A stretch of 55,491 nucleotides of DNA. Origin: Nanobdellota archaeon. GTDB lineage: Archaea > Nanobdellota > Nanobdellia > SCGC-AAA011-G17 > PNOQ01. The DNA lies in assembly GCA_018829185.1 (NCBI GenBank), contig JAHJUI010000017.1:1-55491 (forward strand), written 5' to 3'. This document shows positions 1 to 55,491 of the stretch, piece after piece. Below the pieces are notes generated by a model that was given only the letters and a program-made list of their open reading frames with translations, did not search any database and was not told the origin of the DNA. Made by a program: the position numbers and the translations under genes. The stretch's first letter is position 1. Each line of letters begins with the position of its first letter.

Positions 1-65
1 AAGGTATATTTTCCCTTTCTATTACAATTTTTACATCTGAGCCAGTCATTCCTTGTTTCTCCCAT
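1..65 (-). CDS. Partial small zinc-ribbon protein (runs off the window edge)
   Basis: Only the first 21 codons are inside the window. They start at an ATG on the minus strand and read MGETRNDWLRCKNCNRKGKYT, with a CxxC pair (Cys11, Cys14) that suggests a zinc ribbon or treble-clef knuckle. An AT-rich TATA-like stretch lies about 30-40 nt upstream on the minus strand (about 95-106), in keeping with other short-leader genes here. The rest of the gene lies before position 1, so the function cannot be named and the reading frame could still be false. Confidence 0.4.
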   Translation of the reverse strand, partial: MGETRNDWLRCKNCNRKGKYT

Positions 66-154
66 CTTTATTATAATTAAATGATTTGTAATTTATATTA
101 TTTTAGGTGGTGACAAATGTCATGATATAACACACTAAAAGTAATATAGCAAAG

Positions 155-162
155 TTTAAATA
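155..162 (+). promoter_or_regulatory. TATA box for the zinc-ribbon/ATP-grasp genes
   Basis: TTTAAATA lies 23 nt before the ATG at 186. That is where an archaeal TATA box would sit for a leaderless transcript. No Shine-Dalgarno sequence precedes that ATG. Confidence 0.55.
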
Positions 163-185
163 CATCTGAAAACAATTAACGATTT

Positions 186-323
186 ATGCCTAAAATAAAG
201 TTAGTTGGTTATTTGTGTTGTAGATGTGGACATAAGTGGATTCCTAGAAATTTAAAAGAAAAACCAAAAGTTTGTCCTAAATGTAAATCTCCTTACTGGG
301 ATGTTCCTAAAAAGAAGAGGTAG
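186..323 (+). CDS. Small zinc-ribbon protein, 45 aa
   Basis: This short gene encodes 45 residues with two cysteine pairs: CCRCGHKW near residues 10-17 and CPKCKSPYWD near residues 30-39. The CxxC-x(n)-CxxC layout with adjoining aromatic residues and a basic KKKR end is that of a rubredoxin-like or zinc-ribbon mini-protein common in archaea. It starts 24 nt behind a TATA box and ends 5 nt before the ATP-grasp gene, so the two are probably one transcript. Its role is unknown; binding of zinc is inferred from the cysteines only. Confidence 0.75.
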   Translation: MPKIKLVGYLCCRCGHKWIPRNLKEKPKVCPKCKSPYWDVPKKKR

Positions 324-328
324 TCAAA

Positions 329-1684
329 ATGGATGGCCTTATTGAAGTTAAGTTGGAAAAAGATCTTCTTTCTAATGAACTTGAATATTTTTTTACATTC
401 TTATGTGATAGGTTTGAGTATGCTGTTGAACTTTGGATAAAAGAACTTGAGAAGAAGTTTAATAAAAAATTTAAGCCAATTTGGATTTTATCTTCAAAAC
501 AAAATGATTTATTCAAAAAAGAGAATTTTATTATCATTAATAGATTAATTAATAAATTTCCTAAAGAAAACGTAGATTCGAAACTTGTTTGTCAAGAAGA
601 ACCTGAAGACCTAAACAAATACTTCTCTGAATCAGAATTCATTAAGGGACTGATTGAAAAGCTTGTTAGAAAACAAGGAAGGGTCTTTATTCTCCCATGG
701 ACTAGTTCTTGTTTAAAAGCTCAAAATCCTCAAGCAATTATTCTTGGTCCTGGCCCAGATGTAGCCAAAAAATATGATAACAAAATAACACAAGTAGAAT
801 TATTTAATGAATTAGGTCTACTAAGAAATAAAGTTCAAATATACAATAACTTTAAAGAACTTAAAAAAAATGTGAAATTTCCCTCATTCATTTCCGCATC
901 ATATACATCAGGTGGTTTTGAAAATGGAGTTATAAATTCTAAGGATAAATTAGATGAATATTATACTCGCGTTAGGGAAGAGAATAAGGGGGGGAAATTT
1001 ATTTCCGCAAGATTGATAGAGGATGTAAAACATTCCCCGAATGTTAATGCTATTGTCTTTGAAGAGGGAAAGACAGAAATTATTTGTATTAGTGATCAAA
1101 TTCTAAGAGGATGCAAGTATTTAGGAAACATTTATCCTAGCATTATAGATAAAAAATCAAAAAAAGCAATAATTGAAACAACAAAAATAGTGGGGAATCA
1201 TTTATCAAAAAAAGGATTTAAAGGAGTTTTTGGATTAGATTTTATAATAGATAGTAGAGGCAACCTATATACAATCGATTTAAATCCAAGAAGACAAGGA
1301 GGTTATGTATGTAATATTTTAATGGCCCTTCCAAAAGTTAGTTTAATTGAATTAGAACTTAAATTAGCTCTTAATGAAAAAATAAAAAATATTCCTTCTT
1401 ATGAAGATTTTCAAGTAGATTATGTTTGGGCACACTTAAAACTTAAACCTTATTACGATTTTATGAAAATAGTTAAAATCACAAATAAGAATCGGGTAGA
1501 TACTCCCTTTTTAGAGATTGGAAAAGGATTTAAAACAATTTTTTATCCAAAAGGATATCGATTTTTTGGAGGGGGGGTTGGATATGCGATAAAAAGCGGC
1601 AATAATTACAATAAAGTAAAAGAAGATTTAATCAAGGATATAGAAAAAATTCTCTCCACCCATTTAGATTTATACACTATCTAA
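329..1684 (+). CDS. ATP-grasp ligase of unknown substrate, 451 aa
   Basis: The C-terminal two thirds resemble an ATP-grasp enzyme (ATP-dependent carboxylate-amine/thiol ligases that pass through an acyl-phosphate). Visible pieces are a conserved lead-in NKITQVELFNELG (151-163), FGLDF-x3-DSRG (301-311) and the metal-binding DLNPRRQGG (317-325), where Asp/Asn would hold Mg-ATP. The first 120 residues are an N-terminal domain I do not recognise. No transmembrane segment is seen. The gene follows the zinc-ribbon gene by 5 nt and converges on the nitroreductase gene, with the last 15 nt overlapping. Its company (two radical SAM proteins, a carbamoyltransferase-like domain, a nitroreductase) suggests a role in making or modifying a small molecule or peptide; this is inference. 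Confidence 0.8.
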   Translation: MDGLIEVKLEKDLLSNELEYFFTFLCDRFEYAVELWIKELEKKFNKKFKPIWILSSKQNDLFKKENFIIINRLINKFPKENVDSKLVCQEEPEDLNKYFSESEFIKGLIEKLVRKQGRVFILPWTSSCLKAQNPQAIILGPGPDVAKKYDNKITQVELFNELGLLRNKVQIYNNFKELKKNVKFPSFISASYTSGGFENGVINSKDKLDEYYTRVREENKGGKFISARLIEDVKHSPNVNAIVFEEGKTEIICISDQILRGCKYLGNIYPSIIDKKSKKAIIETTKIVGNHLSKKGFKGVFGLDFIIDSRGNLYTIDLNPRRQGGYVCNILMALPKVSLIELELKLALNEKIKNIPSYEDFQVDYVWAHLKLKPYYDFMKIVKITNKNRVDTPFLEIGKGFKTIFYPKGYRFFGGGVGYAIKSGNNYNKVKEDLIKDIEKILSTHLDLYTI

Positions 1685-2218
1685 ATGGGTTATTTCTTCG
1701 ATGCTTAACTTCTTTCTTTTTTTACTTGAAGAATCTTTTGGATAACCCACTGTAATTGTAGCAAGAACCTCCATAGGCAACTGTATTCCTAGCCTTTTTC
1801 GGATTATTTCATTTTTCTGATCACCAATATAACAAGTGCCGAGACCTAATTCAGTTGCACGAAGAACTAAAAATGCTGTTGAAATTGCTAGATCTCTCAT
1901 TGCAATTGAGCGACAAACTTCTTTGTCTACCCCCTTATCCCTTGATTTTTCCCAACTACTTTTAGAATAAGTTGGAGGGTAAAAACAAGCTATCACTAAT
2001 CCGGGAGCAGTGCAAACGAAACGTTGTTTGTAAGCATCTCTTAATGAATAGATTGCTGATTTGTCTGTTAATGGTATATACCTATATCCCTGCAAGTTTT
2101 TACATGATGGGGCTAATCTAGCTGCTTCAATAAGTTCCTGCATTATTCCTTTTGGAAGAGGTTTATCTGAGTAACTTCTTACACTTTTCCTAGTTCTTAT
2201 CGCATTTATAACGTCCAT
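1670..2218 (-). CDS. Nitroreductase-family flavoprotein, 182 aa
   Basis: The protein has the layout of the FMN-dependent nitroreductase family: an N-terminal AIRTRKSVRSY FMN-phosphate motif (residues 6-16), AARLAPSCKNLQGYRY (about 31-46) for the flavin ring, and the later ELGLGTCYIGD segment (about 123-133). These enzymes use NAD(P)H to reduce nitro groups, quinones or C=C/C=N bonds, or dehalogenate. At 182 residues it is on the short side but complete. It is the last gene of the minus-strand operon, 4 nt behind the carbamoyltransferase/radical SAM fusion, so it probably acts on the same pathway. The substrate cannot be read from sequence. Confidence 0.88.
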   Translation of the reverse strand: MDVINAIRTRKSVRSYSDKPLPKGIMQELIEAARLAPSCKNLQGYRYIPLTDKSAIYSLRDAYKQRFVCTAPGLVIACFYPPTYSKSSWEKSRDKGVDKEVCRSIAMRDLAISTAFLVLRATELGLGTCYIGDQKNEIIRKRLGIQLPMEVLATITVGYPKDSSSKKRKKLSIEEITHLDSV

Positions 2219-2222
2219 TTTA

Positions 2223-4262
2223 TTATAACTTAAACTCTTCTTTTAAAAGTTCATAAAATTTTTCTAATCTTTTAGATAACTCCTCCGTTTTTATATTCAT
2301 TCTTGATTCCCATTCTTTAAAAGAAGAAGAACCAAAATATTTTTTAGATAATTCTTCAATAAGTTTAAAATCATGGTTGCTTCCAAATGTTTTCAACACA
2401 GATATAAATTCATTAGTTGTTTCATCTTCGTTAGTTGCATACTTTAGGGGCTTTATTCCTGAATCAAACCCCGCAATCTTAATAAATTTTCTCTCTCGAT
2501 TAGTTAATCTTTTTAAAATTTCGACAACAGACCATAGCAGGGGGGGTTGGTACAAACCTTTTTTATATTCCCATTCTATTAAAGTATTTGGTTTTATATT
2601 CATCACCATTAAAATAATCCATTTAATTGGGTGGGTTTCGTCAACATCTTTTAATATATCTTTAATTGTTTTAACAACATCTTCAATAGCTTCTTTTTCA
2701 GTAAGCACATTTGGTTTAAACATCACGTCTAATGAGATTTCTAAATCAAACTCTTTAGCATAATCTAAAAAGTTACTGTAAGCTTCCTCGTTAAAATTTT
2801 TATTGATAATACCTTCCCTAACAATGCAGGTTGTACTTTCCAGCCCCAAACCAATTTCAATTTTTTTATCATCTAGTATATCTCGCATTTGTTTTATCTT
2901 ATCTTCTGTGATAAATTCTGGTCTGGATTCACATGCAAATCTTTTTACCCATTCTCTTTTAGCAACTTCTTCAAGCATTCTTTTTCTTAAATTGGGAGAA
3001 TGTTCAGAATCATCAAAAAAACTTCCCTGCCCCCCATAATTAAGATTTGGGAATGCTTTAATTACCGGATCCTCTAATGTTTCTACAAACTTTCTTAATA
3101 AAATTTCATCAGATAATTTTACTATTGCCCCCCCATAATTGCACATCGTACACCCACCAAACTTTGAACGTGCATAAGAACACCCGACAGTAGGAAGCCA
3201 AAAAAGGGGCTGTTCTCCCCCTTCTTCAAAAGGTATCATAAAATATCTTTTTACACCATCTAACTTAAACTCTTGATTTCTAAACTGTTCAGTTCTTTGA
3301 TTTCTTAATTGCCCCATAACTATAGAAAGAATTTTTTTCCCTTCCTTAATTAATTCTTCCTCTTCCTTTTCTCTTAACATTTTTAAAAAAATTGCCATTC
3401 TAACAAATAATCCGTTTCTACTTTGTTTAAAATATTTTGCTTGCGGCAATTTATCTACTTTTACATCAATTTCTCCCACTCTTGGTAAAGGACATAGAAT
3501 AATTGCTGTCGGTTTTAATTTTTTGATTGTATCTTCTGTTATCTGATATTTGTTTAATTCAGCAAAAGAGGTCTCCGGATTATATTCATCATGCACAAGC
3601 CCACACATATATATAATATCTTCATCACACATGGTGTTCTTTGAGGAAACTTTTATTTTTATATCTCCCTTGAAACAAAGAGAATCTAAATCTATTTGCA
3701 GCGATTTAGGAGAAATTAAAGTAATCTCGTTATTCTCAAAAAAAGACAAGGCAACCAATAAAGAATGGGCTGAGCGCGAATTCTTCAAATCTCCAATAAG
3801 CACGATCTTTAAATTATCCAATCGTTTAAACTCCTCAAAAATCGTAAATAAATCTAATAATGCTTGCGTTGGGTGTTCATCCTTCCCATTACCACAATTA
3901 ATTATTCTTGTGTTTGTATTTTTTTCAGCAATAAAGGGGGCTTCTTCTAAGTTATGCCTTAGGCAGATCAAATCGACATAGTCCCCAATTACTCTAATCG
4001 TATCCTTAAAACTTTCACTGTTCCCCATAACTTTTTCAAATTTTGTTTCATACAAATTAACAATATTGCCCCCCAACTTTTGCATTGCTAAAGAAGAGCT
4101 TATTCTTGTTCTTGTGGATGGTTGAAAAAACAAAGTCGCTAAACTTTTTCCTTTCAATTTATCTCGAAACTTTTCAGGATTATTCTTCATCTCTTTAGCT
4201 AAGTGGAGAATCTCTAAGATTTCTTCTTTGCTCAAATCTTCTATTCTAATTAAATTTTTCAT
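2223..4262 (-). CDS. Carbamoyltransferase-like domain fused to a radical SAM domain, 679 aa
   Basis: Residues 1-300 match an aspartate/ornithine carbamoyltransferase fold: PSTRTR (48-53), LRHN (101-104), HPTQALLDLFTI (130-141), GDLKNSR (157-163), PLPRVGEI (258-265). These are the carbamoyl-phosphate contacts. By comparison with E. coli PyrB from memory, the aspartate-binding Arg229 and Gln231 correspond to Gly221 and Val223 here, and Lys84 of the 80s loop to Asn81, so the acceptor is probably not aspartate. Residues 340-679 form a radical SAM domain with cysteines 361, 371 and 374 (C-x9-C-x2-C in GCSYARSKFGGCTMCNYGG), a spacing I associate with the COG1244/RaSEA group. Its start codon overlaps the stop of the upstream radical SAM gene (TAATG), so translation is likely coupled. 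Such a fusion is not one I know. Confidence 0.85.
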   Translation of the reverse strand: MKNLIRIEDLSKEEILEILHLAKEMKNNPEKFRDKLKGKSLATLFFQPSTRTRISSSLAMQKLGGNIVNLYETKFEKVMGNSESFKDTIRVIGDYVDLICLRHNLEEAPFIAEKNTNTRIINCGNGKDEHPTQALLDLFTIFEEFKRLDNLKIVLIGDLKNSRSAHSLLVALSFFENNEITLISPKSLQIDLDSLCFKGDIKIKVSSKNTMCDEDIIYMCGLVHDEYNPETSFAELNKYQITEDTIKKLKPTAIILCPLPRVGEIDVKVDKLPQAKYFKQSRNGLFVRMAIFLKMLREKEEEELIKEGKKILSIVMGQLRNQRTEQFRNQEFKLDGVKRYFMIPFEEGGEQPLFWLPTVGCSYARSKFGGCTMCNYGGAIVKLSDEILLRKFVETLEDPVIKAFPNLNYGGQGSFFDDSEHSPNLRKRMLEEVAKREWVKRFACESRPEFITEDKIKQMRDILDDKKIEIGLGLESTTCIVREGIINKNFNEEAYSNFLDYAKEFDLEISLDVMFKPNVLTEKEAIEDVVKTIKDILKDVDETHPIKWIILMVMNIKPNTLIEWEYKKGLYQPPLLWSVVEILKRLTNRERKFIKIAGFDSGIKPLKYATNEDETTNEFISVLKTFGSNHDFKLIEELSKKYFGSSSFKEWESRMNIKTEELSKRLEKFYELLKEEFKL

Positions 4263-5350
4263 TATTTTGTATATTCATAAAATTCACTTCCATCTGGAAA
4301 TGTTAAAGTATTATGGTGGCAAGGTATACATTTTGGTCCTAATTTTACCCCCCATTTTTTAACAATTTCTAAACTTTTTTCATATGCCTCAATTAACTGA
4401 TTTTTATTGGGAGGAGGTACTTGACTTAGCGGGGTTTTTGGAGATGGTTGAAATGGGCTCAGTACGGGGGATACCCCTATTTTTGATAATGCTTCTACGC
4501 CTTTTAATGTATCTTCAATTGGTTCTAATCCTATTAATAAGATGGAACGGACATTGTTCTTACCAAAAACCTCAACAGCCCTTTTTAAAAAGTTAAAATA
4601 ACCTTGTTGACTAATTTTATTCTTTCCAATAATTAGTTTACCTGCTATTTCTTGGTTAAAAAGTTCTAAATTAACAGATAATTCATTTACCCCCCATGAA
4701 TATAATTCATCAACATAATTTATATCTTTTCTTGCCACCATCATGATATCAACAGGTTCATCAAATGATTTTATTATCTTTTTGTATACTCTGTCTATAT
4801 ATTTTTCATCTTTTGGTAGTGGATTTCCTCCGCTGATTAATATATGTTTAGCAGGCAATATCGGATCTTCAAGAGCGATTTCTATAGATTCTATAAAATT
4901 ATTAACATCTCTCTTTTTATATTTGGAACTATAAGACAAATCACAAAACTGGCAAGAAAAAGAACAGCCAGCAATCGGAGAGATTCTAACTCTATCTGTA
5001 TGGGTCATTGCAAACCAGCCATATTCTTTCCCTTTTTTATTTTTCTTGTCGAAATAAGAAGGGAGGGGTATTGATTCTACTCTTATAGATTTTCCTTCAA
5101 AATTTAAGGAAAACGAGTTATCGTTAAAATCTAGTACTGCCTTTGCATTTTTACAGAACCCTTCAGCAAAATGGCTGTTTATGAAAATATTAGTATTATG
5201 GAATTGAAGAGGAATCCCGCTTGTTGTAGCATATTCAAAAAGAGATAAAGGAATTTTTCCTCCTCTTGTTAACTCATTTTTGGCTTTTTCAGTAATCTTC
5301 ATACCATTAGCCATAAGTTCTATTTTTAATAATTCTGGAGGTTTTAGCAT
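4262..5350 (-). CDS. Radical SAM protein, 362 aa, first gene of the operon
   Basis: Canonical radical SAM cysteines are at 129, 133 and 136 (GCSFSCQFCDLS), which bind a [4Fe-4S] cluster that cleaves S-adenosylmethionine. The SAM-contact ISGGNP follows near residue 173. An extra KCIPCHH pair near the C-terminus (about 340-346) might hold an auxiliary cluster or metal. The N-terminal 110 residues are a beta-rich domain I do not recognise. On the minus strand a TATA-like ATAAATATTTA lies about 30-40 nt before the ATG with no Shine-Dalgarno, so the operon probably starts here. The next gene overlaps by one base. Function unknown; the family covers methyl- and thiotransfer, ring formation and rearrangement. 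Confidence 0.85.
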   Translation of the reverse strand: MLKPPELLKIELMANGMKITEKAKNELTRGGKIPLSLFEYATTSGIPLQFHNTNIFINSHFAEGFCKNAKAVLDFNDNSFSLNFEGKSIRVESIPLPSYFDKKNKKGKEYGWFAMTHTDRVRISPIAGCSFSCQFCDLSYSSKYKKRDVNNFIESIEIALEDPILPAKHILISGGNPLPKDEKYIDRVYKKIIKSFDEPVDIMMVARKDINYVDELYSWGVNELSVNLELFNQEIAGKLIIGKNKISQQGYFNFLKRAVEVFGKNNVRSILLIGLEPIEDTLKGVEALSKIGVSPVLSPFQPSPKTPLSQVPPPNKNQLIEAYEKSLEIVKKWGVKLGPKCIPCHHNTLTFPDGSEFYEYTK

Positions 5351-5428
5351 AAGAAAAGTTGAATGTTTTGGCTTAATAAATATTTATTTTCTTGAGAATA
5401 GGGTTATCTATACTTTCTAAGATAAATT

Positions 5429-5459
5429 ACTTTTTGTGCAATTTAGACTTTTTGTGCAA
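5429..5459. repeat. 13-bp perfect direct repeat in a divergent promoter region
   Basis: ACTTTTTGTGCAA occurs at 5429-5441 and again at 5447-5459, an 18-bp period. The pair lies between the minus-strand promoter of the radical SAM operon and the TATA box (5501-5508) of the first sigma-like gene. The position suits a regulator binding site acting on one or both promoters; no regulator is identified. Confidence 0.7.
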
Positions 5460-5500
5460 AGCCTGGAAAAGAGGTAAATATTATCTATATCCCAATAATC

Positions 5501-5508
5501 TTTTTATA
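5501..5508 (+). promoter_or_regulatory. TATA box of the first sigma-like gene
   Basis: TTTTTATA ends 22 nt before the ATG at 5531, and no Shine-Dalgarno sequence is present. The gene for this bacterial-type factor therefore seems to be read from an ordinary archaeal, leaderless promoter. Confidence 0.6.
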
Positions 5509-5530
5509 CTTTAATTAATCTTTATTTGTA

Positions 5531-6424
5531 ATGTATTCAAGCCCACTACAAGATCCTGCTAGAATATCTAATTCTGAGTTAAGAGAATACGTTAGAGAAA
5601 TCTTAAAATATCCCCGGTCCACTAGGGAGGAGGAAATAGAGCTTGGAAGGGGGAGGCGGGATGGGGATGCTGAAGCAAGGGATGCCTTGGTTATGTCTAA
5701 TCTTTGGTTTCCTGTTTATCACGCCTGGCCTTATGCCTATTCTTGGGGGCGGGATCAAGAGAGTAGAGAAGAAAGTTGTTTTAGATTAAGTGAGGAAGGG
5801 AATCTTGGTTTAGTCATAGCTGCAAACAAATTTGATGAGAGGCATGGTGTAAGGTTTACATCTTTTGCTAAATGGGAAATTGATAAAGCTATCTTTGATT
5901 TCTTTAAACAATGTGGCCAGAGGGTAATTAATGTCAGCCATTATAGGGCAAATCTTGTAAAAAAAGTTAAGGGCACTATTGAGTATTTACTAACTAAGGA
6001 AGGGCGTATTCCTTCTGCGGAAGAAATTTCAAATATGTTGGGGGATATTTCTGTTAATGTAGTTAAAAGCACCCTTAAAGTTTATAATTCAGTGGAATTA
6101 TCTTTTGATAGAGAAGATTCTGAGGAAGAAACCCTACATGATGAATTTTATTTTCATGATGGAAGAGATATATGGACTCGCTTGACAAGAGAATCCTTGG
6201 GTGAGGCTTTAGATCATGCAATGGGTGGTTTGAATCCTCAAGAAAGGAGTTTTTTAACCCTAAGATACCTCGAAGGGAAAGATAATAAAGAAATTGCTAA
6301 ACTCTGGAATGTCACCCCCAGCAGAGTAAGAGAGGTTAAACCCCTGGCTAAAGAAAAGTTTAGAAAACGTCTCGCTTATGATCCTCTTTTTAGAGAACTT
6401 GGGATGGATTACCTTATTGATTAG
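5531..6424 (+). CDS. Sigma-70-family-like protein 1, 297 aa
   Basis: The whole chain follows the order of a bacterial group 1-3 sigma factor. Region 1.2/2.1 is about residues 14-75 (LREYVREILKYPRSTREEEIELG, with the usual DAEARDALVMSNL). Region 2.2 is 88-101 (EEGNLGLVIAANKFD), the part that in bacteria grips the RNA polymerase clamp helices. Regions 2.3/2.4 are about 105-128 (VRFTSFAKWEIDKAI), region 3.0 about 130-146, region 3.1 about 158-185 (RIPSAEEISNML), and region 4 about 234-281 with the helix-turn-helix NKEIAKLWNVTPSRVREV. The -10-reading residues of region 2.4 (Gln437, Thr440 in E. coli, from memory) are Lys and Phe here, so its DNA target should differ. A paralogue follows 42 nt downstream. 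Archaeal RNA polymerase uses TBP and TFB, so a sigma-like protein here is unexpected. Function is inferred. Confidence 0.88.
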   Translation: MYSSPLQDPARISNSELREYVREILKYPRSTREEEIELGRGRRDGDAEARDALVMSNLWFPVYHAWPYAYSWGRDQESREESCFRLSEEGNLGLVIAANKFDERHGVRFTSFAKWEIDKAIFDFFKQCGQRVINVSHYRANLVKKVKGTIEYLLTKEGRIPSAEEISNMLGDISVNVVKSTLKVYNSVELSFDREDSEEETLHDEFYFHDGRDIWTRLTRESLGEALDHAMGGLNPQERSFLTLRYLEGKDNKEIAKLWNVTPSRVREVKPLAKEKFRKRLAYDPLFRELGMDYLID

Positions 6425-6434
6425 TAATTCAAAA

Positions 6435-6445
6435 TATTTTTAAAT
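6435..6445 (+). promoter_or_regulatory. TATA box of the second sigma-like gene
   Basis: TATTTTTAAAT lies 21 nt before the ATG at 6467, inside the 42-nt gap between the two sigma-like genes. The second gene can therefore be transcribed on its own as a leaderless mRNA. Confidence 0.5.
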
Positions 6446-6466
6446 GATTGTGAAATTCTTTTAAGG

Positions 6467-7375
6467 ATGGTTTCTGATTATGAAAAGGAAGGCCCCTTGG
6501 ATGCATATTTTAGAGAAATAAGTGGGTATCCCCCATTAAGTTTAGAGGAAGAGCTAGAACTGGGTAAGAATATTCAAATGGGAAATATCGGAGCAAGAGA
6601 CACTATTGTTAATCATAACTTGCAAGCAGTTGTTCATTTTGGTAAACGGTATTTTGATTTGGCAGACCCCCCTGGAATAATCAGTGTTGGGAATTCTAGT
6701 TTAACAGATTTTGCAGATGAGTTTGATCCATCTCATAAAAGAAGGTTAATTGATTATGCTAAAAAAGGGATAAGGGCCTCTATGTGGGATTATATTGCTG
6801 AAATGGGGCACTTCGCGAGTATTCCGAGGGCAGAAATTGAACTGGTAAGGTCATTACCTGTAGCGGTTAGTTTCTTGACTAACGTTCTTGGACATTATCC
6901 TTCTGTTGAACAAATCAAAGAAAGACTAATGGACCACCACCATCTTTCATGTTCTGCTAAAAGAATAAGAAACGTCATGTCGATTGATGGAATGTTTTCA
7001 GTGTCTTTGGATGATTGCGTGCCAAGGGATAATGAAGGAAGATTTGATTGTAGTGGGGCTGTTTTAACTGATGCTTTAGCTAATCCGGATTGGGAGAATA
7101 TACTTAGTTCATTGGATGGGGAGGAATCAAAAAGACGAGATTCATTAGAAAAAGTTATGTCAAATATTCTAAGGCAATTAAGTGAAAAGGAAAGAAACGT
7201 TTTGGTTATGCGTGGAGTTTACGGAATGCAATATAAAGAAGTGGCAAAGGCCATAGGATCTTGTACTTCAACTGCTTTTAATGTTTATAGAAAAGCAACA
7301 CAAAGAGCGAGGTTAATCGCAGAAGAAAGTTCCGAATTAAGAGAACTCGGCATGAATTATCTTTTTGAGCAATAA
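6467..7375 (+). CDS. Sigma-70-family-like protein 2, divergent paralogue, 302 aa
   Basis: Region 1.2/2.1 is very clear: GPLDAYFREISGYPPLSLEE (residues 9-28), then GARDTIVNHNLQAVVHFGKRY (42-62). Region 2.2 is worn: where sigma factors have an EGNxGL helix this one has SVGNSSLTDFADEFDP (73-88). Region 2.3/2.4 follows as RLIDYAKKGIRASMWDYIAE (93-112), region 3 near 144-155 (YPSVEQIKERLM), and region 4 at about 236-283 (LSEKERNVLVMRGVYGMQ, then a helix-turn-helix KEVAKAIGSCTSTAFNVYRKA). It ends with RELGMNYLFEQ, close to RELGMDYLID in protein 1, which marks them as duplicates. The decayed core-binding helix raises the option that it is a regulator or partner of protein 1 rather than an active sigma factor. 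Confidence 0.82.
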   Translation: MVSDYEKEGPLDAYFREISGYPPLSLEEELELGKNIQMGNIGARDTIVNHNLQAVVHFGKRYFDLADPPGIISVGNSSLTDFADEFDPSHKRRLIDYAKKGIRASMWDYIAEMGHFASIPRAEIELVRSLPVAVSFLTNVLGHYPSVEQIKERLMDHHHLSCSAKRIRNVMSIDGMFSVSLDDCVPRDNEGRFDCSGAVLTDALANPDWENILSSLDGEESKRRDSLEKVMSNILRQLSEKERNVLVMRGVYGMQYKEVAKAIGSCTSTAFNVYRKATQRARLIAEESSELRELGMNYLFEQ

Positions 7376-7383
7376 ACCAATAA

Positions 7384-7391
7384 TTTTATAT
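7384..7391 (+). promoter_or_regulatory. TATA box of the Orc1/Cdc6 gene
   Basis: TTTTATAT ends 23 nt before the ATG at 7415, in the 39-nt gap after the second sigma-like gene. No Shine-Dalgarno sequence is seen. Confidence 0.5.
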
Positions 7392-7414
7392 TTCTACTTC
7401 AATTACCTAATTCA

Positions 7415-8479
7415 ATGGGAATCTTTGATGATGTTCTAAAAGATAATGAAAGTTTGTTTATAGATGAAATTGCATTAGATTTTGATTATGTTCCAAAAGA
7501 AATCCCGTTTAGAGAAGAACAACACCAATATATCGCAGATTGTATTAAACCGTTATTTAGTCAAAGGTCTGGAAGAAATTTATTTGTTTCTGGAAAGCCG
7601 GGTATTGGGAAAACAGTTGCCCTAAAACACATTTTTAGAGAATTAAAAGTAAAAACAGATGGAATTATTCCAATCTACATTAATTGTTGGAAGAAGGACA
7701 CTAGTTTTAAAATTGTGAACGAAATTTGTGAACAAATTGGATATAAGTGGGTACAAAGTAAAAGAACAGATGAGTTAATGCGATCTATCACAAATATTTT
7801 GAATAAGAAACAAGTTGTTTTCTGTTTAGATGAAGTTGATAAAGTTAAAGAAGTTGATGTGATTTATTCGTTGGCAGAAGATATTCTAAAGAAAACCATA
7901 ATTATGATAACTAATGAGAAAGATTGGTATGCTAAATTAGATTCTAGAATTAGATCTAGGTTAAATGTTGAATATTTAGAATTTAAACCTTATAATTATG
8001 AAGAGACTCGCGGGATTTTAAAGAAAAGAGTTGGTGAAGCTTTTGCTCCAAATGTTTTTGAAGGTGATGCTTTTGAGGTTGTTGTTAAGAAATCATATGA
8101 AAATAAAGATTTGCGAACTGGAATATTTTTAATGAAGGAGGCTGGTAATTTAGCTGAAATGCGAGCTTCTAGAAAGATTACATTAGATCATGCAAAAATG
8201 GCTGTTTTGAAATTAGAGAGTTTTAAGATTAAAAGTTCTGCGGATTTTGGGGAAGAAGAAAGAGATATTTTAGATCTTATTAAAGAAAATTCTGGGAAAA
8301 CTGCCAAGGATTTATTTGAACTTTATTTGAAAGATGGGGGAAATAAGAGTTATAGGACATTTTATCGTAGGATAGAAGATTTAAAACGGGGTAAGATGAT
8401 TGAAACTGAAGAAGTTAATGAGGGTTTTGCTGGGAGGGCGACTGTTGTGCATTATACTAAGAAATTAAGTGAATTTTAA
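7415..8479 (+). CDS. Orc1/Cdc6-type replication initiator ATPase, 354 aa
   Basis: The N-terminal FDYVPKEIPFREEQ (residues 23-36) is the hallmark lead-in of archaeal Orc1/Cdc6 proteins. An AAA+ domain follows with Walker A GKPGIGKT (60-67), Walker B VFCLDE (135-140) and a sensor-1 ITNEKD (about 165-170). A C-terminal winged helix occupies about 276-354. Family members bind origin repeats and load the MCM helicase; they also serve as regulators. The length is slightly short but nothing is missing. It overlaps the convergent gene at 8476 by 4 nt. I saw no classical origin recognition boxes next to it, and the gaps around it are short. Confidence 0.9.
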   Translation: MGIFDDVLKDNESLFIDEIALDFDYVPKEIPFREEQHQYIADCIKPLFSQRSGRNLFVSGKPGIGKTVALKHIFRELKVKTDGIIPIYINCWKKDTSFKIVNEICEQIGYKWVQSKRTDELMRSITNILNKKQVVFCLDEVDKVKEVDVIYSLAEDILKKTIIMITNEKDWYAKLDSRIRSRLNVEYLEFKPYNYEETRGILKKRVGEAFAPNVFEGDAFEVVVKKSYENKDLRTGIFLMKEAGNLAEMRASRKITLDHAKMAVLKLESFKIKSSADFGEEERDILDLIKENSGKTAKDLFELYLKDGGNKSYRTFYRRIEDLKRGKMIETEEVNEGFAGRATVVHYTKKLSEF

Positions 8480-8778
8480 AGATTTAGTCCATGGAAGAAT
8501 TTTTTAAGAAGTTTTTCTAAATCGGAATTTTTGTAAGACATTTCGTGCATTTGGTTTGGGGTCAAAACTCCTATCACTTCTGCTTCTTCTCTCATTTTTT
8601 CGTATCCTTCTAGGGTTTCTAAGTGTGGCATAAATCTATTGGGTACTAATTCCTTAAATCTGTGAGTTTGGGAATTTGGGGGCGGTCTCACATACATTAA
8701 AATTTTGCCTTCATAGGCTATAACCGTCCCTCTAGCATAATTTTCCAGGGGTATTTCTTGTGATTTATCATCTGCCAT
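8476..8778 (-). CDS. Conserved-looking hypothetical protein, 100 aa
   Basis: The chain begins MADDKSQEIPLENYARGTVIAYEG and is soluble, with an N-terminal beta-rich half and a charged helical C-terminus (NSDLEKLLKKFFHG). I do not recognise a family. An in-frame ATG exists at 8805, but a good minus-strand TATA box (CTTTATAA, about 8806-8813) overlaps it, so the ATG at 8778, about 28 nt downstream of that box, is preferred and gives a leaderless mRNA. The gene converges on Orc1/Cdc6. Confidence 0.65.
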   Translation of the reverse strand: MADDKSQEIPLENYARGTVIAYEGKILMYVRPPPNSQTHRFKELVPNRFMPHLETLEGYEKMREEAEVIGVLTPNQMHEMSYKNSDLEKLLKKFFHGLNL

Positions 8779-8880
8779 CTTGTTTATTGGGAAATTTAGG
8801 AACACTTATAAAGCTTACTAATGCATGTTCTATAACATATATTTTCTAAACAATTGACAGACGACAAATTCTCGAGTGAA

Positions 8881-8920
8881 GTATATAAAGTGTTTTTCCC
8901 ATAATTATTCTTGAGGTGAT
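8881..8920 (+). promoter_or_regulatory. Promoter and ribosome binding site of a two-gene micro-operon
   Basis: GTATATAAAG at 8881-8890 is a TATA box. It is followed about 25 nt later by a leader holding GAGGTGAT at 8913-8920, a strong Shine-Dalgarno sequence 5 nt before the ATG at 8926. Unlike most genes here the transcript would have a short leader and a ribosome binding site, which supports the tiny downstream frames as real genes. Confidence 0.65.
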
Positions 8921-8925
8921 ATTAA

Positions 8926-9066
8926 ATGGTATTTAACAAAAAAAGAGAGTTTTTAGCTTGGAATGATTTTGTCAGACTTAATAATGATGCTGCTAAATGG
9001 ACTAAAGCTAGTAGATCTAGCCAATTGGCAATTGATGGTTATTGGAGAAGCCTTGCAAAATGGTAG
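8926..9066 (+). CDS. Micro-protein of 46 aa
   Basis: The frame encodes MVFNKKREFLAWNDFVRLNN followed by DAAKWTKASRSSQLAIDGY and WRSLAKW. It is basic and rich in Trp and Arg, without a hydrophobic segment. Support for reality is the TATA box, the GAGGTGAT ribosome binding site 5 nt upstream and the overlapping second frame. The family is not recognised; the aromatic/basic make-up would suit binding to nucleic acid or to another protein, which is only a guess. Confidence 0.55.
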   Translation: MVFNKKREFLAWNDFVRLNNDAAKWTKASRSSQLAIDGYWRSLAKW

Positions 9067-9176
9067 GTAATATTTATTATAATGAAGATGTAGAAGAAAT
9101 GGAAGAACAAGGTGAAATGGAGCCTGGAGATGCGGGGGTAATGCTTGGTTTTAATCAAGCTTATGCAGAAACATAA
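9060..9176 (+). CDS. Acidic micro-protein of 38 aa, overlapping the previous gene
   Basis: The ATG at 9060 overlaps the stop of the 46-aa gene (ATGGTAG), so translation is probably coupled. The product is strongly acidic, with DVEEMEEQGEMEPGDAGVML in its middle. The glycine-flanked acidic pattern followed by GF is reminiscent of small acidic DPANN proteins with an EEGEI-x(n)-GFMxGY motif, from memory. Pairing of a basic and an acidic micro-protein in one transcript suggests they interact; no function can be assigned. Confidence 0.5.
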   Translation: MVGNIYYNEDVEEMEEQGEMEPGDAGVMLGFNQAYAET

Positions 9177-9206
9177 TTTTTACACCTTCTTTTTTTCTTT
9201 TTTTAG
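9177..9206 (+). terminator. T-rich terminator after the micro-operon
   Basis: Directly after the stop codon comes a run of T tracts broken by short ACACC and C interruptions (about 9177-9206). Oligo-T tracts are the usual intrinsic termination signal of archaeal RNA polymerase. Confidence 0.45.
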
Positions 9207-9241
9207 AAAACCTTAAAAGCCTATTATTTTAACGAATTTCT

Positions 9242-9847
9242 ATGAAATTATTAGTGTTTTCAGATGTACACAGTGAGAAAAAATATATAGATCCTTTAAT
9301 TAAAATTGCGAAGAAAGAAAAACCTGATTTTTTAATTTGTGCTGGTGATTTAGCTGATTGGGGGCAAAATATTGTAGGTCTTGCTAAAGAGTTTGATAAA
9401 CTTAATATTCCCATGATTTTAATTCCGGGCAATCATGAAGAAAATGAAGAAGATCTTAAAAAACTAATTAAGGAAACTAAAAATATAATTTATTTACATA
9501 GTGGGTCATATGAAGTGAATGGTGTTGTGTTTTTTGGTTATGGTGGTGGGGGGTTTTCTAAAGTAGATCCTGTTTTTGAAAGAATAATAGATAAGTTTAA
9601 GAAAACTGTTAAAGATAAGAAAGTAATTTTTGTTACACATGCTCCTGTTTTTGAAACTAAAACAGATTATATCCCGGGGTTGGGGCATGTTGGTAATAAA
9701 AGTATTTTGAAAGCAATAAAAAAGATAAAACCAGTTTTAGTTGTTTGTGGGCATATTCATGATAGTGCTGGAACTATTGATAGGGTTAGTGATACTGTTA
9801 TTGTTAATCCTGGGCCAGTTGGAAAAATAATTGAGTTAGAATTTTAG
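9242..9847 (+). CDS. Calcineurin-like metallophosphoesterase, 201 aa
   Basis: All metal-site motifs are present: FSDVHS (residues 6-11), CAGDLADW (about 33-40), PGNHEE (about 61-66), VTHAP (about 125-129) and CGHIHD (about 158-163), the last with the two histidines that bind the dinuclear metal. Proteins of this size hydrolyse phosphodiesters or phosphomonoesters, often of nucleotides. No signal peptide or membrane segment is present, so it acts in the cytoplasm. It overlaps the convergent TYW1 gene by 12 nt. The substrate is unknown. Confidence 0.9.
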   Translation: MKLLVFSDVHSEKKYIDPLIKIAKKEKPDFLICAGDLADWGQNIVGLAKEFDKLNIPMILIPGNHEENEEDLKKLIKETKNIIYLHSGSYEVNGVVFFGYGGGGFSKVDPVFERIIDKFKKTVKDKKVIFVTHAPVFETKTDYIPGLGHVGNKSILKAIKKIKPVLVVCGHIHDSAGTIDRVSDTVIVNPGPVGKIIELEF

Positions 9848-10777
9848 TTTTCTTTTCTTTTCACTTAAGTTAGAAAGTAATGCAACCCTTGATTCTTTTT
9901 TCTCATCTATTAATCTAATTCCCGTTAGTTCTGCAAGTTTTTTTGAAAAATCCAATATGTCTTTGTGATAAGGCATGTTATTTTTTCCTAGTCTGCCTCT
10001 AGAGGATCCTACCCAAACGTAACCCTTGCATTCAATAAAATCCGGGTTTGCTTTTTTAATTAGTTTAGCATATTCTTCAAGATGATTCATGTTAAGATCT
10101 TTAATCAAAGTTAATCTAATCACTTTTCTTGTATCTAAACTTGGTAAAAGTTCTAATGTTTTGTTTAATCTTTGCCAAGAATCTTTATTTAACGAATTAT
10201 CTATTTCTTTGTAAAGTTTTTCTGTTGGTGCGTCTAATGAAACATATAATTGGGTTGGAAGCTCTAATTTTTCTAAGACTTCTGGTTTTTGTCCATTAGT
10301 AACCAAGAATGTGCAGCAATTATCTTTCTTTAATTGTAAGATTAATTCTGATAGTTTTGGATAAAGGGTTGGTTCTCCTGCTAAAGAGATTGCCCAATAT
10401 TTTGGATTTTTTGCTTCTTTTAATTTATCATTATTTACTTTTTTATTTCCCCCAAAACCAGAAAGTAATTTTCTTTGCTGTTCTATGCAACCTTGGATAA
10501 TTTCTTTTGGTTCATCTGCTTTGACATTGAAGTCTTTTGCAGTGGTTCCAGGAAGTAAATTTCTCCAGCAAAAGATACATGAATTACAACAAAACAAAGA
10601 AGGGGTCATTTGGCAGCATTGATTTGCCTTAATTCCATAGAATTGTTCCTTGTAACATGTTCCTCCATCTAATAAGGATTTCTTGGTCCAATGACATATT
10701 TTACAAGCAGAATGGTCTCCAACTACTCCATATTGCTGATTTTCAAGTGTTTCCTTAATTTCTTTGGTTATAACCAT
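9836..10777 (-). CDS. taw1: 4-demethylwyosine synthase (TYW1-type radical SAM enzyme), 313 aa
   Basis: The chain has the TYW1 pattern: an N-terminal YGVVGDHSACKICHW with cluster cysteines (Cys25, Cys28), a further Cys in GGTCYKEQFYG, then the radical SAM core CCNSCIFCWRNLLPG and SLAGEPTLYPKL. TYW1 joins pyruvate-derived carbons to m1G37 of tRNA-Phe to form the tricyclic base of wyosine, using two Fe-S clusters and SAM. The C-terminus has the GYVWVGSSRGRL segment of the family. The length fits the archaeal enzymes. A TATA box (minus-strand CGTTTTTAAAG at about 10797-10808) is placed for a leaderless mRNA. Confidence is high. Confidence 0.93.
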   Translation of the reverse strand: MVITKEIKETLENQQYGVVGDHSACKICHWTKKSLLDGGTCYKEQFYGIKANQCCQMTPSLFCCNSCIFCWRNLLPGTTAKDFNVKADEPKEIIQGCIEQQRKLLSGFGGNKKVNNDKLKEAKNPKYWAISLAGEPTLYPKLSELILQLKKDNCCTFLVTNGQKPEVLEKLELPTQLYVSLDAPTEKLYKEIDNSLNKDSWQRLNKTLELLPSLDTRKVIRLTLIKDLNMNHLEEYAKLIKKANPDFIECKGYVWVGSSRGRLGKNNMPYHKDILDFSKKLAELTGIRLIDEKKESRVALLSNLSEKKRKLKF

Positions 10778-10835
10778 AGAATAAAGAGATAGAGAAATCT
10801 TTAAAAACGTTTAGGAAAAAATAAAAGAAGAAAAA

Positions 10836-10970
10836 TTATCTTTTCTTTTTTCTTTTAACAGTTTTTTTCTTAACAGTCTTTTTCTTAACCGGTTTTTTCT
10901 TAACTACTTTTTTCTTAACAGTCTTTTTTTTAACTGCTTTTTTCTTAACTACTTTTTTTCTTTTTACCAT
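10836..10970 (-). CDS. Lys-rich pentapeptide-repeat mini-protein, 44 aa
   Basis: The frame reads MVKRKKVVKKKAVKKKTVKK and continues as tandem copies of a (A/T/V/P)VKKK pentapeptide, ending VKRKKKR. It starts 4 nt after a GAGGTG ribosome binding site (minus strand, about 10975-10980). The make-up is that of histone H1-like tails, so binding of DNA, RNA or polyphosphate is plausible. Repeats of the same TVKKK type appear as tails of uS3 and of the 119-aa protein at 15586. It stands alone between the TYW1 and TatD genes. Function is inferred from composition only. Confidence 0.7.
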   Translation of the reverse strand: MVKRKKVVKKKAVKKKTVKKKVVKKKPVKKKTVKKKTVKRKKKR

Positions 10971-11062
10971 TTTTCACCTCTCAATTTTTTATTTTAAAAA
11001 TTAATCTTCTTTTTTGGAAGAAGATCTAATTAAATTTTTGATTTTTTAGTATAAAAAGGTTT

Positions 11063-11806
11063 CTATTTAACCAAAAATGTATGTTGAAAGTTCATAAAAA
11101 TCATTTTTTCTACTTCTTCTTCATTTAGTTTTTTATCGACGGAGATTTGCTTGATTGTCTCTTTAATAAACGCGGGTTCGTTTCTAGTTTTTTCAAAGGG
11201 TGCTAAGAAAGGGGAATCAGTTTCTGTTAAAATATTTTTTAGAGAAACTTTTTTAACCAAATCTTGAAAATGTTTTGACCTTTTGATTATTGTTGGAATT
11301 GAAAACATAAAATTTTTATCCTCGGCAAATTTTATTTGTTTTTTATTTCCATTAAAGCAATGCAAGATTATTTTCCTGGATTTTGAAGAACTTAACATAT
11401 CTAAACAGTCTTGTTCTGCTTTTCTTGAGTGAATTATGATTGGTATTTTTAGTTTTTCTGAAAGTTCTATAAACTTTTCAAAAACTATTTTTTGTTTTTT
11501 ATCTTTAGATTTTAAATAATCTAACCCTACTTCTCCAATTGCGAATGGCTTTTCCTTTTTTATGAAATCTATTTCAGCGTAGATTTCTTCTTCAGAAAGT
11601 TCTAATGCATCCCAAGGAAATAATCCTAATGCAGGTTTTACAATTGGGTATTTTTTTGAGATCTCAAGTGTTTTTCTATTTGATTCTATGTTTGATCCAT
11701 TATTGATTATTACAGAAACTTTTGCTTCTTTTGCTCTTTCAATAACTTTATCTAAATCTTTCTTAAAACTCTTTGCGTCCAAATGTGCATGGATGTCTAC
11801 TAACAT
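11063..11806 (-). CDS. tatD: TatD-family metal-dependent deoxyribonuclease, 247 aa
   Basis: The metal ligands of the TatD amidohydrolase-fold family are visible: DIHAHLD (residues 4-10), GEVGLDY (about 91-97), PIIIHSRKA (about 127-135), ILHCFNG (about 147-153) and the catalytic-site TETDSPFL (about 194-201). TatD enzymes are 3'-exonucleases in DNA repair and in removal of damaged DNA. The length is typical. The start lies 1 nt after the stop of the upstream site-2 protease gene, so the two are co-transcribed. Confidence 0.9.
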   Translation of the reverse strand: MLVDIHAHLDAKSFKKDLDKVIERAKEAKVSVIINNGSNIESNRKTLEISKKYPIVKPALGLFPWDALELSEEEIYAEIDFIKKEKPFAIGEVGLDYLKSKDKKQKIVFEKFIELSEKLKIPIIIHSRKAEQDCLDMLSSSKSRKIILHCFNGNKKQIKFAEDKNFMFSIPTIIKRSKHFQDLVKKVSLKNILTETDSPFLAPFEKTRNEPAFIKETIKQISVDKKLNEEEVEKMIFMNFQHTFLVK

Positions 11807-11807
11807 T

Positions 11808-12989
11808 TTAGAATAAATTTATTAAGGGTGAAAAAAACTTTATTGCTTGTGGAAGCAAACCAATTATTATTAATGCTAAAAAGATGAAAGATATTATTAA
11901 AAAGATTTTATGTGATTTCTTTTCATTTTTAGTCCTTGAAAGCAAAAATACTTTTAACATTCTTCCGCCATCTAATGGGCCCATGGGTAACAAGTTAAAT
12001 AAACCAACGCCTAAGTTGGCCATAAACAACCAGTAAAATAGTCTTCCTACCCAAGCTAATATTTTAGAAAGCGCTTGATTTTTATAGGGAGCAATTTGTA
12101 TTCCAAGATATCCTGCTGAAGAGTTTTCTGGATTTTCTTCTAGCTTTATTTCATAGGACCCCTTATCTGTGATTATATTAATGTCTTCCCCTGGTTTTTT
12201 TTCTGACATTTTTTCTATAAAAACATAAACGTCCCCCATGTTTTCATCATTTACTGTTAATATCCTTTCCCCGGGAGCCATTCCTGATTCTGAGATTGAA
12301 AAATTTTCACTGAATCCTGTAACCAAAACCCCGCTACCAACCATTGCTGAGGCGGTAATTGGGCTTATTACAAAGAATAAAATTAAAAGAGAAATTATGG
12401 CAGTTACTACATTTGCGAAAGAGCCTGCTGAAAGAACAGATAATTTTGCTTTTGTTTTTGCTTTTTCTAATTGTTTTTCATCTGGTTCTACAAATGCCGC
12501 TGGTAAAATTGGCAATATAACTCCGATGATTGCAAAACCTGATGATTTTAATTTTATTTTATTAAGTCTTGCAAACATTCCATGGCTCATTTCGTGTACT
12601 GTTGCTAAGATAAATATTACAATTATCCAATATAAAAAAGTCATTGTTGGAATTCCGGGTGCAATTTGCACGCCGGGCAATAATAAATTTATTGGTGAGG
12701 GTTGGCTTAAGAATAAAAATTCATATATTCCTTTGATTAAGAATCCCATTATGAATAGCATCCCCCCAAAACCAACCGCAATAGAAATATATTCTAAGAA
12801 TCTCCAAAACTTAGGGCATTTTTTGGAAAGTTTATCCATAAACTTTAATCCCCATTGGGTTTTGTAAAGAACGAAATATAATACTGGGAAAAAGATTTTT
12901 TGAACTTCTACGTTCTTTTTCTTTATACGCATTAATAAAAGTAAGACTAAACCGAATATTACTACAAAAATAAGATCCCAATTCACCAT
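11808..12989 (-). CDS. Site-2 protease-family intramembrane metalloprotease (M50), 393 aa
   Basis: The zinc motif HEMSH is at residues 132-136 inside a hydrophobic helix, and the second conserved site NLLPMGPLDGGRM is near 338-350; together they build the intramembrane zinc site. About six transmembrane segments are visible. A PDZ-like stretch between the two halves (about 240-290, VNDENMGDVYVFIEKMSEK) probably presents substrates. Family members cut membrane-bound regulators or remnant signal peptides. It lies between eL40/aIF5A and TatD on the same strand; the pairing with TatD is probably operonic only. The substrate is unknown. Confidence 0.9.
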   Translation of the reverse strand: MVNWDLIFVVIFGLVLLLLMRIKKKNVEVQKIFFPVLYFVLYKTQWGLKFMDKLSKKCPKFWRFLEYISIAVGFGGMLFIMGFLIKGIYEFLFLSQPSPINLLLPGVQIAPGIPTMTFLYWIIVIFILATVHEMSHGMFARLNKIKLKSSGFAIIGVILPILPAAFVEPDEKQLEKAKTKAKLSVLSAGSFANVVTAIISLLILFFVISPITASAMVGSGVLVTGFSENFSISESGMAPGERILTVNDENMGDVYVFIEKMSEKKPGEDINIITDKGSYEIKLEENPENSSAGYLGIQIAPYKNQALSKILAWVGRLFYWLFMANLGVGLFNLLPMGPLDGGRMLKVFLLSRTKNEKKSHKIFLIISFIFLALIIIGLLPQAIKFFSPLINLF

Positions 12990-12991
12990 CT

Positions 12992-13156
12992 TTATTTAGC
13001 CTTTTTTATTGCTCTAAATGCTTTTGATCCACATTTTTTACAGGTAACTTTTCCCTTAAGAATTTTTTGCATGTTTGTTCTTTGTTTAGTTTTACATTTC
13101 TTACAAACAAAAACATTCTTATGTAATCTTTCTGTTGCTTCTTTAAATTTTGCCAT
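12992..13156 (-). CDS. rpl40e: Ribosomal protein eL40, 54 aa
   Basis: The short basic chain MAKFKEATERLHKNVFVCKK carries two CxxC pairs (Cys18/21 and Cys39/42) with GSKAFR between the second pair and a basic end. Size, MAKF start and zinc-ribbon layout match archaeal eL40. It lies 1 nt downstream of the aIF5A stop codon, so both are translated from one mRNA, and it is followed by the site-2 protease gene. Confidence 0.88.
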   Translation of the reverse strand: MAKFKEATERLHKNVFVCKKCKTKQRTNMQKILKGKVTCKKCGSKAFRAIKKAK

Positions 13157-13157
13157 T

Positions 13158-13547
13158 TTATTTTACCTGCTTCATCACTTTATCGCCCATTATTATCCAA
13201 TACAAAATTTGGGCCCCCCCCATAACTTGATCTTTAAGTTCTGATGGGAGTTTAATATCAAATGTTTCATAGCTTTCCATGTCCATTACATTTGCTGAAT
13301 CGCCATGTATTGAAAGTACTTGCGCTGTTTTCTTTTCTATAATTGGAACTTCAACATTATCATGGCCAGGAACTAGTTTTATTATTTTTCTACTATCGAC
13401 CAAACCAATTGCTTCGATTCTGCATTTAGCATGTCCATGTTTACCGGGTCTTGAAATTTGAATACTTGATATTTTACAAGCTACTCCGTCGAAAATAACA
13501 TATCCCCCAATTTTTAGGCCGGTTGCGTGCACATTTTTTGTTGCCAT
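13158..13547 (-). CDS. eif5A: Translation factor aIF5A, 129 aa
   Basis: The hypusination loop ISRPGKHGHAK is present around residues 31-41, with the modifiable lysine in the PGKHG turn. This is the signature of IF5A, which binds the ribosome E site and helps peptide-bond formation at stalling motifs. The C-terminal OB-fold half (VPIIEKKTAQVLSIHGDSANVMD) is complete. Length is normal. The gene heads a short operon with eL40, and no hypusine or deoxyhypusine synthase gene is in the window. Confidence 0.93.
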   Translation of the reverse strand: MATKNVHATGLKIGGYVIFDGVACKISSIQISRPGKHGHAKCRIEAIGLVDSRKIIKLVPGHDNVEVPIIEKKTAQVLSIHGDSANVMDMESYETFDIKLPSELKDQVMGGAQILYWIIMGDKVMKQVK

Positions 13548-13587
13548 CTTGTTTTGAAGAAAGTGAAGAGTTTATAAAATTTTGGTT

Positions 13588-13893
13588 TTATTTCTTTCCT
13601 TTCTTTTTTGATTTTTTCTTGGTATTTTTCTTTTTTGTATATTTTTTTGCTTCTTTTTTTGAAACTGCTTCTAAACTATTTAAGAATTTTTTAGCTTCAG
13701 CTTCTAATTTAGTTCTAAGTCTTTTTTCTTCTTTAATACCTTCTTTTATTAATTTGTCCGCGATTTTCTTCGCTTCTTCCCTATTTATCTTATTATCTTT
13801 CATTAATTTGTCTGTTGCCTTTTTTGCATGTTTTGCAGCCAAGGAAGCAAGACCTATTCCTAAAAGAACTGCTTTTTTTGCTGTTTTTTTCAT
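13588..13893 (-). CDS. Lys-rich helical protein, 101 aa, next to a UbiB-like kinase
   Basis: After a short hydrophobic start (AVLLGIGLASLAAK, residues 8-21) the protein is a long amphipathic, charged helix with a lysine-only tail (KKKNTKKKSKKKGKK). That recalls phasin-like or accessory coiled-coil proteins. An AAGGAGG ribosome binding site sits in front of the ATG. The gene begins 1 nt after the stop of the UbiB-like kinase gene, so the two are made together. A role as membrane-surface partner of the kinase is possible but unproven. Confidence 0.7.
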   Translation of the reverse strand: MKKTAKKAVLLGIGLASLAAKHAKKATDKLMKDNKINREEAKKIADKLIKEGIKEEKRLRTKLEAEAKKFLNSLEAVSKKEAKKYTKKKNTKKKSKKKGKK

Positions 13894-13894
13894 T

Positions 13895-15550
13895 TTAGTT
13901 CCTCCTTTTTGTTTTTATTATTGTGAATATTGCCATGATTAAGGCTAATATGAAAAAGATATCTGAGATTTTAAAGATTGCTAAAACTGGTTCTGCGCTT
14001 ATTTGTATTGTTAATGCTCCCGCAATTACTAATCCTGCTATAATCATACCAAACGTTGTTCTTGTTAAGGCTAAACTTAAATCTGTTTTTAATTCTTTAA
14101 TATCTTCTTGATTTATTGCAGCTTCTTGTGTTTCTGATTTTCTGGCCATTTTATTGAATTTACCTGGGAAATCTTTGAATAATTTTAGATATTCAATTGC
14201 ACTTTTTTTCACTTCTTTCATGATGTGATTTGGATCTTTCTTCTTCTTAATAATTTCCTTTACATAAGGTTTACATACTTTTATGAAATTGAAAGATTCA
14301 TCTAATTCTTCTCCGAAAGCTTCAGCAGTCACAACTGCCTTCATGAATAAAACTAAATTTTGTGGTAAGGTCATTAAGTATTTTCTTGCTAATGTAAAAA
14401 TTGATCCGAAAGCAGTTGCCATTTTTATTTTATCTATTGACATATCGTAATACATACTAAGATCTTCTGAAATGTCTTGTCTTAATTGTTCTTCATTTAT
14501 TTCTCCTTTTGCAAAACCAAGTTCAAAGAATCCAGTTACAATTAATTCTTTATTTCCGCTAATTAATCCTACAAAGAATCCTTCTATTTTTTCTTTTAGA
14601 GATTCATCTAATCTTCCAACTATCCCATAATCTATTAATCCTATTACGTCGTCTTTCATGATTATTATATTCCCTGGATGTGGGTCGGCGTGAAAATATC
14701 CATAATTGAAAACTTGTTCTAAGAAAAAACCTACTGCATTTGATACTACTTTTTTTATTCTTTTTTCTCCAAATTCTTCTTTGTCTATTTCTGATATTTT
14801 TTTACCATTAATATATTCCATTGTTAGTACTTTATCTGTTGTAAAATCCCAGTAAACTTTTGGAATCTTTACTTGTTTATTTTTTTTGAAATTTTTATAA
14901 AATATGTCTATATTTTTTCCTTCTTGAAGATAAGATAATTCTTTTTTTGTATATTTTTCAAATTCTTCTATTATTTTTTCTGGACAAAGAGTTTTTAATC
15001 CAGGGTGTGCTTTTTCTATGAAAGGAATTAAATGTTTGAATAAATCAATATCTGTTTTGAATTTTTCTTGAATATTTGGACGCATTACTTTAATTGCTAC
15101 TTTTGTTCCATCTTTTAGAAATGCTTTGTGTACTTGTCCAACAGAGGCTGCAGCAATTGGTTTTGGAAAAACCTTCATGAATAGATTGCTTAGTGGGTGT
15201 TTTAGCTCTGCTTCTATTATTTCTTTTGCTTTTTCAAATGGAAATGGTTTAACTTCATCTTGAAGTTTAGCAAATTCATGTGCAAACTCTTCTGGAATTA
15301 GATCTTCTCTTAAACTTAGTAATTGTCCTAATTTAATGAAAGCTCCACCCATGTCTTCCATTACTAAACGTAAATGTTTTGGAAAAAGTTCTTCTTTTTT
15401 TGGTAAAGCTCTTAATCTGGTTCTTTTAGAAAATGTTAAGTGATGTTTTAAATCTAATTTTTCTATTATGTATCCCAATTCGTGTTTGAAAAGGATGTCA
15501 ACTAATTGTCTTAACCTTCCAATGTCTTTAAAAGTTTGAGGCAAATCCAT
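13895..15550 (-). CDS. ABC1/UbiB/AarF-family atypical kinase, 551 aa
   Basis: The family-specific motif KLGQLLSLREDLIPEEFA (about residues 92-109) precedes the kinase core, followed by AAASVGQVHKA (Ala-rich loop), GTKVAIKVMRP with the VAIK lysine, EGKNIDIFYKNF, the catalytic FHADPHPGN and the metal-binding LIDYGIVG. Two hydrophobic helices close the chain (about 495-550), so it is membrane-anchored. In bacteria and mitochondria UbiB/COQ8 supports quinone synthesis; archaeal members without a quinone pathway have no known role. A TATA box (about 15571-15582) predicts a leaderless mRNA. The downstream Lys-rich gene is 1 nt away. Confidence 0.92.
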   Translation of the reverse strand: MDLPQTFKDIGRLRQLVDILFKHELGYIIEKLDLKHHLTFSKRTRLRALPKKEELFPKHLRLVMEDMGGAFIKLGQLLSLREDLIPEEFAHEFAKLQDEVKPFPFEKAKEIIEAELKHPLSNLFMKVFPKPIAAASVGQVHKAFLKDGTKVAIKVMRPNIQEKFKTDIDLFKHLIPFIEKAHPGLKTLCPEKIIEEFEKYTKKELSYLQEGKNIDIFYKNFKKNKQVKIPKVYWDFTTDKVLTMEYINGKKISEIDKEEFGEKRIKKVVSNAVGFFLEQVFNYGYFHADPHPGNIIIMKDDVIGLIDYGIVGRLDESLKEKIEGFFVGLISGNKELIVTGFFELGFAKGEINEEQLRQDISEDLSMYYDMSIDKIKMATAFGSIFTLARKYLMTLPQNLVLFMKAVVTAEAFGEELDESFNFIKVCKPYVKEIIKKKKDPNHIMKEVKKSAIEYLKLFKDFPGKFNKMARKSETQEAAINQEDIKELKTDLSLALTRTTFGMIIAGLVIAGALTIQISAEPVLAIFKISDIFFILALIMAIFTIIKTKRRN

Positions 15551-15585
15551 GTAGATAATTTAAGAAAGTAAGTTTAAATAAATTT

Positions 15586-15945
15586 CTATTTCTTTTTAGT
15601 TTTTTTCTTTGTTGTCTTCTTTTTTACTGTTTTTTTATCTGGAGTTTTCTTTTTTCCTGCTAAAACTAGTTTTAGTGCTTTTTCTATTTCTTCACTTGGT
15701 TTTCTGGTTTCTACCACAGTGGTCCTTTCCACTCTAGACATATCTCTCATTGCTCTTTCTAAATATTTTAATCTTAAATTTACTTCAAAAATTTCTCTAG
15801 AAAGGTTTGCTATTGCGATCCATAACTGAGTTAATTTTGGGTTGTCTGAAGAAAGCATTGCTTCTTTACTATTATGTGTTTCATCTATTTGTCTCTTAAG
15901 ATGATCTTTTAAGCTTAAATCTATTTTATCTTGCCAATTAGCCAT
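15586..15945 (-). CDS. Hypothetical coiled-coil protein with Lys-rich tail, 119 aa
   Basis: The first 80 residues look helical (PKLTQLWIAIANLSREIFEVNLRLKYLERAMRDM, residues about 36-70), and the end is DKKTVKKKTTKKKTKKK, the same TVKKK repeat seen in the 44-aa protein at 10836 and in uS3. I do not recognise a family. A GGGGG ribosome binding site lies upstream (minus strand 15952-15956), and it could pair with a CCCCC run at 15967-15971, so translation may be dampened by a hairpin. Nucleic-acid binding is a guess from composition. Confidence 0.7.
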   Translation of the reverse strand: MANWQDKIDLSLKDHLKRQIDETHNSKEAMLSSDNPKLTQLWIAIANLSREIFEVNLRLKYLERAMRDMSRVERTTVVETRKPSEEIEKALKLVLAGKKKTPDKKTVKKKTTKKKTKKK

Positions 15946-16036
15946 TTTAAACCCCCTTAATGCTGTGGGGGAATTGATTATAATTTAAATAACTTTCCAT
16001 GCTTGAGTAGTTACATGAAAAAAGAAAAAAGTTAAT

Positions 16037-16345
16037 TTATTGTTCTTCCATTTGATTTCTTAAACTATCTATATCAACATAATCTGCTTCATGATATACT
16101 ACTGGGGCTCTTGGATCTTCTTCCCTTCTTGATATCATCATAGAAGCAGTTCCATCGGTTCCTTCACGGGGTACGCAAACTGCTACATCATAATCTTCTG
16201 TTCCATTTCCATCAACATCTAAGGCAATATAATAGCCAGTATATCTGCTTTCTTTTTTTTCACCGCAACCAGTCAATCCGACTATTCCTGCGGTTAAAAG
16301 GGTTCCAGCCAATACAATATTTTGAAGTGTTTTTTTTAATTCCAT
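16037..16345 (-). CDS. Small predicted lipoprotein with Asp-rich loop, 102 aa
   Basis: The N-terminus is a classic lipoprotein signal: charged MELKK, a hydrophobic core (NIVLAGTLLTAGIVG) and the lipobox LTGC with Cys27 as the likely lipid-attachment residue. The mature part starts GEKKES and contains YIALDVDGNGTEDYDVAV (about 38-55), an Asp/Asn-rich loop like the calcium-binding turns of FG-GAP or dockerin repeats. The rest is acidic. A strong AAGGAGG ribosome binding site lies about 11 nt before the ATG. An exposed, membrane-tethered, calcium-binding protein is inferred. No neighbour hints at a partner. Confidence 0.75.
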   Translation of the reverse strand: MELKKTLQNIVLAGTLLTAGIVGLTGCGEKKESRYTGYYIALDVDGNGTEDYDVAVCVPREGTDGTASMMISRREEDPRAPVVYHEADYVDIDSLRNQMEEQ

Positions 16346-16477
16346 TTTGAATATTGCCTCCTTTTTGTTACTTTAAATCTTAATTTATCCATTTATAAAT
16401 CTTTCTATTTGTAGTTACTTAACAGTGATTACAATTCAAAGGGAATATTTAAATAGTAAACATATCGGCATAAAACT

Positions 16478-17164
16478 ATGGTAACGTTAAAGAAAGGCGA
16501 CTTTGTATCAATAGATTACATTGGTAGGCTGGCCTTTAATGATAATATCTTTGATTTAACAGATGAAAAGCTTGCAAAAGAGAATAAACTTCATGATCCT
16601 AAGCTAACTTATGGTGCTTTAACTATCTGTATTGGAGAAAAACATTTGCTTGAAGGTTTAAATGAAGAACTTGAAGGAAAAGAAACTGAAAGTGAATTCA
16701 AAGTTACTTTAAAACCAGAGCAAGCATTTGGAAAGAAAAATCCTAAGTTAATCAAGATCGTTTCTAAAGGTGCTTTTAAGAAACAAGATATGGAACCTTA
16801 TCCTGGCATGCAAATTCAATTAGGAAATGCCATGGCTACTGTTAGAACTGTTTCTGGTGGACGAGTTATTGTAGACTTAAACCATCCTTTAGCTGGAAGA
16901 GAGTTAGTTTATGATGTAAAAGTTCATAAAAAAATTGATGATGTTGAAGAACAAGTAGTTTGTTTGTTAAAAATGAATTTATTCTTAAATAAAAAACATT
17001 TTAAGATTGAAATTAAAGAAAAAACTGCTGAAATTAAGGTAGACAAAAAAGTTCCTGAAGAAGTTCAGAAAACTTTTAGTGAATTAGTTAAAAAATTGAT
17101 TTCTAGCCTCGAAAAAGTTGTATTTATCAGTGAGGAACAAAAACAACCACTGAAGAATAATTAA
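16478..17164 (+). CDS. FKBP-type peptidyl-prolyl isomerase (SlyD-like), 228 aa
   Basis: The FKBP start KKGDFVSIDYIGRL (residues 5-18), the inserted insert-in-flap domain (PEQAFGKKNPKLIKIV to GMQIQLGNA... then GGRVIVDLNHPLAGREL, about 75-150) and the returning YDVKVHKKI strand mark an archaeal long FKBP. These are ribosome-associated or free chaperones that speed proline isomerisation. A C-terminal domain of about 75 residues follows, as in FKBP26-like proteins. A TATA box (ATATTTAAATA, 16445-16455) predicts a leaderless mRNA. Confidence 0.9.
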   Translation: MVTLKKGDFVSIDYIGRLAFNDNIFDLTDEKLAKENKLHDPKLTYGALTICIGEKHLLEGLNEELEGKETESEFKVTLKPEQAFGKKNPKLIKIVSKGAFKKQDMEPYPGMQIQLGNAMATVRTVSGGRVIVDLNHPLAGRELVYDVKVHKKIDDVEEQVVCLLKMNLFLNKKHFKIEIKEKTAEIKVDKKVPEEVQKTFSELVKKLISSLEKVVFISEEQKQPLKNN

Positions 17165-17218
17165 CTTTATAAATAAGAGTGCATTCCCACTTTTATAATT
17201 TTAAAGAGGGTGGGTTAA

Positions 17219-18331
17219 ATGAGGGATTTCATACAAGAAGCAAACGATGTTGATTTTGGATTAAACGAAGAGCCTAGAAAACATTCTGCAATTGATGAAG
17301 AATTAGAACAACTTCTTGCAAAACAAAAGGCTAAGATAAAAGTTATTGGCACTGGAGGCGCAGGTAACAACACAATAAACAGAATTTCTGAAGTAGGAAT
17401 TTCTGGTGCTGAGACCATTGCTGTTAATACTGATGCTCAAGATTTATTATATGCTAATGCAACTTCTAAAATTTTAATTGGAAGGGAAATTACTGGTGGA
17501 TTGGGTGCTGGTGGTATTCCCCAAATTGGCGAAGAAGCTGCAAGAGAAAGTGAACACGAAATCAGAGAAAAATTAAAGGGTGCTGATATGGTTTTCATTA
17601 CTTGTGGTCTTGGTGGTGGGACCGGAACTGGAAGTGCTCCTGTAATTGCCGAGATTGCTAAGAAAAATGGTAGTTTAACTGTTGGAATTGTAACCATTCC
17701 TTTTGAAATGGAAGGTCAAAGAAGATATGAAAATGCTATTATTGGACTTGAAAGATTAGAAAATATTGTTGATACTTTAATTGTTATCCCAAATGATAAG
17801 TTGTTGGAGCTAGCTCCTGATTTGCCATTACATACCGCATTCAAGGTTGCAGATGAGATCTTGACTAATGCGGTTAAAGGCATAGCAGAATTAGTAACAA
17901 AGGCTGGTTTAGTTAACTTAGACTTTGCAGATATTCGTACTGTTATGGGGAAGGGCGGTGTAGCACTTATTGGAGTTGGAGAATCTGACTCTGAACATCG
18001 GGCAGTTGAGGCTGTAGAAAAAGCTATCAACAATCCGTTGCTTGATGTTGATATTATGGGTGCTAACGGTGCATTGATTAATGTTAGTGGTGGAGCAGAT
18101 ATGACTCTTGAAGAAGCTAAACAAGTTGTAGAAACAGTCTCTGCTAAACTTAGTGAAGATGCAAGAGTTATTTGGGGTGCACAAATCTCTGAAGATTTAG
18201 AAGGAACAATAAGAGTTTTATTAATTGTTACAGGTGTATCTAGTCCACAAATCTTTGGTCCTAGAAGAATGACTGATGATAAAAAGAAAAGAGACATTGA
18301 AGAAGAACTCGGTATTGAGTTTGTGGATTAA
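17219..18331 (+). CDS. ftsZ: Cell division protein FtsZ, 370 aa
   Basis: The GTPase core is intact: [16 protein letters not shown] (about residues 40-55), NTDAQDL, the tubulin signature [11 protein letters not shown] (about 129-139), the T7-loop [11 protein letters not shown] (about 233-243) and a C-terminal [16 protein letters not shown] tail, which may be the SepF-binding end. FtsZ polymerises into the division ring. A TATA box (ACTTTATAAATA, about 17164-17175) and GAGGGTGG (about 17206-17213) give it a leader with a ribosome binding site. Its likely membrane anchor SepF is encoded at 25796. A short unknown gene follows 2 nt later. Confidence 0.97.
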
Positions 18332-18333
18332 AA

Positions 18334-18660
18334 ATGCGGATAGACCTAACAGAAATTGATTGCTATTTCTTGGATCTCGGTGGCGATGTTACAGCTTATT
18401 ATTTTTCACATGGGGTTGAGCCCGCTGAGCTGGATGAATGGAGAAAATGGAATCATGCCCCCTTAAGGGTCATAGGTTATGTAGGAAGTTCGGACACAGA
18501 GATAATTTTTGATGGTTCTTTAGATGAATCCCAACTTATTCCTGAACCAAAGATTGGGCTCCATCCCGTATTTGTATCTAAAAGAGGGATTAGGGTGTCT
18601 AAGGATTCAGTAAAAGCGCTTGATGAACATTTTGAACTTCCTAAAAGTGCATCAAGGTAA
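18334..18660 (+). CDS. Hypothetical protein coupled to ftsZ, 108 aa
   Basis: The ATG lies 2 nt after the ftsZ stop codon and no separate promoter or Shine-Dalgarno is seen, so expression should depend on ftsZ. The product is acidic and soluble, starting MRIDLTEIDCYFLDLGGDV and ending in a charged helix. I do not recognise a family. The position alone hints at a cell-division link; an unrelated passenger gene is equally possible. Confidence 0.65.
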   Translation: MRIDLTEIDCYFLDLGGDVTAYYFSHGVEPAELDEWRKWNHAPLRVIGYVGSSDTEIIFDGSLDESQLIPEPKIGLHPVFVSKRGIRVSKDSVKALDEHFELPKSASR

Positions 18661-18728
18661 ATCCTTTTTATTTTTCTTAATGATTGTTTTTAGAAAGATT
18701 TATAAATCTCTCCTATTGAGATTAAAAT

Positions 18729-19043
18729 ATGAACAAAAAAGCACTTAGGATCATTGGATTTTTACTTATCCTTATTGGAATAATCTTTTTAATAATTGGA
18801 TTTAACGGTATTTTTGCTTTTGCAAGTAGCCTGTCATTTGGTGCGTTTGGGGGTGCAAGTAGGGGCATACTCCAATTATTCATTGGAGGGGGGTGTATAC
18901 TTGTTGGTGCATTCATGGTATATGCTTCATACATAGGAAAAATATTTTCATATGCTACTAAGGAAGTCTCTCCAGGAATTGAAAGAGTATCTAGGGCAGT
19001 TGGAAAGGGTTTTTCAAAAGGATATAATAAGAAAAAGAAATAA
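18729..19043 (+). CDS. Small membrane protein with two transmembrane helices, 104 aa
   Basis: Two hydrophobic segments are clear: IGFLLILIGIIFLIIGF (about residues 9-25) and LFIGGGCILVGAFMVYASYIG (about 50-70). A loop rich in Gly, Ser and Phe separates them, and a basic tail (YNKKKK) should face the cytoplasm. A TATA box (GATTTATAAATC, about 18695-18706) predicts a leaderless mRNA. Its stop codon abuts the convergent glycosylase gene. No family is recognised. Confidence 0.7.
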   Translation: MNKKALRIIGFLLILIGIIFLIIGFNGIFAFASSLSFGAFGGASRGILQLFIGGGCILVGAFMVYASYIGKIFSYATKEVSPGIERVSRAVGKGFSKGYNKKKK

Positions 19044-19646
19044 TTACTTTAGTACTTTTCCAGTTTTTATACACCATAAATAAAGATCTAATTCTGCCTG
19101 AGAAATCTTTAGTTTGTCTGCAATTGTTTGTAGTTTTTGTTCTATTGCTAAGTATTTGTTTTTTGTTAATGTTTTTGGTCTTTCTATTATTTTTGTTTCT
19201 GATAAGATATTTATTATGTGCCTATCTAAGATTGCATAATTTTCATATCCAACATTTCTTAATAAATGAGATGATTCTTTGTAACCTAAACCTTTAATAT
19301 TTTTTACTAGCCATTCTCTAGGTTCTTTTTCTTTTTTTAATATTAATTTTATATCTTTATATTGCCTTGCAAGGACTATCCTTTCTGCTCTTTGTGGCCA
19401 AAATCTATGTCCTTTTTGTTTTAAGAATTTGGCTAGTTTCTTTTCATCCCAGGAACAAAATCCTTCTTTACAAAGTTCTCCTTGTATTTTTATTGATTCT
19501 TCTGCTTTCCAATTTGCTGTCATTAAACAAAAACAAAGTTCAGAAAACCAATCTTTATTATTTTTGAATTCTTTTAGTCTAGTTTTCACTAATGTTCCTA
19601 CTTCGGAGTCTTTCAACTCTTTAATTGTTCTTAGTAGGTCTTGCAT
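19044..19646 (-). CDS. ogg: Archaeal 8-oxoguanine DNA glycosylase/AP lyase (Ogg2 type), 200 aa
   Basis: The helix-hairpin-helix region VKNIKGLGYKESSHLLRNVG (about residues 110-129) is followed by YENYAILDRHIINIL, giving the lysine and aspartate expected for a bifunctional glycosylase/lyase (Lys in GLGYKE, Asp in ILDRH). The size fits the compact Ogg2 group of archaea. It excises 8-oxoguanine and nicks the abasic site. It lies just downstream of the oxygen-defence genes for superoxide reductase and rubrerythrin on the same strand. Confidence 0.88.
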   Translation of the reverse strand: MQDLLRTIKELKDSEVGTLVKTRLKEFKNNKDWFSELCFCLMTANWKAEESIKIQGELCKEGFCSWDEKKLAKFLKQKGHRFWPQRAERIVLARQYKDIKLILKKEKEPREWLVKNIKGLGYKESSHLLRNVGYENYAILDRHIINILSETKIIERPKTLTKNKYLAIEQKLQTIADKLKISQAELDLYLWCIKTGKVLK

Positions 19647-19661
19647 TTTAAAAAGAAAAAA

Positions 19662-20036
19662 TTAAGATTTCCAAGCGCCGTGAACATTGCAGTATATTCT
19701 TGCTTTGACATTATCTGATTGTATGAAAAACTCTGCTTCGGATTTGTCTCCTGGCTTTAAACGTTTTCTATACAATCTTCCGTTTGTAATCACTTCAATC
19801 CACTCTATGTAATGATTTTCTTCCATTGGGTGGGGGATGGATCCTACTATTATTTTAAATCCAATTCTTGATTTTTTTATCATTGGCTTATGCTTTTCCT
19901 GGCCTTGATCTTGCATTTTTTCTTTTATCAATTCCATCTCTTGATTGCAGCAAACTAATTTTCCGCTTCCTCTATGCAATACTTCTACAATATTCCCACA
20001 GACATTACATCTGTATATTTGTTTTAATTCTGTCAT
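19662..20036 (-). CDS. dfx: Desulfoferrodoxin-type superoxide reductase, 124 aa
   Basis: An N-terminal desulforedoxin-like segment (YRCNVCGN at residues 8-15, then LVCCNQEM with Cys29/30) binds one iron. The catalytic domain has KIIVGSIPHPMEENHYIEWIEV (about 61-82) with two of the iron histidines, and the closing RIYCNVHGAWKS (about 113-124) with the axial Cys and the last His. The enzyme reduces superoxide to hydrogen peroxide. The upstream rubrerythrin gene ends 1 nt before it starts, forming an oxygen-defence operon. Confidence 0.94.
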   Translation of the reverse strand: MTELKQIYRCNVCGNIVEVLHRGSGKLVCCNQEMELIKEKMQDQGQEKHKPMIKKSRIGFKIIVGSIPHPMEENHYIEWIEVITNGRLYRKRLKPGDKSEAEFFIQSDNVKARIYCNVHGAWKS

Positions 20037-20037
20037 T

Positions 20038-20607
20038 TTAATAATTTTCAGCTAAGACTTCATAATAAGCTTGTGTGTGTTGGCATGCAGGGCATAGTTT
20101 TGGTGCTTCTTTGCCTTCATGTATGTAGCCGCAGTTTCTGCATTTCCATTTTATTACTTTGTCTTTTTTGAATACTTTACTATTTTTTACATTTTCAAGC
20201 AATTTTCTGTATCTTTTTTCATGTTGTTCTTCAACTTCTGCTATTTCTTTAAAAGAGTCTGCTATTTCATTCGACCCTTCTTTTCTTGCCACTTTTTCAA
20301 ATTCTGGGTAAAGTGTGCCCCACTCCATTTTTTCTCCTTCTGCTGCTGCTAGTAGGTTTTCTTCTGTTGTGCCTATTTTGCTAGCTGGAAACTCTACTTC
20401 AATATTTACTTGTTCTTTATTTATTTTACTTAGATGTTTGAAAAATATTTCTGCATGTTCTTTTTCATTATCTGCTGTTTCTTGGAATATTGATGAAATT
20501 TGCTCAAGGCCTTCTTTTTTGGCTGCACTAGCAAAATAAGTATATTTATTTCTTGCTTGACTTTCTCCCGTAAATGCTTTTGTTAGGTTCTTTATTGTTT
20601 CTTTCAT
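20038..20607 (-). CDS. rbr: Rubrerythrin, 189 aa
   Basis: An N-terminal four-helix ferritin-like domain has the diiron ligands in GESQARNKYTYFA (about 14-26), ETADNEKEHAEIF and the second EIAEVEEQHEKRYRKL. The C-terminal rubredoxin-like domain has WKCRNCGYIHEG and KLCPACQHTQAYYEV, with two CxxC pairs for one iron. Rubrerythrin reduces hydrogen peroxide to water, which fits its place directly in front of superoxide reductase, the peroxide producer. Confidence 0.95.
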   Translation of the reverse strand: MKETIKNLTKAFTGESQARNKYTYFASAAKKEGLEQISSIFQETADNEKEHAEIFFKHLSKINKEQVNIEVEFPASKIGTTEENLLAAAEGEKMEWGTLYPEFEKVARKEGSNEIADSFKEIAEVEEQHEKRYRKLLENVKNSKVFKKDKVIKWKCRNCGYIHEGKEAPKLCPACQHTQAYYEVLAENY

Positions 20608-20721
20608 AGAACTTACCCCTAAGATGTATTCTTTATGCTCCTTTTTATATTTTGTTGTTTTAAGGCACTTAGAACTGCACTTGAGCGTAAGATTTAAATA
20701 TGTTAATTACATTAAAATATT

Positions 20722-20919
20722 ATGAAAAAATCAAAGGATGATGATCGTTTTTTTATGGTTAGTGGATTTACTGCAGCCGCATTAGTAATAATAGCACATT
20801 ATTTTTTTATTTCAAATCTAAATTTTCATTCAACAATCCACGTAATAATTAGTATTTTTCTATTTTTCCTACTTGCTGGAGTAATTGGTTCTTTATTAGA
20901 AAAAATTTGGAATAAATAA
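20722..20919 (+). CDS. Small membrane protein, 65 aa
   Basis: A charged start (MKKSKDDDRF) is followed by two hydrophobic segments (FTAAALVIIAHYFFISNL, about 16-33, and HVIISIFLFFLLAGVIGSLL, about 40-59). A TATA-like GATTTAAATATG (about 20691-20702) lies about 20-30 nt before the ATG. The family is not known to me. It converges on the heme membrane protein gene, from which it is separated by 13 nt. Confidence 0.6.
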   Translation: MKKSKDDDRFFMVSGFTAAALVIIAHYFFISNLNFHSTIHVIISIFLFFLLAGVIGSLLEKIWNK

Positions 20920-20932
20920 TGGGCAATTTTGT

Positions 20933-21559
20933 TTAACATACTTCTTTTCTATGTTTTGTAACTTTTACTATAAATGCAATTAATTGTAGCGCTATTATTA
21001 TAATTGTCATTACTACAGTAGCATATCCAAACCAATCAGGGCCAACCTTGCCGTAGGTTGAGAAAAATTGGAAATAAATTAAATGTCCAAAAACCAAATA
21101 AAATATTGCGTGGGTCAAACTATGGAGCCATTTCCATGATTTAATACCCAAAAATGCAATTACTTTGCTAAAAGAAGTAGCTGCAAGTAATAATGCCCAG
21201 AATAAAGCAATTAATCCAAGTAAATTAGACAACCCAAAACCGTCTCCCCCTATTTTTATTAAGTTTGAAAGAGGCCTACTTGATATCACAATTATAAAAT
21301 GAATTAAAGCTGTTAGAGTAAACCAAATGCCTAACTCCCCCCTCCAACTAAAAGGAATAGTTAAAAGAGATGAACCCTCTACTGGTTTCCTCAGTCTCAT
21401 TATCGGACCAATGATTAAAATTAAAAATAAGAGAATGAATGATACTCTTGCAAAGGAAGTAGACCAGGCAATTTTAAGTAAGAATTTAAAAATAGAAACT
21501 AAAGCCAAAGAAAAAATACCCACTATTATGTGTTGTATCGGTGTGTTTTTAGCATCCAT
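20933..21559 (-). CDS. Ferric-reductase-like transmembrane heme protein, 208 aa
   Basis: Six hydrophobic helices are visible. The segments WRGELGIWFTLTALIHFIIV (about residues 69-88) and WKWLHSLTHAIFYLVFGHLIYF (about 143-164) supply histidines at the spacing expected for b-type heme in the ferric reductase/MsrQ-like family. Such proteins carry electrons across the membrane, for iron reduction or for repair of oxidised methionine. A TATA box (about 21583-21594) fits a leaderless mRNA. No partner reductase or MsrP is in the window. Confidence 0.75.
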   Translation of the reverse strand: MDAKNTPIQHIIVGIFSLALVSIFKFLLKIAWSTSFARVSFILLFLILIIGPIMRLRKPVEGSSLLTIPFSWRGELGIWFTLTALIHFIIVISSRPLSNLIKIGGDGFGLSNLLGLIALFWALLLAATSFSKVIAFLGIKSWKWLHSLTHAIFYLVFGHLIYFQFFSTYGKVGPDWFGYATVVMTIIIIALQLIAFIVKVTKHRKEVC

Positions 21560-21594
21560 AATGCATATTCAATTATTAATAGTTTAAATATTTA

Positions 21595-21808
21595 TTGTTT
21601 TTAGATTGCCCCTACCTTTTTACAGATTATAAATTTTTATTAATTCTAAAATAATTTTTTTGGTGGGAACTGGATTATATGGATGCGCAGGTTTTCTTTC
21701 AGAAAATGGATAACAAAAGCCTTTGATTTTTAGAATTTATTTTTTCTGTAAAAAATTCAAAATTACGGAAGTTGAAAAGTTGTAATTACTACAAAATTAG
21801 AACATACC
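21595..21808. other. Intergenic stretch without a recognisable gene
   Basis: This AT-rich stretch between the heme membrane protein and the structured RNA region holds T tracts and short frames only. I saw no tRNA, repeat or protein gene. Its right end leads into the TATA box at 21809. Confidence 0.5.
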
Positions 21809-21818
21809 TTTAAATATA
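21809..21818 (+). promoter_or_regulatory. TATA box of the structured RNA/leader
   Basis: TTTAAATATA places transcription start near 21842, which is also the first base region of a stable stem-loop (21841-21866). The agreement supports a plus-strand transcript from here. Confidence 0.6.
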
Positions 21819-21840
21819 ATTAGTTACTTACCATAATTAT

Positions 21841-22041
21841 CGGTTGTCCTGGAAAGGATGTGACTGTTCAGCCTCTGTTGAGTATTCGGCTATTAATATG
21901 GTGGAAGGGCTATAACTCGCCATATGAAATCTATGCTCTTTAAGCTTCTTTACAGCGCGAGGGAGATAACCATTAAAATAAACTAATAGGTTAAGATTGA
22001 TTTGGTGATTGTTTATGGCACTTCCTCACCGAGCCCTTTAA
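21841..22041 (+). ncRNA. Unassigned structured RNA or regulatory leader, about 200 nt
   Basis: By eye there are several helices. CGGTTGTCCT-GGAA-AGGAT-gt-GACTG forms a GGAA-capped hairpin (21841-21866). AGCC/GGCT pair at 21870-21873 and 21888-21891. CTCGC (21916-21920) pairs with GCGAG (21957-21961), and TAACC (21967-21971) with GGTTA (21989-21993). GGTGA (22004-22008) pairs with TCACC (22026-22030), and AAGGGCT (21905-21911) with AGCCCTT (22032-22038), closing the structure. No long protein frame exists. A Lys-rich 47-aa gene starts 6 nt after it, so it may be a leader of that gene or a free RNA. It does not show the SRP, RNase P or 5S signatures I know. Confidence 0.55.
22015..22041 (+). 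CDS. Possible upstream mini-ORF of 8 codons (MALPHRAL)
   Basis: An ATG at 22015 lies 5 nt behind GGTGAT (22004-22009), a good Shine-Dalgarno match, and is followed by seven sense codons and TAA. The ribosome binding site is paired in the GGTGA/TCACC hairpin. It may act as a leader peptide that links ribosome movement to the downstream gene, or be chance. Confidence 0.25.
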   Translation: MALPHRAL

Positions 22042-22046
22042 TAAAA

Positions 22047-22190
22047 ATGGCAAAGAAAAAACAAATAAAAAAAAGTATTAAAAAGAAATCTATAAAAAAA
22101 GCTTGTAGATCTCCTAGTAAGAAAAGTAAAGAGAATAAAGTTAAAAAACTTATTAAGTTAAGAAAAAAGACTTCTAAAAAGAAAAAATAA
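22047..22190 (+). CDS. Lys-rich basic mini-protein, 47 aa
   Basis: The chain MAKKKQIKKSIKKKSIKKAC and the following RSPSKKSKENK, LIKLRKKTSKKKK contain about half lysine. It begins 6 nt after the mini-ORF stop at 22041, with the structured region directly upstream and no Shine-Dalgarno at its own ATG. Short, highly basic chains like this bind nucleic acid or polyanions, but I cannot name a family. A longer in-frame start at 22002 is not preferred because it would run through the structured element. Confidence 0.55.
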   Translation: MAKKKQIKKSIKKKSIKKACRSPSKKSKENKVKKLIKLRKKTSKKKK

Positions 22191-22214
22191 ATTATTGGTA
22201 AAAAATATAAGAAT

Positions 22215-22562
22215 TTATTTAATTTTTAAAGCTTTTATTATTTTGTCAAGCTTTTCATTAATTTCTTCAAAATCTTTACTAGAAATCTTACCTGGGCTAC
22301 CACCTTTCTTTGCAAAACATTCCCTGCAATAAACTGGTTTGGTTGAAGTTGGTTTGAACGGAACTTCGCATTCTTCACCACATTCAGAACAAGTAACTTT
22401 AGTCATTTCAACTTCTCTTCTTTCTCCGCCTCTACTACCAGAATCTCTTCTAGGACCGCCTCTACCTCTTGGGCCATCATTAAAGCTTCTTCTAGGGCCA
22501 TCCCTTCTTGGACGACTATCTCTAGAATCGTTTCTTCCTTTTGATGGTTCATATCTTGGCAT
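22215..22562 (-). CDS. RGG-rich zinc-ribbon protein, 115 aa
   Basis: The N-terminal half is a low-complexity tract of Arg, Gly, Ser and Asp (SRPRRDGPRRSFNDGPRGRG), like RNA-binding RGG boxes. The second half is a zinc ribbon: VTCSECGEECEVPFKPTSTK with the partner KPVYCRECFAKK, followed by a short helix. The start at 22562 is preferred to 22622: a minus-strand TATA box (GCTTTATATAC, about 22585-22595) lies about 25 nt upstream and would be inside the longer frame. A CxxC-PFKPTxxKPVYCxxCF domain of this kind recurs in small archaeal and bacterial proteins. RNA binding is inferred. Confidence 0.78.
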   Translation of the reverse strand: MPRYEPSKGRNDSRDSRPRRDGPRRSFNDGPRGRGGPRRDSGSRGGERREVEMTKVTCSECGEECEVPFKPTSTKPVYCRECFAKKGGSPGKISSKDFEEINEKLDKIIKALKIK

Positions 22563-22605
22563 AGACTTTTTAGAAATTCCGGCAGTATATAAAGCTATGT
22601 AATGG

Positions 22606-23214
22606 TTATTTTCCAGCATCACAATGTTCTTTTATTGGACAATTTTCACATTTAGGTTTTGATTTACAAACATTTTGTCCATGTTTTACTAATAAATTAT
22701 TAATGGTTTTCCAATATTTTTTAGGCAATGTTTTTCTTAATTCTGATTCTGTTTGTTCTGGTGTTTTTGTTTTTACTAAATTTAATCTATTTGATATTCT
22801 ATGGACATGAACATCTACACAAACTCCGGGCTTACCAAATCCATAAACTAATGTGCAATTAGCTGTTTTCCTTCCTACTCCTGGTAACTTGATCATTTCT
22901 TCAATTGTGTCTGGAACTTTTCCATTATATTCCTTTAAAATAATTTGGCAGATTTCTTTTATTTTCTTAGCTTTTTGTTTGTAAAATCCAGATGGCCTTA
23001 TTAAATCTTCTAATTCTTTTGATTTAAGCTTTAAAATTTCTTTGGGTGTAGAAGCTTTTTCAAATAATTGTTTGGATGCTTTTGTTGTATTAGCATCTTT
23101 TGTTCTTTGAGATAAAACAGTAGAAATAAGAACCTTAAATGGATCTTTAGAAGAAACAACTGCTTTTTGTTTATATTCTTGCCCGAGAATTGACATTATT
23201 TTGTCTATTTCCAT
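22606..23214 (-). CDS. nth: Endonuclease III (Nth), 202 aa
   Basis: The helix-hairpin-helix MIKLPGVGRKTANCTLVYGF (about residues 107-126) carries the catalytic lysine, and VDVHVHRISNRL (about 133-144) the catalytic aspartate. The closing Fe-S motif C-KSKPKC-ENC-PIKEHC (C-x6-C-x2-C-x5-C) is intact. The enzyme removes oxidised pyrimidines and nicks the abasic site. The length is normal. It stands alone on the minus strand, ahead of the divergent SecE gene. Confidence 0.95.
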   Translation of the reverse strand: MEIDKIMSILGQEYKQKAVVSSKDPFKVLISTVLSQRTKDANTTKASKQLFEKASTPKEILKLKSKELEDLIRPSGFYKQKAKKIKEICQIILKEYNGKVPDTIEEMIKLPGVGRKTANCTLVYGFGKPGVCVDVHVHRISNRLNLVKTKTPEQTESELRKTLPKKYWKTINNLLVKHGQNVCKSKPKCENCPIKEHCDAGK

Positions 23215-23285
23215 GCTTTAAATTAAAAAGGAAAAGCTTTATAAAGCCTTTTAAGGTCCTTAAAAATAATTCTTAATACTTAAAA

Positions 23286-23489
23286 ATGGAACAGATTAAA
23301 CAGGAAAAAAGGACAGTTTGGAGTAAGTTTAAAAGCTTTGTAATTCAATGTAGAAGAGTTTTTAGAATTACAAAAAAACCAAACAAAGAAGAGTTTAAGA
23401 CAATTGTTAAAGTTAGTGCATTAGGAATTTTGATAATCGGATCAATGGGTTTCTTAATCGATTTGATATGGACCCTAGTAAAAGGATAA
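23286..23489 (+). CDS. secE: Protein translocase subunit SecE (Sec61 gamma), 67 aa
   Basis: The short chain has the amphipathic cytoplasmic helix (VIQCRRVFRITKKPNKEEF, about residues 19-37) and one transmembrane helix (VSALGILIIGSMGFLIDLIW, about 43-62). This is the single-spanning clamp of the SecY channel. It overlaps or abuts spt5, the usual archaeal order secE-spt5-uL11. SecY is encoded at 40162-41616. Confidence 0.9.
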   Translation: MEQIKQEKRTVWSKFKSFVIQCRRVFRITKKPNKEEFKTIVKVSALGILIIGSMGFLIDLIWTLVKG

Positions 23490-23491
23490 AA

Positions 23492-23968
23492 ATGGCAATA
23501 TATACATTAAAAACAACCGCAAATAGGGAAGACCAAGTTATGGATTTTCTTATTTCACATGTACAAAAGAAAGAATTAGATGTTTATGCCATTGTTAGGC
23601 CACATGGACTTAGGGGATACATATTTGTTGAAGCAGCAAGTAAGGATGATATAGAAGCTGCAATAAAAGGAATACCTTATGCTAAAGGAATTTTAGAAAA
23701 ACCTTTAGATTATAAAGAAATTGAACATATGTTAGAGCATGTTAAAGCACAAATTAATATTCAAAAGAATGATATTGTTGAAATTATTACTGGGCCTTTC
23801 AAAAGAGAAAAGGCGAAAATTACAAGAATTGATAAAGTAAAAGAAGAGGTTGTTGTTGAACTGTTAGAATCAGCAGTTCCAATTCCAATTACAGTAAAGA
23901 TAGATGCTGTTAAAGTTATTAGAAGAGAATCTGAGGAGGGAATAGAAGATGAGCAAAGAGAAAGTTGA
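23492..23968 (+). CDS. spt5: Transcription elongation factor Spt5 (NusG homologue), 158 aa
   Basis: A NGN domain (MAIYTLKTTANREDQVMDFL, then RPHGLRGYIFVEA) is followed by a KOW domain (KNDIVEIITGPFKREKAKI). With Spt4 it binds the clamp of RNA polymerase and raises processivity. The ATG at 23492, just after the secE stop, matches the usual MAIY start; an in-frame ATG at 23468 would add 8 residues overlapping secE. It overlaps the uL11 gene by 20 nt. Confidence 0.93.
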   Translation: MAIYTLKTTANREDQVMDFLISHVQKKELDVYAIVRPHGLRGYIFVEAASKDDIEAAIKGIPYAKGILEKPLDYKEIEHMLEHVKAQINIQKNDIVEIITGPFKREKAKITRIDKVKEEVVVELLESAVPIPITVKIDAVKVIRRESEEGIEDEQRES

Positions 23969-24662
23969 TGTAATGGTTGAAGGTGGCAAAGCTAGTGCTG
24001 GTGCTGCGATGGGTCAAGCTTTTGGTCCACTTGGTGTGGATATGAAAGCAATTTTAGATAAAATAAATGAAGCAACTGCTGAATTTAAAGGAATGAAAAT
24101 TCCAGTTACTGTTATTGTTGATACTAAAACAAAAGAATTTGAGTTGGAGATTGGTACTCCTCCCGTTTCTGAATTAATTAAAAAAGAATTAGGTTTGCAA
24201 AAAGGCAGTGGTAAAGCTGCTATTGAAAAAGTTGGGAACTTAGCTATTGAACAAATTATTAAAATTTCCAAAATGAAGCAAGCTTCTTTGTTAGTTAATA
24301 ATCTTAAGGGTGCTGTAAAATCTGTTATAGGTAGTTGCGGTGCTATGGGTGTTTTAGTAGAGAGTAAAACTCCTGTTGAAATAAATGGAGATATTGATAA
24401 TGGAATTTATGATAAAGAAATCAATGAAGGAAAAACTGAACCTTCTCCGGAAAAATTACAAAAATTGAAGGCTGAATTAGATAATATTAAAACTGGACTA
24501 GAGAAACAAGTTAAAAAATTAGAGAAAGAAAAAGAAGAAGAAGAAAAGCCTGTTGAAGAAGCTCCAAAAGAAGGAAAAGATGTAAAGGAAGGAGAAAAGA
24601 AGGTAGAAGGAACAAAAGAAGAGAAGCCAGCTGATAAAAAGAAAGAGGAAAAAAAGAAATAA
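23949..24662 (+). CDS. rpl11: Ribosomal protein uL11 with a long Lys/Glu tail, 237 aa
   Basis: Residues 1-155 are a normal uL11: VEGGKASAGAAMGQAFGPLG at the start and the RNA-binding IVGSCGAMGV near residue 125-135. uL11 lies at the GTPase-stimulating centre. From about 165 the chain becomes a charged helix and then a Lys/Glu low-complexity tail (KEKEEEEKPVEEAPKEGKDV and beyond) of about 60 residues, longer than the usual archaeal end. The uL1/uL10/P1 genes that normally follow are not here; a tRNA-Pro gene comes next. Confidence 0.93.
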   Translation: MSKEKVDVMVEGGKASAGAAMGQAFGPLGVDMKAILDKINEATAEFKGMKIPVTVIVDTKTKEFELEIGTPPVSELIKKELGLQKGSGKAAIEKVGNLAIEQIIKISKMKQASLLVNNLKGAVKSVIGSCGAMGVLVESKTPVEINGDIDNGIYDKEINEGKTEPSPEKLQKLKAELDNIKTGLEKQVKKLEKEKEEEEKPVEEAPKEGKDVKEGEKKVEGTKEEKPADKKKEEKKK

Positions 24663-24703
24663 TCAAAAGTTTTATAAATCAAGTTCATGGCTCTAATTTT
24701 TAT

Positions 24704-24777
24704 GGGGTTGTGGGCTAGTTTGGCTATGCTTCAAGGTTTGGGACCTTGTGACCCCGGTTCAAATCCGGGCAACCCCA
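24704..24777 (+). tRNA. tRNA-Pro (anticodon TGG)
   Basis: The acceptor arm GGGGTTG pairs with CAACCCC, the anticodon arm CAAGG/CCTTG encloses the loop TTTGGGA (anticodon TGG, G37 typical for proline), and the T arm CCCGG-TTCAAAT-CCGGG is perfect. The discriminator is A and CCA is not encoded. A TATA box (GTTTTATAAATC, about 24669-24680) lies about 25 nt upstream. No intron is present. Confidence 0.93.
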
Positions 24778-24787
24778 TACTACAAAA

Positions 24788-25006
24788 ATGACAAAAACAA
24801 AGAAAGTTGGAAGCACAGGAAGATTTGGTGTAAGATACGGTAGAACAATAAGGCAGAAGGTTCTTGACGTTGAAAAGAAACAAAAGAAAAAACATAAATG
24901 TCCTTTTTGTAATAAAACTGCAGTTAAGAGAGTTTTTGTAGGGGTATATGAATGCAAAGTTTGCAAAGTTAAATTTGCGGGAAAAGCTTATTTTCCAAAG
25001 GAATAA
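24788..25006 (+). CDS. rpl37ae: Ribosomal protein eL43 (L37Ae), 72 aa
   Basis: The chain TKKVGSTGRFGVRYGRTIRQ followed by two zinc CxxC pairs (HKCPFCNKT and YECKVCKVKFAG) matches eL43. It opens a small operon eL43-rpoP-pfdB-UPF0147, with gaps of 1-2 nt, an order widely kept in archaea. It starts 10 nt after the tRNA-Pro gene, so a joint primary transcript is possible. Confidence 0.93.
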   Translation: MTKTKKVGSTGRFGVRYGRTIRQKVLDVEKKQKKKHKCPFCNKTAVKRVFVGVYECKVCKVKFAGKAYFPKE

Positions 25007-25008
25007 AA

Positions 25009-25146
25009 ATGACAACATACAAATGTTTTGATTGTGGGAAAATTATAAAAGAAGAATACATTAGGAAGAGAGTTAGATGTCCTTATTGTGGTTCTAAAAT
25101 TGTTTACAAACCAAGAGTAGTTAATACTAAAGTTAAGGCAGTATAA
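25009..25146 (+). CDS. rpoP: RNA polymerase subunit P (Rpb12), 45 aa
   Basis: The product MTTYKCFDCGKIIKEEYIRK continues with RVRCPYCGSKIVYKPR. Two CxxC pairs (Cys6/9 and Cys24/27) bind one zinc, as in archaeal RpoP, which links the D/L/N/P sub-assembly of RNA polymerase. The size is normal. It lies 2 nt behind eL43 and 2 nt before prefoldin beta, in the expected order. Confidence 0.9.
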   Translation: MTTYKCFDCGKIIKEEYIRKRVRCPYCGSKIVYKPRVVNTKVKAV

Positions 25147-25148
25147 AA

Positions 25149-25484
25149 ATGAATGATATAAGTCCGGAAGCAAGAGAAAATATAACCCAATTGCAAATAA
25201 TGGAACAAAGATTGCAATCTTTAATGATGCAAAAGCAAAGTTTTCAAACTCAAATGTTTGAAGTTGAAAGTGCTTTAAAGGAAACTAAAGATTTGAAAGG
25301 AGATGCTTTCAGAATTATTGGTCCAATTATGATTTCTTCAAATCTAACAGACATTAAAAAAGATTTAGAATCAAAAAAAGAAATGTTTGACTTAAGATTG
25401 AAAAGTATCGAGAAGCAAGAAAAGAAAATTAAAGAAGAAGCTTCTGAATTACAAGAAAAGGTGATGAAGGAATTAGGGCAATAA
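25149..25484 (+). CDS. pfdB: Prefoldin beta subunit, 111 aa
   Basis: Two coiled-coil helices flank a beta-hairpin region (DAFRIIGPIMISSNLTDIKK, about residues 50-70), the beta-prefoldin layout. With the alpha subunit (encoded at 38704) it forms a hexameric chaperone that hands unfolded chains to the thermosome. It lies in the eL43-rpoP operon, 2 nt behind rpoP. Confidence 0.92.
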   Translation: MNDISPEARENITQLQIMEQRLQSLMMQKQSFQTQMFEVESALKETKDLKGDAFRIIGPIMISSNLTDIKKDLESKKEMFDLRLKSIEKQEKKIKEEASELQEKVMKELGQ

Positions 25485-25485
25485 G

Positions 25486-25740
25486 ATGGTCAAGGAAGGT
25501 GGAATAGTATTAGAAATTATGGAATTACTTGGTGAGATTGGGGAAGACAACAGTGTCCCAAGAAATGTTAGGGCTAAGATTAAAAACGCTTTTTCTGCTT
25601 TAAATCAAGAAGGTAAAAGTTTGCCTGTAAAAATAAATGCTTCTATTCAAGAACTAGATGAGTGTAGTGATGATCCTAATGTGCCTGCATATGTTAGAAC
25701 GCAGATATGGGATATTGTAAGTAGATTAGAGAGTATTTAA
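25486..25740 (+). CDS. UPF0147 family protein, 84 aa
   Basis: The all-helical chain with DNSVPRNVRAKIKNAFSAL and DDPNVPAYVRTQIWDIVSRL has the two VPxxVR repeats of the archaeal UPF0147 family. No biochemical role is established. It lies 1 nt after prefoldin beta, its usual neighbour, which suggests co-expression with translation and folding genes. Confidence 0.88.
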   Translation: MVKEGGIVLEIMELLGEIGEDNSVPRNVRAKIKNAFSALNQEGKSLPVKINASIQELDECSDDPNVPAYVRTQIWDIVSRLESI

Positions 25741-25750
25741 ATACAGAAAT

Positions 25751-25788
25751 CTTTATAAATTAGGACGTGTTCCAAAAACTATAGGAGG
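25751..25788 (+). promoter_or_regulatory. Promoter and ribosome binding site of sepF
   Basis: CTTTATAAAT (25751-25760) is a TATA box, and AGGAGG (25783-25788) is a strong Shine-Dalgarno sequence 7 nt before the ATG at 25796. Like ftsZ, sepF is thus a leadered gene. Confidence 0.6.
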
Positions 25789-25795
25789 AAATAAG

Positions 25796-26188
25796 ATGGC
25801 TAACATATTCTCAAAATTCAAAAGTACTTTTTCAACAGGAGAAGAATATCCTGAAGAATTTACTGATGATTACATTGAAATAGAGACTGAATCCAAAACT
25901 CCTAAGGCAAAAATTATGGTTAGGCCATTTGTGATAGAAGATTTTGCTGATATTAAACCTGCCTTAGATGCTTTAAGAGAGGGCTATACAATTGCATTAG
26001 TAAACATAAAACCTTTAAAAGACAGAGATGTTGTTGAACTAAAAAGGGCAGTAAATAAGTTGAAGAAAACTACTGATGCTATTGACGGTGATATTGCTGG
26101 TTTTGGTGATGATTGGCTTGTTGTAACTCCAAGTTTTGCGGGAGTTTATAGAAGCAAAGTTACGGCAAATATTGAAGACCAGGAGTAA
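25796..26188 (+). CDS. sepF: SepF-like cell division protein, 130 aa
   Basis: The N-terminus MANIFSKFKSTF can form an amphipathic membrane helix. The C-terminal domain (KIMVRPFVIEDFADIKPALD, then IALVNIKPLKDRDVVELKRA and GDIAGFGDDWLVVTPS) is the SepF fold. In archaea SepF tethers FtsZ to the membrane. Together with ftsZ at 17219 the window therefore encodes the basic division ring. The gene stands alone with its own promoter. Confidence 0.92.
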   Translation: MANIFSKFKSTFSTGEEYPEEFTDDYIEIETESKTPKAKIMVRPFVIEDFADIKPALDALREGYTIALVNIKPLKDRDVVELKRAVNKLKKTTDAIDGDIAGFGDDWLVVTPSFAGVYRSKVTANIEDQE

Positions 26189-26220
26189 CCTTTATATATT
26201 TTTCTTCTTAATTTTTTAAT

Positions 26221-26742
26221 ATGGATAAATTAGAAAAACAACCATGCCCGATGTGCGGGAAGAATACTTTGACCTTATTGCAAGATGATATGGATGTACC
26301 TTATTTTGGTAAAGTGTTTATTATGTCAATGACTTGTAGTTCTTGTAATTATCGAGTTGCCGATGTTGAATCTGCTGAAACCAAAGAACCTTGTAAGATT
26401 GAGTTTGAAATTGATAATGAAAAGGATATGAAGGTTCGCGTTGTTAAATCTTCAGAAGCTACAGTTAAGATTCCTGGAATGAGAATGTCTATGGAATCTG
26501 GTCCTGGATCTGATGGTTTTGTTTCTAATATTGAAGGATTGTTAGATAAGTTTAAGGGAATAATTGAAGGTGAAAGAGATACAACTGATGAGGATTCTGT
26601 TAAGAAAAGTTGTAAGAATTTACTCAAGAAATTATGGAAAGTTAAATTAGGAGATGTTAAGCTGAAAGTTGTTATTGAAGATCCTTCTGGGAACTCTGCT
26701 ATTATTTCTGATAAAGCTAAGATTTCTAAATTGAAAAAGTAA
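26221..26742 (+). CDS. ZPR1-type zinc-finger protein, 173 aa
   Basis: The start QPCPMCGKNTLTLLQDDMDV, the strand PYFGKVFIMSMTCSSCNYR (second CxxC) and VKSSEATVKIPGMRMSMESGPGSDGFVSNIEG form the single ZPR1 module found in archaea. Eukaryotic ZPR1 chaperones elongation factor 1A; the archaeal role is probably similar but unproven. The chain is about as long as other archaeal one-module forms. Confidence 0.9.
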   Translation: MDKLEKQPCPMCGKNTLTLLQDDMDVPYFGKVFIMSMTCSSCNYRVADVESAETKEPCKIEFEIDNEKDMKVRVVKSSEATVKIPGMRMSMESGPGSDGFVSNIEGLLDKFKGIIEGERDTTDEDSVKKSCKNLLKKLWKVKLGDVKLKVVIEDPSGNSAIISDKAKISKLKK

Positions 26743-26774
26743 GCTATTTAAAGGTTGTTTTTTGCTAGATTTTT

Positions 26775-27401
26775 ATGAAAGTTGCATATGTTTTGGCTAA
26801 AAGTAATTTAGATGTGCTTAAGGTTGTTAAATTAGCTAAATTGCCTAAAAAAGTTGGTTTAGTTACGACTATACAATTTTTAGGTCAACTTGATGCCGTT
26901 AAGGAATATTTAGAAGGCCGGGATCATGAAGTTTTTATTGGTGGGCAAGTTCTTGGTTGTGATGCAGGAAATGCTAAGAAGATTGCTAATAAGGTTGATG
27001 CTTTTCTTTATGTCGGTTCCGGAGAGTTTCATCCTTTGAGGGTGTTAATTGAAACTGGTAAAAAAGTTATTGTTGCTAATCCTATTTCTAGAGAAGTGGG
27101 GGAGTTATCTAATGCTGAAATAAAAGAGATTGAAAAGAAAGTTCTTGGTAAATACAATAAGTTTTTACATGCTGAGAAGATTGGAATATTAGTTTCTACA
27201 AAACCTGGACAATATAATTTAGATAAAGCTTTTGAATTGAAAAAAAGTTTAGATAAAGAAAGTTATATTTTTATTGGCAATGAAATAAGAGTTAATGAGT
27301 TAGAAGATTTTAATGATATTGATTTTTGGGTGAATACTGCTTGTCCAAGGATTGAAGATAGAAATGTTATTTCTTTGGAAGATTTAGAAAAGTATAAATA
27401 A
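26775..27401 (+). CDS. Dph2-like protein lacking the first domain, 208 aa
   Basis: The chain corresponds to domains 2 and 3 of the diphthamide synthase Dph2: KVGLVTTIQFLGQLDAVKEY, then IGGQVLGCDAGNAKKI with Cys62 (second cluster cysteine), FLYVGSGEFHPLRVL, and NTACPRIEDRNVI with Cys190 (third). Dph2 normally has about 330-340 residues and a first domain with another cluster cysteine; that third is missing. The TATA box (about 26743-26752) lies 23 nt before this ATG, so the short form is intended. Dph2 starts diphthamide formation on EF2 from SAM. Whether this form is active is open. Confidence 0.82.
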   Translation: MKVAYVLAKSNLDVLKVVKLAKLPKKVGLVTTIQFLGQLDAVKEYLEGRDHEVFIGGQVLGCDAGNAKKIANKVDAFLYVGSGEFHPLRVLIETGKKVIVANPISREVGELSNAEIKEIEKKVLGKYNKFLHAEKIGILVSTKPGQYNLDKAFELKKSLDKESYIFIGNEIRVNELEDFNDIDFWVNTACPRIEDRNVISLEDLEKYK

Positions 27402-28157
27402 TTATTTCTTTTTAATTTTCCAAACACAAAAATAAGGGATTTTTGAATAAATAGCATAGTCTTTGGGGAATAATTTTTTAGATTTTTTTAAAGGAAAACA
27501 ATCTTTATAATCAACAATCTCAAAACCATTTTTTACTATAGTTTTAATTATTGTTTCATAAGTTTTATGGTGGGTGGGCATCCTTATTTTCTTTTTACCA
27601 TCAACATTCCAAATACCATAGATCTTTTTTTCATTAAAATAATCTTTTTTTCCTAAAACTCTTAATTTTTCTCCATTATGGATTACTTTTTCTATGCATT
27701 CTGAAACTGGATTTCCAATTGAAAAAATAAAAAAGCCATTATTCTTAAGAACCTTTTTAACTTCTCTAAAAACTGCATTCCAATCTTTAAAATAATCTAT
27801 AACTAATGTTGCTATAACAATATCAAATTTTTCTTTAAAAGGAATCTTATAACCAGAACCAATTTTTAAATCTAACTTGGGATTCTCTTCTTTTGCTATT
27901 TTAATCATTTCTTTACTAATATCAAAACCTTTTACCTTTGCACCCTTTTTAGTTAGAAGTTTAGCATAAATCCCTGTTCCACATCCAAAGTCCAAAATTT
28001 TTTTATCTTTTACCTTTCCCAGTAATTCTAATGCGGCGGGCATTTCTAACATTTCATTATAAAACCAACCACCTGGAAATTTTTTGGTTCTAAGATTATG
28101 ATAAAGTTCAGCTAAGAAATCGTACTTTTTTTCAACTTCTTTTTCTTCCTTTTTCAT
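27402..28157 (-). CDS. Class I SAM-dependent methyltransferase, 251 aa
   Basis: The SAM-binding motif I ILDFGCGTGIYAKLLTKKG (about residues 54-72), motif II with GFDISKEMIKIAKEE, and VIATLVIDYFKDW (about 112-124) show a UbiE/Methyltransf_11-like small-molecule methyltransferase. The C-terminal part (about 150-251) should hold the acceptor and is not recognisable. The gene converges with the Dph2-like gene without a gap. It might be a diphthamide-pathway or other methylase, but nothing in the sequence fixes the substrate. Confidence 0.85.
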   Translation of the reverse strand: MKKEEKEVEKKYDFLAELYHNLRTKKFPGGWFYNEMLEMPAALELLGKVKDKKILDFGCGTGIYAKLLTKKGAKVKGFDISKEMIKIAKEENPKLDLKIGSGYKIPFKEKFDIVIATLVIDYFKDWNAVFREVKKVLKNNGFFIFSIGNPVSECIEKVIHNGEKLRVLGKKDYFNEKKIYGIWNVDGKKKIRMPTHHKTYETIIKTIVKNGFEIVDYKDCFPLKKSKKLFPKDYAIYSKIPYFCVWKIKKK

Positions 28158-28261
28158 TCCAAAATATCTGGTTTTTGTTAATTTAAATATCTAACTATTT
28201 CTTAATTGTTTTTTTGATTAGATTAGAAAACTATAAAAATAGTTAAATTGCTCTAATTCTT

Positions 28262-29749
28262 ATGAATAAAACTGATGAAATAAATAATATTGCAACAAAG
28301 AGGGGATTTTTCTTTCCTACTGCAGAAATTTACAATGCTAAAGCAGGTTTTTGGACTTATGGGCATTTAGGTAAATTGATGAGAAGTAAGTTTGAAAACT
28401 TATGGTTAAAACATTTTCTAAGCTTAGATGATAATTATTGGGAAATAGATGGAAGTTACATTCTACCTCAAAAAGTCTTTGAAGCTAGTGGACATTTAGA
28501 AAATTTCAAAGATCCTTTAACCGGATGTAAGAAATGTCATTTTAGATTTAGAGCTGATGAATTAATTGAAGATAATACAAAAGAAAAAGCTGAAGGTTTA
28601 GATGAAAAAGAACTAACTAAACTTATTAAGAAACACAAATTAAAATGTCCTAAATGTAAGGGCGAGTTAGAAGATGTTAAATTCTTTAATATGATGTTTG
28701 AGTTAAAATTAGGAGCTACAGGACAAGATTCAGTTTATTTAGCACCAGAAACCGCTCAGAATCCTTTTATCTCTTTTAAACGAGAATTTGAGGCACTTAG
28801 AAGGAAGCTACCAATGGGCCTAGCAATGATTGGTAGGTCTTTTAGAAATGAAATTAGCCCAAGACAGGGTTTTTTCAGGCTAAGAGAGTTTAACCAAGCA
28901 GAATTGCAGATATTTTTTGATCCTGTTGAAGTAAACAAACACAAAGACTGGGATTCTGTAAAAGATTATAAACTAATTGTAAGTTTTGATGGGAAGAAAG
29001 AAAAAGAAGTTAAAGCAAGTGAATTAATTAAGAAAAAAATTCCTAAGTTTTATATTTATCATTTAGTAAAAATCCAAGAATTTTACTTAGAAAAATTAAA
29101 GATTCCTAAGAAGAAGTTTAGGTTTAGACAATTAAATGAAAAAGAAAAAGCATTTTACAATAAAGTTCATTTTGATATTGAAATTGATATGGATACCTTG
29201 GGGGGCTTTAAAGAAGTTGCTGGTTTGCATTATAGGGCCGATCATGATTTAAAGGGGCATGAAAAAGTTTCTGGAGAGAAGTTCACAGTCCAGGTTGGAG
29301 ATAAGAAGATAATGCCTCATGTTTTAGAATTGAGTTTTGGTATTGATCGGAATATTTGGGCAATGATGGATGTTTTCTTTAAAAAAGAAAAGAATAGAGA
29401 TTTGTTTTTATTCCCATTTTCAGTTTGTCCTATTGAGGCAGCTGTATTTCCATTAGTTAAGAAAGATAAGTTGCCAGAAAAGGCAGAACAAATATACCAT
29501 ATGTTAAACAAAGTATTTATTACGATCTACGACAAATCAGGAAGTATTGGAAAGATGTACAGGAGAGTTGATGAAATTGGCTGTCCTGCAATGATAACTG
29601 TTGATCATCAAACATTAAAAGACGATACAGTAACTTTAAGGAATAGGGATGATATGAAGCAGATAAGAGTTAAAATAGAAGAGCTACCAGCAACATTAGT
29701 TAAGTTATACACTGGTACTGATTTGAAAGATTTAGGGAAAATTCTTTAG
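28262..29749 (+). CDS. glyS: Glycyl-tRNA synthetase (archaeal/eukaryotic type), 495 aa
   Basis: Class II motifs are in order: the start with IATKRGFFFPTAEIYNAKAG, a zinc-like insertion DPLTGCKKCHFRFRADELIE and LKCPKCKGELED, motif 2 RSFRNEISPRQGFFRLREFN (with the GlyRS-specific QAELQIFF) and motif 3 near PHVLELSFGIDRN. The C-terminal anticodon-binding domain has ITIYDKSGSIGKMYRRVDEI. It charges tRNA-Gly. The glutaredoxin gene follows 11 nt later. Confidence 0.96.
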   Translation: MNKTDEINNIATKRGFFFPTAEIYNAKAGFWTYGHLGKLMRSKFENLWLKHFLSLDDNYWEIDGSYILPQKVFEASGHLENFKDPLTGCKKCHFRFRADELIEDNTKEKAEGLDEKELTKLIKKHKLKCPKCKGELEDVKFFNMMFELKLGATGQDSVYLAPETAQNPFISFKREFEALRRKLPMGLAMIGRSFRNEISPRQGFFRLREFNQAELQIFFDPVEVNKHKDWDSVKDYKLIVSFDGKKEKEVKASELIKKKIPKFYIYHLVKIQEFYLEKLKIPKKKFRFRQLNEKEKAFYNKVHFDIEIDMDTLGGFKEVAGLHYRADHDLKGHEKVSGEKFTVQVGDKKIMPHVLELSFGIDRNIWAMMDVFFKKEKNRDLFLFPFSVCPIEAAVFPLVKKDKLPEKAEQIYHMLNKVFITIYDKSGSIGKMYRRVDEIGCPAMITVDHQTLKDDTVTLRNRDDMKQIRVKIEELPATLVKLYTGTDLKDLGKIL

Positions 29750-29760
29750 GGGGAAATAAA

Positions 29761-30003
29761 ATGGCAAAAAAAATTATATTATACAGTACGCAGAGCTGTT
29801 CATATTGCGTAATGTTAAAAAATTTCTTAGAAAAGCATAAAATAGAATTTGAATATATTGATGTTAGCGAAAATCAAGCAAAAGCTAAAGAAATGGTTGA
29901 AAAGTCTGGCCAGATGGGGGTTCCAGTAATTGAAATTGATGGGGAAATCATTGTTGGTTTTGATAAAGCAAAAATAAGTGAATTGTTAGGAATAAAAGAA
30001 TGA
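29761..30003 (+). CDS. Glutaredoxin-like (NrdH-type) protein, 80 aa
   Basis: The active site is YSTQSCSYCVMLKNFLE with CSYC at about residues 13-16, followed by the cis-Pro GVPVIEIDG and a C-terminal helix. Such proteins reduce disulfides, for example in ribonucleotide reductase or peroxiredoxin. It overlaps the downstream ferredoxin start (ATGA), so the two redox proteins are co-translated. Its ribosome binding site is GGGG just before the ATG. Its reductase partner is not in the window. Confidence 0.88.
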   Translation: MAKKIILYSTQSCSYCVMLKNFLEKHKIEFEYIDVSENQAKAKEMVEKSGQMGVPVIEIDGEIIVGFDKAKISELLGIKE

Positions 30004-30179
30004 AAATTGAATATGATAAAGAAAAGTGCATTGGTTGTGGTGCTTGTGTTGCTGTTTGTCCAGATAATTGGGAAATGAAAGATATAAAGGCACATCCAAA
30101 AAAAACAGAAAGTGATTTGGATTGTAACAAAGAAGCAGCAAGTGCATGTCCAGTACAGTGCATACACATTAAAGAGTAA
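30000..30179 (+). CDS. Ferredoxin, 59 aa
   Basis: The chain MKIEYDKEKCIGCGACVAVC continues PDNWEMKD and ends with ASACPVQCIHIKE. Cys10/13/16 with Cys50 or Cys54 can hold one [4Fe-4S] cluster; Cys20 and Cys42 may form the disulfide known in single-cluster ferredoxins of hyperthermophiles. It starts by a 4-nt ATGA overlap with the glutaredoxin gene. The pair would pass electrons between ferredoxin-dependent donors and thiol targets, which is inference. Confidence 0.9.
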   Translation: MKIEYDKEKCIGCGACVAVCPDNWEMKDIKAHPKKTESDLDCNKEAASACPVQCIHIKE

Positions 30180-30213
30180 ATTTATAAACTATTTTTTCTT
30201 CTTATATTGTTAA

Positions 30214-30288
30214 GGGCCTGTATTTTAGTCCGGTTTAGAATCCTCGGTTGGCAATCGGGGGACCCGAGTTCGAATCTCGGCAGGTCCA
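30214..30288 (+). tRNA. tRNA-Ala (anticodon GGC)
   Basis: The acceptor arm GGGCCTG pairs with CAGGTCC with the G3-U70 wobble that marks alanine tRNAs. The anticodon arm CTCGG/TCGGG holds the loop TTGGCAA (anticodon GGC), and the T arm CCGAG-TTCGAAT-CTCGG is intact. The discriminator is A; CCA is not encoded. A second tRNA-Ala starts 3 nt later, so both are probably cut from one transcript. Confidence 0.93.
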
Positions 30289-30291
30289 CTC

Positions 30292-30364
30292 GGGCCAGTA
30301 GTCCAATGGTTTAAGACGTTGCCTTCGCAAGGCAGAAATGGGAGTTCGATTCTCCTCTGGTCCA
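30292..30364 (+). tRNA. tRNA-Ala (anticodon CGC)
   Basis: The acceptor arm GGGCCAG pairs with CTGGTCC, again with G3-U70. The anticodon arm TTGCC/GGCAG encloses TTCGCAA (anticodon CGC) and the T arm is GGGAG-TTCGATT-CTCCT. The 3-nt spacer to the previous tRNA and the HIT gene 16 nt downstream suggest a shared transcript. Confidence 0.92.
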
Positions 30365-30380
30365 CTTAAGGAGGTTAAAA

Positions 30381-30794
30381 ATGAATGAATGCATATTTTG
30401 TAAAATAATCAAAGGAGAAATTCCTGCAAAGATAATTTATGAAGATAAAGATGTAATTTCTTTCTTAGATCGGAATCAAGTTAACAAAGGACATGCTTTA
30501 GTTATGCCTAAAAAACACCATAAGAACTTTTTGGTCACTCCAAGGAAAGAATTTAGTGATTTGATGGAAGTTTCTAAGAAAGTTGCTGAAGCTCAAATGA
30601 AAATATTGGGTTCAAAAGGTTTTAATTTAATTGTAAATACTAATAAGGCTGCCGGGCAAGTTGTTGATCATTTGCACATACATGTGATTCCAAGGTATAG
30701 GGAGGATGGGTTGCAAGTGACATATGGTGGAGATAATAAGAAAGGCGCATCTGATGAAGAGTATGAAAAAATAAAAAGCTTTTTAAAACACTAA
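30381..30794 (+). CDS. HIT-family nucleotide hydrolase/transferase, 137 aa
   Basis: The N-terminal NECIFCKIIKGEIPAKIIYE and the histidine triad VVDHLHIHVIPRY (about residues 94-106) mark the HINT/HIT family, which cleaves nucleoside phosphoramidates or dinucleoside polyphosphates. A GGAGG ribosome binding site precedes the ATG. The gene lies in a tight row behind two tRNA genes. The exact substrate is unknown. Confidence 0.93.
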   Translation: MNECIFCKIIKGEIPAKIIYEDKDVISFLDRNQVNKGHALVMPKKHHKNFLVTPRKEFSDLMEVSKKVAEAQMKILGSKGFNLIVNTNKAAGQVVDHLHIHVIPRYREDGLQVTYGGDNKKGASDEEYEKIKSFLKH

Positions 30795-30812
30795 TTTTGT
30801 CTCTTTTTATAT

Positions 30813-30900
30813 GGCGTTGTTGTTTAGTCTGGTAAAACCCGAGTCTCATGAAATTTTTTGAGAAAGCTCGTGATCGGGGGTTCAAATCCCCTCAACGCCA
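30813..30900 (+). tRNA. tRNA-Met, elongator type (anticodon CAT), with a 14-nt intron
   Basis: The acceptor GGCGTTG/CAACGCC, D stem GTTT/AAAC, anticodon stem CGAGT/GCTCG and T arm GGGGG/CCCCT all pair. The region between the anticodon stem halves is 21 nt instead of 7, so an intron of 14 nt is expected at the usual 37/38 site; CTCA and TGAG can form the bulge-helix-bulge. The anticodon is CAT. It lacks the G-C triple of initiator tRNAs in the anticodon stem, so it is elongator Met (or an Ile decoder read as CAU). The endonuclease gene overlaps its antisense strand. Confidence 0.87.
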
Positions 30901-31636
30901 TTCTCAAAAAACCTTCAATTCTAACAAATTTTTGTTGGTTTGCAGGGATTCCTTTAATCGTTTTGTTGTACAGTAAATCATATTTTATAAAATTTTTAAA
31001 TTTGTTTTCTTGTTTTGGGTTAACAAAACCAACTTTGTTCCTAAAAAGAATTAAGTTTTTCTTACCATTAATTTGTATCCTGTACCTCTGGAATTCGTTT
31101 TTCCATTTTTTTGGTTTATTTGATTTAGACATATAAAAATGAGTTTTAATACCTAGGTTATTTAAATAAATGTAGAACTCTTTTAATAAATCTTTAGAAA
31201 TAACTTGAATTTCTAGTCTTGGATAATATTTATTTGGATTTTTAATTAAAAAGAAACTACCATCTGTCGCAAAAAATCCTTGCAAAAGGTATTTTATCAG
31301 CTTTCTTTTGTAAAATATGTTTGGTATTGTTATTTTTGTTCCCTTTTTACCTACCGGGAATCCTGTTTTATCTAATTTACTAAATAACCCTTTATCTGAG
31401 AAATTAAGCTGGATTACATTTTTTCCGGGGTTAGCCTTTCTAGGTTTTATGTCTCTACCGGTAAATCTCTTTAATAATGGCAAAACAACAGAATTAATAA
31501 ATGGCCAATCATCATTAGCATTGCAGGTTATACAAACATTATAGTAAAATCCATTTTCTCTATCTTTTCTTTTATACTTCCCTATGCATCCGTCACCTAA
31601 CATAATTCCATATAAAAGTGCAAAATCTTTATCCAT
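30824..31636 (-). CDS. LAGLIDADG-family homing endonuclease, 270 aa, 3' end inside the tRNA-Met gene
   Basis: Two LAGLIDADG helices are present: LYGIMLGDGCIG (about residues 8-19) and LLQGFFATDGSFFL (about 116-129), each with the catalytic Asp. The middle carries basic beta-strand DNA-binding segments. Its last 25 residues (MALRGFEPPITSFLKKFHET and after) are encoded by the antisense strand of the tRNA-Met gene, and its TAA lies inside the tRNA. A minus-strand TATA box (31657-31666) predicts a leaderless mRNA. Such enzymes cut long sites and copy themselves into them. The tRNA intron (14 nt) does not encode it, so it is free-standing. Confidence 0.9.
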   Translation of the reverse strand: MDKDFALLYGIMLGDGCIGKYKRKDRENGFYYNVCITCNANDDWPFINSVVLPLLKRFTGRDIKPRKANPGKNVIQLNFSDKGLFSKLDKTGFPVGKKGTKITIPNIFYKRKLIKYLLQGFFATDGSFFLIKNPNKYYPRLEIQVISKDLLKEFYIYLNNLGIKTHFYMSKSNKPKKWKNEFQRYRIQINGKKNLILFRNKVGFVNPKQENKFKNFIKYDLLYNKTIKGIPANQQKFVRIEGFLRMALRGFEPPITSFLKKFHETRVLPD

Positions 31637-31656
31637 AAATCAATGAACGTGTTTTT

Positions 31657-31666
31657 ATTTATAAAT
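31657..31666 (-). promoter_or_regulatory. TATA box of the homing endonuclease gene
   Basis: ATTTATAAAT ends about 21 nt before the ATG (31636, minus strand), in the usual leaderless spacing. It follows a 6-bp hairpin CACTTG/CAAGTG (31677-31698) that may end the upstream gene's transcript. Confidence 0.55.
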
Positions 31667-31676
31667 CATTCCTACG

Positions 31677-31698
31677 CACTTGTCGCAGTTGTCAAGTG
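31677..31698. repeat. Inverted repeat CACTTG-N10-CAAGTG
   Basis: A 6-bp inverted repeat with a 10-nt spacer lies between the stop of the 110-aa gene (31701) and the endonuclease promoter. It might act as a processing or termination element or as a binding site; there is no T tract directly after it on the minus strand. Confidence 0.35.
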
Positions 31699-31700
31699 TT

Positions 31701-32033
31701 TTAGAAATCAAAATGTTTGTGGGGGGCATTCCCAATCAGAATATCATCACAAGAATAATGAATAACCATTATAACGAGTGAATCTCCTGTAAAAATCTCA
31801 ACATTAACTGTTTTGTCTTTGTTATGGATTACCTGCAATGTTTCTTTGTAATTTCCTGGTTTTATGCCTGCGCGCGTATAAACATGAACGTTTCCAAAAA
31901 GGGCTTTTCGTTCATTTTTGGAAACGCCAATATCGCTTAAAAAACTTTGAAATACCTTGTTTAAATCTTTGCTAGTCTGGAGTGTGATGTATTTAACTCC
32001 TTCTTCTGAACTCATATTTATTATTTTTACCAT
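31701..32033 (-). CDS. Hypothetical protein, 110 aa
   Basis: The soluble chain contains VYTRAGIKPGNYKETLQVIH and a closing IHYSCDDILIGNAPHKHFDF with several His/Asp/Cys residues that could bind a metal. No family is recognised. The TATA box (GATTTAAATTA, minus strand, about 32058-32068) lies about 28 nt before the first ATG and supports the start at 32033 rather than the internal Met7. Nothing in the surroundings indicates its role. Confidence 0.6.
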   Translation of the reverse strand: MVKIINMSSEEGVKYITLQTSKDLNKVFQSFLSDIGVSKNERKALFGNVHVYTRAGIKPGNYKETLQVIHNKDKTVNVEIFTGDSLVIMVIHYSCDDILIGNAPHKHFDF

Positions 32034-32078
32034 AAAAAACTGGGTGATCTTTTCTAATTTAAATCTTTTGGAAAAGAA

Positions 32079-32645
32079 TTAAAAAATAATTTTTTCTAGA
32101 AGCTTGTGGCTAAGCAAATACTCTTCTTTTTTTAAAAATAAAAGTTTTTTAGATTCTTTTAATTGAAGTTTTTTCTCCATTTGTTGTAAATATTTATCTA
32201 ATCTTTTTTTCTGAATTATTTTTTTAAATAGTTTTTTCCAATCTTTTTTGTTACCTATTTTAATGTTGTTCCAGGCCCTTAAAATTCCAAATGCATAAAA
32301 TCTGCATAAAATATCTGCATCATAAAAGCAAGCAATTGTAAAATCCTTTGTTTTTGGTTTTATTTCATGGTTTAGTATTGCATTATAAACATCCGCTATA
32401 AATTTATTGGAAAAGCCTTCTTTTTCTAAAAATCGTTTGGCATATTTTGCACTTGTGATCTCGTGATTTTTATCATGATTTTTTGAATCATGTAAAATAG
32501 CACAAGCAATTAATTTGTCTTTATCTAATTTTTTGTTGGGTTTTGCCGCAATTTCTTTAGAAATGTCTATTAACATAAGTGAATGAATTTTTAAATCAAA
32601 ATCTAATTTATTAAATTCTTTTTGAAACTTTCCTAAACTAGCCAT
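32079..32645 (-). CDS. HD-domain phosphohydrolase-like protein, 188 aa
   Basis: The metal ligands of an HD domain are visible: KIHSLMLID (first His), AILHDSKNHDK (HD at about residues 51-52), AILNHE (about 89-94) and FYDADILCRF (the last Asp, about 107-116). HD enzymes hydrolyse phosphomonoesters or phosphodiesters, often nucleotides. The C-terminal third is Lys/Leu-rich helical. The gene stands alone; no partner kinase or cyclase is nearby. Confidence 0.83.
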   Translation of the reverse strand: MASLGKFQKEFNKLDFDLKIHSLMLIDISKEIAAKPNKKLDKDKLIACAILHDSKNHDKNHEITSAKYAKRFLEKEGFSNKFIADVYNAILNHEIKPKTKDFTIACFYDADILCRFYAFGILRAWNNIKIGNKKDWKKLFKKIIQKKRLDKYLQQMEKKLQLKESKKLLFLKKEEYLLSHKLLEKIIF

Positions 32646-32770
32646 ATCTTAAAAATAGATATTTTAATTTATATAGTTATCTAAATTATTTATAATTTAA
32701 AAATATCTAAATCTATTAAATGTTTCAAGTGTTTTTCTTTGTTCAAACAATAAAAAAAGAAAAGTAAACT

Positions 32771-33064
32771 TTACTTTTTTGCTAAAGTTATTTCAATTGT
32801 AGAAACTCTTACTTGTTTTCCTTCTTTGTTTGTGAATTCTTCTGAGTCAATTTTTATGTCTTTTACTTCGATTGTATTCTCTAAGAATCTTTTTGAAGTT
32901 ACTTCGGATATGTCTACTGCCCTAGAAATAAACTTTCCTCTTGCTTTTACTACTACTTCTTTGGCGTTTTGTGTTGTAAATTGCATTACCACACCCGTAA
33001 CATAGTTCATGAATGGTTTGCTGCCAACAAACATGGTGTGGTCTTCATTCTTCTTTTCTGCCAT
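32771..33064 (-). CDS. albA: Chromatin protein Alba, 97 aa
   Basis: The chain has the Alba pattern: FVGSKPFMNYVTGVVMQF, KEVVVKARGKFISRAVDIS, and VKDIKIDSEEF before a basic strand. Alba coats double-stranded DNA and also binds RNA; its Lys near residue 16 is the acetylation site in other archaea. The gene has a strong GGAGGT ribosome binding site (minus strand, about 33073-33078). Confidence 0.93.
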   Translation of the reverse strand: MAEKKNEDHTMFVGSKPFMNYVTGVVMQFTTQNAKEVVVKARGKFISRAVDISEVTSKRFLENTIEVKDIKIDSEEFTNKEGKQVRVSTIEITLAKK

Positions 33065-33100
33065 TTTAAGTTACCTCCGCCATCTTACTCAAATGTAAGA

Positions 33101-33289
33101 TTATGAATCTTGCTTAACTAATCTAGCTAGATAGCCAGCTACAATATTTCTTATTTTTTTTGAAGAAATATCTGTTAATTCAGATACTTTCACTTTATTT
33201 TGATCAAAATCTTTTGTAAATAAGGATCTATGACTATTAAAAAGCTTTAAAGCGGTTCTCTTTGTTAATGTAGTCTTTATTCTTCCCAT
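33101..33289 (-). CDS. rps17e: Ribosomal protein eS17, 62 aa
   Basis: The short basic chain MGRIKTTLTKRTALKLFNSH with TDISSKKIRNIVAGYLARLV matches archaeal eS17. The length is normal for the family. It is separated from alba by 36 nt on the same strand, and the two may be co-transcribed. Confidence 0.92.
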   Translation of the reverse strand: MGRIKTTLTKRTALKLFNSHRSLFTKDFDQNKVKVSELTDISSKKIRNIVAGYLARLVKQDS

Positions 33290-33389
33290 TGTTTTTTTGT
33301 GAGAAAATAGACGTTTATAAAGGTTTTGGGTCTTAAGGCGTTATGGCTTTGAAAAGATTTATATAGTGAAATTAATAAATTTGTATAAT

Positions 33390-35141
33390 ATGAAGAAAAA
33401 GAAGGTAATCTATCCTTGGAAGCAATATTTTATTGATTATTGGTATTTACTTGAAGGGAATAAGCCAAAATTCATCTTTTTTGCAATTCTTAGATCCATT
33501 TCGCAGTTTATATTTTTTGTTATAGCTTACCTATTTGGTAAAATTATCGATTTTCTTACTGTCTACTCAACGGGGGCTCCATTAACTAATCTTTACATTT
33601 ATATTGGTTTAATTGGATTTTTTGGGGGTTTTACTGTATGGTTGAGGATGTTCTCCAAGAAAGGATTGAAGGTTATAGGGGCTCAAACAAGAAGGAAGGT
33701 TCGGTTGCTAGCTTTAAATAAATTAGTTCTTGCTGATATGGATTGGCATGAAAAGGAGAATACCGGAAGTAAAATTCAAAAAATAAACACCGGAAGTGAT
33801 TCCGTGTATGAATCTATCCAAATATTTTCAAATGCTGGACTTTCTATGTTGATAGATTTTGTCAGTAGTATGATAATCTTTTTCTTCATAGATTGGAGAT
33901 ATTTATTGTTTTCCCTCATTTTTGTTACAATATCCCTTATTGGAGAGTCCTACTTCAATAAGCGGTTAGACTACTCGGCCACCCAACTAAACAAAGCTAG
34001 AGAAAAATTGAGCGGAAAAATACATGAATCTGCTTCAAATATTCCTTCAGTTAAATCCCTTGGAATGGGGCATTCAATTCATAAAAAAACAGAATCGGGG
34101 GAAGATGAATATTATAAGATTTGGGAAGAAAGGTTAAATCTACATAATCTTCATTTCAAGACCCTTAAAACTTTTTCTGCAATTGTGATCGCTTTATTTG
34201 TGTTAATGCTTAGTTTTGATGTTATAAACGGACTCATCAGTCTTGGTTCCATCTATGTTTTTTACAATTATTTTGAGAAGTTAAAAGGTTCTATGGGGAC
34301 CTTAACTAACAATTCTCCCAGATTCATATCTGTTAAATCTGGCCTACATAGATTAATGATTATCCTTAGATTGAGTACCCGGGACGAATCTAAATTAAAA
34401 AGTTTTCCAAAAGAATGGAAGCAAATTGAATTTAGAAATGTTTCCTTTAAATATAAAAACAAAGAAGTATTAAAAAATTTTAATTTAAAAATTATTAGAA
34501 ATTCGAGAATTGGACTTGTAGGTATGTCCGGTTCTGGTAAATCTACCATTATCAAATTATTAATTGGTTTGTATAAACCTTCTAATGGGAAAATTTTAGT
34601 TGATGGAGTAAATATGAAGAAATTTAGTTCAGACTCTATAATAAATGAGATCTCTGTGGTCTTACAGGATAGCGAAGTATTCAATATGTCTTTATATGAT
34701 AATCTGGCTTTGGTCCAAAAGATAAGAGATGACAAACTAATTAATAAAGCGATTCAAATATCAGAATTGAAACCCATAATAAAAAAACTTCCAAAAGGGG
34801 CCGATACACCCATCGGAGAAAAAGGTTATCAAATGAGTGGTGGAGAAAGACAAAGATTAGGGATAGCTCGTGCATTGTCAAAAGATAGTTCAATGATTAT
34901 TTTTGATGAATCAACCAGTGCATTAGACTCTAAAACTGAAAAAAGAATCCAAAATTCTTTAAATACTAAGTTAAAAAACAAAACAATGATTATTATTGCT
35001 CATAGATTGTCAACTTTAAAAAATGCAAATAGAGTTATAGTAATCAAGAGAGGGAAAATTGTAGAAAGCGGAACTTTTGATGAACTAATAAAACTAAAAA
35101 AGAATTTCTATAAATTGTATAAATTACAAATGAAAAAATAA
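33390..35141 (+). CDS. ABC exporter, fused permease and ATPase, 583 aa
   Basis: Six transmembrane segments occupy about residues 15-300, followed by a nucleotide-binding domain with Walker A VGMSGSGKSTII, signature MSGGERQRLGIARAL, Walker B SMIIFDESTSALD and the H-loop IIIAHRLSTL. It is a half transporter that should pair with itself and export a lipid, peptide or drug. A GTG at 33366 is possible but lies inside the TATA region (GATTTATATAG, about 33355-33365); the ATG at 33390, about 25 nt later, is the better leaderless start. The substrate is unknown. The gene converges on the phosphotransferase gene. Confidence 0.93.
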   Translation: MKKKKVIYPWKQYFIDYWYLLEGNKPKFIFFAILRSISQFIFFVIAYLFGKIIDFLTVYSTGAPLTNLYIYIGLIGFFGGFTVWLRMFSKKGLKVIGAQTRRKVRLLALNKLVLADMDWHEKENTGSKIQKINTGSDSVYESIQIFSNAGLSMLIDFVSSMIIFFFIDWRYLLFSLIFVTISLIGESYFNKRLDYSATQLNKAREKLSGKIHESASNIPSVKSLGMGHSIHKKTESGEDEYYKIWEERLNLHNLHFKTLKTFSAIVIALFVLMLSFDVINGLISLGSIYVFYNYFEKLKGSMGTLTNNSPRFISVKSGLHRLMIILRLSTRDESKLKSFPKEWKQIEFRNVSFKYKNKEVLKNFNLKIIRNSRIGLVGMSGSGKSTIIKLLIGLYKPSNGKILVDGVNMKKFSSDSIINEISVVLQDSEVFNMSLYDNLALVQKIRDDKLINKAIQISELKPIIKKLPKGADTPIGEKGYQMSGGERQRLGIARALSKDSSMIIFDESTSALDSKTEKRIQNSLNTKLKNKTMIIIAHRLSTLKNANRVIVIKRGKIVESGTFDELIKLKKNFYKLYKLQMKK

Positions 35142-35144
35142 ATT

Positions 35145-36128
35145 TTAATGCGACAAATCTTTCTCAATTTTCTTTAAAACAAGAAGACCCTTTTTTCTCA
35201 GAGATCTTTTACGATTTAAGGTATCTCCCTCACTTAAATTTCTCCACTTCATTTTTTTAATATTGGTCAATTGATTTAAATGCCCGATCCAGAGATACAA
35301 AAATATAAGTTTTTCCCATTGCTCCGGCAATTTGTTCCATTTAGTATAACCTTCAACCAAACTTTCCTTATGCCTGTACTTTTTTTCAAAGGTTCTGATT
35401 CCACCAAATAAATCATAAGTTCCCTCGCTAGCTCTTGAAAATTCAAAGTCTATTATCCCACTTACCTTATATTTATTGTCAACTTTTTTAATTATTACAT
35501 TAGAAGCAGAAGAATCCCCGTGACATAAACAAGGGCTAACTCCTTTCTTTAATAAAAATTTATTTTTATCAAAAAAAGTTTTATGTATATCTAAAGTTTT
35601 TTTAGACAATAGGTTATTTTCTTCTATTTTTTCAAATATTCTCTTAACTCTTTTACATCTCCCTAAATACCAACTTTTATATTCTTTAATAAGATTTAAT
35701 GAAGAATCAAGTTCACCATATTTATCAAATTTAAAAGAATGTAATTTTCCATAAAGTTCTCCAATTTCTTCATAAAGCTCTTCCTTATTTGTTACTTTTT
35801 TATACATAGTCTGCAATGACTTGCCTTCTAATTTTTCAACTATCGCATAAGGATTATTTATTACTTTTTTGCTAAAATCAGCCTTTACAATTTTAGATAT
35901 TGGAAAATCTTTAAACTTTTTACGAACCAGCGCCCCGATGTGTTTTTGTTTTAAAATATAATCTTCATATCCCTTAACCTTGAGCATTTTGATAACATAT
36001 TCTCCGGAATCTAATTTAACATCATAAGGCAGATTATTGTATCCTTCAGGAAACTCTTTGATCGATTTAATTTTAGCCTTGGGCCACTTAGCAAGAATAA
36101 TTTTTTTGACGTCTGAATACCTTGACAT
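35145..36128 (-). CDS. Phosphotransferase of the APH/choline kinase fold, 327 aa
   Basis: The Brenner-type catalytic loop SPCLCHGDSSASNVIIKK (about residues 195-212) and the metal-binding SGIIDFEFSRASEGTYDLFGG (split across about 218-238) are the signatures of aminoglycoside phosphotransferase-like kinases. The N-terminal lobe has YVIKMLKVKGYE with the ATP lysine. Known members phosphorylate small molecules such as aminoglycosides, choline, thiamine or homoserine. The gene precedes the PGM-like gene on the same strand by 37 nt. The substrate is unknown; drug resistance should not be assumed. Confidence 0.85.
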   Translation of the reverse strand: MSRYSDVKKIILAKWPKAKIKSIKEFPEGYNNLPYDVKLDSGEYVIKMLKVKGYEDYILKQKHIGALVRKKFKDFPISKIVKADFSKKVINNPYAIVEKLEGKSLQTMYKKVTNKEELYEEIGELYGKLHSFKFDKYGELDSSLNLIKEYKSWYLGRCKRVKRIFEKIEENNLLSKKTLDIHKTFFDKNKFLLKKGVSPCLCHGDSSASNVIIKKVDNKYKVSGIIDFEFSRASEGTYDLFGGIRTFEKKYRHKESLVEGYTKWNKLPEQWEKLIFLYLWIGHLNQLTNIKKMKWRNLSEGDTLNRKRSLRKKGLLVLKKIEKDLSH

Positions 36129-36165
36129 AGTAATATTTTAATGAATTTATATTATAAAGGTTTTG

Positions 36166-36876
36166 TTAGCATTTAATGGTATATTCAAAGTACTTATCAT
36201 AAGGGTTTTCTAGCTCCATCATCTGTTTTACCGATAATCTTTCAAAATAACGCCTAAATGGCCTCATCGAGTTTCCATGAGCAGAAATAGCTACGTTTAC
36301 TTTGTTTTTCTTCATGAATTTAATTAGGTCTTTAACAAAGGGTATTACCCTCTTTTCCACATCTCTGATAGATTCTCCACCCGGTGGAGGGATAGTATAA
36401 GATCTATGGATTGTATCGAACTCTGCTGTTCCTACTTTTTTTATGAATTTTGCCTTATCTTTTCCAGATAAATGGTCTATTTTATGCCAATGTAAAAGTG
36501 TTTTGTAAGAATCTAATCCTTCTTCATGGATATATGCTTGATGTGTCCTACCTTCTATATCTCCATAGTTTCTTTCTAGCATACGATCATCTTTTATGAT
36601 TAGTTTGCACTCTGGATGATATTTTAATACTGGTTTTAAGGTGTCAACTGATCTAGAAAGGTGTGTTTTAAACGCTACTTCAAATTTTTTACCTTTTAGC
36701 TTTTGTGCTATTTTGTTAGCATCTCTTTTTCCTTGCGAGGTTAACTTAGAATCTTTCCACCCTGAAAAAATATGTTTTTTGTTGTAAATAGTTTGACCAT
36801 GCCTAAATATGTATATTTTACATGTTTTTCTATTTAAATCTAAATCTAATTTTTGTTTTGCCCAAGAATCTTTCAT
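36166..36876 (-). CDS. Phosphoglycerate-mutase-like histidine phosphatase, 236 aa
   Basis: The catalytic FRHGQTIYNKK (His at about residue 25), the GWKDSKLTSQG segment, DDRMLERNYGDIEG (about 97-110) and ISAHGNSMRPF (second catalytic His, about 198-208) fit the cofactor-dependent phosphoglycerate mutase subgroup better than the general phosphatases. If so it interconverts 2- and 3-phosphoglycerate in glycolysis, while most archaea use a different mutase. A histidine phosphatase role remains possible. Confidence 0.82.
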   Translation of the reverse strand: MKDSWAKQKLDLDLNRKTCKIYIFRHGQTIYNKKHIFSGWKDSKLTSQGKRDANKIAQKLKGKKFEVAFKTHLSRSVDTLKPVLKYHPECKLIIKDDRMLERNYGDIEGRTHQAYIHEEGLDSYKTLLHWHKIDHLSGKDKAKFIKKVGTAEFDTIHRSYTIPPPGGESIRDVEKRVIPFVKDLIKFMKKNKVNVAISAHGNSMRPFRRYFERLSVKQMMELENPYDKYFEYTIKC

Positions 36877-36902
36877 ATTTTCAAATTTGGAGAAAGGTAT
36901 AT

Positions 36903-38189
36903 TTAAGTTTTTTTGTTTTTAACAAGAACTCTAAGTTTTCTTATTGCATAATTTGCTGGATTTTTTATTTTAGAACACCAATTGTCTGGTTCGCAAATAA
37001 GTAAACTTTTGTAATAATTGGCATTATCGCAATTTGCTGGTAAAACTTTTTCTGCTTGTCTGGCATGCCAATTTAATTGTGCTTGAATATATCCTTCTTT
37101 TAATGGTTCGTAATTTTTTTCATTCCATTCATGAATTCTTTTATTAATCTCATCTTTACTCCATCCAACAGTTTTTAAGAAATTAAGTAAAACAAATAAA
37201 GATCGTTTTCTTCCATCATCTTTAACCCCTGCTAAAATAGTTTTAATACAAGGCGGAAAGTATTCTTCTTTAATTGCAAATTTTAAATCTTCATATGTTG
37301 CTTTTTTCTTAGGGACAAGATCTTCTCTTTTTTGTTGTTTAGATTCCCAATCAAATGCCTGTATGATTAAGTTTCTTGCTTCTTTTTCTTGAGGTTCAAA
37401 ATTTAAAAAATGTTCTTTTACTTTTACGTTTTCTGGTTTTGCAGATTCTTTATTGAAGCCTGCTACTTCATCTGGCCTAATTGGTACGCTAACTAGGTTA
37501 GATTTTTCATTTAAAGAATATGGGGCTCTAAACATGTGCCTGGAAGAGATAAGCAAGGTGTCTATATCTATTATTGCAAAAGGATCTAATTTATCTTCTT
37601 TTACGAATTCTACTGCTTTTTTCTCTGTTGCTTTTGCCAAATCGTTTATTGAAAATTTCTCTAAAATGCTTGCAACTAACGGTTCCCTAATCATTTCTTG
37701 CAAATAAGCAGCCATTGTTCTTGAGGCGGTTGGGAAAAGTAAGTTTGTGTCTTCTCCATTTACTGTTTTCGGAAAGGCGTTAAATGGGACCCCTATGTGG
37801 AACCCCTTGCTCCCTGAAAATTTAACTGAAAAGTTCTTTACATCATGGAATTTTAAGGCATCTATTAATAAAATTGTTGTTAGTTTTGCTAATTCAAATG
37901 ATTTTGTATCGATATCTAGGATTAAATCCCACCCTTTCCTTAATTCATTTAATTTAGCTATAGTCATTCCTGTGGCTAAATTTAGAGGATTATGCCAATG
38001 TTCTTCTGAGATATGGAACGATGTAGCCCCTTGCTTTGCAAACTCTCCCACATCTGAAGAAAATTGTATTACATCTGGGCGTTTTCCAAATTGGTCTTTA
38101 CCATACATTACTCCAATTTCTCTATCTTTTGCAGAATTAGCTATTTCTTGTTGGATTTCTTTTTGAGAATAATATTCTAAGGTATTCAT
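36903..38189 (-). CDS. priS: Archaeal DNA primase, small subunit fused to a PriL-type Fe-S domain, 428 aa
   Basis: The catalytic half has DLILDIDTK with the DxD pair (about residues 92-94), SGSKGFHIGVP (125-135), and FAIIDIDTLLISSRHMFRAP (third acidic residue and primer-binding residues, about 203-222). The C-terminal half (about 305-420) with YFPPCIKTILAG, ANCDN, LLICEPDNWC and IKNPANY has the four cysteines of the [4Fe-4S] PriL C-terminal domain. A one-chain primase is reported for small DPANN genomes; a separate PriL gene is not seen in this window. It makes primers for replication. Confidence 0.88.
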   Translation of the reverse strand: MNTLEYYSQKEIQQEIANSAKDREIGVMYGKDQFGKRPDVIQFSSDVGEFAKQGATSFHISEEHWHNPLNLATGMTIAKLNELRKGWDLILDIDTKSFELAKLTTILLIDALKFHDVKNFSVKFSGSKGFHIGVPFNAFPKTVNGEDTNLLFPTASRTMAAYLQEMIREPLVASILEKFSINDLAKATEKKAVEFVKEDKLDPFAIIDIDTLLISSRHMFRAPYSLNEKSNLVSVPIRPDEVAGFNKESAKPENVKVKEHFLNFEPQEKEARNLIIQAFDWESKQQKREDLVPKKKATYEDLKFAIKEEYFPPCIKTILAGVKDDGRKRSLFVLLNFLKTVGWSKDEINKRIHEWNEKNYEPLKEGYIQAQLNWHARQAEKVLPANCDNANYYKSLLICEPDNWCSKIKNPANYAIRKLRVLVKNKKT

Positions 38190-38250
38190 GAAAATGTGAA
38201 TGGTGGTCAGTTTAAATAGATTTTGTGTGTATTTGTCATTATACGCAAAG

Positions 38251-38260
38251 ATTTATAAAT
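38251..38260 (+). promoter_or_regulatory. TATA box of the cold-shock gene
   Basis: ATTTATAAAT (38251-38260) puts transcription start near 38284, leaving a leader of about 47 nt before the ATG at 38331. Within it lies a hairpin with a UUCG loop and the AGGAGG ribosome binding site. Confidence 0.6.
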
Positions 38261-38290
38261 GCCCCATTTCACCATTTTTTGTAAGTTGAG

Positions 38291-38310
38291 AATGATGCTT
38301 CGGTGTTATT
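38291..38310 (+). promoter_or_regulatory. UUCG-capped hairpin in the cold-shock leader
   Basis: AATGATGC-TTCG-GTGTTATT can pair over 8 positions (five Watson-Crick, three G-U), closed by the extra-stable C(UUCG)G loop. It ends 4 nt before AGGAGG (38315-38320). It may tune ribosome access or mRNA stability with temperature. Confidence 0.45.
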
Positions 38311-38330
38311 CTTTAGGAGGAAAAAGTAAA

Positions 38331-38642
38331 ATGGAAGGAACAGTTAAGTGGTTCAATAGAAAAAAAGGATATGGATTTATTGAAGGTGAAGACGGTAAAA
38401 GTTACTTTGCGCATTATACCGCATTAGATCAAGGAACTTTTATTAGGGAAAACGATAGAGTGTCCTTTGAACCTGTTCAGACTGATAAGGGCGAGCAAGC
38501 CCAAAAAGTTGTTTTGCTTCAAAAAGGCAGTGAAATCGCTGGTGGACGGGGAGCAAATGAAGAAACAGGGGAATCTGGTGAAGAAGAACAATCAGTTGAA
38601 GAAACAGATGAAGAACCTATTGATGAAGATGAGGAAGAGTAA
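38331..38642 (+). CDS. Cold-shock-domain protein with an acidic tail, 103 aa
   Basis: Residues 1-62 are a cold-shock domain: MEGTVKWFNRKKGYGFIEGE with RNP1 KGYGFI, then KSYFAHYTAL as RNP2, ending in QAQKVV. It binds single-stranded RNA or DNA. Residues 68-103 are a disordered Glu/Ser/Asp-rich tail, rare for bacterial CspA-type proteins. The start at 38331 is chosen because AGGAGG lies 10 nt upstream and the domain begins at once; an in-frame upstream ATG at 38259 would overlap the TATA box. CSD proteins in archaea are often gains from bacteria. Confidence 0.92.
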   Translation: MEGTVKWFNRKKGYGFIEGEDGKSYFAHYTALDQGTFIRENDRVSFEPVQTDKGEQAQKVVLLQKGSEIAGGRGANEETGESGEEEQSVEETDEEPIDEDEEE

Positions 38643-38703
38643 TCAAACAAATAAAATTATTTCTTATAACTTTTTTATTTTTCTTTTATTTTAAAATTAG
38701 AGA

Positions 38704-39108
38704 TTATTTCTTCTGAGCTTCTTGAAGTTCTTGTTGAAGTGCTTGACCTTTAATGCCAATTCCCATCATTTGTTTTTCTAATTGGGGTAAGACTTTTTCT
38801 AATTCTTTTGATTGTACAGCAACTAGATCTTTTGCTTCTTTGTAAGATTTTTTAACAAGAGTCTTTGAACCAACGTTCATTAGCAATTCTTTATTCTCTC
38901 CCATTGAAGCGCTTATGAAAAATCCTGAACCTAATGGAATAAAAATATCTTTTCCTTTCTCTACATTTTCTAAATCAAAAAGTGCTTCGTTTAAAGTTTT
39001 TAATTCTATTATATTGGACTGAATTGTATTTGCTTGTTGATTGATTTGATTGGCTTGTTGTTCTAGAAATTGTAATTCTGCCACTTTTTGTTGCATGTCT
39101 TTATTCAT
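38704..39108 (-). CDS. pfdA: Prefoldin alpha subunit, 134 aa
   Basis: The long N- and C-terminal helices with a beta-hairpin region IFIPLGSGFFISASMGENKE (about residues 55-74) are those of the alpha prefoldin. It is the last gene of the ribosomal superoperon and overlaps eL14 by 4 nt. The beta partner is at 25149. Confidence 0.92.
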   Translation of the reverse strand: MNKDMQQKVAELQFLEQQANQINQQANTIQSNIIELKTLNEALFDLENVEKGKDIFIPLGSGFFISASMGENKELLMNVGSKTLVKKSYKEAKDLVAVQSKELEKVLPQLEKQMMGIGIKGQALQQELQEAQKK

Positions 39109-39416
39109 TTTTTCTTGGTTTTCTTTTTTGTTTCTTTCTTATCTTCTTTTACTTCTTCTTTTTTCTCTTTCTTTGGTTTTCTTTCAATTACTTTAAACCC
39201 AGAAGATGACATCTGTTTGTGTACTTCTGCAGTTGAAGCTCCTTTTTTTACACCAATAACATTATTAGTCATTTCTAAATGTTTTATATTACATTTCCTT
39301 CTTTTTACATTTCCATCAATTAAAACAAAAGTATCGTCAACTACCTCTACAATTACAGCTAATTTTCCTGCTTCTCTTCCTGCTATTTTATAACAAATTA
39401 TTCCTTCTTTAATCAT
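39105..39416 (-). CDS. rpl14e: Ribosomal protein eL14 with a Lys/Glu tail, 103 aa
   Basis: The KOW-like start MIKEGIICYKIAGREAGKLA and VLIDGNVKRRKCNIKHLEMT match eL14. The last 35 residues are a Lys/Glu tail (ERKPKKEKKEEVKEDKKETK and further). It overlaps eL34 upstream by 8 nt and prefoldin alpha downstream by 4 nt. In many archaea a cmk gene lies between eL34 and eL14; here it is missing. Confidence 0.92.
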   Translation of the reverse strand: MIKEGIICYKIAGREAGKLAVIVEVVDDTFVLIDGNVKRRKCNIKHLEMTNNVIGVKKGASTAEVHKQMSSSGFKVIERKPKKEKKEEVKEDKKETKKKTKKK

Positions 39417-39675
39417 TTTTTCTCACCTTTTCTATTATTTTTTTTCTTGAACATTTTGAACATAAAACTCCGCCATAGGGTCTTTGTGGTCTTTTCTTTG
39501 TCTTTGGAAGATTTTTGAACCTAGCTTTTATTAAGTTTGGGATTCCGTGTAGTTCTTGTCCGCATTCGCTACATCTAAGTTTCTTTGGTTTTTTTTGTTT
39601 GTATTGTACCTTTAATTTATTTCCAGGTGTTTTTACAAACACTTTCCTTTTTGATCTTGATCTTTGTTGTTTCAT
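39409..39675 (-). CDS. rpl34e: Ribosomal protein eL34, 88 aa
   Basis: The basic chain with RSRSKRKVFVKTPGNKLKVQY, LRCSECGQELHGIPNL and GGVLCSKCSRKKIIEKV contains the two zinc CxxC pairs of eL34. Length is normal. It lies 1 nt after the EMC3-like gene and overlaps eL14. Confidence 0.93.
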   Translation of the reverse strand: MKQQRSRSKRKVFVKTPGNKLKVQYKQKKPKKLRCSECGQELHGIPNLIKARFKNLPKTKKRPQRPYGGVLCSKCSRKKIIEKVRKND

Positions 39676-39676
39676 T

Positions 39677-40123
39677 TTAATGCACCTTAAATAGTTTTTT
39701 CAATAATGTTGAAAATATGATTGCGGTTATAAAATAAATACCAAACCACCCAATTCCGTTATTTACGCCAGCTTTCCATATGTTAAATGGGAAATTTATT
39801 AATATTTGTTCGCTAGTTAAAACTGTTCTTAACCAACCGAACACTATAAAGATTGGGATTAATGTGATCAACATTGGTTTCATTTGTTGTTTCATTTGTT
39901 CGCCAGAATGTTGCATTGATCTTTTGTTAATCTCTGACATTTTTTGTGGATCGCTTCTAGCTTCTTTCATCTCTACTCTTATTTTCTTCATTTCTCCACG
40001 AATATGTTTTAATCTTTCTTGATCTGTTAAATATTTGTAAGCAAGAGTTATGAATATGTTAATTACTAAAGAAATTAAAACTACTCCCCCCACTGGGTTT
40101 GCTAATAGGAATTCTGTTAACAT
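39677..40123 (-). CDS. DUF106/EMC3-like membrane insertase (YidC/Oxa1 superfamily), 148 aa
   Basis: Three transmembrane stretches are visible, with a charged cytoplasmic coiled coil (EEMKKIRVEMKEARSDP-like, about residues 44-75) between the first and second. This is the layout of archaeal DUF106 proteins, related to YidC, Oxa1 and EMC3, which insert membrane proteins. Its place 38 nt after SecY supports that job. The adk gene often found between secY and this gene is absent. Confidence 0.88.
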   Translation of the reverse strand: MLTEFLLANPVGGVVLISLVINIFITLAYKYLTDQERLKHIRGEMKKIRVEMKEARSDPQKMSEINKRSMQHSGEQMKQQMKPMLITLIPIFIVFGWLRTVLTSEQILINFPFNIWKAGVNNGIGWFGIYFITAIIFSTLLKKLFKVH

Positions 40124-40161
40124 TTTAATTTATTGTATCCTTAGACCTTTTTTAAAGGTTG

Positions 40162-41616
40162 TTATTCTCCCCCCATGAACTTTCTCATTCCTGGATTCAT
40201 GTCCATCATATGTTCTTTTGCTATACTTTCATATAAATTATAAATAATCATAACTGTAAGTAAAATACCGGTTCCTCTAGACAATGCCCCAGTTAAGTCT
40301 GCAACTGCGGCTAAAAATCCAACTGCCAAAGCTCCCATGATTGTTAAAGGAAAAATATATCTTTGTAACATTCTTTCTAAGACTCTTGGGTCTCTCCTAA
40401 ATCCTGGTATTTGCAGACCGGACGACATCATTTTGTTAGCCTGGCTTCTAGCATCCATCCCAGAAGTTTGCATCCAAAAGATAGAAAATATTACTGCGCC
40501 CCCCATCATGAATAATGAGTAAGTTAAGCTTTGCAGTAAAACTGTACTTGTAAATGTTCCAGAAGTTGTCCAACCTATAATATGTTCCACTAAATTTGGA
40601 GAGTGTGTCCAATAAACTAAACCGGATACTGGCAAATTTCCAGAAAACTGACCAAAAATATGTTGAGATGTCCAAGCTATAAATCCGGATGTTGCTTCCC
40701 CCACCCTATTTTGCATTAATCTAGCCCACAATTGCAAGTTTGCTATTAAAGCTGCCACCAATATAACGGGTATATTACTGGTATAAATGAATTTCAATGG
40801 CCACCTTATTCCGTGTCCACGAATTCTTCCAAAGGACAGGGGTATTTCTACTTTCATTGCTTGAACATAGACTGCCACCATAAATACTATTATTGTAAAT
40901 GCTATTGCAAAAAATGCTCTCGATGCACCAATCGGATCTTGGGCTATCAATGACCTAATGAATACCCAAACTTGACCTACAGGTGCTAACCCAGAGCCTA
41001 AGGCAATTGTCCCGGCAGTTGTCAAGGGAGAAAATGCCCTGATCATAATCTGCGATGAAACTCCTGCTGCAATGAATAAGCTTATACCGGATCCAAATCC
41101 CCATTTAGTGATTACTTCATCCATGAACAGTATTAATAACCCACCTACAATTAATTGTGCTACTAATACCATTTGTATTGTGGCATATGTACCCGGTGCT
41201 AAACCAGCTGCTGGCGATAAACCGCCCATCATAACATAGATAAATGCTTCAAAAATAATAAATGCTACTGCTAAAAGTTTTTGTAAACCTTGGAACAATT
41301 GTTTTCCTTCATGTGTATTAAGGTCTATTTTTAGTATTCCAGAACCTGTTAAAAGCTGCAATACAATAGAGGCTGTTACGATTGGTCCAATACCTAAAGA
41401 AATAATGGATCCGAATTTTGTTCCAAAAATGATTGCTAAATATTCAAATTGTTCTAATGCGTTTTGACCTAACCCAAATAAAGGAATAGAAGTTAAAATA
41501 AAATAAGACACTAAAATAATTAAGGTCCATTTAAGTTTTTCTTTAAAAGATAGTCTTTTCTTAGTTGGAGATTTAACTTCTGGTAAAAAAGAAGTTAGAT
41601 TAGTTATCACCGACAT
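40162..41616 (-). CDS. secY: Preprotein translocase subunit SecY, 484 aa
   Basis: Ten transmembrane helices and SecY landmarks are visible: IPLFGLGQ, GSIISLGIGPIVTASIVLQL (channel entry and plug), RGTGILLTVMIIYNLYESIA near the end, and cytoplasmic loops with GRIRGHGIRWPLKFIYTSNI. It forms the protein-conducting channel with SecE (23286). It overlaps uL15 by 17 nt, so translation is coupled to the ribosomal genes. Confidence 0.97.
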   Translation of the reverse strand: MSVITNLTSFLPEVKSPTKKRLSFKEKLKWTLIILVSYFILTSIPLFGLGQNALEQFEYLAIIFGTKFGSIISLGIGPIVTASIVLQLLTGSGILKIDLNTHEGKQLFQGLQKLLAVAFIIFEAFIYVMMGGLSPAAGLAPGTYATIQMVLVAQLIVGGLLILFMDEVITKWGFGSGISLFIAAGVSSQIMIRAFSPLTTAGTIALGSGLAPVGQVWVFIRSLIAQDPIGASRAFFAIAFTIIVFMVAVYVQAMKVEIPLSFGRIRGHGIRWPLKFIYTSNIPVILVAALIANLQLWARLMQNRVGEATSGFIAWTSQHIFGQFSGNLPVSGLVYWTHSPNLVEHIIGWTTSGTFTSTVLLQSLTYSLFMMGGAVIFSIFWMQTSGMDARSQANKMMSSGLQIPGFRRDPRVLERMLQRYIFPLTIMGALAVGFLAAVADLTGALSRGTGILLTVMIIYNLYESIAKEHMMDMNPGMRKFMGGE

Positions 41617-42019
41617 TATCTTCTCCGTAAGTTACGGCTTCTCCGCCAGTTTTTTTAATTTTCTCTAAAGCTTTTTTTGAAAATTTATTAGCAGTAATTT
41701 TTATTTTTTTAGTTAAATTTCCTGTTCCAAGAACTTTGTAGCCTTTTAGTTCTACAATATCCTTTCCTAGTTTCTCTATTTCATAAAGATTTATTGATTT
41801 TAATGTGAACTGTTTTTTTGATTTGAAACCATGCTTTCCAAAGTATTTGGTGCCAAATTGTTTAAGGACCCTCATTTTATTTTGGTCTGCCCTTTTTCCT
41901 GAACCGGCCATGCCTCTACCTCCTCGGCTTCCAGCACCACGGTGTTTTTTCTTATGCCCCCACCCATGGGTGTGGCCACCACGTTGCTTTACATTCTTTT
42001 TTTCTTTATTTGCGGTCAT
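41600..42019 (-). CDS. rpl15: Ribosomal protein uL15, 139 aa
   Basis: The glycine/basic start QRGGHTHGWGHKKKHRGAGS and the RGGRGMAGSGKRADQNK that follow are typical of archaeal/eukaryotic uL15, then KYFGKHGFKSKKQ. It overlaps secY by 17 nt and follows uL30 by 1 nt, in the conserved spc order uL30-uL15-secY. Confidence 0.95.
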   Translation of the reverse strand: MTANKEKKNVKQRGGHTHGWGHKKKHRGAGSRGGRGMAGSGKRADQNKMRVLKQFGTKYFGKHGFKSKKQFTLKSINLYEIEKLGKDIVELKGYKVLGTGNLTKKIKITANKFSKKALEKIKKTGGEAVTYGEDNVGDN

Positions 42020-42020
42020 T

Positions 42021-42494
42021 TTAAATCATTCTTTTAATAAGATCATTAATTTTTTCTTTCCTATATCCAGTTACTCCACCTTGTGAAAATGGTTTTTTAA
42101 CTCCTTTCCTCTCAAAACCACTTACTGGGGGGCTTAATCTAAAATATAATTTTAAACCTGGTATATCTTTTAGTGTTTTTTTACCACCAAAAAATTCTTT
42201 TGAGAATGAAACAATATCTAATTTAGTTTTTTCTTTTAGATAATCTTCTGTTAATTTTTTGTTTCCTGGTAGCTTCCCTCTTTTTTCTAATAATGTTTTG
42301 AAAGTTGGTTCATCTATTTCCCCCCAAGTAACCTGATCTTTTAATTTGAACAATATTCCTGGCAAATTTTTAGCATTAGTTAGAACTATACAACTGTTCT
42401 TTTTGAATAATCTTAACCTTCTTAGAGATTCCTTTCTAGTTTTATCTAAACCACAATCTCCCCTAATCCTAATTACCACAATTTTATTTGACAT
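42021..42494 (-). CDS. rpl30: Ribosomal protein uL30, 157 aa
   Basis: IVVIRIRGDCGLDKTRKESL (about residues 4-23) and the L30-type LRLFKKNSCIVLTNAKNLPG are followed by the archaeal extension and GLKLYFRLSPPVSGFERKGV. The length fits archaeal uL30. Its start overlaps the uS5 end by 11 nt. Confidence 0.94.
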   Translation of the reverse strand: MSNKIVVIRIRGDCGLDKTRKESLRRLRLFKKNSCIVLTNAKNLPGILFKLKDQVTWGEIDEPTFKTLLEKRGKLPGNKKLTEDYLKEKTKLDIVSFSKEFFGGKKTLKDIPGLKLYFRLSPPVSGFERKGVKKPFSQGGVTGYRKEKINDLIKRMI

Positions 42495-43239
42495 CTAATT
42501 TCCCTTCAATTAAACCTGATTGTTTGTAATAATCTTGTTTGATTTTTACCTTATTTAATTTCTTAAGTGCTGCAAATGCGGCATAAATTAAATTCATTTT
42601 TGTTTTCGTGTGTCCAGATGTTCTTGAATAAACATCTTTGATACCGGCTAAATGTAATATTTTTCTTATTTCTTTTTCTACCGCTAATCCAGTTCCCTTA
42701 GGGGCAGGCATTAATTCTATTTTTACGCTACTGCATTTGCCATTTATTTTTAATGGAATTGTATGGGGATCTCCACAACCACAAGCCCATGAACCGCATC
42801 CACGTCTGATTTTGATTATATTTAATTTGGCTTTTCTAATTGCTTTTTCTCTTGCAGGAACGGTTTCTTTGGATTTTCCAAAGCCAATTCCGAGGTATCC
42901 ATCTTTATTACCGACAACTACCATGGTGGAGAATTTTGGTTTATTTCCTTCGCTTGTTTTCTTCTGTGTTGTTCTCCAGATGCTTTTCTTCCCACCTCCA
43001 AATTTACCTTTAGATTGTCCAATTGAAAGTAATTCTACTTCTAAGTTGGGCAGAAGTATATCTATTATTTCTGATTCTAAGATTTTTTGGCCTGAACTCA
43101 AAACTTCATCAAAATTAGTTATTTTCTTTGCTTTCACTAATTTGCCTAAACCTGTTTTTGGTTTCCAAGCTTCTAAAGTCTTTTTTTGAATTTCTCTTTG
43201 TCTTTCTTCTCTATCCATTCTTCTTTCTTTATCTGCCAA
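42484..43239 (-). CDS. rps5: Ribosomal protein uS5, 251 aa
   Basis: The double-stranded RNA-binding part FSTMVVVGNKDGYLGIGFGK (about 115-134) and the GHTKTKMNLIYAAFAALKKL segment mark uS5. An archaeal basic N-terminal extension (about 60 residues) precedes it. It has an unusual GCGSWACGCGDPH loop with several cysteines, as in archaeal uS5. Overlaps uL30 by 11 nt, lies 1 nt after uL18. Confidence 0.95.
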   Translation of the reverse strand: MADKERRMDREERQREIQKKTLEAWKPKTGLGKLVKAKKITNFDEVLSSGQKILESEIIDILLPNLEVELLSIGQSKGKFGGGKKSIWRTTQKKTSEGNKPKFSTMVVVGNKDGYLGIGFGKSKETVPAREKAIRKAKLNIIKIRRGCGSWACGCGDPHTIPLKINGKCSSVKIELMPAPKGTGLAVEKEIRKILHLAGIKDVYSRTSGHTKTKMNLIYAAFAALKKLNKVKIKQDYYKQSGLIEGKLDVK

Positions 43240-43240
43240 T

Positions 43241-43822
43241 TTAATCTCCCTTTATTATCTTTGATTTAACTTCTTCAAAATGTTTCGGTAAATCTTCTGG
43301 TTTTAGTTGATTTTTTATATATGCTGAAAATTGTTTTTCGTAAGCTTCTTTGTCTTTTGCTAATTTTGAGGCATAATCTGAAATGATTTTTCCAGATAGA
43401 CTATTTTCACTTGGTAAAACTTCTTCTGGGACTTTTATTTTAATGCCCGCATCTAACAATCCTTTTAATACAGCATATAATCTTGATTTAGCTATTACCG
43501 AACTTAATCCAAAGTCAACTATTGCTTCTTTTATTTTTTCCTTAATTTTAACCCCGCAAAGTAATCCTGTTAAATAAGCTGCCGGGATGTTTCCCCTGAA
43601 AGCTTTCCAACCATATTTATTTAATTCTCTTGAACTTGTTGAAAATAATATTTTATCTCCATCTTCATGGAACTTCACTATTTGAATTAAGGTATTTTTA
43701 AGGGAAAGTCTTACTACAACTCTTGGTTTTTTTGATTTGATATAGTTCAACCTTTTCTTATAGTCGGTTTTTCCTTCAGCCTTTCTCTTGTATCTAACTG
43801 TGAATGTTTTACTTTTTGACAT
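43241..43822 (-). CDS. rpl18: Ribosomal protein uL18, 193 aa
   Basis: The chain FTVRYKRKAEGKTDYKKRLN and KKPRVVVRLSLKNTLIQIVK with GWKAFRGNIPAAYLTGLLCG fits archaeal uL18, a 5S rRNA binder. It overlaps eL19 by 14 nt. Confidence 0.94.
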   Translation of the reverse strand: MSKSKTFTVRYKRKAEGKTDYKKRLNYIKSKKPRVVVRLSLKNTLIQIVKFHEDGDKILFSTSSRELNKYGWKAFRGNIPAAYLTGLLCGVKIKEKIKEAIVDFGLSSVIAKSRLYAVLKGLLDAGIKIKVPEEVLPSENSLSGKIISDYASKLAKDKEAYEKQFSAYIKNQLKPEDLPKHFEEVKSKIIKGD

Positions 43823-44267
43823 TTTGAACTAATTTATTTTCAGTAATGTAAAGTTTGATGTGCCTTTTACTTCTGAAAAATCCTCCCTTGACTTTTCTGT
43901 AGAGTATCCTGTAATTCCCGGGGGCGATTAACTTTTTATCTCTTAACTCCTTGATGAAATTTCTTTGAAGTCTAACTTTAATCATCCAGACTACTTTGTC
44001 TGATAATCTTGCAGTTCTTTTTCCTTTCCTCTTACCGCTTCCTTTTCTTCTTCCTTTTCTTTTTTGTTCTAATATTTTTCTAGCATGAGCTCTGGATGTA
44101 CTTTGTAATGGTTTTGCCTTTATTGCTTTATCCCCGATCAATCTTCTAATATCTGCTTTGGTGATTGCTTCTTTTATTTCATCTAGTCTTGACTCGTCAA
44201 ACCATACCCTGTTTACTCCGCATTTCAAAACGTCTGCAGCAATCCTTTTTTGATTATTTACTTTCAT
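43809..44267 (-). CDS. rpl19e: Ribosomal protein eL19, 152 aa
   Basis: The start QKRIAADVLKCGVNRVWFDE and the basic middle KGRRKGSGKRKGKRTARLSD, then a long helical tail, are those of archaeal eL19. The gene overlaps eL32 by 4 nt and uL18 by 14 nt, indicating tight coupling. Confidence 0.95.
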   Translation of the reverse strand: MKVNNQKRIAADVLKCGVNRVWFDESRLDEIKEAITKADIRRLIGDKAIKAKPLQSTSRAHARKILEQKRKGRRKGSGKRKGKRTARLSDKVVWMIKVRLQRNFIKELRDKKLIAPGNYRILYRKVKGGFFRSKRHIKLYITENKLVQNVKK

Positions 44268-44929
44268 TGCTTATTTCCCTCTGGAACAATCATTTCCTTT
44301 GCCCTGCCTGGATTTTTCATATGTTTTTGATGAATTTGATCATTTTGTTTTATTGGTCTTTCTTTTTTAATTAAATCAATTTCTTCTTTTTGTTTCTCTT
44401 TTTTTTCTTCTTCAGCTTCCTCTTCTGTTTTTTCTGTTTCTTTTTTCTTTTCCTTTTCTTTTTCTTCTGCTTTTTTCAGAGACTCTTTTTGAGATTTCTT
44501 TTTCTTTTCTTCTTTCTTCTTTGCTTCTTTTTTCTTTTCTTGTAGCTCTTTTTTAACTTCTTCAGCAAAGTTTTTCATATCCACATTTACTATTTCTATT
44601 CCAAGTTTTTTAGCTTCTTCAACAAGCATAATTTTTTTCTTGATTCCTAATTTTTTTGATAATAAAGCGACTTCTTTTGAAGAATCCATTTTTTTCAAAT
44701 CTTTAATGTTGCTGATTATAATTGGCAATAATCCTTCCTTTGTCAAGTATTTTAATTCACTTGGACTTCCGAACCCAATAACTGGTCTTTTTTGGTGTCC
44801 TTGTTTGTGTAATCTTCTTTTATTATGAATTCCCTTTGGACTTCTCCATTTTTTGTTAAATGTTTTTTTATTGGAGTTCCTTCTAAGGAAAGTTATTCTC
44901 TTCTTTCTTATTGGGGATTTTATTCTCAT
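44264..44929 (-). CDS. rpl32e: Ribosomal protein eL32 with long Lys/Glu tail, 221 aa
   Basis: The core (RKKRITFLRRNSNKKTFNKK, WRSPKGIHNKRRLHKQGHQK, KEVALLSKKLGIKKKIMLVE) is eL32. From about residue 128 a Lys/Glu coiled-coil-like tail of 60 residues follows, then EEIDLIKKERPIKQNDQIHQ and a short closing segment. The EEIDLIKKE(R/K)P part recurs in uS3, with a 31-nt DNA identity (44359-44389 and 49284-49314). eL32 normally ends near 130 residues, so the tail is lineage-specific. Confidence 0.93.
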   Translation of the reverse strand: MRIKSPIRKKRITFLRRNSNKKTFNKKWRSPKGIHNKRRLHKQGHQKRPVIGFGSPSELKYLTKEGLLPIIISNIKDLKKMDSSKEVALLSKKLGIKKKIMLVEEAKKLGIEIVNVDMKNFAEEVKKELQEKKKEAKKKEEKKKKSQKESLKKAEEKEKEKKKETEKTEEEAEEEKKEKQKEEIDLIKKERPIKQNDQIHQKHMKNPGRAKEMIVPEGNKQ

Positions 44930-45462
44930 TTCGGTTTTTTTGTTATGTATATCCCATCTTGGAAAACTCTTCTATCTCTATTTGTGATTCTTGTTGAAGA
45001 TTCCATATTTGCAGCTGTTTGTCCTGCTGCTTCAAGGTCTATACTCGAAACTGTGATTTCATTTCCTTTTAAATCCACTTTTACATTAGGCCATACTTTT
45101 GCTTTTCTTGGGACTTTTTCCCCCAAGAAATTTTTAACTATTAATTTATCTCCTTCTAAGTTTACTGTCATAGGAAAGTGACCCGAACAAACTTTTAGGC
45201 GATATTCAAAAGATTCATTTACTCCCTTGACCATATTTCTTAGGTGTGCTGCAAATGTATTCATCATTCTTTTTTCTCTTTTTGTTGCATTTTTAGTTTC
45301 AATGACTAATCCTTCTTCTGCTTTTTTTATTTTTAGGATTGGATGAACAAAATTCTTTTCTAATGTTCCTTGGGGCCCAATTATCTTTACTAAAAACTTA
45401 TTTATTTCTACTTGGGTTCCTTCTGGAACTTCTATAATTTGTTTTAAATCTAATTTGGTCAT
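44926..45462 (-). CDS. rpl6: Ribosomal protein uL6, 178 aa
   Basis: The N-terminal EVPEGTQVEINKFLVKIIGP and the middle FVHPILKIKKAEEGLVIET with the C-terminal GKEVPRKAKVWPNVKV-type and RRVFQDGIYITKKPK ends match archaeal uL6. It overlaps eL32 by 4 nt and follows uS8 by 1 nt. Confidence 0.95.
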   Translation of the reverse strand: MTKLDLKQIIEVPEGTQVEINKFLVKIIGPQGTLEKNFVHPILKIKKAEEGLVIETKNATKREKRMMNTFAAHLRNMVKGVNESFEYRLKVCSGHFPMTVNLEGDKLIVKNFLGEKVPRKAKVWPNVKVDLKGNEITVSSIDLEAAGQTAANMESSTRITNRDRRVFQDGIYITKKPK

Positions 45463-45463
45463 C

Positions 45464-45856
45464 TTAATAACAATATGCGATTAATCTTCCTCCTAATTTC
45501 TTCTCAAATGCTTGAGTGTGAGTCATTAGTCCTTTGTTTGTTGAAACAATTAAGATACCGAATCCCTTTGCGGGAAGGTATCTTTTCTCGAACTTTTCAA
45601 ATTCATTCCATTTTACTGCGAATCTTGGTTTTATTGATCCACATTTGTTAATTGAACCAATTAAATTTAGAGTTGCAACTTTTCCTTTTCCATAATCTAC
45701 AACTTTGTATTCCCCCACATAGTGGTTTTCTTTGCATATATCTAGAACACCTTGAATTACTTTAGATACATTTTGTACCTGGCATTCTGATTTTCCTAAC
45801 CCTCCACAGTTCAAAATATGTGAAAGTGCGTTTGCTAATGGATCGTTCATTGACAT
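45464..45856 (-). CDS. rps8: Ribosomal protein uS8, 130 aa
   Basis: DPLANALSHILNCGGLGKSE (about residues 5-24) and the closing KGLMTHTQAFEKKLGGRLIA mark uS8, which binds helix 21 of 16S rRNA and regulates its operon in bacteria. It is the expected neighbour of uS14 and uL6. Confidence 0.95.
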   Translation of the reverse strand: MSMNDPLANALSHILNCGGLGKSECQVQNVSKVIQGVLDICKENHYVGEYKVVDYGKGKVATLNLIGSINKCGSIKPRFAVKWNEFEKFEKRYLPAKGFGILIVSTNKGLMTHTQAFEKKLGGRLIAYCY

Positions 45857-45866
45857 TTTTTTAACC

Positions 45867-46097
45867 TCAACTATATTTTTTAAATCCTAGTTTCTTTGCA
45901 ACCTGTCTAAAGCATTGTCTACAAAGTCCTAGTTTGTACTTTTGAATATGTGCTCCGTATTTCCCGCATCTTTTACATCTTCTTGAAGCGGAACCAAATG
46001 TTCTTTCTTGGGGTGCATTGTGTTTTATAAATTTCTTAGCTTTCACTGGTTTAACCTTTAATTGATTTAACATTTTTTCATGATTGCTTGTTGTCAT
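45867..46097 (-). CDS. rps14: Ribosomal protein uS14, 76 aa
   Basis: RCKRCGKYGAHIQKYKLGLC with RQCFRQVAKKLGFKKYS holds the CxxC and CxxC zinc site of the zinc-binding uS14 type. The archaeal start (KAKKFIKHNAPQERTFGSAS) is present. It overlaps uL5 by 4 nt. Confidence 0.94.
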   Translation of the reverse strand: MTTSNHEKMLNQLKVKPVKAKKFIKHNAPQERTFGSASRRCKRCGKYGAHIQKYKLGLCRQCFRQVAKKLGFKKYS

Positions 46098-46615
46098 TTT
46101 TCTTCATCCCCCCCAACTTTTACCTTGAATTTCTCTTCAACAAATTTAATTGCTTCTTCTTTTGGAATTCTATTCCTGCTAGGTATCTTTTTGGTTTTTA
46201 CCTTTCTTCTTTTTATTCTGAATCCAGGCCTTCCCAGAGTTACAGCAGCTTCTAATCCAATAATTCCTATTTGGGGGTCATATTCTGCTTCTGGTATGTC
46301 AATATATTCTTTTATTCCAAATGAAAAATTTCCTTCTTTATCGAAATTTTTTGGATTTAATTTATTTTCAACTGCTGAAAATAATCTTTTTAGTAATTCT
46401 TCTGCTTCTTTTTTACGTAAAGTTACTTTGCAACCGATAGGTAAACCGGGTCTTAATCCCCAGGTTGGAACTCTTTTTTGAGTTTTGGTTTGGATTGGTT
46501 TTTTATTAGTTAATGCCTTCAACAATTTAGCAGCTTTTTCTAAATTATCTCCGGCTTGGCCTATACCAATGTTTAATGTAACCTTCTCTATCCTTAGTTG
46601 TCTCATTATGCTCAT
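46094..46615 (-). CDS. rpl5: Ribosomal protein uL5, 173 aa
   Basis: The N-terminus RQLRIEKVTLNIGIGQAGDN, KALTNKKPIQTKTQKRVPTW and LRPGLPIGCKVTLRKKEAEE are typical. uL5 binds 5S rRNA together with uL18. The C-terminal segment is slightly basic and normal. Overlaps eS4 and uS14 by 4 nt each. Confidence 0.95.
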   Translation of the reverse strand: MSIMRQLRIEKVTLNIGIGQAGDNLEKAAKLLKALTNKKPIQTKTQKRVPTWGLRPGLPIGCKVTLRKKEAEELLKRLFSAVENKLNPKNFDKEGNFSFGIKEYIDIPEAEYDPQIGIIGLEAAVTLGRPGFRIKRRKVKTKKIPSRNRIPKEEAIKFVEEKFKVKVGGDEEK

Positions 46616-47325
46616 TTTTCTTCCAACATTGTGATAATTGGTTTGGTTTTACCAATAACAAAAGCATAATCTTTTAATGTTTTAAGCTCCTGTTTGTCTT
46701 TTGTAAATACAATTTGTGCAGGTTGGGTGTCTTTCTTTTTCTCTATTTCTTTTACTACCCCTATCTTTCCTATTTGTTTTCCTGCTATAATGTAGACTAA
46801 CACTCCTTTCTCTAGTTTCAATGTTTCTTTTAGTTCATTTTTTGAAAGATCAAATAAAAGAGTATCATTTGTATCGAATTTTCCTTTCAATAACATATTT
46901 GTTCCGTCTAAGAAGTTGAATTGTAGTTTCTTTTTCTTTAAATTAGTTTTATTTGTTATTTTTCTTGGTTTTAGTGACGCTTCTTCTTTTTTGATTGGAA
47001 TTAAAACGATTTTTCCTTTTTGATTAATCAATACTCTAAAATTTTCTTTTGTTTCTTCAATTGAAATAACATCCATTATTCCAATTGGAAATTTATGGTC
47101 CTTTCTTATTTTATTGTCTACTTTAACTAACCCTTTATTTAAAATATTTTTGACTTCTCTTGTTGTTTTTGCATAACCTAAAATGTCTTTTAGAACCATG
47201 TTTAAGGTTACTGATCTATTTAATGGATGCGGTCCGGGTAAAGGTCTGGCAATCCACCTAGTTTCCTTCCTTAATAAAGTCCAACATTTTGGTGCGTTTA
47301 GTCTTGATATATGATTTTTAACCAT
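46612..47325 (-). CDS. rps4e: Ribosomal protein eS4, 237 aa
   Basis: HISRLNAPKCWTLLRKETRW and ARPLPGPHPLNRSVTLNMVL are the start of eS4, followed by the S4-type RNA-binding module (ILNKGLVKVDNKIRKDHKFP) and a KOW (VYIIAGKQIGKIGVVKEIEK). It is in the canonical uL24-eS4-uL5 order, overlapping uL24 by 8 nt. Confidence 0.95.
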   Translation of the reverse strand: MVKNHISRLNAPKCWTLLRKETRWIARPLPGPHPLNRSVTLNMVLKDILGYAKTTREVKNILNKGLVKVDNKIRKDHKFPIGIMDVISIEETKENFRVLINQKGKIVLIPIKKEEASLKPRKITNKTNLKKKKLQFNFLDGTNMLLKGKFDTNDTLLFDLSKNELKETLKLEKGVLVYIIAGKQIGKIGVVKEIEKKKDTQPAQIVFTKDKQELKTLKDYAFVIGKTKPIITMLEEK

Positions 47326-47707
47326 TTTGTTTCCTCTCTAGTGCATCTTTTCTTTTTTTGTCTTCTAAAAATAATTCAGTGATCATTAAATTTGAAGGAT
47401 GAATTGGATAGAAAGCTTTTGTTCCATCTTTTCTTATGTTTTCTATTCCTTGAATATAAATTTTTCTTTGTTTTATGTTTATTCTCTCAACTTTCCCTAT
47501 TCTATTTTTGAATTGGCCTTTCATGATCTTTACTTTATCTCCTTTTCTTAATCTGAAGTTTCTTCTGGTGTATTTTTTTCTTAATTCTTCTGAAAAAGTT
47601 GATACTATGAATCTTTTTCTTATGTGAATTGGAGCATTAGCTAAGTATTTTCTTTGTTTTCTTGGTTGCTTGCTTTTTATCCAATTTTTCGAAAATTTTA
47701 ATTTCAT
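47318..47707 (-). CDS. rpl24: Ribosomal protein uL24, 129 aa
   Basis: FRLRKGDKVKIMKGQFKNRI with GKVERINIKQRKIYIQGIEN is the KOW domain of uL24. The N-terminal SKNWIKSKQPRKQRKYLANA segment is the archaeal extension. It lies 1 nt after uL14 and overlaps eS4. Confidence 0.94.
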   Translation of the reverse strand: MKLKFSKNWIKSKQPRKQRKYLANAPIHIRKRFIVSTFSEELRKKYTRRNFRLRKGDKVKIMKGQFKNRIGKVERINIKQRKIYIQGIENIRKDGTKAFYPIHPSNLMITELFLEDKKRKDALERKQNG

Positions 47708-47708
47708 T

Positions 47709-48110
47709 TTAAACTATTATTTTTGCGATTTTTCCTATGCCGGGCCATCTAAATGTTGCTTCTTTAGCAATTGGACCTTTGAAGGCTGTTCCTTTTGGGG
47801 TTCCTTTATTATCTTTACAGATAATAACTGCGTTATCTTCGAACTTTACTCTTGTTCCGTCTGGTCTTCTAAACTCTTTCTTTTGTCTTACTACCACCCC
47901 AGCCACAACTTGTTTTCTCATTTCGGGAGTTCCTTTAATAACTGAACATGCAATCATATCCCCAATGCCCGCTGCAGGATATTTTCCTTTTTTGGTTTTA
48001 GATCCTTTGATAGAAATTAATCTAACTAACTTAGCACCTGAATTGTCACAGGTTAATATCTTGGCTCCCCTGCCAATTGCCTTTGGTATTTTTGATCCTA
48101 TCTGTTTCAT
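47709..48110 (-). CDS. rpl14: Ribosomal protein uL14, 133 aa
   Basis: GAKILTCDNSGAKLVRLISI and KRQKKEFRRPDGTRVKF-type segment (here VVVRQKKEFRRPDGTRVKFE) with ICKDNKGTPKGTAFKGPIAK mark uL14, part of the subunit interface. Overlaps uS17 by 4 nt. Confidence 0.96.
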   Translation of the reverse strand: MKQIGSKIPKAIGRGAKILTCDNSGAKLVRLISIKGSKTKKGKYPAAGIGDMIACSVIKGTPEMRKQVVAGVVVRQKKEFRRPDGTRVKFEDNAVIICKDNKGTPKGTAFKGPIAKEATFRWPGIGKIAKIIV

Positions 48111-48430
48111 TTTTCTACTATTACAAAGTTTTTAGTTTTGGAAATTGGTTTACATTCGATTACTTTTACTTTGTCTCCTATTTGGGCATCTATGCATGGT
48201 GGGTTGTGTACCTTTATTCTTGATCTTCTCTTTTCAAATCTTTCATATTTATTTAAGTAAAATAAACGGGGAAATTCTATTTTTGCTGTTTTGTTTACAT
48301 CCTTTGATACGACTGTTCCAAAAAATGTTCTCCCTCTAATTTTTAAATCTCCATGAAAAGGACAATGTTTGTCTCCACAGCTCTTACTAGGCGTTTTCAC
48401 ATCAATTCCTATTTCTTTTTTCTTTTTCAT
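48107..48430 (-). CDS. rps17: Ribosomal protein uS17, 107 aa
   Basis: KIRGRTFFGTVVSKDVNKTA and RLFYLNKYERFEKRRSRIKV with HNPPCIDAQIGDKVKVIECK form the OB fold of archaeal uS17. Cysteines near residues 18 and 23 (SCGDKHCPFHG) might bind zinc. Overlaps Rpp29 and uL14. Confidence 0.94.
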   Translation of the reverse strand: MKKKKEIGIDVKTPSKSCGDKHCPFHGDLKIRGRTFFGTVVSKDVNKTAKIEFPRLFYLNKYERFEKRRSRIKVHNPPCIDAQIGDKVKVIECKPISKTKNFVIVEK

Positions 48431-48666
48431 TTTTTTATCCTATCTTCTGGTTTTGAAGCCAGTTTTTTTCCGTTGAGTATGATCCCATCAATTTTTATTA
48501 TGACTTGTGTTTTGATGAGTTTTTTTCCGTTGTCAAGTATCAGCATGTTTTTTGTTTCGTCAATTATTTTTCCTTTAATGCCCACCAGAGTTTTGTTATC
48601 CGCATCGATTACTTCGATTTTCGAGCCTATTAGCTCTTCTTTCTTCGCGTCTTTTGCTTTGAACAT
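48427..48666 (-). CDS. rnp1: Ribonuclease P protein Rpp29 (Pop4), 79 aa
   Basis: The small Sm-like/SH3 fold LIGSKIEVIDADNKTLVGIK and GKIIDETKNMLILDNGKKLI fits Rpp29, a protein partner of the RNase P RNA that matures tRNA 5' ends. It is in its usual place between aIF1 and uS17. It overlaps uS17 by 4 nt and lies 1 nt after aIF1. Confidence 0.9.
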   Translation of the reverse strand: MFKAKDAKKEELIGSKIEVIDADNKTLVGIKGKIIDETKNMLILDNGKKLIKTQVIIKIDGIILNGKKLASKPEDRIKK

Positions 48667-48667
48667 C

Positions 48668-48970
48668 TTATTTTATATCAATCGCGTTTGGATTGAATCC
48701 AAGGTTAATCAATTCTTTCTTGGCATTTCCTGCGTGGTTTCCTTGAAGCTCTATTGACTTTCCTTTAAATGTTCCACCGCAAGCTAACTTTGATTTAAGT
48801 TTTTTTGCGATGTCTTTGATGTCAATGTCTTCGAAACCGTCGATAACAGTCGTTAACTTTCCGAATCTTCTTTTATCGATTCGAATTGTAATACGTTGTT
48901 CTTCTTTAGCGATTGTTTCGCAAACACAAAGTTCCTTTGCAAGCCCACATTTTGGGCAAATATCACTCAT
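48668..48970 (-). CDS. sui1: Translation initiation factor aIF1 (SUI1), 100 aa
   Basis: Two N-terminal CxxC-type cysteine pairs ([14 protein letters not shown]) precede the SUI1 core [20 protein letters not shown] and [20 protein letters not shown]. aIF1 guides start-codon choice on the small subunit. It overlaps uL29 by 8 nt. Confidence 0.94.
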
Positions 48971-49187
48971 GCTTTTTTGATACCTCCTGTTTATTTTTTT
49001 GTTTGATCAAGATTTGTAATTTTGTGATTGTTCTTTTGATTTCTCTTATTCTTCCTGGATTTTCTGGCAATGTCCCCATTGCAATTTGAGAGTTAGCTTT
49101 CATTAATTCTTTTCTTAAATCGTTCAATTTTTCTCCGGCAACTTGTTTATTTAGCTGCTTTAATTCTGTCTTTTTTATTATTGCCAT
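48963..49187 (-). CDS. rpl29: Ribosomal protein uL29, 74 aa
   Basis: The two-helix chain [40 protein letters not shown] and [15 protein letters not shown] is uL29, at the polypeptide exit. It overlaps the uS3 gene by 41 nt, an unusually long overlap for this cluster. Confidence 0.93.
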
Positions 49188-49959
49188 TTTTTTTTGTTTC
49201 TTTTTTATTTTTTAGTTCAGCTGCCTTAGGGACTTCTTCCTTTTTCTTAGCAACTTTCTTTTTTACTGTTTTTTTCTTTGGTTTTTCTTTTTTAATTAAA
49301 TCAATTTCTTCTTTCGGTGTTTCTCCCCCAGTAACTTTTATTTCTTTATCTTCTTGAGTTAAATTATAGAATGTTATATTGTCTGGAAGTTTTATGTCTG
49401 GTGTTAAGATAAATACCTTTACTCCAACTGATCCAGATTTTAAATGAGCTACCGCAAATCCTTTTAAAACATAATTTTCTGAAATGTCTCCTGATTTTTT
49501 TAAATATCCTGAGGTGAATCTCCAAGTTTTTGACCTTTTACTTGGAACTCCTCTTCCAGAAATTACTATTTCTGCCCCTATTGCACCCGCATTAATAATT
49601 TCTTGCAACATTTTGTATCCAAGGAATTTAAATCTGCCTGGACCAAATCTTTCAAATGTGTGAACTATGTGTTTTGCAATTGAATGTGGATTTAAATTTG
49701 GGTTCTCTATCTCGGAAACTTCTATTTGTGGATTTTCCATTCCAAACTTAGATTTCAGTACTTCTGTAAGTTCTTTTATGTTTGATCCTTTTCTTCCCAC
49801 GATTAATCCTGGTTTTGAGGTATAAATTACGACTTTTTCCCCAACCGGAGTTCTTTGAATTTCTGTGTGGCTATAGCCTGGTTTATCTAAAACATTAGCT
49901 ATATATTCAGTTACTTGAAATTCTTTTACTTTCTTGGATAATATTTGTCTTTCAATCAT
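49147..49959 (-). CDS. rps3: Ribosomal protein uS3 with basic tail, 270 aa
   Basis: The KH domain KVVIYTSKPGLIVGRKGSNI (about residues 43-62) and FERFGPGRFKFLGYKMLQEI, SGRGVPSKRSKTWRFTSGYL are the uS3 core. Residues about 214-270 form a Lys-rich tail starting KEEIDLIKKEKPKKKTVKKK, which shares its first part with eL32. The C-terminal end overlaps uL29 by 41 nt. Confidence 0.94.
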   Translation of the reverse strand: MIERQILSKKVKEFQVTEYIANVLDKPGYSHTEIQRTPVGEKVVIYTSKPGLIVGRKGSNIKELTEVLKSKFGMENPQIEVSEIENPNLNPHSIAKHIVHTFERFGPGRFKFLGYKMLQEIINAGAIGAEIVISGRGVPSKRSKTWRFTSGYLKKSGDISENYVLKGFAVAHLKSGSVGVKVFILTPDIKLPDNITFYNLTQEDKEIKVTGGETPKEEIDLIKKEKPKKKTVKKKVAKKKEEVPKAAELKNKKETKKNGNNKKDRIKAAK

Positions 49960-50477
49960 TTTTCAATCTCCTTTACAAAGACATTTACATGAGTTCTTTT
50001 AAAGGATCTGCTTCTTTTCCTTCCGTAGTGTGCTTGTTGGTAGCCTTTGTTAGCTACTATCTCTGTAATAACTAGGTTTTCTCCATCTAAACCTTTGTTT
50101 TCTGCGTTTGTTTGAGCTAAATTTAATAATTTTAATATTTCTTTTGTTGCTTTTTCCGGATACCTTCCAGAAGCAATCTTTCCAGGTTTGTGGCCCACAT
50201 CCCGATTGTATCTTTTGTAGGGAACTGCAATTTTTTTGTTTAAGACTTGTTGAAGTAATTTTTTTGCTTTTGATAATTCTCTGTTTCTTATGAAACTACA
50301 TATTTCTACTGATGCTTTTGTTGAAATTGGAGCATTTTCTATTCTAGCGAAAGCTTCATGTGCCTCCGGTTGGGTTTCTTCAATTTTTTTAACTGGCTTA
50401 ATTTCTTTTTTCTCTTCAACTTTCTTCTCAGTAGGTTTCTTCTCTTCTATTTCTTTAATCTTTTTTTCTTCAGTCAT
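49956..50477 (-). CDS. rpl22: Ribosomal protein uL22 with Lys/Glu N-terminal tail, 173 aa
   Basis: The first 45 residues are a Lys/Glu tract (IKEIEEKKPTEKKVEEKKEI and further), then uL22 begins: HEAFARIENAPISTKASVEI, FIRNRELSKAKKLLQQVLNK, HKPGKIASGRYPEKATKEIL and AHYGRKRSRSFKRTHVNVFV. The N-terminal extension is absent from most relatives. Overlaps uS3 by 4 nt. Confidence 0.94.
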   Translation of the reverse strand: MTEEKKIKEIEEKKPTEKKVEEKKEIKPVKKIEETQPEAHEAFARIENAPISTKASVEICSFIRNRELSKAKKLLQQVLNKKIAVPYKRYNRDVGHKPGKIASGRYPEKATKEILKLLNLAQTNAENKGLDGENLVITEIVANKGYQQAHYGRKRSRSFKRTHVNVFVKEIEK

Positions 50478-50479
50478 TT

Positions 50480-50875
50480 TTATTTAACAGATGCGAATGC
50501 ACTAGATCTTGTAGCCCCTATACCCGGAGCAGAGTGTGAAACTTTTTGTCTAGATGGGACATATTCGCCAAGTCTGTGGCCTAACATTTCTGGGATGATT
50601 TGGATTGGCATGAAAACCTTTCCGCTATGAACATAAATCATTAAGTCAATCATGCCTGGTATGACAATCATATCTCTACAATGTGTTTTTATGTTCTTTT
50701 TTCTTTTTCCTTCTTTGAATTCTTTTACTTTTAATAATAATCTTTTTTCAGCGTCGGTAAATCCTCTTAAAAGTTTTCTTCTTTCTCTAGATGATATTAA
50801 TTTAGCGAACTCTGATAAAGGCATTTGCTTTATTTCTTCAAGAGTTTTTCCTTTGAATTTGAATTCTTTTGCCAT
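50480..50875 (-). CDS. rps19: Ribosomal protein uS19, 131 aa
   Basis: MPLSEFAKLISSRERRKLLR, KTHCRDMIVIPGMIDLMIYV and MLGHRLGEYVPSRQKVSHSA are the archaeal uS19 pattern. It binds near the decoding head region. Follows uL2 by 2 nt and precedes uL22 by 2 nt. Confidence 0.95.
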   Translation of the reverse strand: MAKEFKFKGKTLEEIKQMPLSEFAKLISSRERRKLLRGFTDAEKRLLLKVKEFKEGKRKKNIKTHCRDMIVIPGMIDLMIYVHSGKVFMPIQIIPEMLGHRLGEYVPSRQKVSHSAPGIGATRSSAFASVK

Positions 50876-50877
50876 TT

Positions 50878-51603
50878 TTACTTCCTCTTACCTGTTTTTT
50901 TAGCTCTTATTGCTCCTACATTTCTTCCGGGGGGCGCATTTCTTGGTGGGGTCTTTGGTTTACCTGCATGACGTCCTCTTCCAGATCCGAATGGGTGATC
51001 TACTGCATTCATTGCTACACCAGATGTTTGGGGGTATAGTTTGTTTTTAGCTTTCATCATGTGGAACCTTTTCCCTGCTTTTACTATTGGTTTGTCTTTT
51101 TTTCCAGAGCCAGCGATTTTTCCTATAATTGCTCTACACTCTGCATTTATTTTTTTTAATTTTTTTGAAGGGAATACAATAGTTACTTGTTTATCGTCTT
51201 TTGCAGTTATTTTTGCTGAGGCTCCTGCTGCCCTTATGAATTTTCCGCCATCTCCCGGTTGAGATTCTATATTGCAAATTGTAGTTCCAATTGGGATATT
51301 TTTTAATGGTAATATATTTCCTATTTGGACTTCTGATTGTGAGCCTGAATTTATTTTTTGTTTTGTGTTTAAACCTTCAACTGCGAACATTAATAAATTT
51401 TCTCCATTTTCGAATTTAATTTTTGCTAATGGTGCTGAATGACCGGGGCAATGAACAAAATCTTTTACCTGACCAATAACAGATTTGTTTTTTTCTATAT
51501 CATCATAAGGTCTTAATTTTATTTTTCCTTTAAACCTATGGCTAGGACTCTTGTAAGTATGAGTTCCTCTTCCCCGTCTTTGTGTTATTATTCTCTTACC
51601 CAT
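50878..51603 (-). CDS. rpl2: Ribosomal protein uL2, 241 aa
   Basis: RIITQRRGRGTHTYKSPSHR and the peptidyl-transferase-near C-terminal GVAMNAVDHPFGSGRGRHAG with its essential histidine are present, as is LPLKNIPIGTTICNIESQPG. The length fits archaeal uL2. Position between uL23 and uS19 is canonical. Confidence 0.96.
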   Translation of the reverse strand: MGKRIITQRRGRGTHTYKSPSHRFKGKIKLRPYDDIEKNKSVIGQVKDFVHCPGHSAPLAKIKFENGENLLMFAVEGLNTKQKINSGSQSEVQIGNILPLKNIPIGTTICNIESQPGDGGKFIRAAGASAKITAKDDKQVTIVFPSKKLKKINAECRAIIGKIAGSGKKDKPIVKAGKRFHMMKAKNKLYPQTSGVAMNAVDHPFGSGRGRHAGKPKTPPRNAPPGRNVGAIRAKKTGKRK

Positions 51604-51604
51604 T

Positions 51605-51862
51605 TTATATTAATCCTAATTGTGTGGCAACGTCAATTGCCGGAGTGTCTATTGATAATGAAACATATGCTTTTTTTCCTTTTCTATCATTTAAAGTTGT
51701 TACTTTTATGACTTTTACTTTAAATAATTCTTCAATTGCTTTTTTAACATCTTTCTTAGTTGCTTTTTCATCTACTCTAAACACTAGTTTATTTTCCACT
51801 TCCATTATTCTAACTGCTTTTTCAGTCGCCAATGGATATTTTAGTGTTTTGTAAGGTTCCAT
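51605..51862 (-). CDS. rpl23: Ribosomal protein uL23, 85 aa
   Basis: LKYPLATEKAVRIMEVENKL and KKDVKKAIEELFKVKVIKVT match uL23, at the exit tunnel and SRP docking site. Gap of 2 nt to uL4 and 1 nt to uL2. Confidence 0.95.
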   Translation of the reverse strand: MEPYKTLKYPLATEKAVRIMEVENKLVFRVDEKATKKDVKKAIEELFKVKVIKVTTLNDRKGKKAYVSLSIDTPAIDVATQLGLI

Positions 51863-51864
51863 TT

Positions 51865-52701
51865 TTATTTCTTAACTTCCTTTTTTGGTTTTGGTTTATC
51901 AATCATGAATAACTTTTCTTTTTCTAGTCTATCTATTGAATCTAAAGACCAAATAACTAATCTTCCGGGTGTTGCTCCTGGAGCAAGGATATCCGTGTTT
52001 AATGAATCTACTAAAGAAACTTCAAACCCTTGGAAATTGCATGCTTTTGTGATTGGGGATTCTTTTGAAATAACTAATAAAGGTCCACGGGGTATTTTGT
52101 ATTTTCTACCACGAAGTTTTCCTACCCCCGCCCTTATCTTTTTATTTTTTGATCTTGCTAATTCGTTTTTTAATCCTAATTTTTCTAATAATAATTTTAA
52201 GTCTTTAGTTTTTGTTATAGATTCTAATTTATCAATTATAATTGGTAAGTTGTCTAAGGCAGTCATTCCTTTTTGTTGAAGGAATTCTTTGTTTAATGTT
52301 GCTGCCATTGCAGACCTAATTGCTTTTCTATTTTCTTTTTTATTTATTTTTATTGAAAGTATTTTTGATGGTTTTGGGGGATGTGCTCTTCTTCCACCAA
52401 CTGTCCCGGGTGCAACTGCGCCTACCCAATGGAATTGTGTTCCTCTTCTTAACATTGTTTTTCTAGGAACTCTTGAGATTCCTTTTCCATATGATCCTTT
52501 GAAATCTCTTCTTCTTCTTGAGAGCGTAGCAGAATGTCTTTTTCCTGCTCTCTCTGCAGAACCATATGGTTGCTTTTTTGAAAATTGTATTACTAAAGCC
52601 GCCTTTTTAATTAAATCTGGCCTTATTTCTTCAGAGAATTGTTTAGGTAAATCTATTTGTTTTCCTTTTTCTCCGTTTGTATTAAATATTGCTGCTTTCA
52701 T
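51865..52701 (-). CDS. rpl4: Ribosomal protein uL4, 278 aa
   Basis: PYGSAERAGKRHSATLSRRR and GAVAPGTVGGRRAHPPKPSK hold the tunnel loop of archaeal uL4, then GRKYKIPRGPLLVISKESPI and WSLDSIDRLEKEKLFMI. It overlaps uL3 by 4 nt. Confidence 0.95.
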   Translation of the reverse strand: MKAAIFNTNGEKGKQIDLPKQFSEEIRPDLIKKAALVIQFSKKQPYGSAERAGKRHSATLSRRRRDFKGSYGKGISRVPRKTMLRRGTQFHWVGAVAPGTVGGRRAHPPKPSKILSIKINKKENRKAIRSAMAATLNKEFLQQKGMTALDNLPIIIDKLESITKTKDLKLLLEKLGLKNELARSKNKKIRAGVGKLRGRKYKIPRGPLLVISKESPITKACNFQGFEVSLVDSLNTDILAPGATPGRLVIWSLDSIDRLEKEKLFMIDKPKPKKEVKK

Positions 52702-53627
52702 TTGCTTACGTATGCGATTTCTGGTGCTTCCACATCATGTTTGCTTCTAACTGTAAAATTGAACCTAATTAATCTCTTAGATGGTCCTGGTGTTGAACCT
52801 CTGATTAATACATAATCGTTTTTTACAACTCCGTAATGTTTGTATCCGGATTTTGAATTTATTTGAGTTGGATCTGAGTTGATTGCTATAATTTGTTTGT
52901 GGTAATCTGTTCTTGTATGGAACCCCATTTGACCTTTTTGAGGTACTGTATGAGATACTTTCTTTGGAGTCCATGCTCCTAAATTTCCTGCAGATCTTCT
53001 TTTTTTCTCAGATTTATGTGATTTCAATTGAATACCAAATCTTTTGACTGGTCCTTGAAGTCCTTTTCCAATTGTTACAGCATGAGCATCTACATATTGT
53101 CCTGGTTTGAAAATTTCTGCTACCTTTAAATCTTTTTCAAGCATTTTTTGAGCTTCTTCTAAAGGCATATCTAAATATAATTCGAATATTTCTGGTTTTT
53201 TCTTTGCTAAACCAGTCATATTTGGTTGAGTATAAACTAAAAGTCTTATTTCATCATATTCTTTTGGAACTTCTTTTTTAGATTCTTTTGGTAAATTTAT
53301 TTTTCTAGCTAATTCCTTGTTTAAGTTTTTAGCAAATATTTCTGTTATTGCTCTAAGGCCATAAACAGTTTTTTTGTAGAAACGAAGAGAAAGAGGTTTT
53401 AATGGTGGGCATTCAAGGATTGTGACTGGGGAGGATATCTTTTGACCTTTTGTTTGTGAATGCTCCCGGTTATCGATCATAATTATGTGAGTCATGCCGA
53501 CTTTGTAGCCTGCAAAACCAGAAATCTTGACGTTAGCGTGAGATCTAACTCTAGGATAAATTCGTTTGGCTCTTTTTCTTGGCCAAAACTGTAAACTTCC
53601 TGCTCTCGGTTTGTTTGTTCTTCCCAT
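52698..53627 (-). CDS. rpl3: Ribosomal protein uL3, 309 aa, first gene of the superoperon
   Basis: PRAGSLQFWPRKRAKRIYPR and FAGYKVGMTHIIMIDNREHS are the start of archaeal uL3; the W-finger region GLQGPVKRFGIQLKSHKSEK and GQMGFHTRTDYHKQIIAINS follow. The gene is the first of a run of minus-strand genes ending at prefoldin alpha (38704), with almost no gaps. The leader is about 52 nt, behind a TATA box at 53703-53712. Confidence 0.95.
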   Translation of the reverse strand: MGRTNKPRAGSLQFWPRKRAKRIYPRVRSHANVKISGFAGYKVGMTHIIMIDNREHSQTKGQKISSPVTILECPPLKPLSLRFYKKTVYGLRAITEIFAKNLNKELARKINLPKESKKEVPKEYDEIRLLVYTQPNMTGLAKKKPEIFELYLDMPLEEAQKMLEKDLKVAEIFKPGQYVDAHAVTIGKGLQGPVKRFGIQLKSHKSEKKRRSAGNLGAWTPKKVSHTVPQKGQMGFHTRTDYHKQIIAINSDPTQINSKSGYKHYGVVKNDYVLIRGSTPGPSKRLIRFNFTVRSKHDVEAPEIAYVSK

Positions 53628-53702
53628 TTTTTAATTTTTATATTTCTCTCTAGAATCAGCGGCTTATCCGTTCAGTAGGGTAAAGTTTTGAGAAAATTGA
53701 GC

Positions 53703-53712
53703 ATTTATAAAT
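53703..53712 (-). promoter_or_regulatory. TATA box of the ribosomal superoperon
   Basis: ATTTATAAAT on the minus strand places the start near 53679 and leaves a leader of about 52 nt before uL3. A small hairpin CGG-ATAAG-CCG lies in that leader (about 53660-53670). No further strong promoter was seen between uL3 and prefoldin alpha. Confidence 0.6.
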
Positions 53713-53757
53713 GTTTTGGTTGGTTTTTTGTAAAATAACTAGTAGAATAAAGAAATG

Positions 53758-53791
53758 TTTTTATAGTACTAAGGTAAAATGTTTTTGAGGT
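53758..53791 (+). promoter_or_regulatory. Promoter and ribosome binding site of the OB-fold gene
   Basis: TTTTTATAG (53758-53766) is TATA-like, and GAGGT (about 53787-53791) lies 9 nt before the ATG at 53801. The gene is divergent from the ribosomal superoperon. Confidence 0.45.
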
Positions 53792-53800
53792 ATTACAAAA

Positions 53801-54085
53801 ATGAAAGTAAATGAATTAAAAGATAAAGGCTCTGTTGATGAGATAACTCTTAAGGTAACAGCTAAAGAGGAGCCTAAAGAAGTTAGGAATGGTTCTTTAA
53901 AGGTTTGTAGTTTAACTGCAGAAGATGATACTGGCAAAGTGGTAGTAACCTTGTGGAACCAAGACATAGATAAAGTTAAAGTTGGTGATACAATAAAAAT
54001 AACTAAAGGCTGGTCTCAAGATTATAATGGTAACATGCAAGTATCTTCTGGAAGGTTTGGCACATTAGAAGTTATAGAAAACTAA
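53801..54085 (+). CDS. Single OB-fold nucleic-acid-binding protein (RPA/SSB-like), 94 aa
   Basis: The chain follows an archaeal OB fold of the RPA/SSB type: ITLKVTAKEEPKEVRNGSLK, VCSLTAEDDTGKVVVTLWNQ and VKVGDTIKITKGWSQDYNGN with a closing strand LEVIEN. The DDTGKVVVTLWN segment is characteristic of archaeal single-stranded-DNA-binding OB folds. With a single fold and no zinc finger it could act as a minimal SSB. It converges with the CNNM gene, overlapping by 4 nt. Confidence 0.88.
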   Translation: MKVNELKDKGSVDEITLKVTAKEEPKEVRNGSLKVCSLTAEDDTGKVVVTLWNQDIDKVKVGDTIKITKGWSQDYNGNMQVSSGRFGTLEVIEN

Positions 54086-54579
54086 ATTTTTATTATTTTT
54101 AAACTTTTTATTCCTTGTTTTGTTATTTTATCTACTTCTATTATTACATTTCTTAATTTTATAGAATCTCCTTTTTTGGGGGTTTGTTTAAGTTTATGTT
54201 GAACAAATCCTGCAATTGTTTGGAAATGTTTTTCTTTTAAACCTAGATGGAGTGCTTTGTTTATTTCTTCTACTGTAGCTTTTGCATCTACCCTTATTAA
54301 GTTTGGACTTATCCTTTTTATGTGGACGTTTTCTCTTAGATTTTTGTCAAATATGTCCCCCACAATTTCTTCTAAAACATCTTCTACCGTAACAAGCCCA
54401 GTTACTTTTCCTTCTTTGTTTAAAGCAATTGCCATAGATATTTGTTTTTCTTCAAACTCCACCAATAGATCATCAATCTCCCCTGTTTCTTTTACAAAAA
54501 ATATTGGCCTTATTATTTCTTTTACCTTTGTGTTTAATTTTTTGTTTTTTGTATATTCTAAAAGGTCATCTACATCCAA
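54082..54579 (-). CDS. CNNM/CorC-family protein, C-terminal part (CBS pair and CorC/HlyC domain)
   Basis: The frame contains a CBS domain (RPIFFVKETGEIDDLLVEFE, GLVTVEDVLEEIVGDIFDK) and a C-terminal CorC_HlyC domain. The same frame extends upstream to about 54688 and reads GDSKLKDVIDFVVKTPYSRY and PVYLKKKIKGLLDVDDLLE, the missing first CBS half. It is thus the second half of the gene starting at 55306, cut by a one-base frameshift at an A7 run (minus strand; 54689-54695). Alone it has no membrane domain. In life the intact protein would be a magnesium or other cation transporter/regulator. Confidence 0.85.
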   Translation of the reverse strand: MDVDDLLEYTKNKKLNTKVKEIIRPIFFVKETGEIDDLLVEFEEKQISMAIALNKEGKVTGLVTVEDVLEEIVGDIFDKNLRENVHIKRISPNLIRVDAKATVEEINKALHLGLKEKHFQTIAGFVQHKLKQTPKKGDSIKLRNVIIEVDKITKQGIKSLKIIKI

Positions 54580-54631
54580 AAGTCCCTTTATTTTCTTTTT
54601 TAGATAAACAGGGTACCTTGAATAAGGTGTT

Positions 54632-55306
54632 TTAACAACAAAATCTATTACATCTTTTAATTTGGAATCTCCTTCTAAAGACCTTATCTTTTTTTGGGGT
54701 CATAATTTTTAAAGTTTTGATTTTTTCGAATCTTAAAATATTTCTTATCATTTCTGCAGCTTCTACGCTAAGTAGACCTTCTTCTTTACTAATTGTAACT
54801 ATTGTTCTTAATTCTTCTTCAGATATTTTCTTTTTTTCCCCTGATTTAAATGGAAGCAAAACTAATCTAGATATTGCTTCAAAAAACCTAACAAAAGGAT
54901 ACAAAATATAAGACAATATCTCAACTAGTCTAGCTACAGTTAAGGATACTTTTTCTGCGTTATGTGTTGCAAATGTTTTTGGAGTTATCTCTCCAAATAC
55001 TAAAATTAGAAAAGTCATAATCCCTGTTGCTATTCCTACTCCACTGGAACCGAATATATTTGTGAAAATAACTGTTGCTAATGCTGCTGCCCCTATGTTA
55101 ACTAAGTTATTCCCAATTAAAATTGTGATTATTAATCTGTGTGGATTTTGTTTTAACCGATATAATGCTTCAGAACCTTTTTTCTTTTGTCTTAAGAACG
55201 TTCTAACTTTAACCATGCTTAAAGAGATTAGAGCTACTTCTATTCCTGAGAAAAATGCAGATAAAATTATTAAAATTATTAAGGTTATTATTTGGCCGGA
55301 CAACAT
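54632..55306 (-). CDS. CNNM/CorC-family protein, N-terminal part (DUF21 membrane domain), frameshifted
   Basis: Residues 1-150 have three to four transmembrane helices of the DUF21/CNNM domain, with ALISLSMVKVRTFLRQKKKG and FGEITPKTFATHNAEKVSLT. Then comes EEELRTIVTISKEEGLLSVE and the start of CBS 1 (ILRFEKIKTLKIMTPKK). After that the frame turns into DKVFRRRFQIKRCNRFCC and stops, which is not family sequence. One A fewer in the A7 run (54689-54695) would restore the continuing frame. A TATA box (minus strand, about 55331-55340) gives a leaderless mRNA. The break may be an assembly error, decay or programmed slippage. Confidence 0.87.
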   Translation of the reverse strand: MLSGQIITLIILIILSAFFSGIEVALISLSMVKVRTFLRQKKKGSEALYRLKQNPHRLIITILIGNNLVNIGAAALATVIFTNIFGSSGVGIATGIMTFLILVFGEITPKTFATHNAEKVSLTVARLVEILSYILYPFVRFFEAISRLVLLPFKSGEKKKISEEELRTIVTISKEEGLLSVEAAEMIRNILRFEKIKTLKIMTPKKDKVFRRRFQIKRCNRFCC

Positions 55307-55330
55307 CTATTCTTATTCTGAGAATTGGGT

Positions 55331-55340
55331 TATATAAAGT
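55331..55340. promoter_or_regulatory. Near-palindromic TATA box, possibly read both ways
   Basis: TATATAAAGT serves the CNNM gene on the minus strand (24 nt before its ATG at 55306). On the plus strand TATATAAAG would start transcription near 55355-55362, at the first of four stem-loops. Confidence 0.45.
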
Positions 55341-55353
55341 TTATCTAAAATAC

Positions 55354-55482
55354 GGCGCTGTCCTAAATCATTCTAAACGCGCCAAATAAATTGTGGCAGA
55401 GCATTCTGCCATACAAATCTGCTTTGATTGTTTTAGCAGATTTGGAGCTAACACTAGATCCATATTTTTGTTTCAAACAAAA
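55354..55482 (+). repeat. Run of four inverted repeats at the window edge
   Basis: GGCGC/GCGCC pair at 55354-55358 and 55379-55383; TGGCAGA/TCTGCCA at 55394-55400 and 55405-55411 with a GCAT loop; CAAATCTGCT/AGCAGATTTG at 55414-55423 and 55435-55444; and TTTTGTTT/AAACAAAA at 55466-55473 and 55475-55482. No protein frame covers them. The region could be a structured RNA gene reaching past the window, or a cluster of binding sites. Confidence 0.5.
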
Positions 55483-55491
55483 CATTCCTGT

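Follow-up and report, generated by a model that had tools for sequence, protein, structure and literature searches.

Bacterial transcription initiation is defined by sigma factors, and archaeal initiation by TBP and TFB. The roles of the two systems are analogous, with very limited sequence similarity between their components (PMC7289017). Archaeal sigma factors as such are not new. The first of them are credited to Rinke et al. (2013) by the review PMC6126073, and for Woesearchaeota, Castelle et al. (2021) reported sigma-70 proteins (fam00359) to be prevalent, ruled out mis-binning and noted no anti-sigma factor (PMC8204110). In the open-access literature, we found no paper on the function of archaeal sigma-70 proteins. 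New in the present analysis are a degenerate tandem pair of such proteins, the recurrence of tandem pairs in related archaea, quantitative figures for prevalence and a comparison of the RNA polymerase clamp.

The pair is located in the window, by which we mean the whole stretch of 55,491 nucleotides that was analysed, from a Nanobdellota archaeon (GCA_018829185.1, contig JAHJUI010000017.1). It belongs with the sigma-70 proteins of DPANN archaea, being composed of sigma homologues that have an archaeal context and lie in an archaeal genome with TBP and TFB. Like other DPANN sigma-70 proteins, the two are full-length, are encoded in a small genome and have no recognised anti-sigma factor; unlike these proteins in general, they are arranged in tandem and have lost most promoter-reading residues. 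With bacterial group 2/3 sigma-70 factors (RpoS, RpoD/SigA of Bacteroidota and others) they share the domain order and the predicted domain folds, but they lack W434, the TRERxRQ helix and, in the second protein, most of the region 2.2 face, and their host transcribes with an archaeal RNA polymerase from TATA-box promoters. Neither protein gave a TFIIB match in Pfam, and the genome has its own TFB. The first protein also matched the sigma part of MzaA from the MZA anti-phage system (PADLOC, 5.6e-10; NCBIfam, 3.2e-14), but its 297 aa on a model of 683 positions gave 52.7 bits, where the cut-off is 800. With this partial match and no partner in the eight genes scanned, the MZA defence system was rejected.

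Homology, promoters and contact residues of the pair

The SigA-like protein (297 aa; positions 5531-6424, forward strand) and the SigB-like protein (302 aa; 6467-7375, forward strand), hereafter SigA and SigB, are encoded on the same strand with a spacing of 42 bp. SigA has regions 1.2, 2, 3 and 4 of sigma-70 in this order, region 2 containing an insertion, and SigB is a more degenerate sigma-70 homologue. All four regions had been read in both proteins by the earlier note. Single-domain Pfam matches agreed with this for regions 3 (4e-8) and 4 (5e-9) of SigA and for regions 1.2 (2.5e-8) and 4 (4.9e-6) of SigB; regions 2 (7e-4) and 1.2 (0.015) of SigA remained below the cut-off, the former with 19.8 bits where the gathering score of Sigma70_r2 is 24, and SigB gave no single-domain match to region 2 or region 3. 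Region 2 of the pair could be aligned only via full-length profiles, and it is these that settle the homology. The best NCBIfam profile for both proteins was that of RpoS (TIGR02394), which covered residues 15-285 of SigA (E = 1.9e-22) and 10-260 of SigB (E = 4.2e-16), and both proteins exceeded the cut-off of 42.9 bits of the sigma-70 superfamily profile TIGR02937, with 62.5 and 49.3 bits, correspondingly. Because the full-length profiles span nearly the whole proteins, SigA and SigB are almost certainly sigma-70 homologues. Furthermore, a PDB sequence search returned exclusively bacterial sigma factors (1.3e-20 for SigA and 6e-11 for SigB), and the structures predicted by AlphaFold (pLDDT 82.9 and 84.0, pTM about 0.5) matched sigma chains from bacterial polymerase complexes, the probability being 1.00. 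It should be added that the family alignments behind these models were small (20 and 25 rows), and that the models are good for the domains and poor for inter-domain placement. Profiles, PDB search and predicted folds therefore agree on the two adjacent sigma-70-like reading frames that had been noticed earlier.

The two proteins are 26% identical and can be aligned along their length, and overall similarity by itself does not make them mutual nearest relatives. They have in common a C-terminal tail, RELGMDYLID in SigA (6392-6421, forward strand) and RELGMNYLFE in SigB (7340-7369, forward strand), and RELGM(D/N)YL was absent from every other sigma examined. It is because of this shared tail that we regard the pair as probably the result of an old tandem duplication.

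Archaeal TATA boxes had been proposed upstream of both genes, and these could be quantified with a PWM of the host genome, for which we used 430 upstream regions out of about 727 kb; in this genome the promoters are leaderless and the TATA box starts about 31 bases 5' of the start codon. The box of sigA (CTTTTTATAC; 5500-5509, forward strand) begins at -31 from its start codon, ranks at the 87th percentile of real genes and is equalled by 0.2% of shuffles; that of sigB (ATTTTTAAAT; 6436-6445, forward strand) also begins at -31, ranks at the 76th percentile and is equalled by 1.6% of shuffles. From these boxes, expression of both genes by the host machinery is predicted, as had been suggested. 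The genome of the window (827 kb, 96% complete, 27 contigs) encodes a single archaeal Rpo1N, the largest subunit of RNA polymerase, together with one TFB and one TBP, and the Spt5 gene is located within the window. The host is thus archaeal, as had been claimed, and the sigma pair very probably sits in an archaeal context.

The clamp-binding region 2.2, which reads LDLIQEGNIGLM in E. coli, is half kept in SigA (FRLSEEGNLGLV), where EEGNLGL is retained as part of this face, and mostly lost in SigB (PGIISVGNSSLT). The melting and -10 residues of region 2.3/2.4 (...YWW and RQ in E. coli) are not kept, with ...FWE and DK in SigA and ...YKG and RA in SigB; the WW pair is thus replaced by WE and KG, correspondingly, and W434 is gone. 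Also lost is the -35 recognition helix TRERxRQ of region 4.2, at which SigA reads VTPSRVRE and SigB SCTSTAFN. Out of 20 family-consensus residues of region 4.2, SigA has 8 and SigB 4, as compared with 14 in the sigma of the related genome G044, 18 in that of G136 and 18 in E. coli RpoD, and in the part of region 1.2 considered, 6 of 7 family-consensus residues are kept in SigA and in SigB. With region 1.2 kept and region 4.2 eroded, the domain cores have therefore been retained and the DNA-reading surfaces lost. Among 81 archaeal sigmas, SigB ranks second and SigA seventh in degeneracy, and many of the 79 others keep LDLIQEGNIGLM, FRYFTYWW and LTRERIRQ of E. coli nearly letter for letter. Moreover, archaeal sigmas of 537-766 aa from the same class as the window genome (G136, G199, G356 and G107, at loci L206, L192, L207 and L200) have clamp-binding, melting and -35-reading residues almost identical to those of E. 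coli sigma-70.

Sigma-70 proteins in related archaea

A profile built from 13 archaeal sigmas, some of its matches being partial, detected a sigma in 46 of 103 genomes of the order (E <= 0.001), or nearly half of those sampled, and in 114 of 371 genomes of a phylum-wide sample (E <= 1e-10); for high-quality genomes the counts were 21 of 47 and 80 of 243. One of the 46 sigma-bearing genomes of the order is a single-contig assembly. Many full-length archaeal sigmas are preceded by archaeal TATA-like boxes, and in ten long ones Pfam recognised no further domain above its cut-off. The genus of the window pair is represented by one genome in the sample, and a search for close orthologues of the pair in contigs of other genomes returned weak bacterial region-4 matches only. 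In viral contigs, a single-sequence search found, within its sensitivity, no relative of either protein, and a virus origin was rejected. In family f9 (L031 and L038), the sigma gene was found near aEF1A-like and uS10-like genes, in L031 directly after the uS10-like one.

A tree was computed from 82 archaeal and 14 bacterial or phage sequences, and is characterised by thin bacterial sampling and many long branches. In it, archaeal sigmas interleaved with bacterial ones and did not form one clade. The archaeal rows required nine label changes, at least four of which are forced by supported branches, and several acquisitions are therefore probable. In this phylogeny, of the kind that the earlier note had proposed as a check, the window pair itself is long-branched and unplaced. 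Canonical sigmas of families f1, f9 and f16 were positioned near a Bacteroidota RpoD/SigA, and the sigma of G044 is 46% identical to RpoD/SigA of Hymenobacter.

Tandem same-strand sigma pairs were present in 10 genomes with gaps of 5-149 bp, and several of them are sister genes on the tree. Asymmetry within such pairs, with one copy keeping region 4.2 and the other not, was not above that of random pairs (p = 0.82); for region 2 we obtained p = 0.016, but this result is driven by a truncated copy and is not claimed.

Genomic surroundings of the pair

The right border of the insertion that carries the pair is formed by a core gene, outside the sigma module, for an Orc1/Cdc6-family protein (7415-8479, forward strand). 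Its orthologue was found in all 21 genomes searched, with 43-60% identity, and as a core gene found everywhere without sigma, it was ruled out as a functional partner. On the 3' side of orc1, the block metallophosphoesterase-TYW1-TatD-S2P-eIF5A recurs in the family with some losses and without sigma genes upstream. On the 5' side, relatives typically have a gene for a 117-aa protein, either directly adjacent or with one to three genes inserted. The 117-aa gene of the window genome is located on another contig (C21), where it faces a contig end with a transposase, and the first 7.4 kb of the contig of the window (C16) have no counterpart at the same place in relatives; C16 starts with genes that the family largely lacks, after which come the sigma pair and orc1. 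The left flank (329-5350) is lineage-specific and comprises an ATP-grasp protein, a nitroreductase, a PyrB-radical SAM fusion and a radical SAM protein. The simplest reading is that of a lineage-specific island inserted at an often-hit junction, contigs C21 and C16 presumably being neighbours.

The facing ends of the two contigs (12809-17186 of C21 in the window genome, G000, locus L262; 1-300 of the window) both carry ACTAAAAGTAATATAG and a GTGACA(A/T)ATGTCA palindrome. On C21 these elements are close to the gene of a DDE transposase, and an insertion sequence may have interrupted the assembly at this point. Within the left flank, a 679-aa reading frame (2223-4262, reverse strand) has an aspartate/ornithine carbamoyltransferase in residues 1-293, and its second part resembles, by eye, an archaeal radical SAM protein; the carbamoyltransferase (PyrB) part is missing from the other eight genomes of the family. 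The adjacent radical SAM gene (4262-5350, reverse strand), whose product has no relative in 30 related genomes, is divergent from sigA and has its own TATA-like element with the spacing at -31. Further downstream in the window, a tRNA-Met gene (30812-30901, forward strand) is overlapped in antisense by a 270-aa reading frame (30824-31636, reverse strand) that looks by eye like a LAGLIDADG homing endonuclease.

The GC content of the sigma genes (38.7 and 37.6%) is above that of all 35 window genes used for comparison (31.2 +/- 2.7%), which points to transfer or to an unusual constraint. Together with the interleaving of archaeal and bacterial sigmas in the tree, this composition upholds the horizontal gain and bacterial ancestry that had been proposed.

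Possible roles of the pair and of its relatives

The reading we favour, and hold tentatively, is that the pair may represent domesticated transcription regulators on a sigma fold, and not working promoter-specificity subunits. Two paralogous sigma-70 proteins of bacterial origin would be transcribed by the host TBP and TFB from their own TATA boxes; they would have retained the sigma helical domains (1.2-2, 3 and 4), with the residues for reading and melting of bacterial promoters drifted, and would work at DNA, either on their own or together with the archaeal polymerase, as accessory regulators of a few genes. SigA, with part of the 2.2 face (EEGNLGL) and an intact fold of the region 4 helix-turn-helix, could be the more active member, and SigB, derived from the same tandem duplication, its partner or antagonist. 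Judged by sequence, a repurposed nucleic-acid binder, which the earlier note had given as an alternative, would fit better than its proposal of an action on the clamp at special promoters.

The degenerate residues of the pair are equally expected of decaying genes. That SigA and SigB are recently acquired or decaying bacterial genes, functionless in the host and carried on a mobile or plastic island, would agree with the lineage-specific flank and the transposase at the facing contig end, with the atypical GC, with the patchy distribution in the order (46 of 103 genomes) and with the many degenerate sigma copies elsewhere. We nevertheless consider it unlikely, as the two reading frames, each of about 300 codons, are intact and have good TATA boxes, and the 26% identity between copies free of stop codons would, if they are duplicates, imply long maintenance. 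Sigma prevalence is, moreover, high in genomes of 0.5-1.5 Mb, where useless genes tend to go.

It is quite doubtful that the pair, or SigA alone, is a true alternative initiation factor, docking on the archaeal clamp helices and replacing or competing with TFB at special promoters. In favour of such a role, relatives keep the residues of regions 2.2, 2.3 and 4.2, which is hard to explain unless polymerase and promoter surfaces are used, and SigA retains EEGNLGL; the pair has, however, lost the WW pair and the TRERxRQ helix, and the polymerase itself speaks against it. At the positions of R275, E295 and A302 of E. coli beta-prime, which are known as sigma-binding residues, Rpo1N has I, L and H, and its clamp helices are archaeal and not of bacterial type. 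These helices are nearly invariant across about 50 genomes, and as they are alike in genomes with strong, weak or no sigma, co-evolution of the clamp with sigma was rejected. Nor did a sigma-type promoter class emerge: sigma-70-like consensus sites were not in excess (76 versus 81 +/- 10 in shuffles), there was no positional peak of TTGAC or TATAAT upstream of the 430 genes, and among 145 low-TATA genes no bipartite motif was enriched, only a Shine-Dalgarno-like AGGAGG. With the clamp unchanged and no bacterial-type promoters seen, the bacterial-style action of the pair on the clamp at special promoters, as envisaged earlier, is not supported.

In the wider class, some sigmas keep every bacterial contact residue checked, and within the order the clamp is unchanged. 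Two explanations present themselves: the clamp of the archaeal enzyme can accept sigma, or the sigma fold now serves a different task. The former would be better tested with the canonical relatives (G136, G199, G356 and G044), and for the latter the window pair, with its bacterial contacts shed, offers a natural test. That the canonical relatives have so strongly retained their contact residues is a more provocative fact than the pair. It would be a bold and rather improbable extension to suppose that the RNA polymerase of this order of small archaea can be redirected by horizontally acquired sigmas, with tandem pairs as a two-part switch and a hybrid TFB/sigma system in one cell; if the two-part switch were true, one member would bind polymerase and the other would bind DNA or oppose the first.

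Contamination or a chimeric contig, with sigma genes from another organism, is highly improbable. That relatives have nothing corresponding to the first 7.4 kb of the contig at this position, that PyrB and the radical SAM protein are absent from the family and that the GC of the sigma genes is atypical could all be read in this way. The left flank is, however, normal in composition for the genome (GC 30.8 versus 30.5%, with an unremarkable tetranucleotide distance); the leaderless -31 TATA spacing of the host is seen at sigA, at sigB and at the radical SAM gene next to them; and sigma genes occur in 46 of 103 related genomes, including the single-contig one. Moreover, the gene that ancestrally preceded orc1 is on C21 and points towards the contig end with the transposase, so that two halves of the ancestral block frame the island. 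Mis-assembly is unlikely because the stretch with the pair sits at the junction of the 117-aa gene and orc1, where relatives too carry insertions, and the bacterial/archaeal chimera against which the earlier note had cautioned is thus not borne out. The least probable explanation is that the pair is directed at a bacterial RNA polymerase, belonging to the host or prey of a presumably symbiotic archaeon: DPANN are generally predicted to be symbionts (PMC8204110) and the canonical relatives look suited to bacterial polymerase, but the pair has no obvious N-terminal export signal (by eye) and lacks the residues for bacterial promoters and clamp, and no bacterial partner is known.

No conserved functional neighbour of the sigma genes was found, and a membrane sensor-like protein (weak MASE3 match) was rejected as one, since 27 of 61 genomes have it and, in the window genome, it does not lie near sigma. 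In three genomes from two families (G003, G006 and G018), this protein and an HTH_45 winged helix are located near sigma (L030 4124-5060, L032 10065-11016 and L040 1542-2491), where a link with a membrane signal is possible.
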